Assembly: GCA_916048095.2 (NCBI GenBank)
Contig: OU696580.1
Coordinates: 6,342,608-6,406,607 of the forward strand
DNA length: 64,000 nt
From: Sacculina carcini
Lineage: Eukaryota; Arthropoda; Thecostraca; Sacculinidae
Direction of reading: 5' to 3'
The first letter of the stretch is position 1. Every line of letters starts with the position of its first letter. Under the pieces are notes generated by a model. It did no database searches. It was not told the DNA's origin and worked only from the letters and a program-made list of their open reading frames with translations. Shown piece after piece: positions 1 to 64,000 of this stretch. A program made the translations under genes and the position numbers.

Positions 1-3
1 TGC

Positions 4-42
4 TTTGGCGGGTTCCCTACCCCTGAGAGGGAACCCGCCAAA
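4..42. repeat. perfect 15-bp inverted repeat (hairpin)
   Basis: Positions 4-18 and 28-42 are exact reverse complements around a 9-nt loop. The stem is GC-rich (GGCGGGTTCCCT) in otherwise AT-rich DNA. It does not match the histone mRNA stem-loop. It may be the end of a mobile element cut by the window edge. Confidence 0.75.
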
Positions 43-1144
43 CCCTTGATGTTACCTAAACCCTTGAGAGGTTGCAGCTCGGTTTGAACCTTCATATGTG
101 TATGAACTATGTAAAATATCACACCAAGAAACTTTGACATAACATACTCGATAAATAGACTACTAGAATAACTACAGAGGGATATGATTGGAATCTTGAG
201 CTTTGTGTTTGAGCTGGGTAGAATTACCTTGTGTGTAAGAAGAGTAGCATTTAATGACTTGCTAGAACCCATTTAAACCACAGTAATTTTACACCACTCA
301 ATGCAATGTTAAATGGGCTTGCATAGATTGAGCCAAGGGAAAAGGCGTGCAATATGATTTCTCTTATTAAGTATCTCATTAATTCGTGTTGTGTATGGTT
401 TTTGTGTTTTTATTTGTTTTGTGTTTTTTCTATTTTTCGTTGTTTGTGTTTTTATTTGTTCTTTGTTGTGTAATCGTTTATTTTTAATTATTTAGTTTGG
501 ACATACTGATGCGAATGTTCCTTGTTGACACGAAATGTGAATGTGTGTCAATATTTAGATTGTGAATAAAGTCATTGAATATGAAAAATGTTTTTGCTAT
601 TGTACCTGTATATGGTCAGTATCGACGTATGTGTGTGCTTTATAAATATAAAATTATACAACATTTCCTAATTGAGTGTGCGAGTAATAACGGTGTTGGA
701 CTTGGATACAAAATATAAATTATATCATACAATTATTATATTAATGCTCGTACGGGAATTTTAATTAGATTTGTTGTTCGGGCCAGTAAAGTGTCGGTTT
801 CGAGATGGCGTTATGAAGAATTCATCAATGTCTGCATAAAAAGTCCATGCAGGTTCTTTGGGAAGCATTTACAAGCACAACTTATACAGGGGATGGTATT
901 GTACTCAAGTCTTTACATCTATTTGGGTATTTAGTTCTGCAGATAATACGTTTAAAGCGAATTTAGTGTGTCACACGCTTCGTTGGCAAACTCTTCATAA
1001 ATCAACTATATATAACTTCTTTATAACTCCTGGTTTTATACTGCTATCGCTTTCTTCCACGTTGGGTTATGCTCGTATTTGGGCGGTTGTAAGGTCGATA
1101 TGAGGGTCCGGACCTGGTCCCGAGTCTCAGTGGATGATGTCTGG
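43..1144. other. non-coding DNA upstream of the CBM39-protease gene
   Basis: This stretch is AT-rich, with T-rich runs near 390-490 and an AATAAA at 565-570 that could end an unseen plus-strand transcript from further left. I see no convincing exon. The promoter and 5' UTR of the protease gene should lie here, but no TATA or initiator motif stands out. Confidence 0.5.
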
Positions 1145-1265
1145 ATGATTTGGACAATCATCAGTATGATCTTCAGTGTGCAATCGGCCCAGACTTTCTC
1201 CAATCAGCAGGTTCCTCGTGCAAGATTCACGTTCTCCCCGGGATTCATATCGTTGAACGTCTCCA
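1145..1265 (+). CDS. protease exon 1: signal peptide and first strand of CBM39-1
   Basis: The ATG at 1145 is followed by a short hydrophobic core ([10 protein letters not shown]) and a small-residue cleavage region (QSAQ). The exon ends with [14 protein letters not shown], which resembles the first strand of CBM39. The donor is CCA|GTAAGT and the exon ends in phase 1. The reading frame is open upstream of this ATG, but the signal peptide fixes the start. Confidence 0.75.
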
Positions 1266-4200
1266 GTAAGTTGCACTTTTTTCTTCGTCAATTTATTTTG
1301 CTGTGATTGTGTTCCCCAATGAAATGGAACATTATTCAGAATATGAAGTGGGCTAACGTAATGAGTCCGTACTGAAAGTTGAAGACTCAATAGAGTGATG
1401 TATTCAATGCAAATGTTTTCAATCTCACTAATTACAAGATGCGTTCGTAAATTTGAAATCAATTGAATTGCAATATACAAATTGAGAAACGAGATGTCAT
1501 ATTTTGTAGAATCAATATATATTGTTTCCGTTGCAGTTGTGAGTAGCAGGTTGCAATATGAAGTAGTGTTATTTATATAATCCTCCAGGCAAACACATAT
1601 GAATGTGTAGCATAAAGAAACAACGTATGATGATGATGAGAGTGGATGATTTAGGTTTTGACGGAGCGAAGGAATGAGAGACATTTAATCATGCGGCTCC
1701 AGAAGATGAATTCTTACTTTTTGAAGGATGGTTCATTGTTAAAGCTCAACTATTTAGTAGCAATGTAAAACGATGTCTGAAACACGAACATACATTTTTC
1801 AAAGTGAATTTTTACGATATGAAATAATACGTTTAATTTGAGACACCAGAAATGGCTATACTAACCAGCTGCAAGGACAAAACACAACATATGAAAGTGT
1901 CATATTGTATTTGAATGTAAGCACGAAAAATAAAAAAGAACAAGAAAGCACGATTCCACACGATCACACCGCAACACAATGCACTAAATACTACTCTCTC
2001 CACCGAACAACACTCTAAACCACTGCACAAACACCACACTCTCACTTCACCAGTAACGCACTGCCCAACATGCATGAGCGACCGTTGACTCCGGGCGGAT
2101 ACCACCCGCGCATGCATGCACTCATAGCTCGCGCTTATGCAACGCAGCTACCTCCGCGCGCGCATACAACAACGTACACAAAATCACACTCCCATGTACG
2201 CACACAAATACACATGCACGCACACACAATTATATATAGTACAAAATACAATACCATGCAATACACAATAAACACAATACACATATTTAAAACGTATGCG
2301 CTGAACTCAGCATACTTGCTGAATTTTCATCGTTGTTGTTTTTGCGTTGACCACAGAAGCACATCCTCTAATGAGCCTTGCAGCCGTGCACTTTTCTCTC
2401 AATGAGCCCGTGTTGGGAACCAAGCCAGGCGATATCAACAAAGATTTGACAGAAGTGGACGGAAAATACTTCTACGATGAGTTCGCGTTAGTTGCTTTGT
2501 GATATTTCACTGTTATTACCTTACCCTGTTGTAAGTTTCACGGAGTTTCAGTCAGTAATGTTGACCTTGTCCCCATATGAATGTGTAACATTACAAGCTA
2601 CTTCTCAATGATCCAAATTCTGCAAACAAAAGTCAAGACTTCAGATTGAAAAAGAATTATACGACATTTTGGGTGATTTTTTCGGGATGTTTCTATTAAT
2701 TTTGAATTAATCCACTGTTATTCATTTCAAAAATGCTTCAAAATGGAAAGAGATGGGGAGGGATATATACTTTTACGTTTATAATTTTTTATGTCCCAAC
2801 ATTTTTGGTAGCCGACCCCTGAAATAGACCTTGAAATGTTCCTGCATGCGGGGCAGTGTTGATTGGGCAGATGGGGACATTCTCTACTACTGGGTGTACG
2901 TTATCGTGGACGGTCTGGGATATCAAAGATTGTCACAACAGCTCACCATCGGCTCACCCTCCTCCGACACCGTCCACTCGTCAACACCCTCCACCACACC
3001 ACGATCACCTCGCGTTCGTGATCTGCCGATACCGTCGCCGGAATTCACGTTTGCTCCTCACATTATCAACGTGAAAGTACCCGGTAATGCCTTGCACGCG
3101 TTTCAGTGGTCATGTGGATTGTTTTGCTTTCGTGATGTGGGGTTTAAATTAATAGACTTGAGAATTTCAATTGAGCGTACGGATTAATCTGCCCTATATG
3201 AGATCAAATGGACACGTTTGACCTCTGAGGAGTGTTATGTTCAAGACGTTTCATCGACCCATATTCGACTTCACTTATACGTGCGTTCATGGTAATGTAT
3301 AAGATGCGACAACCTTAGATATGGCGTGTTCTATGGGTTCCTGAGCGTGTGTTTGTGTTTAATGTGTTGAGCTCCTTCCGGGGCTTCATTGATGGCCATC
3401 CATATGAGCCTCAACAAGCCCGTGCAGGGAGTACAAGCGGGAGATTTCAACGTCGACATGACTCCGCAGGACAACGTCTTCTCCACCAGCGTCACGACCA
3501 ACTGGAAGATCGGGGACATCATCAACTACTGGATGTTGATGAAACACAGGGGATTGGTCTATAGGAAAATGGGACAACATTTCCGCATTGGCGACGGTTG
3601 GTCTCTTGTTTGTCTCTGGTTTCTGGATTATTATATCATTCTGAAATGTGCCGAACATTGATAACAGCCGTTCGTTCATTTGTTCCCTCAAATCATTTGC
3701 ACTTGGTTTCAAACTAACTCCTTGATTGGTCGGCTCGCTTTTCCACTGGGCATTGTTCAAATACTACGGATCTGACCGCTCAAATTGTAACCTAACCTTT
3801 AACATGCTGTTATTGGAGCGGTTGTCTTCGATGTGGTCAAGAAGATAGCTGCGCTGTTGGCGTTGCTTTTCAGAAACATCCACTTCTTCCGATCCGAACA
3901 GTCCAGCTGTGTTTCATACGGACGACTCCAGTAGCACGGAGTGTGATGGTGCGGACACTAATGAATTCTCTTTGCCTCTGGATTGCGGTCGCAAACACTC
4001 CAGCTTCATTGACTCGTTGTTCGGCGACACAGCACTGAGAATTCTTAATGGAACTGAGACGGCACGCGGCGAACATCCCTGGCAGGCGGGATAACAAACA
4101 CCAGTGCTTGTCCTATCTGTATTATCACCTTAATATTCCTAGATAGTTCTGCATTTCTTACTACTAGACATATTATATTATTAGATATTACTGTTTGATT

Positions 4201-7200
4201 GATATGTTTCTAGATAATCTACTTATTCGATATAGAAGCCATTACTGTGGATACGAAAGTTTGACTTATTATTATGATCAGCTGTAATATGCATATGTGT
4301 AATTATTTGCTCGGAAATATCGACATTACAACTAGGTGTTTGTGTTCACTCAGTTGGACGTAAAGTCTGAATTATCCCTTCTTTCATCGATCTTAAGTCT
4401 CTGCTAACTTCGAACGCTTTCAATTTCTTGTTTGTCCCTAACTTTCCCTAATGAGACTTCATCTTGTTCTGTGTTGGAACTTTCTTTAATAAGCAAGTAT
4501 TTGTGTATTTGTCTAGGGGGAGATAGAGATTGAGATGAACGGAGTGTTTGAGCATCATTGTGGCTGCGTTCTGCTCACCAGTCGTATTGTCATCACTGCG
4601 GCGCATTGCCTCACAAAAATCAGACACAAACTACAGGTCATTTACCTATTCCTAACATTCGACCTCAAGCGATTTTCAAGAACTTGCTATCAATATTCAT
4701 ATAATATTGGTGTTTTTTTTTAAAGGATGCTTTGTAGGCTTTTTATCGCTTTTTTTTAATTGTTTCGAAATTTACCTTTTATTTTTTCTATAGTTTTATC
4801 TATTGTATTTTCGTTTTTTTTTAGTTTTTAGAAGAGCACACTTATACTTCAAATATGCATTCCAATTTTATGTTATTTATGAGATACAAGCTTACCGTGC
4901 CTGATTATTAAATGCCAAATTATTATATATCTATATTTGCGATTCATAAATGAGTTAATTCTAAACTCAGCATTTAGACACCATTTATTTATTTTGTCAT
5001 GAAATGTATTGTAAGGAGAAATAACGCACAAACAACAACAATATGGTTTCACAATACACCTGCACGCCCGTGCAGACAAGTCACTAAAAACTCCCCCAAA
5101 CCCACTTTACATTAAACGCAGTAACACCCACACGACACCATCTCATGCACGACACTCCCGATTCATGATCATATCGCTCCGCAATACGCATACACACAAA
5201 CACATACATATACACACACACTGCACGCGCCACTTCCTTGACCGAACAAGGCAGCTGCATTTCACATATCGGTGCACCCGTACAACATTGACGCAGGGGG
5301 CGCAACTACTTGAAACCGCATCGCCCGCACTGCCTAGTGCACTGTCACGTGCAGGCTCGCTCAAAACTACAATACTCGCATATACACAAATAATGTACAA
5401 CGAAAGATACACAAATGTTTATATATACACAACACAAAACCACACCCCCTCCTGATCTCAAGATCACTCTGCAACATAGATGTCCATCCAAATTGGAGGC
5501 CGCTGCTCTCTTCCGGATCGTCTAGGAAGTTGTTCTGTCGGTGAGTCCACTGTTGACAGTCGAACTTCATCGGAACGTTCACCCTCCTCGTCTGGTGGGA
5601 CTTGCACAGGCCGAATATCCAAGATATGGCGCGGAATGCCATTCACCGAAATGTTATTGGGTGAGTGAACATCCGTCACAACGCCTCGAGTCCACTGCGA
5701 AGTACATCGTGCATCCGCCGGCTTCACCCATACTTCTTCACCGATGCGAACGGAGCTGTCTTCACAGTGGTAAATAGCAACACCATCAACAAGTGTTGTG
5801 TTACGCCAGTCGTAGCTATACACGTTACGATGAGGCACCGAAGAATCATCAGTACCTACCCTCGGTGACATGTTGTACCAGTATGCCGCGGTAGTTGGTG
5901 GAACAAAACTTCTTTCAGCCAATGCCTTTATAAAGCGATGATGTCGCTCGACAATCCCATTACCACTGGGGCGGTACGCGGCGCGAAAATACGGCTTCAC
6001 TTTCCACCGCTCCAACAGTTCTCGCATCTCCTGCGAACGAAACGCCCGCCCGTTGTCCATCAGCAGCTCATGAGGCGGTCCTCGCTCACGAAATATTTCG
6101 TCCAGGTGCGTGCATACTTGTTGAGACGTCTCAGATCGTATTTCCCTCCAAATTGCGAACCTCCCTGGTCCACTGTCCACAGCTGTCAAATATTCCCGAT
6201 GGCGGTAATGGGTGATGTCAATGGCTAGTCTATGCCATACTTTGTCGACGCTAAGGTGTCCAGCAACATGAGTCGACGGCGCCGGATCAATTGACTGACA
6301 ACGTTCGCAACCTCTGACCACTCGCCGCACAGTCTCTCGTGATACACCAGGATCCACTCGCCGAGCCAAATACAAGGTTCTGTCCACACCCATGTGGTGC
6401 ATGTTATGCATCTCTCTGATTTCATCCTCAGTCGCTGCACATACATTCTCAGTTGTTTTACGACTACCCGAGAACTTTCCACGCTCAGACAACCACTCTT
6501 TTTTTCACACGTGTCAGCTCGTCAGCTTTGTTCATCGTGGTGGGAACACTCGTAATGCTGACACTCAAGCCCAGCTCTGTAATTAAATCACTCAGCACTC
6601 CTAGTCTTCGCTTGATCAATATTTCAGCTGCACCCTTCGTACGCACCCTTCTTTCCTTGTTTAGCACTGTGCCCACCCAGCCAGCCACCGTTGCAGAATC
6701 CGTGCGAATCTCGATCTCTACCAACTGCCACTTCACCGCCAGGTTCACACCTTTCACCACCGCCTCCAATTCCGCTACGTTTATATGGTGCACATCGTCC
6801 TTCTTTCGTTGCCAGGTCGCGTCTTCAGCAATTTCTCCATCAATCTCGACCGCTGCTCCGATTGCCAGATTACTCGCGTCACACCATACAACTCCCCGCC
6901 TTGTATTAGACACATGCCATCTACCACCCACTGGGTCGTTTTTCTGCACTCTATCTACCATGTCAAGCGTCATTTGCAACACGTCCTCAGGAACCATTGC
7001 ATCCCAGTCCACTCCATCAGCTCGGCGCTTTATGTGGCTGCACGCGATGCTCAGCCACCTGGCCACAGGGTAGTGTCCGATCAACTTCCCGCACAAAGAA
7101 AACAGCTGACGCTTGGTCAGTTCTTCGGTAACATCTGGAATACTGTTGCCTCTGCGGAACAACATACGACCACTATTATCTTTCTGCAGTTTGAGACCCA

Positions 7201-10200
7201 GAACGGCACTTTCCTCTATCGACACCGGCTCCTTTGCTTCTAGGCCATATTTACTCAGATGAGCGACAACATCTCTGCTGGACACAACCGATTCGCGTAC
7301 TATAATATCATCTATGTATGAGTCCGTGCCTTTGTCGATGACTTCAGATTGGCTCAATACTGTACGCACGATACGCGTCATCACTCTGGGTGCCGAGCAC
7401 AGTCCAAATCCCAACCGCGTCAAGCAGTACACCTTACCGTTATATTTGACAAGCTGATGTTTCCACAATTTTGGCACCACATGTACCTGAAGGTACGCAG
7501 CTTTCAGATCAACCAGGGAGGCGGGCCCATCAATGCGTCTCCACTCTCAATTTCTCGCCACAAACATCTACGTAGTCATCGCCCGTATGGCTGCTCACAA
7601 ACTCGTTCAGTTCTCGAAAATCGAGCACTGGGCGCACCTTGTTTTTTGTTGGCTGAACCACCGCTAGCAGTGGCAGCACACCCTTGCAATTCGAATTATT
7701 CCACGGAACAAGAATTCCTTCTGTGATCCAACGCTGAACCTCTGCATCAAATTCATCGCGAATATCATCTGTCACCGTCTGTTCATAACATCCAACTGTT
7801 CTTGACAACCTAGGCTCGTCTCCTGTCACTATCCACTCGATCTCCCACTTATTGCCATCAAAAACAGCAGTGAAATCAGGATCGGTTATTTCTAGCTTCT
7901 CATTTGTGGAGCTATCAACTTCCTCACACTGACCACAAGACACATCACTGCTTGCACTCGCGACACAATTGTCTACACCAAATTTCACTTTAGAACCACA
8001 TACAAAAACACCGCCAAGTTTGTCAATAATATTCATCCCAATCACTATGTCTACGTCACCCACAATACTGTCAACAATTACAGCACGCACACTCATTTGC
8101 TTACCAGACACTTCAATATTAATCCAAGCAGTACCCCGACACTTAACTTTCCGCCCATCGAACGCCGTCATCAAACTACTGCCCTCAATATTTTCCACCA
8201 AATTAGAACGCACAACGGCCCCTGAGCAGCCCGTTTCAACCAAGGCATGCACAGTCTCACCTGACAGTCTCGCTTCGATGATCGGCAGTGTACTTGGCGC
8301 CTTCAGTGAGTCGTCGGAGTGACTGCTGGCGCACCAGTCACTCCTGCACCGTTTCCCTGCCGGCACTGTCTGGAGATATGTCCTCTTTGTCCGCATGTGT
8401 AGCATATAACGGACTCCCGCCTCGGACAAGCTCGTGACGTGCGGGCCGCCGCATACGAAGCACCGACCCCTGAATTGCGGACTTCTCCTCTCGCTGTCTG
8501 GATGAATACGGTCATGACATGCTGCCGGGGCTGCTGCGGCAGCCGCGACCGGTCCGTCGTTCTTAGTCAGCACACGAGCGTGATTTATTAGCACCGACAT
8601 TTGCATTGTGTGCACGTTCTCCATTCTCTGCAAACTCGATCTGATATGTCTGGGGAAGCCATTCACAAATTGCAGTCGGCAAATATTGTCCAGTGCTTCT
8701 CCGTGAAAATTCGCCAACCCAGCAAGTCGTCGGATTTCGGTGGCGAACACATGCACTGATTCACCGTGCCACCTCTTTTCGGACAGCTTACCAAACGCAT
8801 CAAACGAATCATCACTGTAGGCTATTTTCAGGGCACTCTCAATCTTCTCAGCACTCTCCTGATCACACTCGTCCATCTCCAAGAACAACGCCAGAGCATC
8901 ACCTTCGAGATGCAGAGAAATAAAGCTGGCGACATCTTCCACCTTCTTCAGTCTGGCTACGAGTCTGGCTTTTGTGTGCCACGCCACGACGTCTCCATCA
9001 CCATTGAACGACCGCATTGCACAATCGTTGTTCATCGCTGACATGATGCTGAACGGCCGGTTAGCTTGTGATGAAATGTATTGTAAGGAGAAATAACGCA
9101 CAAACAACAACAATATGGTTTCACAATACACCTGCACGCCCGTGCAGACAAGTCACTGAATACTCCCCCAAACCCACTTCACATTAAACGCAGTAACACC
9201 CAAACGACACCATCTCATGCACGACACTCCCGATTCATGATCATATCGCTCCGTAATACGCATACACACAAACATACATACACATACATATACACACACA
9301 CTGCACGCGCCACTTCCTTGACCGAACAAGGCAGCTGCATTTCACATATCGGTGCACCCGTACAACATTGACGCAGGGGGCGCAACTACTTGAAACCGCA
9401 TCGCCCGCACTGCCTAGTGCACTGCCACGTGCAGGCTCGCTCAAAACTACAATACTCGCATATACACAAATAATGTACAACGAAAGATACAACAACAACA
9501 ACAACAACAGTGTGTATTTGGTATAGCGCCCATCATCATAGGCGCGCAGACGAGTACTTATACAGATAAACATGAAATATAAACTGGCAATGCGAGCATG
9601 GGATCATACGATAATAATATAGAGCTCGATCACAAAACAACAAAATAAAACGCGGATTAAATCAAGGAGAAAACGCAGAATCAAACAAACAACTATATAA
9701 AAGAGAGATCAGAGGGAGGCGAAAGGAGTCAAGGCGTGCGTGGTGGGATCAAAGGATAGATCAAAAAGATATTTACGAAGAGAAGCAGCAAATGAGCGAT
9801 ATGAAAACGATGAGGTGATGTGAGAGGGGAGAGAGTTGTAAAGACGCGGACCGAAAAAGGAGAAAGATTTGGAAGACCACGCGGACTCATTTAAAGCGCG
9901 AGGGCAGGCTAAAGGGACAGGATGTCGAGAAGAGGGGGTTTCAGAGAGAGAAAGTAAGGCATAGAGATACGTAGGTTTAGTGGGACAGTGCAATAGTTTG
10001 AAGATTATGGAGCAAATTTTGAAGTGAATTCTAGATTTGATGGGAAGCCAGCGGAACTTGAAGAGATAAGGAGAAGTATGGCGGCAGAAGGCAGGATATA
10101 AAACAAAACGGCAGGATTGGTTCATCACACGCTGGAGAATTTTCAAGGAAGATTTAGGACACTTGAAGTGGAGCGAGCTGCAGTAATCCAGTCTAGAAAA

Positions 10201-13200
10201 GATGAGTGATTGAACAAGCTTGATAGAAGAGGGCTGGTCGAGGCATGAACGGATAGGATAGAGAGAGCGGAGTATAAGGCGACAGATGCGAGCAGTAGCA
10301 AGAATATTGGCAGAGAAGGAAAGTGAGGAATCAAAGATAATGCCAAGGTTTCTAACAGACGAAGAGAGAGATATAGGCAAAAGAGGAGGAGACAAACGAG
10401 GAGGGTGAAGAGCAAGAAATTCTGATTTATCAGTATTCAGAAGAAGTCGACGGGAGGAGGTCCAAGAAGATATATCAGAAAGTATACCAGACAGAAGAGC
10501 AGGGTCAGAAAAGGGACAAGGTATATAGAATTGGATGTCATCAGCATATATGTGAAAAGGGATAGACCAGCGTCGAAGGATAGTGCAGAGAGAAGACATA
10601 TAAAGATTGAAAAGAAGAGGACCAAGGATAGACCCTTGAGGTACACCAGAGGTAAGAGGGATCGAATTAGAGACGGAAGAGTTGAACTGGACAGAGTAAG
10701 ATCGATTATGCAAATTGGAGCGAAGCAAGGAGAGCGCGGAATCAGAAACACCAATGTGAGAAAGGTCTTTAATGAGAATTTCATGATCTACAAGGTCAAA
10801 TGCTGAGCTTAAGTCAAGAAGGACAAGGAGAATGGATTTTCGAAAGGAGAATGACGACAAAATACCTTCAGTGACCGAGATGAGGACAGATTCAGTACTA
10901 TGAGAAGGACGAAATCCGGATTGGTGAATGTCAAGGACGTTACAAATGAAAGGAGATAACTGAGAAAAGATGGCAGATTCCAGGAGTTTGGAGGAAAAAC
11001 TAAGGAGGGATATAGGACGGTAGTTACAGCATAAGGAAGGTTCAAGCGAGGGCTTCTTGAGGATAGGGCGAACATAGGCGTGCTTATCAGCAAGAAAATT
11101 TCCATGTAAGAAGGAGGAGTTAATAAGATGGAGTAAATAAGGAGTCAGGGTGTCGATAGCAGGAGCAATTATACTGAAGTTAATCGGATCAGGAGGAGAC
11201 GAGAGAAATTTACGGGAGAAGAGAAGAGATAAGAAGTCAGAAATTTCAAGATGAGAAAAGGATGAGAATTTGCATAGGGAGGTGGTATGTGTGACGAGGA
11301 AAGCAGAAGAAGGAATTCTAGATTGGGCGGAAATGATTTTGCTTGTGAAATAGGAGGAAAGCTCGTTGGCGGTTAGAGAGGAAACAGCTGAGGGCGAGCG
11401 AAGGCCAGAGAGGGAGTTGAGTGTGTTCCAGAGAGCTTTAGGAGATCGAGAAAGAGAAGAAAGTCGAGACAAGTAATAAGCTTGCTTGGAGGATGCTAGA
11501 GAAGAAATATATAATGAGCGAGCAGAGCAAAAAGTAGACCAGTCACAAGAGAGGCGAGTGCGTCGCCAGGTACGCTCCAACGCCCTAGAACGACGTTTCA
11601 GACGATCAAGGTTAGGATTATTACAAGGAGACGAACGAGGACGAGAAGAACGGAGAGTCAGAGGGAACAAATGGTTGTTAATGAGGGATAGAGTAGAAAA
11701 GAGGAGAGGATAAATATCGGAGGGAGGAAGAGAGTAAAGAATATGTAGAGGAAAGGAATTTGCAAGAAGGGTCTGAAAGAGAGAAGGGTAAAAAAATTTG
11801 TAGTTGCGAGAAAAGGTAGGGGAAGGCATTGAATTAGGAGGTCCGGAGGCAGGAAGTGATGTAAGAATGAGACTATGGTCAGAGAAGGAAGAGTCGGGGG
11901 GAAGAACAAAAACTTCGGAAGGAGGAGAATCAGTAGAGAGAACAGGAGAAGGGAAAAGAACTAAATCAAGAGTGTGGCCCGAAATGTGTGTGGGAGAAGA
12001 AACAGGAGATACAAGACCATGAGAATCAAGGAGAGAGATAAAATTCGAGGAATATGAGGAAATAGCAGGACATTCGACCCAGAAATTAAAATCGCCGAGG
12101 ACAAGATAACAACTAGAAAAGGAAGATTCAATAGCTTCAATAAGAGAGGAGAATTCAGAGAAAAAAGATGAAGTAGTGCAAGGATGATTATGTCGATAAA
12201 CAATAAGAATACAAAATTTAGGATAGGATAGGATACACAAATGTTTATATATACACAACACAAAACCACATATTTGTCTTGGCGTATTATTTTTATCGAG
12301 ACTTGCGGTGTTAATTAGTTAATTATGAATTAACACAGGTAAGATTGGGTCAATATGATCGAACTGTGGCTGGAGAGCCCGGGGAGCAAGTGTTTGCAAT
12401 TCAGAGCAGCGTCGAACACGCCAACTTTCGTTCAGGTACTGCACCGCTGAACAAAATATTTCTCTCCAACTGAAGTATATATGTGTGTGTACTGTAGGTA
12501 ATAGTTTAATTTAAGCTCATGTTTTAATCCAAAATTCTACTGCATATTTTCCATTATTAGTCTGCCAAAGTTTTATTTATCCAAAACAATAAGCTTCATT
12601 ATAGTATGAATTATATCAATATTAATAAAGTACAAATATGTGCAATGGTTAGATGAAAAACGTAAATTAACACGTAAATGATTGGAAAGGACGGATTTTT
12701 TTCTCAACATATTGTATATGTGCAACAAACAGAACATTTGAAAAATACTACCGGAGAAAAGTTCAAATTTTTACTGGGCTTATTGGACCCAGTATTAATA
12801 ATAAAAACCTAGTACTTCAGTCCTGAAAAGTGACCTGGTCTTAATATAACCAGGTGGGCTTAATAGCCGCTAGCTGTGGTATCATATACACAAAACCTGT
12901 GCAATAATAATAATAATAATAGGATTTATTGCAATCGCAACATAATAGGCGCTTTTCATTGCAATAATCAACACACAAAAAATAATAAAAAAGAAAGAAT
13001 AGAAGAGACACAAATTTATAGACAGATAGGAAGCAATTTTTCAAAAGAGTTTCGAGGCAAAATAATTAAGTCTTCTGTGTCCTGCATCAGTATTAGTCCT
13101 CGGAATTGATATTGTGTTCGTATGGCGTAGGATATTCGACTGGAGATTGCGTATTTCGATTGTACGGTATGTGTGTGTGGGTGTGTTGGGAAGACGCAAC

Positions 13201-14436
13201 TCGAGGCTACTTGAACGACATAGCGTTGTTATTGCTACGTCGCAACAGCGCCGGTCTCGGTGGTGTCGTGCAGTTCAGCGACCACGTGCGACCCATCTGT
13301 CTTCCTCCGTCCAGCAGCCAAATCAACGAGTCGTTCACCTGCTTCGTCTCGGGATGGGGTGAGATCAGGGGCGGCGCCAGGATTCTCCCCTGGGGGGTTG
13401 AGGAAAAATATGTGGGGCTTGGCGAAATGTGAGCTAAGAGCTCTTGAAATGCTCATTGTCAGAATTTTGTTTCATTGAGTTTCAACGTGTCCAAGCTCAT
13501 AGCGGTGCCATTTGTCCTATTCCTTCACAAAACATATATGTATGCGTGTGTGTGTGTGTATGTGTGTAGACAAACTGCGTGTATGTAACTGAATATGTGT
13601 GTCTGTATGTGACATTCTATATGTGTTAGTGTCTATCTGTCTTTATATATGTATGAGTGTGTGTGTCAGTATATGTGTGTGTATGTCTGTGTGTGTGCAG
13701 GCAAAACATCGCCGCATTCGCCCGATTCTATCGCGTCTTTTTCGCGCGTGTTGCGAGCGGCCACGGTTCCTGTCGTGTCGGCTTCTTATTGCTCGTCGCG
13801 CGAGGTTTACTCGCAGAGGTTTGACACACAGCGCCATCTGTGTGCCGGGCATATTCGCGGCGGAGGAGCGGATTCTTGCGGCGGCGACTCAGGAGGACCG
13901 TTGGCGTGTCGTCTACGTTCAGGTCTACAATAGATACGTACAGGCTACATAATATACTGATATACTAGGTGTACTAATTGTCTGTATACGTAATTATTGT
14001 GCTGTTAATCATAATTTGACTTCATAATCACGATCTGCCTCGATTCAATCAAAGAGTATTAATTAATACTGTCGTGTATATGGTCGGATTACAATCATAA
14101 GACTATACGTCATACATTTCAATTATTACGGTATCAAATTAGAACATATTTTGGTGATAATTTTAGGATAGGATTATTTAATTCTAGGATAATTATCTGT
14201 AATTCATTAGCCACCCAATTTTAGGAAGCAATTTTTAGGCCGTTCAGAATCTCTGTAGGAGTTTCACCATTTTGGAAACTTGTTGGTTCTCAGAGGATGC
14301 GTGGATGTTGGCGGGAGTGGTGTCGTGGGGAGCCGAATGTGGTTCCCAGGTGTTTCCCGGTGTCTACACCCGAGTGGCGCACTATATCAACTGGATCCAA
14401 CGCACCATCAGGTTCCTGCAGTGCACATCCGCCTGA
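1145..14436 (+). CDS. secreted serine protease with two CBM39 beta-glucan-binding domains (10 exons, 547 aa)
   Basis: Joined exons 1145-1265, 2357-2480, 2857-3083, 3372-3596, 3874-4085, 4517-4636, 12339-12435, 13206-13358, 13701-13922 and 14294-14436 give 548 codons with continuous phase. The order is signal peptide (about 1-16), CBM39-1 (about 25-113), Ser/Thr/Pro linker, CBM39-2 (about 144-231), a second linker with Cys256 and Cys270, activation site Arg288|Ile289, then an S1A protease. The catalytic triad is His333, Asp380 and Ser490. Asp484 at the base of the S1 pocket predicts trypsin-like cleavage after Arg/Lys. Cys270 probably pairs with Cys407 of the PICLP motif, so the glucan-binding chain would stay attached after activation. 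CBM39 is the sensor domain of invertebrate beta-1,3-glucan recognition proteins. I infer a zymogen that binds fungal glucan and starts an extracellular proteolytic cascade. The architecture is read directly; the function is inferred. Confidence 0.85.
2357..2480 (+). CDS. protease exon 2: core of CBM39-1
   Basis: The acceptor is CCACAG|AA and the donor is GATGA|GTTCGC. The exon encodes [19 protein letters not shown] followed by VDGKYFYD. This matches the CBM39 pattern of a paired strand, an L/I-N-x-P motif, an acidic loop and an aromatic strand. The phase is 1 in and 2 out. Confidence 0.8.
2857..3083 (+). CDS. protease exon 3: end of CBM39-1, linker, start of CBM39-2
   Basis: The acceptor is GGGGCAG|T and the donor CCCG|GTAATG. 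The exon encodes the CBM39 signature [18 protein letters not shown] (residues 88-105). A Ser/Thr/Pro-rich linker follows (about 115-143). The exon ends with [14 protein letters not shown], which echoes the end of exon 1 and opens the second CBM39. Confidence 0.88.
3372..3596 (+). CDS. protease exon 4: CBM39-2
   Basis: One exon carries the rest of the second module: [19 protein letters not shown], then [10 protein letters not shown] and HRGLVYR. The first module spreads the same region over two exons. The acceptor is TTGAG|CT and the donor GACG|GTTGGT, phase 1 to phase 1. The copies are clearly related but diverged, so the duplication is old. Confidence 0.82.
3874..4085 (+). CDS. protease exon 5: linker, activation site, start of catalytic chain
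   Basis: The acceptor is CTTTTCAG|AA. A Ser/Asp-rich linker carries Cys256 and Cys270 (LDCGRK) and leads to the zymogen cleavage site ALR|ILNGTE (Arg288|Ile289) and HPWQ. No GT donor exists before the in-frame TAA. The phase-consistent end is CAG|GCGGGA at 4085, implying a GC-AG intron. The exon is solid but its 3' boundary is less certain. Confidence 0.8.
4517..4636 (+). CDS. protease exon 6: catalytic histidine
   Basis: The acceptor is TCTAG|GGG and the donor CTACAG|GTCATT, 40 codons, phase 0 both ends. It encodes HHCGCVLL and ITAAHCL. His333 is the general base, and Cys318 and Cys334 form the usual C42-C58 pair. Cys320 replaces the glycine commonly found two residues after Cys42 and has no obvious partner. 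Confidence 0.9.
4990..4994. repeat. 5-bp target-site duplication (left), TATTT
   Basis: TATTT lies directly before the left LTR and again at 12271-12275 directly after the right LTR. This fixes both edges of the LTR element and shows that they were made by one insertion. Confidence 0.85.
4995..5444 (-). repeat. 3' LTR of the gypsy-like element (left in the window)
   Basis: This 450-bp repeat starts TG and ends CA. It matches 9067-9490 plus 12237-12270 with only a handful of differences visible by eye. In element orientation it is the 3' LTR, preceded by the polypurine tract at 5445-5453. Confidence 0.9.
5445..5453 (-). other. polypurine tract
   Basis: On the minus strand, AGGAGGGGG lies directly against the start of the 3' LTR (TGTGG...). 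This is the expected plus-strand priming site of an LTR retrotransposon. Confidence 0.75.
5464..6505 (-). pseudogene. integrase region of the gypsy-like pol
   Basis: An HHCC zinc-binding module (H-x-H near the start, CERC near residue 45) precedes a DDE core. Aspartates sit in LAIDITHY and LLMDNGRAF, and the glutamate in [12 protein letters not shown]-terminal chromatin- or DNA-binding-like tail follows, ending at a stop at 5464. The frame joins the RNase H region only across a shift at a run of seven T (plus strand) near 6500. Confidence 0.85.
6485..7540 (-). pseudogene. reverse transcriptase (catalytic half) and RNase H of the gypsy-like pol
   Basis: The RT part includes [19 protein letters not shown] and the catalytic box YIDDI. 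RNase H follows with [25 protein letters not shown] and a final KADELTR. It connects to the upstream fingers region ([10 protein letters not shown]) only through a frameshift near 7530. Confidence 0.88.
7530..8330 (-). pseudogene. aspartic protease and RT fingers of the gypsy-like pol
   Basis: The protease motif reads [11 protein letters not shown] where D-T/S-G is expected, so the catalytic aspartate is a glutamate in this copy. Later residues [15 protein letters not shown] are the RT fingers motif typical of Ty3/gypsy elements. Confidence 0.82.
8303..9044 (-). pseudogene. gag of the gypsy-like element
   Basis: The likely ATG is at 9044, only 23 bp inside the 5' LTR. A helical capsid-like region of about 190 residues is followed by zinc-knuckle cysteines. 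CFVCGGPH is in one frame and [14 protein letters not shown] in a neighbouring frame, so an indel lies near 8430. The second knuckle's frame stops at 8303, and protease resumes in the first frame. That second switch could be a natural gag-pol frameshift. Confidence 0.8.
9491..12231 (-). mobile_element. 5'-truncated CR1/L2-like LINE nested in the LTR
   Basis: The copy begins (minus strand) inside the endonuclease domain (GDFN, then SDHSLI). It continues through RT ([37 protein letters not shown]) to a stop at 9709. A 3' region of about 0.2 kb ends in (TTG)n. The frame is open for more than 800 codons, so the insertion is young although truncated at birth. GATAC is repeated at 9486-9490 and 12232-12236 as the target-site duplication. 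It is younger than the LTR element it interrupts. Confidence 0.9.
9709..12231 (-). CDS. LINE ORF2 fragment: endonuclease C-terminus and reverse transcriptase
   Basis: The fragment is uninterrupted from the truncation point to TGA. An apurinic-type endonuclease tail precedes a complete RT with catalytic YADD and a C-terminal domain with the recurring [17 protein letters not shown] region. The same C-terminal domain is recognisable in relics at 35.4-36.0 and 36.5-37.4 kb. Confidence 0.88.
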   Translation of the reverse strand, partial: LSYPKFCILIVYRHNHPCTTSSFFSEFSSLIEAIESSFSSCYLVLGDFNFWVECPAISSYSSNFISLLDSHGLVSPVSSPTHISGHTLDLVLFPSPVLSTDSPPSEVFVLPPDSSFSDHSLILTSLPASGPPNSMPSPTFSRNYKFFYPSLFQTLLANSFPLHILYSLPPSDIYPLLFSTLSLINNHLFPLTLRSSRPRSSPCNNPNLDRLKRRSRALERTWRRTRLSCDWSTFCSARSLYISSLASSKQAYYLSRLSSLSRSPKALWNTLNSLSGLRSPSAVSSLTANELSSYFTSKIISAQSRIPSSAFLVTHTTSLCKFSSFSHLEISDFLSLLFSRKFLSSPPDPINFSIIAPAIDTLTPYLLHLINSSFLHGNFLADKHAYVRPILKKPSLEPSLCCNYRPISLLSFSSKLLESAIFSQLSPFICNVLDIHQSGFRPSHSTESVLISVTEGILSSFSFRKSILLVLLDLSSAFDLVDHEILIKDLSHIGVSDSALSLLRSNLHNRSYSVQFNSSVSNSIPLTSGVPQGSILGPLLFNLYMSSLCTILRRWSIPFHIYADDIQFYIPCPFSDPALLSGILSDISSWTSSRRLLLNTDKSEFLALHPPRLSPPLLPISLSSSVRNLGIIFDSSLSFSANILATARICRLILRSLYPIRSCLDQPSSIKLVQSLIFSRLDYCSSLHFKCPKSSLKILQRVMNQSCRFVLYPAFCRHTSPYLFKFRWLPIKSRIHFKICSIIFKLLHCPTKPTYLYALLSLSETPSSRHPVPLACPRALNESAWSSKSFSFFGPRLYNSLPSHITSSFSYRSFAASLRKYLFDLSFDPTTHALTPFASL
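12339..12435 (+). CDS. protease exon 7
   Basis: The acceptor is AACACAG|GTA and the donor TTCAG|GTACTG. The exon encodes [19 protein letters not shown], the strand after the histidine loop in S1A proteases, and ends HANFRS. It is phase 0 in and phase 1 out and lies only 68 bp right of the LTR element. Confidence 0.88.
12436..13205. other. intron 7, holding a dispersed repeat
   Basis: About 12511-12870 is a non-coding repeat whose inverted copy is at 42603-43010. A short (TAA)-type run lies near 12903-12920, next to a LINE- or SINE-like tail. The rest is AT-rich and unremarkable. Confidence 0.6.
13206..13358 (+). CDS. protease exon 8: catalytic aspartate
   Basis: The exon encodes [10 protein letters not shown] (Asp380), HVRPICLPP (Cys407, the partner of the activation-chain cysteine in two-chain proteases) and CFVSGWG. 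The donor is ATGGG|GTGAGA. The acceptor CTCGAG|GC has a weak pyrimidine tract but keeps phase and joins NFRS-GYLND correctly. Confidence 0.88.
13359..13700. other. intron 8, with a MITE-like fragment and TG tracts
   Basis: About 13370-13490 is a diverged copy of the GGCGGCGCCAGG repeat also seen near 38.1, 48.8 and 57.5 kb. It begins about 12 bp after the donor. (TG)n-rich DNA fills the rest up to the acceptor at 13700. Confidence 0.6.
13701..13922 (+). CDS. protease exon 9: catalytic serine
   Basis: The acceptor is GTGTGCAG|GC and the donor TTCAG|GTCTAC. The exon encodes [20 protein letters not shown] and [14 protein letters not shown]. Ser490 is the nucleophile, Asp489 pairs with the new Ile289 N-terminus, and Asp484 gives Arg/Lys specificity. 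Confidence 0.92.
13923..14293. other. intron 9
   Basis: AT-rich DNA with no recognisable repeat or exon. It ends in the acceptor GGTTCTCAG at 14293. Confidence 0.6.
14294..14436 (+). CDS. protease exon 10: C-terminal strand and helix
   Basis: The exon encodes [28 protein letters not shown] and a short tail QCTSA before TGA. The S1 wall residues (SWG and the following glycines) fit trypsin-like specificity, and the C-terminal helix is present, so the catalytic domain is complete. Confidence 0.92.
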
Positions 14437-15199
14437 TCACCTCAGCACCTCGCACATCCGCATGCACGCGATCACCTCCAAGTGAAGCTGTCACCTCCGT
14501 TTCCACATCCAACCGAAAGAAGCATTCGTTTTACACATCCAACCGAAAGAAGCATTCATTTTAAATATCCAAATGTTTCTGTGTTTTTTTCTGTGTGTTT
14601 TATTTGTTATTTGTTTTGCCTTTGTTTCATTGTCTGAAGACAATAGCATATACTTATACTGAATGCTGTTTGACTGCTAGCGATGAATGTCGCGGTAATA
14701 TCTATAATAAGCACACTTTGACGCGTAAAACTGTATTGAGGATATACCAAATATATCAATATAAACACACACACAAATCAGAACTGACCAGACTTATCCG
14801 ATTACCCCACTTTACCCACCCACGCGGGCACAATAACACACACACACACACACACGTGGCATACATGAGGTCAGCCTTACAGTAAATCAAAGACACACAC
14901 ACACACAAACACACACATGCCCTTCTTACTGAATATGGCAAAACACACGCCCGAAATGTGACCAACGATATTCAATTGAATTCCAAGCCTTTTCTTCTAC
15001 CAAACAAACTGTGTCAACACTATGCTAGCAGGCAATATGGTGAAATTTAATTTAACAAAAAAAGCAGACACACACAGACACAAACACAAATACACATGCA
15101 AAAACACACACACAGGCATTTCTGTGGTTGGCAGTGGTGGGTCACGTGACACCATTGTCGGTCGTATTCGGCAGGCCGTCACATGATCACGTGACCAGA
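14437..15199. other. convergent intergenic region and 3' UTRs
   Basis: This separates the protease (+) and atlastin (-) stop codons. A 30-bp segment is duplicated in tandem at about 14501-14563. A minus-strand AATAAA at 14598-14603 could end atlastin. (AC)n tracts occur near 14840 and 14893, and two TCACGTGA palindromes near 15143 and 15188. Confidence 0.55.
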
Positions 15200-15331
15200 T
15201 CAGCACATTTTAGCTTTCACTGCCGCTACTGGTTTACACTGGTTTGTGTTTGTGTTGTTTGAACCGAGCGCCTGTCTCACTACCATATCGCTAGATTTAC
15301 TCATCAACAACTGACATATCGGCTTCAGAAG
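15200..15331 (-). CDS. atl: atlastin exon 10: cytosolic tail and stop
   Basis: The acceptor GTGTCAG|CTT keeps phase 0 after exon 9. The exon encodes 43 residues beginning [20 protein letters not shown], an amphipathic stretch fitting the atlastin C-terminal tail that helps membrane fusion, and ends AKMC-TGA. This exon is short and was found only by splice phase, so it is less certain than the others. Confidence 0.7.
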   Translation of the reverse strand, partial: LLKPICQLLMSKSSDMVVRQALGSNNTNTNQCKPVAAVKAKMC

Positions 15332-18300
15332 CTGACACACACACACACACACATTCCATTTAACATATTCCATGATCAAAGTACAACGCTCAAGTACAAC
15401 GCTAAAACAACGTTAAAGATCGTTAAACGCAAACGATCTTGGATGTTTGGAATGAAAATAATAAATAATTATAATTAATAATAAATGTTAAACATAATAA
15501 ATAACATATATGTTTTATACGTTGTATGTGTTTATATGTTTTATATGTTGTTACATTATTGTATGTTTATTGTATGTTTTTAGTATCTAAATATGTTTAT
15601 CTACTGTTTATCCATAGCGTATATATGTATAAACAATAATAAATAATTTCATATGAAATTTCCAGATCGCAAACGTTGAAGATCAAGTACAACGCTGTCC
15701 CTATGTTTTCATATTTGTATATTGTATTGATTGATTTGTTAAATTATAGTGTTTTTGTAGTATCATTATAGATTTTTTATTGATTGATAAAATACCACAA
15801 ACGTACCAAGACAATTTATTACATAATTTGATCTCCGCTTACACAAAACTTGACTTTGCAAACTGGTATTTCTCACATACTCAAGTATAATGCTGCTGCC
15901 CCAACTATTCATGTTGAAATTTGGCACGAAAATGGGAGCTGATTATACGTTATTGTGTGTTTGTTTTGGCAAAACATATATTTGAATTTGAACACACACA
16001 CACACACACACACACATACCGATTACATGTTTACAATATAAACCATATGATATATGTGTGTGTCTCTAAATATGCATGTGTATGTATGTCTCTGTGTGTG
16101 TATGTGTGTGTGTGGGTCTAAGCTAAATGTGTAAGGATTCAAAGAAAATTCAAAGAAACAAGAACAAGAAGAATTAAAGAATTAAAAGACCAAGAAAGAA
16201 CATTAAAAAAGCTAATATATAAAAAAACGCACAAAAACGTTTCTATATTTTTCATAGATTTTAGGTTAGGTTATATTTAGCGTTCTAATGGAATGTGCTG
16301 CCTTTGCAGGAGGCGAGGGACTGGAAGAAATTCGTTAAATCAAATTTTCTCAATCTAATGTTCTTGAATCCTTACACATTTAGCGTCAACCGTGTGTGTG
16401 TATGTCTCTATCTGTATGTCTACGTGTGTGTGTATGTGTGTGTATGTGTGTGTGCTACACTTACACGCTGCCATGCGTCCTCGGTGATATCGTCAATGTT
16501 TTGCGCAAACATCAGGTATTCGCCGCTGTAGCGACAATACGCCCACACACACACAGCACTAGCCAACAACATGATGATGGCGTTGCAACAACTCGACAAC
16601 ATCGACAAGCCAACCACACTGAACACCTACACACACACACACACACACACATACACATACACTTTCTGTTTCGGTATGAAAGCCGAAAATCTGGAAAACA
16701 CGAGATAAAAATCTAAAACGTACAAAAGGCTTTTACAAAGCGACACCCCGAAATGGAAAAGTTTGAACTGTCAGGAAATATAAGAAAAACTAAAATTAAC
16801 CATATTGGAATGAGTAAGAAAAAAGGGGAGACATAATTATGACATTCAAATGCCTAACTGGAAAATAATTGAATTTGAACACGAAAATTAATTCGAATCG
16901 TCAACATTTATACGAGGAATTCTAAAAAAACATATTCGGAATCGAATTAAAAGGGAGATATAGAGAAGTATAGCTTTGTCAAATAGAAACATCAAGGGTT
17001 GAAACAAAATTCCCGCCTATATCACAAACCAGAACATAAATTGACAAAGATAGACAGTTAGAAAGGTCACTGACCCCGCTGAGAATATAGAGCACCAGTG
17101 AGAGCGAGATGAGGACGGACGGAGTGCGAGCTGCTTTGAACACATTCTTGGACTCGTTGTGATTTTGATACTGTACATATTGATCATCCAACTCCTGATA
17201 AATCACACACACACACACACACACACATACATAATGTGTATTACATATACAGAGCTCCGCACACATACATACAACCACACACACACACACAAACACAAAT
17301 ACACAAGTGTATATGTGTCAGTGTTAGTACATGTGTTAGTGTGTGTGTGTTAGTATGTTAGTGTGTGTGTTAGTATGTTAGTGTGTGTGTTGGTATTAGT
17401 ATATGTGTGCTAGTGTTAGTATGTGTGTGTTAGTATTAGTATATGTTAGTGTGTGTGTGCTAGTGTTAGTATGTGTGTGTTAGTGTTAGTATGTGTGTGT
17501 TAGTGTTAGTGTGTGTGTGTCAGTGTTAGTATATGTTAGTGTGTCAGTGTTAGTATATGTTAGTGTGTCAGTGTTAGTATATGTTAGTGTGTGTGTCAGT
17601 GCTAGTATATGTTAGTGTGTGTGTCAGTGTTAGTATATGTGTTAGTGTGTGTGTCAGTGTTAGTATATGTTAGTGTGTGTGTCAGTGTTAGTATATGTTA
17701 GTGTGTTAGTATATGTTAGTGTGAGTGTCAGTGTGTGTTAGTGTTAGTATATGTTAGTGTGTGTGTCAGTGTTAGTATATGTTAGTGTTAGTATATGTTA
17801 GTGTGTGTCAGTGTTAGTATATGTTAGTGTGTGTGTCAGTGTTAGTATATGTTAGTGTGTGTGTCAGTGTTAGTATATGTTAGTGTGTGTGTCAGTGTTA
17901 GTATATGTTAGTGTGAGTGAGCGGATACCTTAAGCAGTGCAGTGAGATATTTTTCGGAGAATTGTTGGCCGCCCATTTTGCGTCGCGAGTTGAACAATTG
18001 TGTGGCCGCATCTCTGGCAGTCGAGTGTTCATCTTGCAGCCGCTCAGTGGCTAAATAAGGCCGACCTCCGCCACAAACCTCCTCCATGGTCTGTGTGTAC
18101 AGCTCGCGAGCCGCGGCACTCGCCGACAAATTGTTCGCTTCAGCTGTCGCCTACCGCCATGATATTTGGTTATGATTATGATTATTTGATATGATCCATG
18201 ATTATGGATTGTTATCGGATGATGGTTTATTATTTATTTATTATTTTCTTTCCAACTCTCTTTCTAGACTTTTTTTCTTTTCGAACTCTCTTTCTCTCTG

Positions 18301-21300
18301 AATCTTTTGGGCGCTTCCGGTACATGGGGCCACCTTAGGGTGGTAATAGTGCTTGCACTCTTCCCATGCTACTGGATTTGCCTGTAATTAATAATAATAA
18401 TAATATTACACACACACAAGCACACGTTCATACACAATTACCGTATTTGCCGTTGTAGAAGTCGACCTTTTTCGATCAAAAATCGACCGGAAAAAATCGA
18501 TCTCGACTTATACACCGAGTTATAAAAATTTAACTTCGTATTCATCGCTTCAAATGTGATGGTAATCAAGGCCGTTTCTCATGCATCTCATTGTGTGTGT
18601 GTGTGTGTGTGTCAGGCTCATCAAACAGCGAGAAACTGAATCATTATAAAGCGTTCGTCGCATTATTATATAATTGTTAATATACAAGTTAAATATAATG
18701 AAACAATTGAGCTCGAATTATACAAAGGATATATCATAATATACAAAGGGTATACACAAACACGAACACACACACACACATACGTAAACATAAACATACA
18801 TACGCACATACACATTATACAAACAATAGCACACACACACACACACACACACACACGAAGATAAATACACAAACACACAAACATTTACAGAAGTACATAC
18901 ACACATTGAATACATAGAAATTCACCTACATACAAACACACACAGACACACAAACATACACATCACATCTTTTGCATTTTCTGGAGTGATTTTTAAGAGT
19001 GATTTTTAGCACGGGCGCTTGTGAAAATCTACTACGATCTGGGATCTATCAGATACAAGAGATCAGTGGTTCCCAAAGTTTAATTGTCTGAATGTTGTCT
19101 GAATTGTCATGTCATCTTGCTTAAACGGCTACAATAGCTAAGAAAATAAACTCGTTTACTAAATTGGATTATATTTGTGAAATACACAGTTGTGTTTGTT
19201 TCCATATGTTTGTGTGTGTTTGTGGGGGGGCGCTAGAATTAACCAGGGAGCTAATAGGGGGCGCCAGCTTGCCTAAAAGTTTGGCAACCACTGATATAGA
19301 TCACCATCTACAGCTCTAGTGATGCACATTCATTTGCTCCTCGGAGATCGTAGGAAACACCGCCTTGGACATACAGACAGACACACACGTTGAATTATGA
19401 AAAAAGCTTAGTGAAAATTGGGTTGTCGTCACTGGAAAAGAGAAGGTTAAGGGGGGGATTTTCAAGCACAGCATTGGTATGGAACGATTGGGTGGTTTGG
19501 AGTACGAGGGACCATAGGGGACACAATAAATGTCTACAGCAAACCCGGGTATTAAGGGATATAAAGAAGTACAGTTTCCCAAGTAGGTGTATAGATATAT
19601 GGAACCGTCTGGGTAAAGAAATAGTTCAATCAAACAGTATAGCACAGTTCAAGCATAGGTTAGATAAATGTGGGTATGGAGACAGGACAGCCTGAGCCCT
19701 GCTCATTTCCTGTAAACTACAACTGTGAGTACAACTGTGAGTACACACAGGCAGACAGACAGACAAACATACCTCGAGCATGCTCTTCGGTTCGGGTAGC
19801 TCACTGCCCTTGTAGATATCCATGTAGGACTGGAAATACGTGCTCAACTCCTTGACACGCACTTTCTGACCAGATATCTCCTTGATGACCAAATTTTCGG
19901 CAGATAGAAGCTTGGGCACCAGCTGTTTCAGCTGCTCCACAAAATCCGCCTCAATATCTGCAACAAGGAAATGTGCAACATGAAATAATTCAACGATACA
20001 CACATCAAATCATGACACATACAGCATGCGACAAGTTTAACAGATAACATTCAACAACAACATTCTGGCTAGAAACAACCGCAACGACACACACACACAC
20101 ATACATTGAGACACACACACACACACATACACACAGTAAACATACACATATATTGACACACACACACACGGGCACACATATTGAGATACACAGTACACAC
20201 ACACACACACACAGTAAACATACATATATATTAACACACACACATTGACACAGTAAACACACATATTGACATACACACACACACATTGACATACAGACAC
20301 ACACACACACACACATACACACACCCGATAAGCGTCCGTCGAATTGTTGTTTGGTTGCCACAGTGAGACCGGGATGAGGCATCAGGAAACAGCTGATCTC
20401 GTCGAAACAGCTGCGAATATGCTTGCGTAAACTCTGCAGCTCAGCATGCTGTTTGTCCGACACCTAACACATCAACACAAACAAACACAAACAAACACAC
20501 ACACACACACACACACATGTGCCGTAAAAGCTCTATTTGAAGACACACAAGCACACATACAGACACGCATATGATACAAACACACAAGTACAGACAGACA
20601 GACACATGTAAAACACAAACACACACACATACACAAGTAGACATACAGACAAACACACACGCACAGAGAGACAGACAGACAGACAGACTCATATGTTGTA
20701 CCTGCAGTCGTTTTTCTAGCAGCTCGGCGCCGCCTTCACTGCCGTACGCAGAGTCGTAGGGAAAACTCCAATCTCTCACGAGAAACTGCAGCTTCTGGAA
20801 GGGCTTAAATGAACTATCCTCCATGGCCAGCCGGCCGTACTCGGTAAATAACTGTATATAAGTGCACACACATCGACACACACACACACACACAAGATGT
20901 GATACACATGCATGGGACACACACACACATATTCGCCCGTTATAAATGGGTCATTAGGTCATTGACCTCTGATAAGTAGGTCAATGGGTCATTCACCCGT
21001 GTTAAGTCGGGCACTAGATTATTAAACTGTACTAAGTAGGTTAACAGGTTATGGCGCTGTCAAAACTGGGTCAATAACCTGAAAAACTAGGTTAATAGGT
21101 CCTGTAATTAACTTGATTGAGAATTTAAGAATTAATTAAGAATTAAGAAGAATTTATTAAGAATTAATTATTAAGAATTTTAATAATTAAGAAATTAATT
21201 AAGAATTAAGAATTTAATTAAGAATTTATATCAATAAGGTCGTTGACCTGTGAAACCCAGGTCAATTTGTTATTAAACTGTAAAAACTAAATCAATATGT

Positions 21301-23585
21301 CATTTCTTCTGTAAAACTAGGTCAATAAGTCATCAACATTAAATAGCTAAATCAATAGGGTCAATAACCTGTACAAACTAGCTCAATAGGACCACAACCC
21401 TCATTGAAACTTGGTCAAAATGTCCACAATAATCCACACAACTTGGAGACCATGTCTACCTTGTACCATGTTTCTTGCCAGTCGAACCAAAAACTGCCAC
21501 AGAAAGCTGATAGATAGATAGATATATAAACAAAAATAGAAAGATAGAGATGAGAAAAAGACAGTAATTCACCTGCAGATGTTGTAAATCATCTTCTTGT
21601 ATATTCTGAGACAAATTGTACACCTGTACTGAACTGAGCATGGTGCTGAGAGCGAAGACTGTCGCGCAGTCCTTCACTGTTGACTGTGTGTCAAACGCTC
21701 CCTGTGTGTCCATCAACAACACAGCCACCTAACACACACAAACATACAAACATACATACACACAGGCAAACGCTTGTGTATATACACCTTTCTGATGTGA
21801 TATTTTAATTATATTTTTCATTCTTTCTTTTATACACGATAATCTACCCTCAATTTTTAGGAGAAAATTCCAAAAAACGTGTTTTTTGTAAAAATAACGT
21901 GCTCAACTTGAATGAGTCATCAAATAATATCTGATTAAATGTCTCATCATAGATATCATTACATACTGGTGCTAATCGACCTACTCCTATTGTATAATAA
22001 ACCTGCTGTTCTTAAATTGTGGACCAAAATAGGTGATTAATTCACCTCTTCTCCGGATGGCAAAGTGACGGGAAACAATTGCGACCACACTAGAATGCCG
22101 GTGGTGTGTCGCTCAGCGCCGCCACGCCACGGGAATCCTTGCAATGGCCGCTCACAATCCTGCAACCAATCCGAACTGCCCTGTGTGACAACAACACCAA
22201 TCATCTCCAATCATTACCAATCATCTCCAATCATCTCCGATCATCTCCAATCATCTCCATAATACGATACAACCCGATACGTCGATACAAGAACTTTGTA
22301 CCTCCGTATATGTTGCTGCCAACGATATATATATATATACAATGTTTAAATGTTTTATATTTTTTACAAGGTTTTGTAAACTGTCTTGTGTTTTGTGAAA
22401 TGTTTTTAGAATGTTATATTTAATAGGATGTTTTGTAAACACCTATCAAAAAGCCCAACTGTGCAGAGACATTACAAAATATATGATGATAAAATATACT
22501 TGATATACAGATGTTAATGTATAATTTAATGTTATCAAAAAAACATGTGGATAAAAGACAACTACACACTAATGTTAACAACGATAAAAATATTGTTAAT
22601 TATTAATTTATTAAATTATCTGAGGGAAAAACAGTGACAAAAAGAGAAAATATATGAAATTTATTCATACATAATTTGGCCAAATAATAAAGTCACAATT
22701 TATCTGATGACAGTGTTATATTGTTCATTATTTTTCCATATTTATTGCTATTTTCGTTTGCGCTGCGTATGTGAATCTGTACGCTATGATAAATATATTT
22801 TCATTATTAAGAGAAAATCATGATTGGACAATGATTATTGCATGACAACCAATGATGAATGGATTGTGAGGAGAGGATGAGGGCGATTGGACAATTTGAT
22901 TGAGTAATGATTAAAGATGATTGGATTGTGAGGATATAATGATTATTATTGCTAGTGATTGGATGGTGATTGGTCTTATTATTAATGACTATGCTGCGAT
23001 GATTGACTAGTGATTGTATGATGATTGTATGATGCCATTGTTTGGATAACAATAACAATAAAGATATACTGTTGTTGTGATGGTGTAGATCAGTGATTCT
23101 CAACCTGTGTGGGAAATTCCCCTGTCTGGTGGGGAATGGAGGAGTTGTCAAGTGGGAAGCTAAAGGTCGGACAGAACAGGACATCTATGTGTGTTTTTAT
23201 CAATTCAAATTCGTTTATTTATGTTTCTAATGCCCTCAAATGACATTTACTTTAATGTAACAATTGAATTTATTGAATTTATCAGCGCTGTGTTGTGTGG
23301 AAAATAAAGAAGAGATGGCTCATTAAGAAGTGGACAATCAGTGAGAAAAAAAGACTAAGAACCTCTGGTATAAACAATTACATTGGCGTCGAGATAGCGT
23401 AGTAGAAAGTCGAGCAGAAAAGATTTGCCCTTGCGGAAGGCGCCGGCTATTGATACGACCACCACAAAGCGGTCTTTGACGTCGTTCTGCGAGAGAATCT
23501 CGTCCAGAGCCTGCCGGTCCAACTGGAACGTGTGGTCGTTCTCGTCCGAGGACGGCAAGACAATAGCGACCGGGTGAGCCGACAT
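15200..23585 (-). CDS. atl: atlastin, ER-membrane dynamin-like GTPase (10 exons, 534 aa)
   Basis: Joined exons (minus strand) 23585-23382, 22180-22046, 21728-21573, 20851-20702, 20463-20325, 19957-19773, 18150-17929, 17194-17075, 16626-16465 and 15331-15200 give an unbroken frame. The GTPase domain has the P-loop GAFRKGKS (48-55), switch [10 protein letters not shown] (87-96), DTQG (120-123) and the RD base-recognition motif in LVRDW (189-193). A helical middle domain follows, then a two-segment membrane hairpin (about 421-470) and a cytosolic tail. Atlastins tether ER tubules in trans and fuse them. The length is close to the usual 540-560 residues, and no key residue is missing. The exon framework is intact despite introns full of repeats. 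Confidence 0.95.
15332..16464. other. atlastin intron 9
   Basis: This intron holds a MITE at 16122-16384 and an (AC)n tract near 15992. The remainder is AT-rich and repeats short phrases such as AAGTACAACGCT. Confidence 0.6.
16122..16384. mobile_element. MITE with TIR AATGTGTAAGGATTC
   Basis: The left end AATGTGTAAGGATTCAA and the right end TTGAATCCTTACACATT are inverted, and TA lies outside each end. This suggests a TA-targeting, mariner-like non-autonomous element. A second, inverted copy lies at about 32933-33127. Confidence 0.65.
16465..16626 (-). CDS. atl: atlastin exon 9: membrane hairpin
   Basis: Acceptor GTGTAG|GTG, donor CAGCGT|GTAAGT, 54 codons. The exon contains a long hydrophobic run ([16 protein letters not shown]) followed by [10 protein letters not shown], the conserved juxtamembrane motif of atlastins. 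Confidence 0.9.
17075..17194 (-). CDS. atl: atlastin exon 8: end of helical bundle, first membrane segment
   Basis: It encodes [16 protein letters not shown] and then [13 protein letters not shown], the start of the membrane hairpin. Acceptor TATCAG|GAG, donor GCGGG|GTCAGT, 40 codons. Confidence 0.92.
17195..17928. repeat. TG-rich minisatellite in atlastin intron 7
   Basis: From about 17336 to 17915 a roughly 28-bp motif built from GTGTGTCAGTGTTAG and TATATGTTA recurs with variable TG length. An (AC)n tract lies at about 17207-17227, near the intron's 5' end in gene orientation's opposite side (next to exon 8). Confidence 0.85.
17929..18150 (-). CDS. atl: atlastin exon 7: helical middle domain
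   Basis: 74 codons: [31 protein letters not shown] and [14 protein letters not shown]. These are the conserved three-helix-bundle signatures of atlastin. Acceptor GGTAG|GCG, donor CTTAAG|GTATCC. Confidence 0.95.
18240..18406 (+). mobile_element. SINE-like repeat, copy 1
   Basis: The core GGTACATGGGGCCACC is followed by GGGTGGTAATAGTGC and CACTCTTCCCATGCTACTGG and then (TAA)n. Related copies lie at about 39846-40030 (-), 45130-45345 (+), 51310-51440 (-) and, partial, 43535-43590 (+). Confidence 0.75.
19064..19296. mobile_element. hAT-type MITE
   Basis: The ends CAGTGGTTCCCAAAGTTT and AAGTTTGGCAACCACTG are inverted. CAGTGGTT-type termini are characteristic of hAT elements. There is no coding capacity. 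Confidence 0.65.
19395..19737 (+). mobile_element. AC-flanked LINE family, copy 1 (3' end only)
   Basis: An ORF2 C-terminal remnant (KRRLRGGF, then [20 protein letters not shown]) is followed by a conserved tail ending near CTGTGAGTACACAC. AC- and CAGA-type simple sequence lies on both sides. It is homologous to the end of the larger copy at 53345-56500. Confidence 0.85.
19773..19957 (-). CDS. atl: atlastin exon 6: GTPase-middle domain linker
   Basis: It encodes [20 protein letters not shown] and then [14 protein letters not shown], the conserved linker and first helices after the GTPase domain. Acceptor GTTGCAG|AT, donor CTCGAG|GTATGT. Confidence 0.94.
19958..20324. repeat. atlastin intron 5, AC-rich
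   Basis: Imperfect (AC)n interspersed with ATATTGACA and AGTAAACA phrases from about 20090 to 20320. No gene-like content. Confidence 0.8.
20325..20463 (-). CDS. atl: atlastin exon 5
   Basis: It encodes [20 protein letters not shown] and [18 protein letters not shown], a highly conserved GTPase-domain segment. Acceptor GTTAG|GTG, donor TCGG|GTGTGT, phase 1 out. Confidence 0.95.
20702..20851 (-). CDS. atl: atlastin exon 4: RD motif
   Basis: 50 codons: [28 protein letters not shown]. The RD pair recognises guanine in atlastin/GBP GTPases. Acceptor ATACAG|TTA, donor CTGCAG|GTACAA. Confidence 0.96.
20852..21572. repeat. degenerate tandem repeat in atlastin intron 3
   Basis: From about 20945 to 21430 a loosely periodic AGGTCAATAGGTCATTGACC motif recurs, interrupted by an AATTAAGAATTAAG block (about 21110-21230). 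(AC)n lies at about 20878-20895. Confidence 0.7.
21573..21728 (-). CDS. atl: atlastin exon 3: DTQG motif
   Basis: 52 codons: [17 protein letters not shown], then [20 protein letters not shown]. The G3 aspartate is Asp120. Acceptor GTTAG|GTG, donor CTGCAG|GTGAAT. Confidence 0.97.
22046..22180 (-). CDS. atl: atlastin exon 2: switch region
   Basis: 45 codons containing [18 protein letters not shown], the switch with the conserved threonine that coordinates magnesium. Acceptor CACACAG|GGC, donor AAGAG|GTGAAT. Confidence 0.95.
22181..23381. other. atlastin intron 1
   Basis: AT-rich. It includes an (AT)n run near 22327, a degenerate GATTGGATGATGATT tandem region at about 22815-23045, and a fragment with a hAT-like end (CAGTGATTCTCAACC) near 23091. 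Confidence 0.6.
23382..23585 (-). CDS. atl: atlastin exon 1: start and P-loop
   Basis: ATG at 23585, 68 codons ending RYLDAN, donor CCAAT|GTAATT. It holds [15 protein letters not shown] and the P-loop GAFRKGKS. The N-terminus is short compared with vertebrate paralogues, and a further upstream exon cannot be excluded. Confidence 0.9.
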
Positions 23586-25415
23586 CACAAGTCAAAGCTC
23601 GCTACAGATATAGCCGCTACCAACCTGATCAACCAACCTGTATGTCTGTATGTGCGTGTGTGTGTACAACATATAAAACAAAAACATATATACAACTTGA
23701 CCACACGATAGATACAAAATTGATTTATCTGCGTATTAAACATGGCGCAGTTCGGAATGATATATATTTTTATAGACAGATTATTTACGTACAATTAAAA
23801 ACACTGTAATACAAGACAAAGTTGTTCTTGCAGTGACTGTGGCTGTAGTTATTTGATGAAGTTCTCTATATACATCATCTTGCGCAATGTTGAGCTCATC
23901 CCATCACAACTTAATCTCGCATTGAGCCAAACTTCAGCTTTGAAGTGCGAAAATTTGCACAGCACTAGTAAACAGGCGAAACAAGAAGGTAAATATAAAA
24001 TTAGACAAATGTGAAAAATCCGGTAAGGCAAGAAATTAATATAAATTTGGACGGAAAGTTCATACCATTCATCGAGTTATATTACACGCGAAACAGGTTT
24101 GAGATAAGATCTTTAGTTCAACAGTAACAGTACTTACAAAAATAATGATTAAACAATACATGTGGAAATTATCAAAAATTTACACTCATCAATACATTCC
24201 GGCCCTAATTTAATCCAGAGATGCAGGCGAAAGCAAATAAAACAGCACATTTAATGAAACACGTGTACAAAACCAACACTGCACCAAAAGATCACCCATT
24301 TATCCAAATTAAAAAACATAATACGTAATTATACAATGACAAGGCATAATTTACGCAACTGATATACAATGTCCAATGCATATAACAGCAAAATAACAAA
24401 CGTACACAAACACAAACAGGTAGAAAACAGGAATAACCAATCATAACACAATCACGACGATCAAAGATGCCAACTTTCACTACACTGCGCCAGAAAAGAG
24501 GCCATTAAAGAAACAATGCACTATATTGATTGTTATTCAAAAAATGGTCATTTTGGACTTGTATACACTATTCAAATTATTAAAATTTGACTGACGCGTT
24601 TTAAAATGAAAAATTCAAATTTTTATTGAATGTGCAGTGTGGCGTAATTTGAAGAGATCCCAAGGTGTGTTTTGGCAGTACTATATTTCATTTCATTTCA
24701 TTTCATTTGTATTTGGTATAGCGCCCATTCGACACAGGCGCGCATAATATCGGTCAAAGAGCAAAATGTCGATCGGCAAGAATAAACACTCAGATAAGCG
24801 AATAATGTTAAATAATAATATAATAATAAATAATAATAATAATAAATATTAATGTTTTGTGTTGCGTATTCGGCTTATTTGATTTAGGTGAATGCGTGTC
24901 CGTGGTCTGGCGATTGTATATTTTTATCAACTATGTTCTTGACGTTTATTTTCTAATTGGTGGTCACACATATTGTTATTGCATACCTTACACAGCAGCC
25001 GTAGTCAATACATTTATCTCATTTCTGCATTGAATGACAAAAACAAAAATATGTGCAAGAACGCATGTGATTCACAAAAACACATGGTTTAGATTATATT
25101 CTGGATTCATGGGTGTTCAATTTCTTCAAAGTTATATATAAACATTTACAAAAAATCAATGTACACCGTTGTATTGAGCGGTCATTTAGTAAAACGATTG
25201 ACGATACATACGTATTTTCAACAACTAAAACATTATATCACATCTATATCTAAATTAAATACACATTTATATCTCTTAATCACAGATCGATAATATTGCT
25301 TTTCAACAATATTCAACTCTTTCTACACGAATATATCTGCTCATTTAATAATTATTATTAGTATTATCTATTTAACATCCAGCTTCACTCAGATCTCCAT
25401 ACATACATACATACA
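23586..25415. other. region between atlastin start and LRRC58 3' end
   Basis: AT-rich. It contains the promoter side of atlastin and a 5'-truncated minus-strand LINE tail (about 24690-24800, GTATTTGGTATAGCGCCCA, matching the nested LINE's 3' end). I see no further gene. Confidence 0.55.
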
Positions 25416-26316
25416 GAGACTTAACTCAGTTAAGACATATTGAGAGACGTAACTCAGTGACGACACATTGAGAAAAGTAACTCAGTGAAGACATATTGAG
25501 CGACGTAACTCAGTGAAGACATATTAAGAGACTTGAATCTGTGAAGACATATTGAGAGACGTAACTCGGTGAAAACATATTGAGATACTTGAATCTGTGA
25601 AGACATATTGAGAGACGTAACTCAGTTAAGACATATTGAGAGACGTAACTCAGTTAAGACATATTAAGAGACGTAACTCAGTGAAAACATATTAAGAGAC
25701 GTAACTCAAGGAAGACATATTGAGAGACTTAAATCTGTGAAGACATATTGAGAGACGTAACTCAGTGAAGACATATTAAGAGACGTAACTCAAGGAAGAC
25801 ATATTGAGAGACTTAAATCTGTGTAGACATATTGAGAGACGTAAGTCAGTGAATACATATTGAGAGACTTGAATCTGTGAAGACATATTGAGAGACGTAA
25901 CTCAGTGAAGACATATTGAGAGACGTAACTCAGTGAAGAAATATTGAGAGACTTAACTCAGTTAAGACATATTAAGAGACTTAACTCAAGGAAGACATAT
26001 TGAGAGACTTAAATCTGTGAAGACATATTAAGAGACGTAACTCAGTGAATACATATTGAGAGAAGTAATTCAGTGAAGACATATTGAGAGACGTAACTCG
26101 GTGAAGACATATTGAGAGACGTAACTCGGGGAAGACATATTGAGAGACTTAAATCTGTGAAGGCATTAAGAGACGTAAATCTGTGAAGACATTAAGAGAC
26201 GTAAATCTGTGAAGACATATTGAGAGACGTAACTCAGTGAAGACATATTGAGAGACTTGAATCTGTGAAGACATATTGAGAGACGTAATCCATTGAAGAC
26301 ATTTTGAGAGACGTAA
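25416..26316 (-). repeat. 28-bp minisatellite directly after the LRRC58 stop codon
   Basis: The unit is approximately GAGACGTAACTCAGTGAAGA plus CATATTGA, repeated about thirty times with variants (GACTTGAATCTGTG and TTAAGAGA forms). It abuts the LRRC58 TGA at 26320-26318, so the first part of the 3' UTR is tandem repeat. No comparable array lies in the LRRC58 exons. Confidence 0.92.
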
Positions 26317-26317
26317 G

Positions 26318-26544
26318 TCATCCTAGTAGAACACGTCGCAATCGTCTCCGGTGTTGTTGACGTCGCATGTTTCTCGCCGGTCCTGCGGAAGCATCATCCT
26401 CATGGTCGGACAGATTGTCGTCGGAGAGTTGTTGGCCACGTGTGTCGCAGTGAGACGAGCAGAGATAGCGCACCAGTGGAACGTGATACAAACCGCAACA
26501 GTCGACAAACTGCACATCCTCCACGCGACTGTCAAAATACACTC
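26318..26544 (-). CDS. LRRC58: LRRC58 exon 6: conserved C-terminal domain and stop
   Basis: Acceptor TTTGTAG|GA. It encodes [34 protein letters not shown], an acidic [10 protein letters not shown] stretch and a basic tail RRLRRVLLG before TGA at 26320-26318. Confidence 0.95.
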
Positions 26545-29500
26545 CTACAAACACACACACACACATTAACACAAATGCATACACACACACATTAACACAA
26601 ATGTACACACACACACACACAACCATACATACATACACAATTTCATCTATTTAAACGTTTATATTGCGCAATTTCCACACAATGTGTCTGAGATGCGCAG
26701 GTTACAGTGTAATTTACAGTACAATTACACAATGCGGCATTGAACAAGCTGACACACATACACGTACAAACATTCATAAGCGTATTCATAACATTCACAC
26801 ACATGCATAAACACACACACACACACACATTAATATACACACAAGCACACAAAAAAGCACGCACACAAATACATACATACACAAACATACACAAACACAC
26901 ACACACCCACACACACACACAATCACACAAACACTGACACATATACACACACACACGATCACACAAACACTGACACATATACTCACACACACAATCACAC
27001 AAACACTGATACATATACACACACACAATCACACAAACACTGACACATATACTCACACACACAATCATACAAACACTGACACATATACACACATAATCAC
27101 ACAAACACTGACACATATACACACACACAATCACACAAACACTGACACATATACTCACACACACAATCATACAAACACTGACACATATACACACACACAA
27201 TCACACAAACACTGACACATACACACACAAAGAACACACACACTAAAGAAAACCAGATGCCGCAGCGACTTGAGGAAATATGGCTTCCCGTTTAGGTGCA
27301 TTACCAAATGGAATTCTTTGAGCAATGATGTTGTGGCAGCCTCAACCATTAGTTCCTTTAAGTCGTTGTTGGACAAATGTGGCAATTGAGACGGGACAGC
27401 TCGAGCCATGCTCATCTCCCGTAAATTCAACTCGGTGAGAACAACTCGGTGAGAACACACAATCACACAAACACTGACACATATATATACACACACACAA
27501 TCACACAACTACTGACACATACATACATACACCCAAACACACACGCACAAACAAACACACACAAACACTGACACATACATACACACACCCAAACACACAC
27601 ACACACGCACAAACAAACACACACACACACTGGCACATAAACACACACACACACACACTGGCACATACACACACCCTGGCACATAAACACACACTGACAC
27701 ACATACACATACACACACACTGACATACATACACTGACACAAACACTGACATACATACACACACACACGCACAAACAAACACACAAACACTGACACATAC
27801 ATACACATACCCAAACACACACAAGCACAAACAAACACACAAACACTGACATACACACACACAATCACACAAACACTGACACATATACTCACACACACAC
27901 ACACACTGACACGCACAATCACAAACAAACACTGACACACACATTGACTCAAAGCGGTGCACCTTTACAGTGTTTGTTGACACACTGTTTGGCCGTGCGT
28001 AGATAGTGTGACAGTGTGGCAGGCAGTATAGCAACATTGTCCTCAACCGTCACGGAGGAATTAGTGGCGGAGGTGTGTGAACAGGCGGACGAGTAGACAA
28101 TACGGTGCAGTGTGACAGCGCGAGCGGCCAGCTCTACTAGTGAAGGCACATCATACGGCATGGCGCGCACAAAATCGCGAATCAACGGATTGTCACGAAT
28201 ACTCAGCTAAACACACACACACACACACACTTAACAAACACATACATAAAGACACAAAAACGCTCAAACACATATGTATATCGATCGATTGCAAGCAATA
28301 AAGCAATCAATGGAATTAATCCAATCCATCCAGCGCAATTAATCCAAACAAGCGAATCCAACTAATCAAATCCAATGAATTCACTCGAATTAAGCTCAGG
28401 CAAGCAACACACTCAAATCAATCCACTCCAATTAATCCTATCCAAGTAATCCCCTCCAAGTAATCCAATCAATCCACTCCAAAAAATCATATACAAGTAA
28501 TCCAATCAATCAGTTCCAATCAGTACAATACAGCTGCAGTTATGGCCTGGTATGGCTTGTTGGTTGTCGGCACCTGTCTGAGACCTCGCAGCGTGACCAG
28601 ACTGGCAGGAAGTGTGGCCAGTCTATTAGCGTGTAGTAGCAGTGTTTTGAGTCGAGTGAGGCGACTAATTGAGGCTGGCACCTCGGACAACTGATTGTCA
28701 CACAACGCCAACATCTACAACACAAATACAGACGAAACGTCTACGACGTAAACGTAGACGATATATATGTGTGTGTGTGTGTTAGTGTAGCCAGGCAGGC
28801 CGGGAGCGGCGGCACGGACGGCAGAGGACAGCAAGCACATCACATCTAGTCCAATCAAGCTCAACGAAGCTAATTTTTGTTATATGAACACATATACATA
28901 CAAACACAGGCACACACACACACACACAAGCTAGAAACCAGATATATGTCTAGTAATTGGATATTGTATGTCTGTGTGTGTATGTGTCTGTGTGTGTGTG
29001 TGTGCACATTAATCAGTGTACATGTATCAGTGTCCGTTTGTACAATGCCGCATTGTAAATATTGTACTGTCTGCGCATCTGATATATTGTGTAGAGATTG
29101 CGCAATATAAATGCTTCAATAAATGAAATGTGTATGTGTGTGAAAGATGTGTGATTGAGAAAACTGAGAACTATGATTAAATTCGAAAAATGATTGAGAA
29201 ATTTGTGACTCCGGTCGTTGACCTCAACGAGGTCATTGAACCGAGTTTGTCAGATGTAATGAGCGCTGTTAGTGACCTGAGAACGCGTGTGAATGAATTG
29301 TCCTCTGCTTCGCCAAGTAACAGTGTGTCAACGAATACTAATAATAATAAATGCGTTTATCGCAATCACATATGTGCTTTTCGTTGCAATATTAATGTAA
29401 CACACTGAATTCGACCCAACAAACTCATTTGCAATGTTGCGACACTTAAACGAATAAAACGAACTCATTTGCTTCTTCTGTCAAGGCCACAGTAGCGCCC

Positions 29501-32060
29501 AGGTACAACGTCATTGTGAAGCCAAGCAGTGGAAACGCTGTGAATAACATAGCAGTGGCTACAGCGTGGAAAAAAGTTCCAGTAATGAATATGACCAAAC
29601 TGCGTAATGACCTGATGAAAAGGCCGCCAGCATAGCTATAAGTGAAATTGAATCCTCGTCACCACACTGAGCTGCTGCGATGTCATTGATAAGACTGTTT
29701 GCCTTGTTACTGGTAGCCATAGCAACCAGTAACAAGGAGTCAGAAGCCGACTCGTTATTATAGCACAAGCACAGAAATTGTGGCACGCGGTCACTGTATA
29801 TTTGCAGCACAGTCTAGGTTGTCAAACAACAAGATGTAGTGTTGACAAAACCCCGTGCGCGGGGGCAGAAGCGGTGCGTGAAGAGTCGATATCGCCCGCT
29901 CATTCAGACCGATATCAAATATCGCTGAGCTCACCGGAAGTTGCCCCCGGCAATAGCACGAGCTTGCACTCGTGGTTGCAGAGCGTGTGTCTGTGTAGTG
30001 TGTGTCTGTGCTGCACGTGGCTAAACTCAAAGGGGTATCCAGGAGCGCAACACGTACATCAAACAGAAGGATACATACTAATATATACAATTACACACAC
30101 ACACACATATATATACATGTATATATGTATATATACATATATATACACACAATACATTACAGGACATACACATATAGGTTGATGCACATAAAACGAATAA
30201 GCGCTAACCACCAATGATACAAAGGGGCCATTATGCACAAAATATTAGCACTAGCACAAGACAAGACTATGTTCGCAATACTGTGTGTTCTCCTAACACA
30301 TGATGCAATACATTACACATGTTTATCGCAGACATTACTCGGAAAATATATGCTACAATATTTGTCATCAATTTTAAACAATTACATTTCGTAACGTGCA
30401 CAAGTGAAACAAAAAGTTGCGGCAGAATTAGCAAATAATCTACATTCACAATTGAAGCGAATGCATGACGCCTACAAGACCAAAACTCACAATATCATCC
30501 GTGGATCAGAACCTGAGCGATGATGACGTCATGGCTGATATTGTGTCGAAAAATCACCACCTTACCGAACTGCTGAAAAATGAATGAATGACATGAAAAT
30601 CCTGTTCTCGAGGAAGATTGGAGAATTTGTCAAGACTGTTGTTGTCTCTGTCTCTACGAAAGTGCGTGATGCGATCATGAGCGACGGTTTCATTTTCATA
30701 GGATTTCGACGGTGTAGGGGTTATGACCGATACTGGGTTGCACGCTACTCACACTGCCTCTCTTATAATCATAATCATAATCATAGGATTTCCATGAAAT
30801 CGATTAGCAAATATTTGCCGATGATATACAAATATTTTTCACATATGATGATGCGTGCCCAGCGAACCAACTTACTGCTAGCATTTTACAGCGTGTTGAA
30901 TCTTGGGCCACTAGCCGTAGACTGCTGCTGAATCCCGACAAAACAACATTTTTAGCTGTTTCGCTCAACAAAATTTCCTCTTTTGCTCCCAGTTTTTTTA
31001 ACTTTTTGTTTTCTCAAACCGCAAGAAATTTGGGTGTCATTTTTGATAATCGGCTGTCATTCATCCATCACATTTCGGGTCTCTAATCCGTCGGCCCTGA
31101 AATTCGTAAACACACTGGTGATGTCTCGCATTATGTATTGTTGTTCACTGTACCTGATTCTGCCCCATAGAGCGCTTTGCAAGATACAGCGACTCATCAA
31201 CAGGTCATGTCGTTTAGTGTTTCACCTGCCAGCGAGGACTCATATAACAAAATATCTCATACAGCTATCTCATACATACCTGTGAAGGCTCTGTCGGAAT
31301 ACCGAACTGTGTGCATTGTGTTTCAAGCTGTCAAGTTGAGATCGCCTCGCTATATAGCTAACATGCTTGAGGTTCACTCATCGTCGCGTACTCTTCGATC
31401 TGACGGCCTTCAATTATTGACGGTGCCGAAATTCCCTAGCAATGCCAGCCGTTACAACAGATGTTTTCGCTATGTAGCGCCGCGAATTTTTAACACGCTT
31501 CCTTTGCACGTCAGAACGTCTCCTACATTCCCTATATTTAAATCACGAGCGAAAAAGTGTATTTCCTGTCAATGTGCTATGACTCGTCACTTAATTTGAT
31601 CAAACCGGAGTATGCAGTCTAGTAATATGTTGTTTTAGTATTATTGTATTGTGCGAATGATCATGTTAAAACGTTATGTGTGTGTGTGTGTGTATATATC
31701 TATGTGTGTGTGTATGTGCACATATATATGTATGTGTGTGTTGTCATCATGTATAGTTGGTCTCAAATGGCATGTTGTATTGTTTACTGTATTGTTTGTT
31801 CATATATGCGCTTTTGCCATACTGAAAAGCACAGTACAAATGCTCAACAAATTAAAAATGTGTGTGTTAATGTGTGTGTGTGTGTGTCAGTGTGTTTGTG
31901 AGGTAGAAACGAGGTCGGTAGGTGTCAGTATGTATGCGTGTATGTCCATGGTTTGTTTGTGTGTGCTTAGTACAGTTAGTACAAGGCTGAATTTTCTGAG
32001 AGATTATTATGTCGACGATATCTTGACGTACTCTCAAGTGGGTTTGTGTGAGCGCGTGAA

Positions 32061-32098
<38 letters not shown>

Positions 32099-32570
32099 TA
32101 TTGTGTCTGTCTGTATTGTATTGTGTTGTTTTGTCAATGCCAAACATATACTTGAATATGCATGTGATTGTGTGTGAATGATTGTATGTTGTGTGTACAA
32201 TGTTTATATCAGCGCAATGCAGACATTATGCGTGAATTGCGCTTTACAAATGACTTAACAAATGAAAATTAAAAATGTGTGTGTGTGTGTGTGTCAGTGT
32301 GTGTGTGTGTGTGTGTGCGTGTGTGTGTGTGTGTGTGTGTCAGTGTGTATGTGTGTGTCAGTTTGTGTGTGTGTGTGTGTATGTCTTTTTTGTTTTGTTT
32401 TGTTTTTATTTTTTTTTACTGTTTTCTTTCTGTCTGTGTGCATGTGTGTGTGTTGGTGTGTGTGATTGTGAATGTGTATGTACTTTGCTTGAGTGTGTGT
32501 GTGTGTGTGTGCAGCGCCTTAGAGACCCTCTAGGTGTAGGGCGCTATATAAATATCTTAATGTAATGTAA

Positions 32571-32608
<38 letters not shown>

Positions 32609-35191
32609 AGTGTGTGTGTGTATGTTACCTGGAGATGTTGCAGTTGACCCAGTGAATCAGGAAGCAATTGGAGCCTATTGCCTCCCAGATACAGTATCCT
32701 CAATCTAAACACACACACACACATACACATACACAAAAGATATATATACACACACAACACACACACACGCACAGAGAGAAAATATATACACAAATACATA
32801 CACAATACACACACACACACAATACACAATAAACACACACAGACACACAAAACACACAGAGACACACAATACACACACACACACACACAACATATACACA
32901 CACACAAACACACACACATATACAAAACACTTACAAGAACATTAGATTGAGAAAATTTGATTTAACGAATTTTTTCCAGTCCCTCGCCTCCTGCAAAGGC
33001 AGCACATTACATTAGAACGCTAAACCTAACCTGAAATCTATGAAAAATATAGAAACGTTTTTGTGCGTCTTTTAAGCGTTTTTTATAAGTTAGCGTTTTT
33101 AATGTTCTTGAATCCTTACACATTTAGCCTAGACCGCGATAGGCTACCTGTTGAGTTGGCTGATTAGTGGAGAAATGGTCAACAGCTGATTGGCTCCCAT
33201 GTGCAACTCCACCAGACTGTACAGCTGCAATACCTGCAGTGGTATCACAGTGAAGCTGACACACACACACACATACAAACACATACACAAATATACATAC
33301 ACATATGGAGATATATACGTATACACACATGCACACAAACACACAAACATACACTCACACAAACCAACACACACAAACAAACATACACACACACAAACAC
33401 GCAACAAAAAAACACACACACACACACACAAACATACAAGCAGACATACACATACACAAGCCAATGCACAAACACACGCAAAAACACACAAACACACACA
33501 GACACACGCACATATATGGAGACATACACGTATACACACACACAGAGACAAACATACACACACACACACACACACACAAACACACACTCACACAAACAAA
33601 CAAACACAAACATACACACAAATATGGAGACATACACGTATACACACACACACAAACAAACATACACACACACACACACACACACAAACACACACTCACA
33701 CAAACAAACAAACACAAACATACACACAAATATGGAGACATACACGTATACACACACACACAAACAAACATACACACACACACACACACACACAAACACA
33801 CACTCACACAAACAAACAAACACAAACATACACACACTCACATATGGATACATACACGTATACACACACACACACACACATAAATACGCAAGCACAAACA
33901 AACAAACACAAACATACACACAAATATGGAGACATACACGTATACACCCACACACACAAACAAACATACACACACACATAAATACACAAGCACAAACAAA
34001 CGCACAAAAACACACACAAATATGTAGACACATACACACACACAGACAACATTATTTAGTACAACACAAGCAATGTTCTAAACAAAACAGTTCCTTTAGA
34101 CCAGGCTTTCTAAACCGGGGATATAAACCTGGTTTCAGAGTGGTGCGAGAAAAACTGTGTCTGTTAAGGCTTAAACAATATATTTGTTTTTACCTATGTT
34201 TTATACGTTTTCCTGGAAGAAAATCCTCTTGAAGCAACTCTAATCTGTGAATGAATCAATATTGAATAAAAATAGTTTTATTAGGTCATTTTTATTTTTT
34301 ATAGACAACTATCAAGAATGCACGGAGGGTGTGAGAACTTATTGCTGGTTTGAAAAAGCGGTTCCAACACTGAAAAACATTTGAGAACCACTGCTTCAGA
34401 CAACCATTGTCAGAGTGCGTGTAGACCAGTGGTTTCCAAACTTGTTCAGCTTGCTAGCCAATTTAGCATGCCACATATATCATGTGCTACCCCTATCTCC
34501 ATAATGTTGTCAGCTTTGAACAAACTAAACCAAAGCTGAACCACCAGTGGGTAATTTGGCTGAGTTACCACAGGGGATAATTTACCCCAGGGTGTAAATT
34601 ACTCAAGGTAGTATTACCTAGTAAATTGAAATACCTAGGATTATTTTGTCTAGGTAAATTGTCTAGGGATATTACCAAGGGTATTTTACCTGAGGGTATT
34701 TTACCCCTGGGATAATTTAGCCCCGATTTGGGAGTAAATGGCTCAAACACACCAGTATACCTAGGGTATTTTACCTGATTTTACCTAAGCTATAGTTATA
34801 TACCTAGGGTATTTTACCCCTGGGATAATTTAGCCCCGATTTGGGAGTAAATGGCTCAAACACACCAGTTGCCGCTAAGGTTGAGGTGTTGCAGTGCTCG
34901 CAAACACACGAGATCCTTGGGCAGCGACGCATCATGCAGCCGATTGTGCTTCAACTGGAGCTGAGTCAACGCTCCAAGCCGACACAACAGACCGTCAGCG
35001 ATACAGCTCAGCTGATTATCCGATAACAACAGCCGTCTAACTTCTCCGACGTCACCAGCGCGCTCTGAGCGGCGCAGTTCAGCACTAAGCTGGTTGGAGT
35101 TCAACGCTCTTGATGTGAGATCGAGTGTGGCGCTGGCGGGAGAGGCATCGCCGTCTGACGCTTCCGATGAGCCCCAAGAATCGCCGTCCAT
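26318..35191 (-). CDS. LRRC58: LRRC58, leucine-rich repeat protein 58 (6 exons, 373 aa)
   Basis: Joined exons (minus) 35191-34866, 33255-33148, 32704-32629, 28714-28574, 28206-27963 and 26544-26318 give 374 codons in phase. Residues about 60-220 hold a row of LRR units ([64 protein letters not shown]). A conserved C-terminal domain follows: [12 protein letters not shown], the cysteine pairs CVNKHC and YLCSSHC, and [12 protein letters not shown]. The protein ends RVLLG, and the terminal VLLG is characteristic of LRRC58. The length is nearly that of the vertebrate protein. LRRC58 is a cytosolic LRR protein, reported as a substrate receptor of a cullin-RING ligase; that role is not visible in the sequence. 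Confidence 0.95.
26545..27962. other. LRRC58 intron 5
   Basis: It holds a LINE- or SINE-type 3' tail (about 26640-26765), two blocks of AC-rich higher-order repeat with unit near ACACAATCACACAAACACTG (about 26880-27235 and 27460-27945), and the AC-flanked LINE copy between them. Confidence 0.7.
27240..27455 (+). mobile_element. AC-flanked LINE family, copy 2 (3' end only)
   Basis: The fragment AAAGAAAACCAGATGCCGCA through ACAGCTCGAGCCATGCTCAT ends in AACTCGGTGAGAACACAC. It is inserted between two arms of the AC-rich array and nearly identical to the copy at 62430-62770. Confidence 0.9.
27963..28206 (-). CDS. LRRC58: LRRC58 exon 5
   Basis: Acceptor GTTTAG|CTG, donor TAAAG|GTGCAC. It encodes [35 protein letters not shown] and CVNKHCK, the post-LRR domain diagnostic for LRRC58. 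A Ser/Thr-rich insertion (about residues 248-260) is longer than I expect for vertebrates. Confidence 0.95.
28574..28714 (-). CDS. LRRC58: LRRC58 exon 4: two LRRs
   Basis: 47 codons, phase 0 both ends: [19 protein letters not shown] and [19 protein letters not shown]. Acceptor TTGTAG|ATG, donor AGACAG|GTGCCG. Confidence 0.95.
29190..29330 (+). pseudogene. unidentified coding-like relic
   Basis: An open stretch begins [18 protein letters not shown] and continues [15 protein letters not shown], coiled-coil-like and ending in Asn/Ser low complexity. It may be a retroelement ORF1 fragment. It lies antisense in an LRRC58 intron with no partner exon visible. Confidence 0.3.
30820..31870 (+). mobile_element. 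decayed LINE (RT C-terminal region) with TG-bearing 3' end
   Basis: RT remnants ([11 protein letters not shown]-like region about 30820, [14 protein letters not shown] at about 31010) are followed by the C-terminal domain ([15 protein letters not shown]). Stops and shifts break the frame. The 3' part carries (TG)n at about 31677-31740 and an AAATTAAAAATG tail. Confidence 0.75.
32629..32704 (-). CDS. LRRC58: LRRC58 exon 3: one LRR
   Basis: 76 bp encoding [20 protein letters not shown]. Acceptor GTTTAG|A, donor CTCCAG|GTAACA. The exon covers roughly one LRR, and its phase fits the neighbours. Confidence 0.94.
32705..33147. other. LRRC58 intron 2
   Basis: (AC)n-rich from about 32708 to 32925, then an inverted copy of the 16.1-kb MITE (about 32933-33127) ending CCTTACACATT 20 bp before the exon-side donor. 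Confidence 0.75.
33148..33255 (-). CDS. LRRC58: LRRC58 exon 2: LRRs
   Basis: 108 bp: [20 protein letters not shown] then [16 protein letters not shown]. Acceptor GTGTCAG|C, donor CAACAG|GTAGCC. Confidence 0.94.
33256..34865. repeat. LRRC58 intron 1, AC-based higher-order repeat
   Basis: From about 33260 to 34045 is imperfect (AC)n. A roughly 110-bp higher-order unit is marked by ATATGGAGACATACACGTAT at about 33513, 33622, 33734, 33842 and 33924. The rest includes hAT-like ends near 34390 and 34430 and a local tandem duplication at about 34685-34868. Confidence 0.85.
34866..35191 (-). CDS. LRRC58: LRRC58 exon 1: start and first LRRs
   Basis: ATG at 35191 opens an acidic Ser-rich leader ([20 protein letters not shown]), followed by LRRs ending LQHLNLSGN with the split codon for Cys109. 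Donor AACTG|GTGTGT. The frame is open a short way upstream but without another ATG. Confidence 0.9.
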
Positions 35192-35437
35192 CGAGGCGTT
35201 CTCTGTGACAGAGGCTTGATCGTGCAAGTCTGACCAAGCTGCTATAGCAAGTCGCTCAAAATTAGTTCAGTTCAGTTCAGTGTATTTGTACACATACACA
35301 TCATATCAGTTCAGTGTATATCTACACATAAATTAATCTTATAGACATTGAGAAAAGAGAAGTTTGAGCTAAATTTCGATGAATTGTTAAATGAATCAAT
35401 TTATTCTTGGTGTTTTAACCATTACCTCCTGGTAATC

Positions 35438-35998
35438 AACAACAACAACAACATATATTTAATATAGCGCACGATAAAATGCAAAGGCGCGAAAAACATG
35501 ATAAAAGATAAAAGCTAGCGGAAAAAACAAACGTAAAACAGCACGCACAAGGAAAGATATACCGTGCACAACATAAGAAAAACAAGAGCAATCAGAGGTA
35601 ACAACATAAAAAACAACAAAGTGTACAAGAAACGCATTTATTCAGAAGAAGAAGCAAGAAGATGTTTGTGGAGAGCAGATGAAAAGGAAGCAAAGGAACT
35701 AATTTGATGATGCTGAGGAGGTAGAGAGTTGTAGAGGCGAGGGGCAGAAAAGTAGAAGGACTTGGCCGACCAGGTGGACTCGTTGATGGCGGGAGGGCAG
35801 AAGAGTGGGACAGGGTATCGAGATGAGGGTCGTACTTGAGGTGACAGGAGTTCACGTAGGTAAGATGGGGAAGATGGAGACTTGATAATTTTGAAAACTA
35901 AACAGCAAATTTTGAAGCGAATTCTGAGGGGAGCAGGGAGCCAGCCAAGTTGAAGGATGTAAGAGGAAGTCGGCGTTCTTGGAGGAAGTCTCAGAACA
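35438..35998 (-). mobile_element. 5'-truncated CR1/L2-like LINE
   Basis: The ORF2 C-terminus on the minus strand (LGWLPAPLRIRFKICCLVFK, then [15 protein letters not shown], stop at 35638) is followed by a 3' end with TATAGCGC and an (AAC/GTT)n tail at about 35440. It is the same superfamily as the nested LINE at 9491. Confidence 0.85.
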
Positions 35999-36539
35999 AA
36001 GAAATCAGAACAAATCTCATATATCACTTTGAAATGACCATAATTTGTAGTTTATTTTCTTCAGCAAAATAGCAAGAACTCTCATGGCCCTCTGATGAAA
36101 TACTGATAAAACAAGCTATAGTTATATAACACGGATTAAGTTGGATACACTGACTGGTTAATGATATCCAAAACAACAAATACAGCTTACGAAACGCATA
36201 AATTATAGATACTTCATCAACTCTGATTTGACATCCTCCAACCAATTGTCGACAAAAATGGGTACATCATCAAATTAAGGTGAGGTAAATTTAAGCACTC
36301 AATTATGTATTACGATTCACACTGCTAATAGAAATTGTTGTTTACAATTGGCGGTATATATGTATACTGCGGCGTATTCGTCGTTTTAGCTAAAGCTAAA
36401 TAAATAACCATCTTGTCGATCATGCATTTTGCATTTCAGAAGCAGATAATATGCAACATAAAATATAACGTAATCTAGAGGTGATCTCGCATTTCATAAT
36501 TATGATTTTACAACGATATACAAATAATTATTCCTCTTC

Positions 36540-37655
36540 CCTTCCCCCATGCTTCGTTCTTATCAGACATTATCTCTGATATTTCTTCCTGGTGTGCCTC
36601 TCGCAGTCTCCTTCTTAACACTTCCAAATCAGAATTCTTCATTCTACATCCTCCTCGCTTAACACCTCCGCTGCTCCCTTTACCCCTATCTCAAAGTGTT
36701 CGTGATCTCGGAGTCATTCTGGATTCGTCACTTTCTTTTTCTGCTAATATTTCTGCTGTTGCTCGCACTTGTCATCTCATTCTACGTTCGCTATATCCTA
36801 TCCGCCCTTTTCTCGACCGTCCCTCAGCTATTAAACTGATTCATTGTTTCATCTTTTCAAGAATCAACTACTGCAATTCTTTATATTTCCATGTACCTCG
36901 CTCCTCTCTGAAAATGCTGCAACATGTCATTAATAAATCTTGTCGTTTCGTGTTTTCTCCTTCCCACTTTCGTCATACCTCACCCTATCTCTACAATCTT
37001 CGATGGCTTCCGATCATCCCTCGCATCCACTTTAAAATTTGCTGTCTTGTTTATAAACTTTTGCATGACCCTCGGCAACCTACATACCTCTCGCAGCTTC
37101 TTACACTCTCTAATAACTTTCTTTCCCGTCATCCACTTCCTTTATCCTGTCCACGAGCCCTCAATGAATCTACCTGGTGTAGTAAATCCTTCCCTTTCTA
37201 TGCTCCACGTTTGTACAACTCTCTTCCCTCCCATGTTATCTCCTCCACATCCTTATCATCGCTTTCCTCTTCTCTGCGCAATCATCTCTTTGATAAATCT
37301 TTTGATCATGACTCTCACTCTCTTACTCCTTACGCTTCGCTCTGAGCTGTCATACCGTACCCGTCTCGCGTGATATATTTACTAGAAGTTTTCTTGTTGT
37401 TTTTTATGCTCTTTCTTACTGCCATGTTTCAATTTGGCGGTGTGTGTGCATGAGTATGTTTGTGTGCGTGTGTGTGTGTATGTGTGTGTGTTTGTGTGAG
37501 TGTGTGTGCTTGTGGGTGTGTGTATTGTCCGCATGTTTGTTTTCCCTAAGCGGCGTGTCTTACATATTTGTTTATATTTTTGCACCAAGATTTCTCTTTT
37601 CGCGCGTCTGTTTTAATGTGCGCTATACAAATAAACGTTAATAATAATAATAATT
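36540..37655 (+). mobile_element. 5'-truncated CR1/L2-like LINE with TG-bearing 3' end
   Basis: An RT C-terminal part runs from about 36600, with the C-terminal domain clear in 36914-37345 ([34 protein letters not shown], ending LTPYASL). The 3' region carries (TG)n at about 37440-37520 and ends CGCTATACAAATAAACG plus (TAA)n. Confidence 0.88.
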
Positions 37656-38135
37656 TTGCCTATTAATGTTTGTAGCCATGTGGATTCATCAGTTTGCATG
37701 CATAAATGTGTGTTTATTCAATGATGTATGTTTTCCATATAAATTTGTTGTATGCTTTGCCCAATACCATTATAGCACACGCCAGACACAACTTTTAACG
37801 ATACACATTAACAACAATAACCAACACTGTAAGTGAGCAATTGGAGATTTTTACACGCTCAAAATGAATTCAATAAAATATCATTTGACTTTTGATGAAA
37901 TGTATTTGACACATGAACATCATATGTATGTATGGCTGCAATAAAATCACATACACAGCAAACAGCACATACATTTAATAACACAATTATCGCGCAAGCA
38001 CAGGAGAACAAAGAAAATTATTTGGAAATGCAGTGCGCATGGGTGTAGCCAGCGATTATAATTGGGGGAGTAGCAGTTTGAGCATAGCAACCCCATTTTG
38101 GCTATATGGAATGCATAGCTATATAACCCTGAGGG

Positions 38136-38312
38136 CAGTGGCGGTGCCAGTGTTTCCCATGGGGGAGGGGGGCTAAGAAATATGCAGGTATTGGGCGAAA
38201 TATGAGGATCTACACTTGAAATGTTCATAGTAAGGGGTGATCAGGGGGGCGGTGATATATTTTTGGGATGGGGGCTTCAGCCCTTCCAAGCACTCCACTG
38301 GCGTCGCCATTG
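38136..38312. mobile_element. MITE with CAGTGGCG termini
   Basis: The ends CAGTGGCGGTGCCAG and CTGGCGTCGCCATTG are imperfect inverted repeats. The interior motif GAAATATGAGGATCTACACT recurs in diverged copies at about 13370-13490, 48774-48935 and 57530-57617. Confidence 0.65.
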
Positions 38313-38389
38313 CTTATGATTATATAGGCTTAGTCGTTTGCACGGGGGTTTGCCCCACCCAGTACACTCCTCTGAATACGCCCTTGAAT

Positions 38390-38501
38390 GCAATGAAAAC
38401 GCACAAACAGCTTATATCTCGCATTTCTTCTCTGCAAGAACGTTTGCCGAAATATTTTGTCAATCTCAACCGTTTGATGCAATATTTTGAAGCAAACAAG
38501 A
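38390..38501 (+). other. possible orphan exon or ORF
   Basis: ATG at 38390 opens MKTHKQLISRISSLQERLP and KYFVNLNRLMQYFEANK, a helix-rich sequence with real-protein composition. It runs into low complexity, and I can find no convincing partner exon, although 40362-40552 is flanked by plausible splice signals. It may be part of an undetected gene or a relic. Confidence 0.25.
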
Positions 38502-38739
38502 CATCAAACAGACATCAAACAGCTACACACATATACCCATACACAAACACATACACACACGTTTTTCGCTAGAATACACCGGAATGCAATAACTGAATTA
38601 TTACAATCAATGCAGATACACGTATGCACATGTGTACAGGTGTGTGTATGTGTATGTGTACGTGTGTGTGAATGCTTATGAGTGTGTGAGTATTGTTACT
38701 GACTTCAGACGGATCCTACGTATCAGAGGAAGTTCCAGG

Positions 38740-38910
38740 CATGGGCGTATATCCCTGGGAGTATGGGGGTATATGTATACCCAAGACAAATTGGCTCGAG
38801 GGTATTAATATGCAATTATACCCCGCGAGATTTCTGCAGGGTTCAGTTCATTTAAGGGAAATATATTGTCATCAAAATTAGCATAGCAAAAGAGTAGCAA
38901 TACACGACAA

Positions 38911-38997
<87 letters not shown>

Positions 38998-39170
38998 TAT
39001 ATGCAATATATTTTTCATTGAGGTATGTGTGTTGTAATTGAATAGGTATAAAACGGTTGATAATCCCATGCAATTGACCAACTGAGTCAACTTTGAACAC
39101 TAATGCATGATGACTGTCATCCCCCGAGCCTCGACACAAATCTACACTCTAGCTCCTGGTGTTAATTACG
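38740..39170 (+). repeat. direct repeat, copy 1, with a long (TG)n
   Basis: About 340 non-TG bases match 40780-41100 (shared blocks AATATTGTCATCAAAAT, AATTGACCAACTGAGTCAA, CATGATGACTGTCATCC). Copy 1 contains about 40 TG units (38912-38993); copy 2 has only about nine. Confidence 0.85.
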
Positions 39171-39315
39171 CCAATAAAAAAATAAATAAGCATATAACAC
39201 TTTTATCATAATTCATATCATTCAATCCAATAAAATTAACATCAATATAACAAGCATAATCATCTCTCTTTGCAATATTTTCCGTCAACTTTTCGGCTGT
39301 AAATTTGTAATCTTT

Positions 39316-39640
39316 CAGTTTTGTTTGTCATTTTTCCGTCGTTTTGGTTGAAAGTTTGTCATTTTTTCAGTTTTGTTTGTCATTTTTCTGTCGTTTCGGT
39401 TGGAAGTTTGTCATTTTTTCGGTTTTGTTTGTCATTTTTCCGTCGATTCGGCTGGGAGTTTGTCGTTTTTTCAGTTTTGTTTGTCATTTTTCCGTCGATT
39501 CGGCTAAGAGTTTGTCGTTTTTTCAGTTTTGTTTGTCATTTTTCCAACGTTTCGGTTAAGAGTTTGTCATTTTTCCGTCGTTCCGGCTGTGAATTTGTCA
39601 TTTTTCCGTCACTTCGGCTGTGAGCTTGTCATTTTCGGCT
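39316..39640 (+). repeat. T-rich minisatellite
   Basis: A roughly 58-bp unit built from TTTGTTTGTCATTTTTCCGT and CGGCT(GG)AGTTTGTC is repeated about five times with decay at both ends. Confidence 0.85.
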
Positions 39641-39845
39641 GCAACGCCCGGCAACCCCCGCGCAGGCAGGCCGCAATACATATGATGCACAATGTTAGTA
39701 TGATGCGGGGGCCCGGCCGTGTACGCCACAACTGTCTTCATAGCTACACAAGCCGCCGTACCAGAGTATCTGCGAACCTGCGAGCTCTCCTCTGCCCTGC
39801 CTCGCCCTCTGCACACACATAAACACACACGCGCATTTCACAGAC

Positions 39846-40030
39846 ATTATTATTATTATTATTATTATTAATTACAGGCAAATCAAGTAGCATGGGAAGA
39901 GTGTAAGTGCACTATTACCACCCTGCGGTGACACCATGTACCGGAATCTAACCAAAAGATTCAGAGAGAAAGAGAGTTCGAAAAGAACAAAATCTAGAAA
40001 GAGAGTTGGAAAAAAAAGTAGCAATAAATA
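39846..40030 (-). mobile_element. SINE-like repeat, copy 2
   Basis: Reverse-complement match to the 18.2-kb copy, with (TTA)n at its plus-strand left end. Confidence 0.75.
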
Positions 40031-40779
40031 ATAAGCCATCATCCGATAACACTCCGATACAGTTATGAATGATTGATAGCTATACAAACAAGTTAAGCAT
40101 TCAAACGACGTAAAAACCAAACTTATTTGTTAAACTAAGACATCTTCCTCCTATGGTGCTACAGTGCGGAGAAAGATGGTATTTACTTTACCGATTTTTT
40201 CTTAACTGTCTACACATTACATATAATATTTACAATCGGTGGAATTCCTCTACGCAGGCACAAATACTTGGTAAATTCCTTGAGTCAAACACACACACAC
40301 ACACACACACGTATCGTCTGAAAATTCATTCCGTCGTAACTGTCAACACGTTTGATTGCAGAAGCTTTGGTGCAAGTCAACGGCGAAATTGAATGTGTCC
40401 AAACACGCCGCCCAAACACTCTTACTCATTCACGTTCGCCTCTATCTGAGTGGCGAAATGTGCGGGACCCACATCACAACAAATTCGATCCAGGTCGTCG
40501 AAGCCGCCGCCGACAAACAAACAGACAAACAAACACAACGAACCCGTCCAGGTGACAACCTTGCTGCGATCCACTCACAAACACCCGACCAACAAACACC
40601 AACACAAAAACAGAGCAAAAATACGCAGAAAGAGGGCGTAAGCGAGAGAGCGAGAAAGGTGAACAACACAATAGTCTACAATTCCGAACTCAGTATGACT
40701 GAGGGTTGCATTGTATACGAAAATAGGATTACCAAGGAGAGAAGCAATGAACCCACCACATGTTGAATGGTATTGAATC

Positions 40780-41100
40780 TCTGGACCGTGGGTTATCCTG
40801 GGGGTATTGGGGTATATATGACCTTCTGGAAATATTGTCATCAAAATGAGCATAGCAAAAAAGTAACAATACACGACAAATGTGTGTGTGTGTGTGCAAT
40901 TATATGCAATATACTTTTCATTGAGGTATGTGTGTATGTGTGTTGTAATTGAATAGCCCGAATATGGTTGAGGATCCCATTGCAATTGACCAACTGAGTC
41001 AATTTTGAACACTCTATGCATGATGACTGTCATCCCCCCGAGCCTCGACACAAACCTACACCTTTTGATCCTAACTCCGTTATGCCAAATACGCTAATAT
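40780..41100 (+). repeat. direct repeat, copy 2, with a short (TG)n
   Basis: Partner of 38740-39170, about 2.0 kb away in the same orientation. The differences are scattered substitutions and the TG tract length. Confidence 0.85.
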
Positions 41101-41129
41101 CTAAAATAAACAATAATATAGCTTCAGAA

Positions 41130-41990
41130 AGAGCGATCTTGAAGCAATATACCAAAGTATGGTACAACATCGGAAAACAAACATTGTTCTAACATAGAAA
41201 ATCATGAACACTCTACAAAACACTGGTTCAACCTGTTCTAAATTACTGTGATGAGACATGGGGCTCTACGTACAAACATTCCATAAAATGTATCACAACA
41301 CTGCAAAAAAGAATTATAAGATCCATCGGTTGTCTGAAACACTCTGAGACTACTGAACCTTTACGGAAAAAGTACAGTCTATTATTATTTGATGAATTGG
41401 TGCAGCTCAACATTGGATGCCTTATGTACAAAATTCACAAGGGGAACATTCCGAAAAATCTTAGCTTTCACTTCAAAATTAACCGCAGACACCCAGAGAA
41501 GTTCTTCATTACCTTTCCCAGAACTCGTTGTAGACAATTCAATTTTTTCGTCAGAGGTCCCTCACTCTGGAATAATTTGGACATTACACTAAAAAACTGT
41601 CCTAGTATAAAAACGTTTAAGGTAAAGTTGAGAAAGACTCTCATGTATAAATGACTCTCCACTGAAAGTCGGGTGCGCCTCCACACCTTCACATCGTCGC
41701 AATACAGGCACCAGCGGGACAGGGATGCGCCAATATGGAAATGTGCGTGTGTGTGTGTGTTTTGTGTACTGTGTATATGCGTAAGTATACATGTGTAGGT
41801 GTACATTCATGTATGTGTGTGCGTGTGTGTGTGAGTGTGTTACTGTAAACGAGCATGTATGTGGAAGATCGTAGATCGGTCTCTTTGGACGAGCCGATAA
41901 GCCACTGTTGGCTTTGGCCACTTTATAATGATATGTTTCAACTGAAATTGAATATGTCCAATACAATGAACAATGAACAATGAACAAACA
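41130..41990 (+). mobile_element. decayed LINE, ORF2 C-terminus and TG-bearing 3' end
   Basis: Remnants include LVQPVLNYCDETWGSTYKHS, LQKRIIRSIGCLKHSE and FFVRGPSLWNNLDITLKNCP, with a stop at 41654. The 3' part carries (TG)n at about 41744-41830 and an AATGAACAATGAACAA tail. It is a different LINE family from the CR1/L2-like relics. Confidence 0.8.
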
Positions 41991-42335
41991 TGTTTAAGCA
42001 TGTACATGTAAAAACATGGTTATATAAGTGTATCACCCTTTTCATCTTGTTGTGATCATTCTTTGTTAGAATTCTACTCAGAATTGTACCCGGTTATATC
42101 CATAAAATCAATTCATATTCTATAGGCAAAATTGATTAAGCCTAAAAAATTAGCTAAACGAAAAACATGAACAGAACAAACACAGAGCAAAAAATGCGTA
42201 AAAATAAGATTGCTACAAAAATACAAATACATACAAAACATCTAACATCTCAAGGAAAATGTCAAGATATACTGTGATTCATTAATAAAAAAATACCAAA
42301 AAACTCTATGGAAAATTCACTAGGGTTGTGTCAGT

Positions 42336-42482
42336 GGCGTAGCTAGGCTATCAGCAAATATGAAATGATATATTGAGAAATGCCACTCAGATATAACTGA
42401 AAATTCATCTTCTTTAACAGGTCATGTGTCGCCCCCCTAAAATGTGCCCCCCGACACATCCCCCGCGCTACGTCATTGTGTT
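42336..42482. mobile_element. MITE-like element with CAGTGGCGTAGCTAGG end
   Basis: The left end CAGTGGCGTAGCTAGG and the right region GCGCTACGTCATTG are imperfect inverted repeats around a short non-coding interior. Confidence 0.5.
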
Positions 42483-42602
42483 GTGTCCCGGTTTGTGCGG
42501 TCGTTGGACCCACACGACTGATGGACAAGCGATTTCCTGAGACTCAGACAGGTTTATTGCTCTGATCAACCCTACGGCGATGTATATGATATATGAACAC
42601 GG

Positions 42603-43010
42603 CATATCCCGGTCATTAAGCCCATCAGGCTATTAAGCCCAGGTCACTATTCAGGCCTGAAATACTAGGTTTTTATTAGTACTACTGGGTCCAATAAGCC
42701 CAGCCAAAATTTGAACTTTTCTCCGGTAGTATTTTCCAATCGTTCTGTTCGTTCCACATATACATATGTTGCAAAAATCTGTCGTTTCCTTTCATTTACG
42801 TGTTTATTTACGTTTTTCATCAAACTATTGCACATATTTGTACTATATTAACATTGATATAATTCATACTATAATGAAGCTTGTTCTTTTTGATAAATAA
42901 AACTTCGACAGACTGAATCTTATTACCGTTAAATAGTTCTGGCCATTGAGCCCACCATGGAAAATATGCAGTAGAATTTTGGATTGAGATATAGGCTTAA
43001 TGGCCGCGAC
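42603..43010 (-). repeat. dispersed non-coding element, inverted copy of 12511-12870
   Basis: Shared blocks include CTACCGGAGAAAAGTTCAAA, GCTTATTGGACCCAGTA and CCAAAATTCTACTGCATATT on the minus strand. GGGCTTAATAGCC-like phrases occur near the ends. It is probably a non-autonomous transposon. Confidence 0.75.
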
Positions 43011-43194
43011 CCAAGTAAAATATTATTTAATCAGGTAGGCCGCCCAGATACAGTATCGCTCACCTGTGCTCTGTGGCCAAAAAAGACATTTAAGTATTTT
43101 CTAGCCTGTTCTAATTTGATCCCAGTCCAATAAATCTGTCCCGAAAATGGTCTATATTTATTTGAAAAAGTGTTTGGAAAATTTATGTGCCACC

Positions 43195-43425
43195 TTCAAC
43201 CCTCTTTAACTATTAATTTAACCTGTAATTTAACATTTAATTTCATCTGTAATTTGAGCTTTAATTTAAGCTTTAATTTAACATTTAATTTATTCTTTAA
43301 TTTGAGCTTTAATTTAACCTTTAATTTAACCTTTAATTTAACCTTTAATTTAACCTTTTATTTAACCTTTTATTTAACTTTTAAGTTAACCTTTACTTTA
43401 GCCTATAATTTAACCTTTAATTTAA
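43195..43425 (+). repeat. 11-bp tandem repeat (TTTAATTTAAC)n
   Basis: About twenty imperfect units. It keeps an open frame by chance and is not a gene. Confidence 0.88.
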
Positions 43426-43603
43426 CACTTTTTTGTTTTCCCCTCTTTTTGCTCCATTTTTTCATGAGTTATTGTTTTATTCTACTTTTTCTTTCCTTCT
43501 GATATTTTATTCATTTAATTCTTAGTTTACATCCGTTTTAACTCTCTATTTCTTTTTGAACATTTCCGGTACATGCGTGCTATCCTGTGTATGTGTGTGT
43601 GTA

Positions 43604-43638
<35 letters not shown>

Positions 43639-43691
43639 GCGTGTGCGTGCGTGTGTGTGTGTATGTGATTGGATGAGTAACTGACTGACAC

Positions 43692-44873
43692 CTACCCAAA
43701 CACGAGGCACAAACAGCGACGCATCCCGATGGCCAGTTGTCGAGAGCAGCGTCGAATTTCCGCGTTGCTGGCGCTGTTCACCAGTGGATTAACGGCCGCA
43801 TGACTGACTGCCACCAGCTGCAACCAATCGTGCGGCAAAACGCCGTCGCTAGCGGAGACCGCGTTGAAATTATCAACGTCACCAACCAAATCAACATCGG
43901 TCATCCACCATGGACGCAACATCAGCCACACACATAGAGGCGCCCAGCATACGACAAACACCAGCGGCGCGAGTAGCGCGTGATTGCAGCGACTTATCGC
44001 CGGACGACTGCTGCCGTCAGCTGCCGTACGTCGACGGACGTGCCGGTGCAGTCCAGAGGCGCCGCTCACACTGCACTCGGTCGAGGCAATAGCGCGCATG
44101 TGCGAGCGTGCCACAGAGTAAACAAACAAGTAGCAGACGAGCACAATGCCGGACAGAGGAAAGAATACGCCGGCCGCTAGTGCAGCCACAAGACGTGCGT
44201 CAACGTCCGTCAGCATGCAGCGAGGCCGGCCTCCGCCGGAATCGCGTGCGTTGTCTGAGCCGCTGTTCCACAAGAGATTGACGGCCGGCGCGGCGGCGAC
44301 GCACAGTCCAGCCAACACTGCAGCCGGTAGGAATCGTCGCGCATGCCGGCTGGCTCCTGCGGCATGATACGTCAACGGCCAGGCGAGAGAACAAAAACGA
44401 TCCACCGCCACGGCAGCCGTAGCCAGCGCCGACACGGTGACACAGGCTAGCACGCAGCAATATGCCGATACGCAGCCCCACTGGCGCGCCGTACTCCACC
44501 AAATAACGTTCGAATCGCAAGCCGACGGAATTGACGGTACGGCAGAAGTCACAGCCATACGTCCGATCAGTAAACACGCGCTTAACAAGCCTGTTCCCGT
44601 GTCGGCAAGAGCCATGAGCAACAGAAGCTGCCCTACAGCTGAGGCGAGCATACTGCGACCATGAAGTACCAGCGAACAGCTTACGAACACGTTGACCAGA
44701 ATTACACAGGCACACAAAACGGACGCACAAGCGACAAACACACTGTTCATCGAAGTGTCGACTTCAATACTGGTGGAATTGCCGTGTCCGCTGCGAGGTG
44801 GATGTGCTGGTGATGGAGAGAACGAAGGTGTAGATGGTGGAACAGTGTACATAATGGCCGCAGATGAACACAT
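43692..44873 (-). CDS. rhodopsin-like (class A) GPCR, orphan, 393 aa
   Basis: The frame is uninterrupted from ATG (44873) to TAG, with seven hydrophobic segments. TM1 contains ILVNVFV, TM2 MALAD (Asp2.50), TM3 starts at Cys3.25 and ends VDRF (DRY variant), TM5 FFPLSG, TM6 VVCWAPL (CWxP intact), TM7 AVNPLVN (NPxxY with Asn for Tyr). An N-glycosylation site NST lies in the extracellular N-terminus. Position 3.32 appears to be Val rather than Asp, so it is not a typical amine receptor. The ligand is unknown. TTTAG directly before the ATG looks like a splice acceptor, so an intron may lie in the 5' UTR. Base composition is GC-richer than the flanks, as expected for an exon. Confidence 0.88.
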   Translation of the reverse strand: MCSSAAIMYTVPPSTPSFSPSPAHPPRSGHGNSTSIEVDTSMNSVFVACASVLCACVILVNVFVSCSLVLHGRSMLASAVGQLLLLMALADTGTGLLSACLLIGRMAVTSAVPSIPSACDSNVIWWSTARQWGCVSAYCCVLACVTVSALATAAVAVDRFCSLAWPLTYHAAGASRHARRFLPAAVLAGLCVAAAPAVNLLWNSGSDNARDSGGGRPRCMLTDVDARLVAALAAGVFFPLSGIVLVCYLFVYSVARSHMRAIASTECSVSGASGLHRHVRRRTAADGSSRPAISRCNHALLAPLVFVVCWAPLCVWLMLRPWWMTDVDLVGDVDNFNAVSASDGVLPHDWLQLVAVSHAAVNPLVNSASNAEIRRCSRQLAIGMRRCLCLVFG

Positions 44874-45789
44874 CTAAACACACGACAATATAGCACGTTT
44901 AAACAGGGCAAATATATTTATATATTGGTTGGTTTTTTGTACGTTTATCTAATTTCTTCATTATTTATTTATTCATTTATTTATTCATTTATTTATTCAT
45001 TATCATTATACGATTCTAGTTGATTTTTTTGCGCTGCTATTTTATCATAAACAATCCGTTGCACGATTTTGAATATATACACTTTTAATTAGCTTTTTAA
45101 TTTGATAATTTTATTTGATTCATCTTATATTTCTTTTGCTTCTTTCTTAATTAACTTTCATCTTCCTGACTAGAACCTTTATTTTTCTAACTCTTATTCT
45201 CTCTATACATCTTTTGGTTAGCTCCCAGTACATGGGGCCACCGCAGGGTGGTAATAGTGCACTTGCACTCTTCCCCTATGCTACTGGACTTATGTGTTAT
45301 TAATAATTAATAATAATAATAATGATGCTAATAATAATAATGTTTGACAAAATATGCTGTAACATTCGCAAATATAAAATCACTGAGTTCTAATCAACGG
45401 TACACACACGCATACACACACACACACACACACATAAGGTTTCATTGAAGCTTGTTAATTACACTAGCTAAAATTACTAATGATTTGAGTCACTAGCGTC
45501 CAACAAAAAACAACACTACCATATGTAATTTTCGTAAGCGTCACCAAAAAGATCAGCCACAAAATATTTCTGCCATGAGACACATAGGTCCAAACTAATT
45601 TAGCCTGGCAAAGCTCCAAGACAAAAAACAGTAATTAAGTGAGAACCAATGATAATTTCTGTTGAGTTGGCGATATTTCTTGGGATACTTTCCATATTTA
45701 CATTTCAATCTAGACATATCTATTCATTTGAGCATCTGATAGCAAAAAGGCGCATATAATGGCATGCCTTGATTATAGAGAGAATCGAC
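44874..45789. other. DNA upstream of the GPCR
   Basis: T-rich repeats (ATTTATTCATTT) near 44970, a SINE-like copy at about 45130-45345 with (TAA)n, and (AC)n near 45415. The promoter is not recognisable. Confidence 0.5.
45130..45345 (+). mobile_element. SINE-like repeat, copy 3
   Basis: Same core as copy 1 (AGTACATGGGGCCACCGCAG, then GGGTGGTAATAGTGC), ending in TAATAATAATAATG. Confidence 0.75.
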
Positions 45790-46530
45790 ATATAGAAAAG
45801 GTATAGGAAGCCACTTAAGTCTACATTACCGAGAACTCGTTAACACTACTATCTACGCAATCAAACACACACACACATACACACAAACACACACACACAC
45901 AAACACACACAAACATGTAATTATAACAATTTTCGGACGCACAAATTTCGGTGTTTCAAATTTCATGATTATTTTCATATTAATTAGTATTTTGTGGATT
46001 GATTAAACCACCAAATTATGGCTCAGTATCAAGGCCTGGATTTTAATTAAAATATCACATAAGTATTTGGATTTTAATTAAAATATCACATAAGTATTTG
46101 GATTTTAATTAAAATATCACATAAGTATTTGGATTTTAATTAAAATATCACATAAGTATTTGGATTTTAATTAAAATATCACATAACTATTTGGATTTTA
46201 ATCAAAACAGTCATAATCAAAAACCATAATTTGTTGGTTTAATCAATTCACAAAATACAAAATATTCTGAAGATAATTATGAAATTTGAAACACGAAATT
46301 TGTGAGTCAGAAAATTGTTCTAATTACATATTTGTGTGTCTGTGTGTATGTGTGAGTGTGTGTGTGTGAGTGTGTGTGTGTGTGAGTGTGTGTGTGTGAG
46401 TGTGTGTGTGTGAGTGTGTGTGAGAATGTGTGTGTGTGTGTATGGTAGTGCTGATTGCGTAGCTAGTGATATTAACGAGTTATTGGTAATGGAGACTTTA
46501 GTGGCTTCTAATTCCTTTTTACATGACACA
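45790..46530. repeat. about 0.74-kb imperfect palindrome with tandem-repeat loop
   Basis: The left arm (about 45800-46025) and right arm (about 46220-46525) are inverted copies. CTACGCAATCA (left) pairs with TGATTGCGTAG (right), an (AC)n tract pairs with a (TG)n tract, and CACAAATTTCG pairs with CGAAATTTGTG. The loop is about five 31-bp units (ATAAGTATTTGGATTTTAAT plus TAAAATATCAC). Confidence 0.85.
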
Positions 46531-46567
46531 AAATAATGGCACAAAATAGATTTTGATTGAATTTTCC

Positions 46568-46606
46568 CAGTCTGAAGATGGAGTCCCGTAGCTCCGAAAC
46601 GTTATC
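46568..46606 (+). ncRNA. hammerhead-ribozyme-like core 1
   Basis: CTGAAGA (46572-46578) fits CUGANGA. A 4-bp helix GGAG/CTCC (46580-46583 with 46592-46595) leads to GAAAC (46596-46600), the second conserved strand. Penelope-like elements and retrozymes carry such motifs. Helices I and III are short or unclear, so activity is uncertain. Confidence 0.5.
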
Positions 46607-46779
46607 ACCAAACATCAACACTGACACCAACTATTGAAGCGTCTTTGCAACGAAGATAACAAGCCAGTGATAGGAGTGTTGAGTGTTGCAAGATGTCAAA
46701 TTGCAATATATATACATATATTGCAATATATATATATATGAAGAAAGAAAAGAAAACACAAATGACTGCCACTCTTTGT

Positions 46780-46812
46780 CAAACGTTTCGGTCTTGAGAC
46801 CTTCGTCAGTGA
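46780..46812 (-). ncRNA. hammerhead-ribozyme-like core 2
   Basis: On the minus strand, CTGACGA (46809-46803), A, a perfect 4-bp helix GGTC/GACC with TCAA loop, then GAAACGTTTG. All core residues are present. It is in opposite orientation to core 1, about 0.2 kb away, and next to a long (TA)n. Confidence 0.55.
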
Positions 46813-46836
46813 CTATAAACAGATCAGACTATAAAC

Positions 46837-46837
<1 letters not shown>

Positions 46838-46916
<79 letters not shown>
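46838..46916. repeat. (TA)n microsatellite
   Basis: About 39 uninterrupted TA units. The apparent Ile/Tyr frame through it is an artefact. Confidence 0.95.
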
Positions 46917-46919
<3 letters not shown>

Positions 46920-47104
46920 GAAGAAAAAATGACAAACTCCAAACAAAATGCTAATTTGAAACGAAAAATGAAGGTACATAAACACAAACTTGTAACAAAC
47001 GAAGATGAAACATTAATGTGAAATACGAACTGATGAATATAACAATGAGTAAATCAAAATAAATATTAAATCAATGAAACTAGGAGATTTTTTATGTAAT
47101 CAAT

Positions 47105-48360
47105 ATGCAAATATTAATGTTTAATGTAAACATTAATCAATTATTGATTAATGCTGTCGCATGGATTCAAGCTAACAAGCTAACGTTGAATATTTCCAAA
47201 TCCAGCTATATTTTGTTCCAGAATAGACCGTTGAGCTACTGCCAGAGCCGTTGCGAGGAATTATGGGCCCCTCCCCCCGAAGGCAACACTTGGGGCCCCC
47301 ATTGTGAATATTGAATGAATTTATTAGACATAATCACACAATACGTGAAGCAAAGGGGCCCCTCAACATTCGGGACCCCCCGGTCGGGGGGTACGGGGGG
47401 CGGTTGCTACGGGTCTGGCTACTGCTTAACACCAATTTCTATTAATGATAGAGTTCTTCTGCCAGTGAAATGTACAACAAATTTTGGAGTAATAATCGAC
47501 GAAAATATAAATTTTAGCATCCTATGGATACGACCTGTACCAAATTGTCTGAAATTACTGGGGTTATGTATAGGGTAAGACACATTTTAACAGTTGAAGC
47601 CATAATTAGTATGTACTACGGTCTTTTCTATCCTTATCTGATATATTGTGTTCCAATCTGGGCCTGTACCTGGCCATCCTTTTTACGTCGAGTAACCTGG
47701 GTCCAAAGCAAGTTCTTTCGCTGCATATTCTCCTTAAAACAGTTTGATTCAATCGCAGAAAAAGTTAACGAATTCAAGCTAATTAATTTCAATTCCATCC
47801 ACAAACTATTCACCCTGTTACTAATCTTTCGTGACCTACATCGAGGCAGCACGTTCCAAATAAGAGCCAACGTCTCACATACACGCAGTAACAACATGGA
47901 CATTACTTGTCCTGCGTTTGGAACAATATTGTTTGAAAATACTTCATTTTGTTCCGAATCTGTTCAATAGTCTTCCTCAACGTCCGAAATCTCTTCCAGC
48001 TACAAATAAATCACCGATCAAAAAGTATATCAAGAAATATTTGTTGGATTTATAGTGTACTCAGTCTCCTTGGTAGATTGAATTCGCAGTTTTGTTTGGG
48101 CGATTTCTGCTTATTGTGTGTGTGTGTGTATGCTTCTGACAATTGTGCTCGTACTTTTGGATGAATTATATATATGTATTCCCACTTTGCATAGTATTGT
48201 CTATTTCAATTGTCACATTGTCCAAAACCTTCACGTCTGCTATTGTAGTAACTTTCATGTTGGCTAAACAGCTCATGCTCGGCGGACATTTGTCACCTTG
48301 ATTTGTTCTCATTTTGTTATTATTGTATTGTTTGTTTGTGACAATAAACTTCCAATTTAC
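47105..48360 (+). mobile_element. decayed LINE, split by a GC-rich insertion
   Basis: RT-side remnants (AWIQANKLTLNISKSSYILF, then TNFGVIIDENINFSI) flank an insertion at about 47228-47433 with imperfect inverted ends (CCAGAGCCGTTGC / GGTTGCTACGGGTCTGGC). The C-terminal domain continues to about 47970. (TG)n lies at about 48114-48128, and a tail CAATAAACTTCCAATTTACA follows. Confidence 0.8.
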
Positions 48361-50436
48361 AATTTACACATACATACACACGACAGCAAACTGCTTTTAA
48401 TGTAAGATAAAAGCAATATCAGAAGAGAAATTTCACCTCGCTGGCGGATAACACCCTTTCTAAAAACGGACAAAGACGAAATAAACAACAGCCATACACT
48501 GACACACTGACACACACACACACACACACTGATACACACACACTGATACATACACACACACACTGACAGGCAAACACACTGACACGACATCAACAACAAC
48601 CTAGCCGGTTCCGTCGACAACGACTATATACATCGTCGAGAACGACTATATACATCGTCGAGAACGGCGCACGCGCAAATACAGCCGGAATTCGGATGCG
48701 CTTCGTTTTTTTGAGCAAGTACACGCATGTCGACAGCATAGAGGAAGTCAGTACTGTGCGTAAATAATGGAGCAGCGGCGGCGCCAGGATTTTTCCAATC
48801 GGGGGGCTAAAGGGAAGTTGCTGGTGTTTGGCGAAACACGAGCATCTACACTCGAAATGTTCATGCTCAGAATTTTTGGAGGGGTTTAAGGGGGGGGGCG
48901 CTTCAGCTCCTCCAAACCCCCCTCTTGGCAACGTTACTGTATTATAGTGAGCATAAGACGGACAGGAACAGACACAGTGGATCACAATAGAATATATACA
49001 TATCCACACCCAAACACACAAACAAATATGATCTATATTATATCATTACTTTCTACTATATTACATTTATATAGCCTTATAAACCATTAATTCATATATT
49101 AATTATTATTTATAAATACTATGAAATATTTCAAATATTATTGTAATTACTAATTTATCTATTAATTAACCCAAGATATTTTAAGGCCCCATAATATTTA
49201 TATATTATAGTATTATTGCTATATAATGCATTATATTGCAAGCGCTACAAGTTGCATCAATCAGTGATCTTCTGTATTTTATTGAGCAATCAACGAATCA
49301 CCGACGTGGCTCCGATCTTCTCCTAACATATTGCCACAAGAAAAAAGTGCAAAACAATAGCTAATTGCCAATCTACGGTGTACAAATCGATAAGAGAACA
49401 GCAACAAAATGATGCGTTTATATCAACGAGATGTGAATCAAAATTGATGAGTTCCGCCAGATTTCACGGTATTTTTTTAACGGCACTGTGCTAGAAATTC
49501 AGGAGTTTAAACACTGCTTGTTTTAGCAGTTGAAATTAATTAGTTTGACCAATAAATATTTCACATTTTTCATTGCGGTGTATAATAATGAAAATTTACA
49601 TTTTTTCGGTGGCAGTGGCACAAAATTTTACCAAAAGTCAAGCATCGAGACCCAAGACTAGATATTCGGATTGTCTTTATATGTTTAATGATTATGTTTT
49701 TAATTATAATTTAATTCGATGATTTTCGGCTTCTATCACATCAGGGTTATAATTTGATCCACAACTACTTGGCAAATCCTAACGTTCGAAAAAATTTATT
49801 TTAATTATTATACAGTACCTAATTATCATATATTTTAGTGGAAAATTCATTAAAAGCAGCAATTAAGACGAATTTTTTATATTCAACTGAACACATTGCA
49901 GAGCATTGCAGTTGCAACAAAGCATTTATTGCTTACATAATGAAATCATCATGTGAATAATGCTACACAACAAACAGACACAAGCACTGAACACAAATAC
50001 ACGCTGAATCAGTTCTTGTCAAAAAAACACAACCGTAGACCTGAGGTGAGTGATTTAGAAGACAAATCCAATATTAAGGCGATATAAAATAAATTGAAAT
50101 AATCTTATATGCCCGGTAATTATTTTCAGTACATCAACCTAGAAAAAGTGCGAATTCTTAATCAAAACCCATACCCAAAACCCTGAATAATGACTTTTCA
50201 ATGTACAGAAAATCCTATATATATTAATTTAATATTAACCTAGTATAATTTAGTAGCTCCACCCTAGAAAATATGATAAAAATGCATCATATTAATTTAA
50301 AATTGTGAGAATTAGTCTCAGAAATAACATATTATTTCATACACTTCACAAATCAGGTGAACAACATATGTACATTTCAATATCTTGTTTTATATTCGCT
50401 GGAAACACTCGGCGCAGTATCTGGCATCACTGGATG
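48361..50436. other. intergenic region downstream of the Kirrel-like gene
   Basis: AC-rich blocks (about 48490-48590), a CGTCGAGAACGACTATATACAT duplication-like phrase near 48620-48665, a diverged MITE-like copy (about 48774-48935), then AT-rich DNA with no recognisable content to 50436. Confidence 0.5.
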
Positions 50437-50649
50437 TCACACGTGGGTTGCCAGTTGGGTTGACGATCGGTAGCTGGGCGGGGGAGGCAATCGAGACAGA
50501 GTTAGTTCTGCTCTCGCCCCAGGATCCGCGTACATTGCCGAAAATCCTTGTTCCAGTAATGCCAATTGTTCATTACTGTTTGGCAACATTCCGGAATGCG
50601 CCGTGTGCCGCGCTTGCGTCAAATCTGCCGCATCTCGCTGTACTGCCGT
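50437..50649 (-). CDS. kirrel: Kirrel-like exon 9: C-terminal tail
   Basis: Acceptor CTGCCAG|ACG, 70 codons and TGA. It contains LSRLPPPPSYRSS and ends QLATHV. The PPSY and terminal THV motifs suggest binding to WW and PDZ scaffold proteins. Confidence 0.85.
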   Translation of the reverse strand, partial: TAVQRDAADLTQARHTAHSGMLPNSNEQLALLEQGFSAMYADPGARAELTLSRLPPPPSYRSSTQLATHV

Positions 50650-53600
50650 CTGGCAGCCAACAAAACACACGGTTGCCAGATTGTAAATAATATCTATTTA
50701 ACACAGTGGTTTTCAACCCTTTTCGTTGTTTGCATCGTTTTCAAATCGGCAGTCGGTTTTCACACCAACCTAGAATCTTGCTAGTTATTGTAAATATGAC
50801 AAAATACAAACAAAGTAATAACCGAATTTTTATATTCAATATTCATTCATATAACTTGAAATTCTATAAAGTTTCCTTTCAGTTTTTCCAGAAAAAACAC
50901 AAATGATAGGTAAATCATACGCTTTCAAAGTTTTCACAGAAATCCATCATCCCGTAAAACATGCATTGGTATAAGATAACCTAATTTCACCTCGAAATAT
51001 GACGAATTTCTGAGCTGACGACTTGACGCCAGCAGGTTGTTGGGTATAATTGTTGCCAGACCCGAGCTGGCAACACTGCTACTTCTGTCCGACACGCACG
51101 AGTACGTGTCCACAGCCACTGCCTGAGCGTACGCATGAGCTGGACAAGTCTTCTTGACGGCTTCAACGCCTGGATCACATTCAAGACATATTGAACAGTG
51201 TATTTGCTATTGCCCAAATTTGGGTTGAGCTGCTGGATTTGCTGTGATTAATAACAATAATAATTAAAATAGTTCAAAATTGAAACCGATACAACTGGTG
51301 ATAAGCCTGTTTTATCATTATTATTACTATTAATTACAGGCCAATCCATCCGCAAATCCAGTAGCATGGAATGAGTGTAAGCACTATTACCACCCTGCAG
51401 TATCCCCATGTACTGGAGGCGCCTAAAAGATATAAATAGTTTGAGGAAAACGAGCTAAATTAGTATGTGAGCGCACGCACAACACAAGCGTACCTCGTAC
51501 CTTCTCGTGCATGATGCGGCGATGCTTGGGCCGGCTGGGTGCGATGTCTCCGTCGTCCAAACATCACCCACAATGCAGCTCCCGTCGCCAACAGCAACAC
51601 TCCACAGGCTCCACACACGGACAACACCAGCACACTTGAGCCTAACACGCACACAACAAAAAGGATAGATTTTGTGTGCGCTGACATTTGGAGCATATTT
51701 AGACAATAATGCTTATTAGTATTCAAGGTCAAATCTTCTATCTGTTGCAGTATGATGACGTGATGTTCATGTGAATGCTTGCAAGATATAGGGACGGATT
51801 CTTACTGGTTTGACGGAGCAGCACAATGTCCGAGCCGATTCCTCGAGAGTTCCAGAAAGTGCAGTTGTATACTCCAAAATGTTGAGGCAGTACTGACTCG
51901 ATGACCAAGCGACTAGTCACTCCACCATTGACCTCCATGTTCACCAAGGTGAAGTGCTCGGCGTCTGAAAGACATACCGCCCGCGAACACACAGACACAA
52001 ACACAAGAGTCACTGGGTAGTTTGAAGCCAAAACAGGAGATAGAACAGACGATTAAGTTAAAACTGAACAAATGATTAAATAGATGTAAAAAGTGTAATT
52101 TTCTTAATCGAACTGAAAATGTAAGAAATAAGTTGCATAAGAAGGTGTTACACTCTTAAGGTATGAGGAAATTTAAAGGTTAGACGCAATTGTCTTTGAA
52201 GCCAGGTCGACTAGAGCTTAGTTCACCTGCTACAAAACACAATTTGACAATGCGTAGAGAAATGAGTGTCCAATTCGATAGTAAGCGATCCATATCCTTC
52301 TCAGAAACATAGCAAGAGACAATATGGACCATTGGTAAGCTCCGCATGAGACTCCATTGAAAATGAACCACTCCATCATTTTGACGTCATTCAAAACAGC
52401 GGACTTGAAGGTTAAATGTTAAGGTCTCATGTGACCGCTGTTACACGGAAACAAGCCGAAGCTTATAAACATACAGGTGTGTCCCGTACAGCTCGCTGTC
52501 ATCGCAGAACTGACCCTCTCCACGCTATGGCGTCACAAGGACGGAAGACGTATTAGAGAAGGCCACCTCCCCAGAATGCATGACACAACACATGATTGAT
52601 ATCTGGTACCATTTACTGCTGGATCAAAACCAAGGGGATTCCACCGTTCAGGAGGTTCCAGGGATACACAGAAAAGACAGCAATAGTGAGCAATCCTACT
52701 GACCGTTGTGAAGCGAGCGGCTGTACATGTACCAGTTGGTCGCTGTTGGTGTCGGAACTGAGAACACGGAACACTGCAAATCAACACGATCTCCTACACT
52801 GGCATAGACAGGAGATGAACTGGTCACTAGAGGAGGTGATCTCATACGCAATCTCAATTGTCTCGCGATGGTCTGTCCGGAAGATGGACTGATGAACGCT
52901 GGAGCCGCGGTCACACGACACTCATACACACCCACCGTGTCAAGACCGACACGAACTGTCACATTCTCCCCAACACCAACCATCTGCGCAGTGGAATACA
53001 TATTTAAATTAAATAAATTTCATATTTATCGGAGCTAGGGATACGTTCCTCACTAATCTAGCCTCACTTATCCAACCCAACCAACAATAACAACTTATCC
53101 AAACAAGTCTATATCATATTTTCCTCGCTAAACAACAGAAGTTCATAAATGATCTTGCAACGTCCACAAACACCATATTCATCCATATTTATACACATAT
53201 ACATGAATTTACAAAAAGCAGATGTATAAGGAATGCTACAATTTACCACAGGGGTTGGATAAATTAGATTTAGGCACAGGGAGAGAGGTTAGCTTGGGCA
53301 TAGCTCACTTCTTGAGGTATACAAGCATGCTAGTACACACACACACACACAACCACGCAAAATGCAGCCATGAGGACAATTGAAAATTCATGGAAGCTGT
53401 CAAAGAATGAGAGATTCAAAAAAGTATGGATCCGAGAAAACCTGAACAGAGAAGAAAGGCAGGAGTTAATTGAAGGAATCAATGAAGCAAAGGAAAAAAA
53501 CTTGAAACTAACGGAAGACGAGAAGCAGAAATATACCTGGAGATATGTAAACGGAAGGATAAGAAAATGGTACAAGAAACTAGAATAGTAAATGACTATA

Positions 53601-56600
53601 ACAACGCGGACAACGAAGGGCAAATAGCTGTGGACAAAACCATTAGTAAAATTATGTATACAAATATGGATGGCTTCCAGTCAGGTAAATTTGAACTGAT
53701 AGATTATCTTGAAGGAAATATTCCAGATATTGTGGCTATAACAGAATCAAAACTTAGGAAAGGTGTGGAAATATAAAACATATTCCGTGGACACTACCAA
53801 GTATACAGGAAGGACAGAGAGAAAAAACAAGGTGGGGGTGTACTGCTACTAGTTAAAAGAGGCAAAAAAGTTGACAAAGTAGAAACAGGTAAAGGAAAGG
53901 TGGAATTAGTAGGAATACGTGTCAGAAACGGCAACCAGTCTGTGTATTTGGCCGCAATATATGTGCCTCCAAAAACATCAGCCTGGGAAAATGATGAATA
54001 TATGACCCTAATGGATGAAACTATACAGGAGATTAGGAGAATTGTGAGAGAAAATAAAGATGTTATATTGATGGGTGATTTCAATTGCAAGGAGGTGGAC
54101 TGGGTGAACTGGGAATCAAATAGCGCATCTGACTCATGGGGAAGCAAATTGATGAACGTTGTATTGGAAAATCTATTGACTCAGTGCGTTACAAATTCAA
54201 CCAGAGTACGAGGAATTGATGAGCCTTCCATGCTGGACTTGGTTTTCACCAAAGATATTGACCTGATAGAACACATTGAGCATAAATGTCCGTTGGGAAA
54301 AAGTGACCACATGATATTAGACATACGAACAAGAATCAACGCAGCCAGTTCAAATATACATGGATACAGGGGTTTAAGGTACAATTACGCAAAAGCTGAT
54401 TGGAACGGTCTCAAAACTATTTTGCAAAGGCAGATTGGTCAGCATTGATACGCAAAGGAGACATACATGATAAGTATGATACACTAAAAAGTATATACAA
54501 TGAAGGAGTGAAACAATATGTTCCAGTTTTCAAAAACAGAACATCCAATAAAAATGGGTGGTTCAATCAAGAATGTGAAAAAGCGAAAAACCAAAGAGAA
54601 AAAGCCTGGAACAAGATGCGAAGAAGAAACACCAAATAAAATAGATTTAAATATAAAACTGCGAGAAATAACTACGTCCTAATTCGTCGACTGGAACAGC
54701 AAAAATATGAAAAGAATATACTAGAGAATTGTCACAATGAACCAAAGCGATTCTACAGGTATGTGAATAGTCGATTGAAGCAGAAAGTTTATATACAGAG
54801 TATGATTACGGAAAAAGGAGAAGTAGAGGATGAACAATCAATATGTGAGATACTGAACGAGAACTTTCAAAAAGTCTTTACTGAAGAGACTGAGTTTTTA
54901 TGTGAAGAGACGAGAACTAGAGAACATACAATGAATGAAATAGAGATCACCAGGAGTGAAGTTATGCATAGACTAGACAAACTGGATGGAAGGAAGTCCA
55001 TAGGACCAGATAACATATCTGGTGCCGTGCTGAAAGAGTGTAAAAACCAGCTATTAGAGCCAGTCTTTAATATACTGGAAGACAGTTTGAATACTGGGAG
55101 AATACCACAAGAATGGAGACAATCGTGGATCACACCGATACACAAAAGTGGTCCAAAGAATGATCCCTCAAATTACAGACCTGTGTCGCTTACGTGTATA
55201 CTCTGTAAGTTATGTGAGAGAATTATAAGTGATAGATGGATAAAATATTTGGAAAGGAACAATATATTGTCGCCAAATCAGTTTGGATTCAGACGAAATA
55301 AATCGTGTCAAACAAATTTGTGGAACTTTTATTCAAGAGTCAAGGAAATTTCACAGGAAAGAGAAAGATGGGTAGATTGTATATACATTGACATGAAGAA
55401 GGCGTTTGACAAGGTGCCATTGAAGAGGCTACTGTGGAAGTTGAAAAATGTTGGAGGAGTTGAAGCAGTACTACACAAATGGATGAGTTCTTACCTATCA
55501 AATCGAACCATGAGTACAAGTGTAAGAGGTGCAAGATCCGGTTGGAGAAAGGTAAAGAGTGGTGTCCCCCAAGGCTCAGTTCTTGGGCCGACAATGTTCT
55601 TGATATATGTCAATGATATATTTGAGGAAGTAGACTCATATGCTAGTTTGTTTGCCGACGACGCGAAATTGATGCGTCAAGTGAAAGATGAGAACGATTG
55701 TGAAGCCTTACAACATGACTTAGACAAGATACAGCAGTGGGCAATCAAATGGAAAATGGAGTTTAATTTGTCAAAGTGTCACACAATGAAAGTGGGAAAG
55801 AGCAAGTACAGACCAGGTTTCAAGTACCATTTGGGAGGGAAAGAATTGAAAGAGGTCATACAAGAAAAGGATTTAGGAATAATTTTTCAGGAAACACTTT
55901 CAAATGAGAAACACATCAATATAATAGTTGGTTCAGCTTACAAGACTATAGCTCAAATCAGAAATGTTTTCAACTACATGGATTTGGAAACATTGAAAAG
56001 ATTAATTATAGCCATAATAAGACCTAAATTGGAGTATGCCGAAAAATCTGGTCGCCGTATAAGAAAAAGGAAATAGCAAAACTAGAAAAAGTTCAACGAA
56101 TTGCCACAAAATTAATTCCGGAGTTGGAGAAATTGCCTTATAATGAGAGGTTAAAAAATTAGGTCTGATTACATTAGAAAAGAGGAGAGAACGAGGAGAT
56201 TTAATAGCAGTTTATAAGTATATGAAGGGAATAGATGAAATGGACAATTCAATGAAAGAATATATACAATCGGGAGGGAGAAGGGGACATAGTAAAAAAC
56301 TTGGAAAAAACAGATGTAGCAAGGATATAAAAAAATATAGTTTTCCCTTTCGATGTATAGATAAGTGGAACAGATTGAAGGAAGAAATAGTAGAAAGTAA
56401 AACGATAAGTTCATTCAAGGCCAAGCTAGATGAATATGGTTACTGAGACGGGACAGTCTGAGCCTTGCTCATCTCCCGTAACACCAACTCGGTGAGTACA
56501 CACACACAGATATAGATGAAAACGTGTGCGAGCGTGTGATGGGGACCTTCTATTGAAACATGCTGAAAAATCCGGCTCATTAAAATTATTCCACTAAACT

Positions 56601-59600
56601 GATATAAATTACACCGAGTACCGCCACGAAAGTGCACAAGTTCATAACAAAACAATGACGTCATACGATATCGGTATAAAATGACTGGTTTATTTATAAT
56701 CCAAGAACCTTGGAACAAATCAGTATCGAATTCAATACACAGGCATACACAGATGTTTTCAAATTGTGGCCAAGCATTGGATCATAACATAGAATTAATG
56801 ATTGTATGGCTATGTATTACCTATATGAATAAATTTGATTGGGAAAACTTAACTCTCCTTTCGTCCTTCTGGCTACGCTCATGGACAACACGACACCGAC
56901 ACATCTAAGAATTAACACAAACGCTTAGTGATTTATCATTAACAGCGCCTATTAGCTGGGGTATTTTGCAAGTATGTGTGATTAGGTGGAAATAAGAAGG
57001 TCAGTGTAGACAGCCGAGGACAATTGTATTGTTCTCGCTGGCTTTTGTTAAATTATAATTGAACTTGGGACTGACAATTATCAGTCCAAATTCTCAGAAG
57101 GTTTCTTAGACGAATTTTAGAATGCGACGTAGAACATTTGAATTGGCTAATCGCTCTAATCAATTGAATAAATTATAGCAGGTGTATCAAACAAATATTT
57201 TCTAGCGGCCCGCCAAAAAAACAACAAACCAAAAAGAATCAGACATCATATCACATTTTATATTTACTAATTTATGCACTACGTATTTTCATACTAATTA
57301 AGTAGCTTACTAAATAATTTATCATGTTCTCTCAAGTGATATCTTAATATGCTGAAGACTATCAAGTTGGCAAAAGCTATCGAATTGTTTTTTATTGTTA
57401 TAATTATGTTTAATTCGGTTCTCGTGTTAATTCTATTGGATAAAATTGGACCAATGTTGTCAATATGTGTGTGCGTGTGTGTGTATGTGTGTGTGTATGT
57501 GTGTGTATGTGTGTGTGTATGTGTGAAATACACTTGAAATGCTCATGGTCGGAATTCTTGGGGAGCTCAACATATTTTCAGCCCCTCCAAGCAGCCCCTC
57601 CTGGCTTCGCCACTGATAACCTACCTTTCTATGTTGGTTTCGTTCTAGCTTATACCAGCTGATCTGGGCGGCGGGATTAGCACTGACTTGACACGATAGT
57701 GTCGCCCTCTGCCCGCCATCAGCCGAAACATCAACAGGCTCGGCAACAAACCGCGGCAGATCTGAACACCGCACACAATGACACATTGGCACATTGACAC
57801 ATTGACACAATGACACATTGACACAATGACACAATGACACACTGACACATTGACACACTGACACATTGACACATTGAGACAACGACACACTGGCACAATG
57901 ACACAATAACACAATGATACAATGTCACATTGACAGAATGAAACGATGCCACAATGACATAATGACACAATGACACAATGACACAATGACACAATGACAC
58001 ATTGACACAATGTCACAATGACACACTGGCACAATGACACAATGCCACAATGATACACTCACACAATGACACAATGACACACTGGCACAATGACACAATG
58101 ACACAATAACACAATGACACAATGACACAATGGCACAATATAACACAATGACACAATGACACAATGGCACAATAACACACTGAAACAATAACCCAATGAC
58201 AACATGACACAATGACACACTGACACGCTGAAATAATGACACAATGACACAATGACACAATGACACAATAACACAATGACACAATGACACAATGGCACAA
58301 TAACACAATGACACAATGACACAATGGCACAATAACACACTGAAACAATAACACAATGACAACATGACACAATGACACACTGACACAATGCCACACTGAC
58401 ACAATGACACACTGACGCACTGACATAATGACACAATGGCACAATGACATAATGACACAATGACACACTGACACAATGCCACAATGACACACTGACACAA
58501 TGACACAATGACACACTGACACGCTGACATAATGACACAATGACACAATGACACAATGACACAATGACACACTGACACAATGCCACAATGACACAATGAC
58601 ATAATGACACAATGCAATAATGACACAATGACACAATGACACAATGACACAATGCCACAATGACACAATGACACAATGACACAATGACACAATGACACAA
58701 TGACACAATGACACCATGCCACAATGACACAATGGCACAATCTCACAATAACACAATGACTCAATCCCATAATCCCACAATAACACAATGACACAATAAC
58801 ACAATAACACACTGACACAATGCCACAATGACACAATGACATAATGACACAATGCCACAATGACACAATGACATAATGACACAATGAAATAATGACACAA
58901 TGACACAATGACACACTGACACACTGACATAATGACACAATGACACAATGACATAATGACACAATGGCACAATAACACAATGACACAATGACACAATGGC
59001 ACAATAACACACTGAAACAATAACACAATGACAACATGACACAATGACACACTGACACAATGCCACAATGACACACTGACACAATGACACACTGACGCAC
59101 TGACATAATGACACAATGGCACAATGACATAATGACACAATGACACACTGACACAATGCCACAATGACACACTGACACAATGACACAATGACACACTGAC
59201 ACGCTGACATAATGACACAATGACACAATGACACAATGACACAATGACACACTGACACAATGCCACAATGACACAATGACATAATGACACAATGCAATAA
59301 TAACACAATAACACAATGACACAATGACACAATGACACAATGACACAATGACACAATGACACAATGACACCATGCCACAATGACACCATGCCACAATGAC
59401 ACAATGGCACAATCTCACAATAACACAATGACTCAATCCCATAATCCCACAATAACACAATGACACAATAACACAATAACACACTGACACAATGCCACAA
59501 TGACACAATGACATAATGACACAATGCCACAATGACACAATGACATAATGACACAATGAAATAATGACACAATGACACAATGACACACTGACACAATGAC

Positions 59601-60286
59601 ACAATGACACAATGACACCATGACACAATGACACCATGCCACAATGACACAATGACACAATGACACCATGCCACAATGACACAATGGCACAATGACACAA
59701 TGGCACAATCTCACAATAACACAATGACACAATCCCATAATCCCACAATAACACAATAACACAATAACACAATAACACAATGACACAATGACACATTGAC
59801 ATAATGACACAATGACATAATGCCACAATGACACAATGAAATAATGACACAATGAAATAATGACACAATGACACAATGACACAATGACACACTGACACGC
59901 TGACATAATGACACAATGACATAATGACACAATGACACAATGACACAATGACACAATGACACACTGACACACTGACACAATGACACAATGACACACTGAC
60001 ACAGTGACACAATGACACAATGACACACTGACACAATGACACAATGACACACTGACATAATGACACAATGACACACTGACACAATGACACAATGACACAA
60101 TGACACAATGACACACTGACACAATACTTGAAGTTGCACGCGCTGGCTGCCTGTTCCTACTGAGCTAGTCACGTGACAGCTAATATTGGCTTGGTGCAGC
60201 TCGCGACCCACTGATAACAGCTGCAGCTGTTGTCGCCAGCTTTCAGCCACCGGCTGCTCGTTGATTGTCCAGCTGTACGTCAGCTG

Positions 60287-60341
<55 letters not shown>

Positions 60342-62387
60342 ACACACACATACATATGCTCTCTTTTACGCACAAGAGCTACGATAACCTATAATTAACA
60401 GGTTTAACCCATTACTTCCAATACTTTTATTGAGTACAACACTTTTATATTATCAGTTTTGAGTATCAATTAATTTAAAACATTTTTTTATATTGCGTTA
60501 ATATAAAAGAAATGTTCCTAATAAATATATCCCAGTGACTGAATATGTGTTGATATAAACAAGAAAACTACAAATTATTGTCATTTTTAAGTGATCGCAT
60601 ATGAGATCAATAATTCTACTTTGAGCAATTGTAGTTTTATTTCATATCTTTCGAACTGTATTTTCTGACAATTTTTCTATCATTTTCAACTGAAAAACCC
60701 TGACCTAATTGGGTCGAATTCGTCGATTTTTAACTTTCATGAATATGAACGTGTAACTTTGACTATATTTTCAATTATAAATCATTTGCAAGGCAATGTA
60801 ATTTAGGTGGATTAGGTGGATATATATTGTTCGTTAGCTAGTTGATTCAATATTAATTATTTTCCTCCATTTTGTGATGAACCCTAAGCTTTTCACCATG
60901 TTCATTGGTCTTCAAATTATAGATAAATACATTAAAATTAAATATAAGAAATTAGGCTCAAACCTTCAATATGTTGCTATTTTTGTGGTAGTTATGTAAC
61001 ACTTACGTCTTATCAATATTTAATTAAAAAATATCAATTGAATTATCACAAAACTAGGCACCTCGCGATGTTTTGACTCACATTGTCACCTGGGTGCGTT
61101 TCAGCTTCGCACCACAGGCTCACATTGTCATACTCCACCACACGCGGGTGCGAAGGCTCCACTGACACTATGGGTGCGAATGAAACCATTAAGCGCGCGC
61201 TAACACTACGCTTAGGTGCCAAAACTGCGGCATCTCCGATAGAGCACGTGATTGATGAATTGTGGTACCTCCGCTGAATAAAGAGGTATAGAATTGATTG
61301 CACCACGGGTGTGAGTCCATCAGATAGTGTGTGTTGTCTGGTTGTGATGTTGGTGCGAATGACAGTTGTTGTGTCGTTGACAAGTGTCAAACTCCACTCT
61401 ATCTGTCATTAATACACAAACAAACACACACACACACACACATACAAATACAAATTATTTGTTTTTCAGTGGTTCTCAACCATTTTCAGTGTTTGCATAA
61501 ATTTTAAATTTAGCAGTCAGCTTTTTGCACCTTTTTGGATTGTCGTGTTTTTTTGCAACTGTATTGTGTCATTAGAAAAATGGATTTATATATATATCTC
61601 CTCGTGCACTGTTTGAGAGAATTAAGCAAGACGTTTTTTCAAAGAATATTAAAAAACATAGGCGACATATATTTTTTTAAATTTTCACTGGAAACCTCGC
61701 ACCTATTAGAAACCAAACTGGCACCTTCGGTTGAGAACCACTGGTGTACGTAAACACGTAAGCATTAAACGTATGCTTGAATTGAATTAATCTTTATATT
61801 TAACCATTGATATCAACCTTAATCCTTATATTTCAGCAATGATATAATCCTTAATCCTTAATGCTTATATTTCAGCATTGATATAATCCTTAATCCTTAA
61901 TCCTAATATTTCAGCATTGATATAATACTTAATCCTTAATCTTTATATTTCAGCATTGATATAATCCTTAATCCTCATATTTCAGCATTGATATAATCCT
62001 TAATCCTTAATCCTTATATTTCAGCATTGATATAATCCTTAATCCTTAATCGTTATATTTCAGCATTGATATAATCCTTAATCCTTAATCCTTATATTTC
62101 AGCATTGATATAATCCTTAATCCTTATATTTCAGCATTGATATAATCCTTAATCCTTATATTTCAGCATTGATATAATCCTTAATCGTTATATTTCAGCA
62201 TTGATATACATTTTCAATTGAAACGTTGGTGCACTCAAGTTAGTTGTCTACCTGAGGCAAGGGATTGGCTCCATGACAGGTGCACTCAAAACGGGTCACG
62301 TGACCAGCCAGAGCAGTGACGTCACCGCTGGGTCGCAGGGTGACCCGGTCAGGAGGAACCAACACGGTCAACCAGGCGTCACGTGAC
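50437..62387 (-). CDS. kirrel: Kirrel/Neph/roughest-like Ig-superfamily adhesion receptor (5'-partial, 9 exons, 575 aa)
   Basis: Exons (minus) 62387-62252, 61402-61082, 60283-60121, 57761-57625, 52983-52704, 51964-51806, 51641-51501, 51169-50991 and 50649-50437 join in phase. Visible are the end of one Ig domain (LTVLVPP), about four further Ig domains with cysteine pairs (for example FECTC, SLWCEAETHP, ATLSCQVSANP, VDLQCSV and VYNCTFWNSRG), one transmembrane segment (VLVLSVCGACGVLLLATGAA), and a cytosolic tail with PPPPSY (WW-domain ligand) and C-terminal THV (class I PDZ ligand). The YNCTxWNS motif of the last Ig and the terminal THV are typical of Kirrel/Neph proteins. These mediate selective cell adhesion in synapses, muscle precursors and filtration slits and bind PDZ scaffolds. 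The signal peptide and the rest of Ig1 lie beyond the window's right edge or were not found. Confidence 0.85.
50650..50990. other. Kirrel-like intron 8
   Basis: It contains a hAT-like end CAGTGGTTTTCAACCC at 50704 related to the MITE at 61468. The rest is AT-rich. Confidence 0.55.
50991..51169 (-). CDS. kirrel: Kirrel-like exon 8: cytosolic tail
   Basis: Acceptor GATCCAG|GC restores the split Gly codon. It encodes AYAQAVAVDTYSCVSDRSSS and RQLRNSSYFE. Donor TTCGAG|GTGAAA. There is no domain homology; placement rests on splice phase and composition. Confidence 0.7.
51310..51440 (-). mobile_element. SINE-like repeat, copy 4
   Basis: Reverse-complement copy of the 18.2-kb repeat (AGTAGCATGGAATGAGTGTA, CACTATTACCACCCTGCAGT), with an ATTATTATTACTATTAATTA end. 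It lies in Kirrel-like intron 7. Confidence 0.75.
51501..51641 (-). CDS. kirrel: Kirrel-like exon 7: transmembrane segment
   Basis: It encodes SVLVLSVCGACGVLLLATGA, ALWVMF and the stop-transfer GRRRHR. Acceptor GTGTTAG|GC, donor GAGAAG|GTACGA, phase 1 both ends. Confidence 0.88.
51806..51964 (-). CDS. kirrel: Kirrel-like exon 6: last Ig domain, second half
   Basis: It encodes VTSRLVIESVLPQHFGVYNC and TFWNSRGIGSDIVLL. YNCTFWNS closely fits the final Ig of Kirrel/Neph proteins. Acceptor CTTTCAG|AC, donor ACCA|GTAAGA. Confidence 0.9.
51965..52703. other. Kirrel-like intron 5
   Basis: Mixed-composition DNA with no recognised repeat. The GC-richer part near 52440-52600 has no conserved coding signal that I can support. 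Confidence 0.5.
52704..52983 (-). CDS. kirrel: Kirrel-like exon 5: end of one Ig and start of the last
   Basis: It encodes VTVRVGLDTVGVYECRVTAA and SSPVYASVGDRVDLQCSV with NWYMY. Acceptor TGCGCAG|ATG, donor CAACG|GTCAGT. Confidence 0.9.
53345..56500 (+). mobile_element. AC-flanked LINE family, copy 3 (near full length, inactive)
   Basis: Two overlapping frames are visible. An ORF1 remnant (53370-53588) ends QKYTWRYVNGRIRKWYKKLE. ORF2 (from ATG 53567) has an APE endonuclease (GDFN, LDLVFT, KSDHMILDIR) and RT (YIDMKKAFDKVP, SGVPQGSVLGP, FADDAKL). ORF2 is broken by in-frame stops at about 53774 and 54637 and by shifts near 54415 and 56040. The 3' tail ends CTCGGTGAGTACACACACAC. (AC)n lies directly on the left as well. 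It is antisense to the Kirrel-like gene. Clade is CR1/jockey-like; I cannot place it further. Confidence 0.9.
54763..56076 (+). pseudogene. reverse transcriptase region of the AC-flanked LINE
   Basis: 437 open codons contain the RT palm and fingers: ISGAVLKECKNQLLEPVF, WITPIHKSGPKNDPSNYRPV, QFGFRRNKSCQTNL and the catalytic FADD. The frame is lost near 56040, and the remaining C-terminus (56222-56446) reads KKYSFPFRCIDKWNRLKEE. Confidence 0.9.
57625..57761 (-). CDS. kirrel: Kirrel-like exon 4: Ig domain, first half
   Basis: It encodes LPRFVAEPVDVSADGGQRAT, LSCQVSANPAAQISWYK and ERNQHRK. Acceptor GTTCAG|AT completes the codon begun in exon 3 (Tyr). Donor AGAAAG|GTAGGT. Confidence 0.9.
57775..60120. 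repeat. 2.3-kb decanucleotide satellite, Kirrel-like intron 3
   Basis: The array fills the whole intron. The basic unit is ACAATGACAC, with ACACTGACAC, ATAATGACAC and ACAATGCCAC variants. Longer blocks recur: CACAATCTCACAATAACACA occurs near 58738, 59408 and 59706. All minus-strand frames lack stops for long distances, giving meaningless SLCHCVIV-type proteins. Confidence 0.95.
60121..60283 (-). CDS. kirrel: Kirrel-like exon 3: Ig domain, second half
   Basis: It encodes LTYSWTINEQPVAESWR, LHQANISCHVTSSVGTGSQR and VQLQVL. Acceptor GCTCAG|CTG. The phase-consistent donor is TTGT|GTCAGT, which is the first bases of the satellite. Confidence 0.85.
60284..61081. other. Kirrel-like intron 2
   Basis: (AC)n at about 60288-60352 next to the acceptor. 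The rest is AT-rich without recognised content. Confidence 0.6.
61082..61402 (-). CDS. kirrel: Kirrel-like exon 2: Ig domains
   Basis: 107 codons: IEWSLTLVNDTTTVIRTN, YHNSSITCSIGDAAVL, VSFAPIVSVEPSHPRVVEYD and NVSLWCEAETHPGDN. There are several N-x-S/T glycosylation sites. Acceptor ATGACAG|ATA, donor CAAT|GTGAGT. Confidence 0.9.
61403..62251. other. Kirrel-like intron 1 (of those visible)
   Basis: It holds a hAT MITE (61468-61745) and a minisatellite of about 31-37 bp units (TCCTTAATCCTTATATTTCA plus GCATTGATATAA, about 61795-62205, roughly a dozen copies). Confidence 0.85.
61468..61745. mobile_element. hAT-type MITE
   Basis: The termini CAGTGGTTCTCAACC and GGTTGAGAACCACTG are perfect inverted repeats of a common hAT type. 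The interior is AT-rich and non-coding. Confidence 0.8.
62252..62387 (-). CDS. kirrel: Kirrel-like exon 1 of those visible: Ig1 end and Ig2 start
   Basis: It encodes SRDAWLTVLVPPDRVTLRPS, then GHVTRFECTCHGANPLPQ. Acceptor GTGTTAG|G shows that at least one upstream exon exists. Donor CCTCAG|GTAGAC. Confidence 0.88.
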
Positions 62388-62429
62388 CTAACACACACAC
62401 ACACATACACATACATACACACACATATT

Positions 62430-62770
62430 AAAGAGTCTTGGCTTGAAGACACTGCAAGAACGGAGAGAGGAGATTTAATAGCCGTTTTCAATTATTTAAA
62501 TGAGTATGACACAGGATTTGAAATTTCGGAATACAAAAAAAAGATGGAAGACGAGGGCACAACAGGAAACTAAAGAAAACGAGATGTCGCAGCGACTTGA
62601 GGAAATATGGCTTCCCGTTTAGGTGCATTACCAAGTGGAATTATTTAAGCAATGATGTTGTGGCGGCCCCAACCATAAGTTCCTTTAAGTCGTTGCTGAA
62701 TAAATGTGGCAATTGAGACGGGACAGCTCGAGCCATGCTCATCTCCCGTAAACTCAACTCGGTGAGAACA
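62430..62770 (+). mobile_element. AC-flanked LINE family, copy 4 (3' end only)
   Basis: Remnants RTERGDLIAVFNYLNEYDTG and the tail ending AACTCGGTGAGAACACAC. (AC)n lies immediately to the left (62392-62426), and ACACAGAGACACAC to the right. Confidence 0.9.
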
Positions 62771-63737
62771 CACAGAGACACACTTAATTATCCCAAAAGT
62801 AGTAAATTAATGAAAATATATAGGCAATAATGAGGAAACAGAAATATAAATAACACATGCAAATAAATAAAAGCGAAAAACGAAACTGAAAAAAATATAT
62901 AGTAACTGTAAAAAGTGAAAATAGCAATAAAACTATAGAAGAAATTTAAAATAAGAAAGAATACAAAGTGGACTAAAAACCAAAAAATATGAAATATAAA
63001 ATTATTGGTAAATTGTAGTGAATTATTCCGAAATAATGTGCCATTTTTCTATAGACTACTGCTGCATTTGAAAAAGACTCGCAGCAAACAGCTTTAACAA
63101 GCTGTTTAATGACCGGTAAAAAAGCCAAATATCATAATTCACAAATCTCAAATAACCAGGTGTATTAGAACAACTACAATATCCAGAATTGGAAAAAAAC
63201 AAAATGAAGGAGTATTATGACCAAAGCGATTTCACAATTGCAACGGCGAAGATGAATATTGAAAGCTTTAATATATACTCAAATCTGCATATTATTATTA
63301 TAGCACAAAACAAACCAGGTAGTGCAGGAAGAGCGCATGTGTCAAATAAATGTAGCATGTAACATCTACCATTCACTTTGTCCATAGAATATTGATGGAA
63401 AACTGGAAGACACAAGCACACACAAATACACAAAAATACACACACAAACGCACGCACACACACACACATAAGCATACACATTATATTGTATTGTAGTGTT
63501 GTTAATTTGTGTACACGTTTGTAAATATATTTGTTTGTGATAACAAATAAAAAAACATACACTCAAACACACATACACACTAACACACTGACACACAAAT
63601 AGACACACATACACAAACACACACATACACACAAATACAAAAACACACACAGACATATACACACACACACACTCATAGGCACACACACAAACACACACAC
63701 GCACAGACACACACACACACACAAACACACACACATA

Positions 63738-63771
<34 letters not shown>

Positions 63772-64000
63772 TGCACACACACACAGACACACACACACAT
63801 ACAAACACACATACACACATAGAAGCTTACAAACAAGTGTATGCACATACACGCTCTGGTATGCAGAGAGAGACTGCAGAACATCAAAAGCTAGATTGCA
63901 TATATTGGCAAACAGCATATCAACCAGTTGAGCTGTGCAACAACAAATTCTGCAGCCAAGCGCGCGTGTATGTGTTTATGTGTGTGTGTGTGTATGTACT
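62771..64000. other. right edge, upstream part of the Kirrel-like gene
   Basis: AT-rich to about 63400. Then (AC)n-rich DNA (about 63415-63470 and 63555-63840) surrounds a LINE/SINE-like tail near 63480-63555. No further Kirrel-like exon was found. Confidence 0.55.

Follow-up and report, generated by a model that had tools for sequence, protein, structure and literature searches.

Could a single polypeptide both detect fungal β-1,3-glucan and start a defence cascade? The question is raised by a locus of the arthropod Sacculina carcini, contained in a stretch of 64,000 nucleotides (hereafter the window; contig OU696580.1, positions 6,342,608 to 6,406,607). Judging from the encoded sequence, one molecule might accomplish both tasks, whereas known systems divide this work between two proteins.

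Ten forward-strand exons, spanning positions 1145 to 14436, join in phase to encode a protein with predicted secretion (Table 1). The initial annotation described these joins as perfect and the product as 547 residues long. The in-phase reading frame stands, but the junctions of exons 2 and 8 are ambiguous, intron 5 starts with a GC donor and a length of 549 residues is likelier. Splice sites were scored with a textbook matrix, and percentiles refer to the GTs or AGs of the window. The exon 1 donor (CCA/GTAAGT) lies at the 98.6th percentile and the exon 9 donor at the 64.5th; the exon 4 acceptor reaches only the 49.5th and the weak exon 8 acceptor the 22nd. For exon 2, a donor at 2486 scores -2.1, compared with -5.3 at 2498 and -7.0 at 2480, and the first CBM39 domain (CBM39-1) reaches 51.1, 43.4 and 48.3 bits, respectively. 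Because both its donor score and its domain score are higher, 2486 is preferred over 2480; the protein thus probably comprises 549 residues, with all subsequent positions shifted by +2. For exon 8, the phase is kept by any of three acceptors, at 13206, 13194 or 13131, which yield 549, 553 and 574 residues, respectively. The alternative start would add 15 residues. The GC donor, the ambiguous junctions, a shortened duplicate and the lack of a genomic GH16 match had all escaped the initial annotation.

Table 1 Predicted exons and transposable elements of the locus (window coordinates)
Feature	Position	Strand	Remarks
Exon 1	1145..1265	+	Predicted signal peptide, beginning of CBM39-1; a possible alternative start is the in-frame ATG at 1100
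Exon 2	2357..2486	+	CBM39-1, first half; end at 2480 in the initial annotation
Exon 3	2857..3083	+	CBM39-1 second half, Ser/Thr/Pro linker, CBM39-2 first strand
Exon 4	3372..3596	+	CBM39-2 core
Exon 5	3874..4085	+	Linker, propeptide Cys, activation site ALR/ILNG; ends in GC donor
Exon 6	4517..4636	+	Protease part, catalytic His (AAHC)
Exon 7	12339..12435	+	Protease part
Exon 8	13206..13358	+	Protease part, catalytic Asp (DIALL); acceptor uncertain
Exon 9	13701..13922	+	Protease part, S1 Asp and catalytic Ser
Exon 10	14294..14436	+	Protease end, C-terminal Cys, stop
Gypsy-like LTR element	4994..12270	-	Intron 6; LTRs 4994-5444 and 9066-9491, the latter continued at 12232-12270
Reverse-transcriptase open frame (RVT_1)	9709..12318	-	Mostly within 9492-12231, a stretch missing from the duplicate

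In a Pfam search with the whole protein, CBM39 (PF15886) matches in two stretches (82.8 bits, E 1.7e-23) and Trypsin (PF00089) at residues 289-535 (197.6 bits, E 3.2e-58). These E-values are so small that chance matches are very unlikely. This search, the C11 and glutamyl-tRNA reductase matches and the dN/dS below rest on the 547-residue model; the 549-residue model was adopted afterwards. Scored alone, the two CBM39 domains reach 51.1 and 41.6 bits, above the family cut-off of 25, which bears out the initial claim of two such domains; exon 4 as a single exon scores 35.2 bits in the genome search. Furthermore, each domain alone matches the same five β-GRP/GNBP3 N-domain sequences in the PDB and no others at E up to 1. 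Among the glucan-contact positions we include Trp76, which we take to be the sixth. The others are Tyr78, Gly83, Gly85 and Arg87, as given in PMC6678557, and Asp49, from PMC7915573. CBM39-1 keeps five of the six, with Gln in place of Arg87, and CBM39-2 keeps four, with Leu and Val in place of Tyr78 and Gly85; position 78 varies in Bombyx too. Across the genome, an exon-by-exon search of limited sensitivity located CBM39 domains only here and in a duplicate upstream. C11 and C6 each gave a weak match resembling CBM39 (E 2.58 and E 0.54, the latter with five stops); like a glutamyl-tRNA reductase match to the N-terminal part (E 0.57), these were attributed to chance.

The protease part is complete, as first proposed: in the corrected model the Trypsin domain scores 200.5 bits and matches the profile from 1 to 220 of 220. 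A full-length domain, the His-Asp-Ser triad and an activation site assign it to the S1A trypsins, and an Asp189-type residue (the trypsin-type S1 aspartate) accompanies the Arg/Ile activation site. In the numbering of the 547-residue model, His333, Asp380, Asp484, Ser490, Cys270 and Cys407 are confirmed and ILNG starts at 289; the disulphide bond suggested earlier between the two cysteines is inferred from their positions. At E up to 1, Pfam lists only CBM39, Trypsin and a DUF1986 match below its cut-off. On this search, the protein contains neither the GH16-like C-terminal domain of β-GRP/GNBP, nor the LDLa and Sushi modules that precede the protease in HP14/ModSP, nor a CLIP domain; the glucanase- and xylanase-like modules of factor G are likewise absent, and one predicted chain replaces its α and β subunits.

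Do sensor and protease belong to one gene? The two kinds of domain could merely adjoin, exons 1-4 encoding a CBM39 protein and exons 5-10 a protease. We regard this as highly improbable: exon 5, which bears linker, propeptide and activation site, is in phase with exon 4, and phase-1 introns bound the CBM39 modules, as in exon-shuffled modules. Nor was a start or signal peptide noticed that would serve the protease by itself. The proposed single-chain arrangement agrees with the profile matches, with the in-phase exons and with a lower divergence of exons than of introns between the two copies (see below). We consider this predicted architecture well supported.

The critical junction is that of intron 5, which separates the activation site from the catalytic core. 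Its donor is GC rather than GT (CAG/GCGGGA). The last GT near the end of exon 5 lies at 4019, and none occurs between it and the in-frame stop at 4092-4094. Since intron 5 depends on this GC donor, its retention would yield a sensor-only protein. The locus could give two products, mainly a secreted CBM39-CBM39 lectin and, as a minor isoform, the full fusion. Read-through of the donor yields HPWQAG and then a stop, two codons past the donor; no GT donor is at hand, and the duplicate has the identical GC and surrounding sequence. In addition, two Drosophila GNBP paralogues consist of a signal peptide and CR domain only, according to PMC2685406. However, the site scores high as a donor (5.2, with the C at +2 left out of the matrix), and exons 6-10 are open with every catalytic residue present; predominance of the lectin is thus improbable in our view.

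The duplicate lies ~128 kb upstream and carries exons 1-7; near-identical exons 8-10 were not found for this copy, and its signal-peptide exon holds a 127-base insertion. Intron 6 of the window copy is filled with transposons. The LTR element there is interrupted by the stretch 9492-12231, and its uninterrupted form sits in the duplicate. Its LTR pieces are 96.5% alike over 426 columns and 100% over 39 bases; domain matches comprise integrase, RNase H-type, DUF7047 and a weak aspartic protease. Together with some weak splice sites, these features could indicate a decaying locus or an assembly-level duplicate instead of an active gene. We give this reading a slim chance: in the window copy, each of the ten exons keeps an open frame and no catalytic residue is lost, and dN/dS between the copies is 0.21, from only 12 changes in exons 1-7 (7 synonymous, 5 non-synonymous). 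Exons 1-7 differ at 12 of 1126 aligned bases and introns 1-5 at 79 of 2077 (Fisher P 3e-6). Immediately ahead of exon 1 the copies agree at 1139 of 1140 bases, more closely than in the exons themselves, so divergence varies for reasons besides selection too.

What would such a protein do? As the best explanation, to which we assign an even chance, a secreted zymogen clusters on β-1,3-glucan, autoactivates and starts a cascade of the CLIP-Spaetzle type. Two tandem CBM39 domains, covalently joined to a protease of trypsin specificity by a linker with a propeptide cysteine, would gather several zymogens on one fungal glucan. Trace activity among the crowded zymogens could then cut neighbours at Leu-Arg/Ile, which fits because the expected specificity of the protease is Arg/Lys. 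The propeptide disulphide would tether the active enzyme to its glucan-bound sensor, and the enzyme would cut downstream zymogens, most plausibly CLIP proteases acting through Spaetzle on Toll. Glucan-driven clustering with protease activation has precedents in β-GRP with HP14 and in factor G (PMC7915573, PMC6272582, PMC7215089). The initial proposal that the single chain could trigger a cascade directly on glucan is plausible. In the genome, CLIP gives 5 matches, all above cut-off, and Spaetzle 23 at E up to 0.1, of which 16 exceed the cut-off, both counted by exon and not by gene; such matches point to an arthropod-type animal. The GC donor of intron 5, the weak exon 8 acceptor and the two contact residues missing from CBM39-2 count against this mechanism.

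The same protein anatomy is compatible with a digestive role. CBM39 would then anchor a digestive or environmental trypsin on food rich in β-1,3-glucan (algae, fungi), where other trypsins activate it, and no glucan sensing would occur. The trypsin-type S1 aspartate would suit this, as would a genome rich in trypsin-like sequences (at least 149 matches by exon, with 150 of 166 candidates scored, including 7 exons of the gene and its copy). Nevertheless, the propeptide cysteine is positioned to pair with C122, an arrangement that characterizes regulatory modular proteases rather than digestive trypsins, although chymotrypsinogen has such a cysteine. Furthermore, the insect CBM39-type N-domain is described in immune β-GRP/GNBP3 (PMC7915573). 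A digestive function therefore appears rather unlikely.

Returning to the glucan-triggered zymogen, the genomic setting suggests a wider, tentative scenario. Exon-by-exon searches of limited sensitivity gave no match for GH16 at E up to 1 and none for hemocyanin/PPO. Chelicerates are reported to lack GH16-type β-GRP in a survey that defines β-GRP by its GH16 domain (PMC4833078). It is possible, though doubtful, that in an arthropod-type lineage without GH16-type β-GRP the CBM39 sensor was retained by becoming fused with an initiator protease, forming a single-chain fungal alarm that activates itself and acts upstream of CLIP, Spaetzle and Toll. If so, surveys based on GH16 would miss such fusions, and the inference from missing GH16 proteins to lost β-GRP-type sensing would need qualification. 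According to PMC7915573, the way in which glucan binding by β-GRP activates proteases is incompletely understood; with sensor and protease in a single chain, this step could be tested on one purified protein, which would also offer a candidate reagent of a single component for fungal glucan detection.

Searches of the open-access literature found no description of a CBM39-protease fusion, although domain databases may already catalogue one. The words 'CBM' and 'glucan' are absent from the text of a Nematostella survey covering 72 trypsin proteins and 24 associated domains (PMC6767649), and the fusion was not found in passages of PMC9334734 (Aplysia), PMC11452194 (placozoans), PMC2685406 (Daphnia) and PMC5437397 (malacostracans).

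Among the closest known systems are the CUB-serine proteases L018, L023 and L026 of the same genome, which also place N-terminal modules before a trypsin domain with an R/I site. They share 39%, 35% and 35% identity with the present protease, respectively; CUB replaces CBM39, and modules and protease share one uninterrupted frame. In line with the initial annotation, by which CBM39 proteins lack a protease and recruit a separate initiator, β-GRP/GNBP3 combines an N-terminal glucan-binding domain with a glucanase-like domain, and HP14 is a separate protease (PMC7915573 and PMC7215089). These sources likewise describe a CBM39-type β-1,3-glucan sensor upstream of a serine protease cascade, with ligand-driven clustering. 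In contrast to that sensor, which works with a separate LDLa/Sushi protease, the present protease carries two CBM39 domains in its own predicted chain, which gives no GH16 match. Horseshoe crab factor G also uses duplicated glucan-binding modules to bring a serine protease zymogen to β-1,3-glucan. It is an α/β heterodimer which, in line with the earlier statement, splits sensing and cutting between its subunits (PMC7915573 and PMC6272582). Those subunits are non-covalently associated, and the sensor consists of glucanase A1-, xylanase A- and xylanase Z-like modules, not CBM39 (PMC7915573).

The joined protein contains, by Pfam, two CBM39 stretches that jointly score 82.8 bits and a Trypsin domain matched over its full length at 197.6 bits (547-residue model), as the initial annotation had proposed. 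The ten plus-strand exons (1145-14436) join in phase into an open reading frame of 547 residues, and all the residues named at that stage are found in it. We nevertheless prefer a model of 549 residues because ending exon 2 at 2486 (CGC/GTTAGT) rather than 2480 gives a better textbook-matrix score (-2.1 versus -7.0) and improves the CBM39-1 match (51.1 bits instead of 48.3). Starting instead at an in-frame ATG farther upstream (1100) would lengthen the protein by 15 residues, three of them arginines, ahead of the N-terminal hydrophobic stretch, which spans about 15 residues and by eye resembles a signal peptide.

Two other junctions deserve attention. The acceptor of exon 8 is the weakest of the gene by the same type of matrix; the reading frame is kept with 13206, 13194 or 13131, for which the Trypsin scores are 200.5, 200.0 and 189.3 bits, respectively. 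For exon 5, no GT donor lies between the GT at 4019 and the in-frame stop at 4092-4094, so that a non-GT donor must be used; the GC of CAG/GCGGGA is the best candidate, and reading through the exon end gives HPWQAG and then the stop. As this junction separates the sensor and activation site from the catalytic core, it is the most important one for RNA confirmation.

Features of the predicted protein (549-residue numbering) and of the window
Feature	Position	Remark
CBM39-1	~20-118	
Ser/Thr/Pro linker		between CBM39-1 and CBM39-2
CBM39-2	~141-236	
Linker		after CBM39-2; contains Cys258 and Cys272
Activation site	Arg290-Ile291	
Protease residues	His335, Asp382, Ser492	S1 Asp486
Gypsy-like element	window 4994-12270	intron 6; DUF7047 match
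Stretch with reverse-transcriptase frame	window 9492-12231	
Two frames	window 20005-20950 (-)	partial PF02263 matches (guanylate-binding-protein/atlastin GTPase domain)
393-aa frame	window 43692-44873 (-)	partial PF00001 match (rhodopsin-type GPCR)
Repetitive stretch, several frames open	window 57925-60164 (-)	VSLCHCV-type translation; probably satellite rather than gene

Scored singly, the CBM39 domains reach 51.1 and 41.6 bits (cut-off 25) and the protease 200.5 bits. Separate PDB searches with each CBM39 at E up to 1 retrieve one identical set of five beta-GRP/GNBP3 N-domain sequences, with no further match. The two domains are identical at 36 of 94 aligned residues; the Plodia domain shares 29 of 79 residues with the first and 24 of 78 with the second. 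Six glucan-contact positions were compared. Four of them are taken from PMC6678557, and Asp49 from a legend in PMC7915573; the sixth is Trp76. An offset of 2 between published and PDB chain numbering was deduced from the Tyr-Gly-Gly-Arg pattern. Five of these positions are kept in domain 1 and four in domain 2, the contact arginine being absent from the former and present in the latter. Position 78 is not strictly conserved even among glucan binders, since the Bombyx chain has Phe there. The protease matches 434 distinct PDB sequences at E up to 1e-20 and, among the best 60 of these, the closest are tissue plasminogen activator, factor XII and prostasin; this places it no more precisely than among S1A proteases of regulatory type.

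Cys272 would presumably pair with Cys409, following the usual chymotrypsin pattern, and this predicted bond would keep the cleaved enzyme attached to the sensor. The same pattern offers no standard partner for Cys258, Cys322 or Cys546. An unusual Cys two residues past the first disulphide Cys occurs in this protein (HCGC) and likewise in two other proteases of the genome, L020 and L021 (FCGC).

The contig carries a second set of exons 1-7, some 128 kb upstream of the first (~C15:6215950-6224030; loci L003 and L004). Near-identical exons 8-10 were found neither among 149 trypsin-like matches in the genome nor in the 30 kb aligned, and exon 1 of that copy carries a 127-base insertion following the start of the signal peptide; for these reasons the upstream copy is probably not a working protease. 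Leaving out gap columns (127 in exons, 391 in introns), the copies differ at 12 of 1126 aligned exon bases versus 79 of 2077 in introns 1-5 (3.8%; Fisher P 3e-6). The exon changes comprise seven synonymous and five non-synonymous ones (dN/dS 0.21, codons 9-375). Within exons 1-7, this pattern suggests that the CBM39 exons, the linker and the beginning of the protease are under coding constraint. A simple reading is tempered by the 1140 bases that open the window ahead of the gene, which contain a single difference (1139/1140 identical), so the uneven divergence also has some other cause, perhaps gene conversion. Both copies share the Gypsy-like element. Only in the window copy is it split by the reverse-transcriptase stretch, a later arrival on the same strand which lies within one LTR.

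The genome (264 Mb, 43 contigs, the window being part of C15) was surveyed by a six-frame search of limited sensitivity, for absences as well, and matches were counted by exon. Pfam CBM39 matches fall on the window locus, the upstream copy and one further site, judged a chance match. Zero matches were obtained for GH16 at E up to 1 and for Hemocyanin_M at E up to 0.1; there were 5 for CLIP, 23 for Spaetzle (E up to 0.1; 16 over the cut-off) and 10 for the complement/TEP thioester domain. The picture suggested is that of an animal of arthropod type that possesses CLIP and Spaetzle and in which a standard beta-GRP is undetected. GH16 is the domain by which beta-GRP and glucanases are recognised in PMC4833078, where Palmer and Jiggins describe the chelicerates studied as devoid of GH16 proteins. 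Seven off-locus proteases were scanned: three have CUB domains and four no second domain over the cut-off. Trypsin-like matches also cluster at C9:10299749-10374850 and C37:4626069-4774889, many of them in uninterrupted frames of ~290 aa, and fall within very long open frames at C16:650205-650837 (2790 aa) and C37:2023049-2023174 (1741 aa).

How might such a protein work? In insects, beta-GRP N-domains oligomerise on glucan and may serve downstream proteases as a platform (PMC7915573); in Manduca, beta-GRP2 stimulates HP14, which initiates the cascade (PMC7215089). A single chain would combine both functions. Its two glucan modules would give avidity, and the Arg activation site could in principle be cleaved by the protease's own specificity; in the simplest mechanism, zymogens would cluster on glucan and then cleave one another in trans. 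The main alternative is a digestive role, with the protease anchored on glucan-rich food. For a glucan-triggered cascade, CLIP zymogens would be likely targets, with Spaetzle reached through them; phenoloxidase would be less likely if hemocyanin-type proteins are truly absent.

Open-access literature searches aimed at a CBM39-protease fusion brought up no description of one. Among the Pfam domains detected in the joined protein there is none that defines beta-GRP, factor G, HP14/ModSP or CLIP proteases. If the transcript is confirmed, the fusion is of real interest. Factor G, as portrayed in PMC7915573 and PMC6272582, is a non-covalent alpha/beta pair with duplicated glucan modules; sensing and protease are divided there between two subunits, whereas here both lie in one predicted chain, which would act like beta-GRP, factor G and HP14/ModSP combined.
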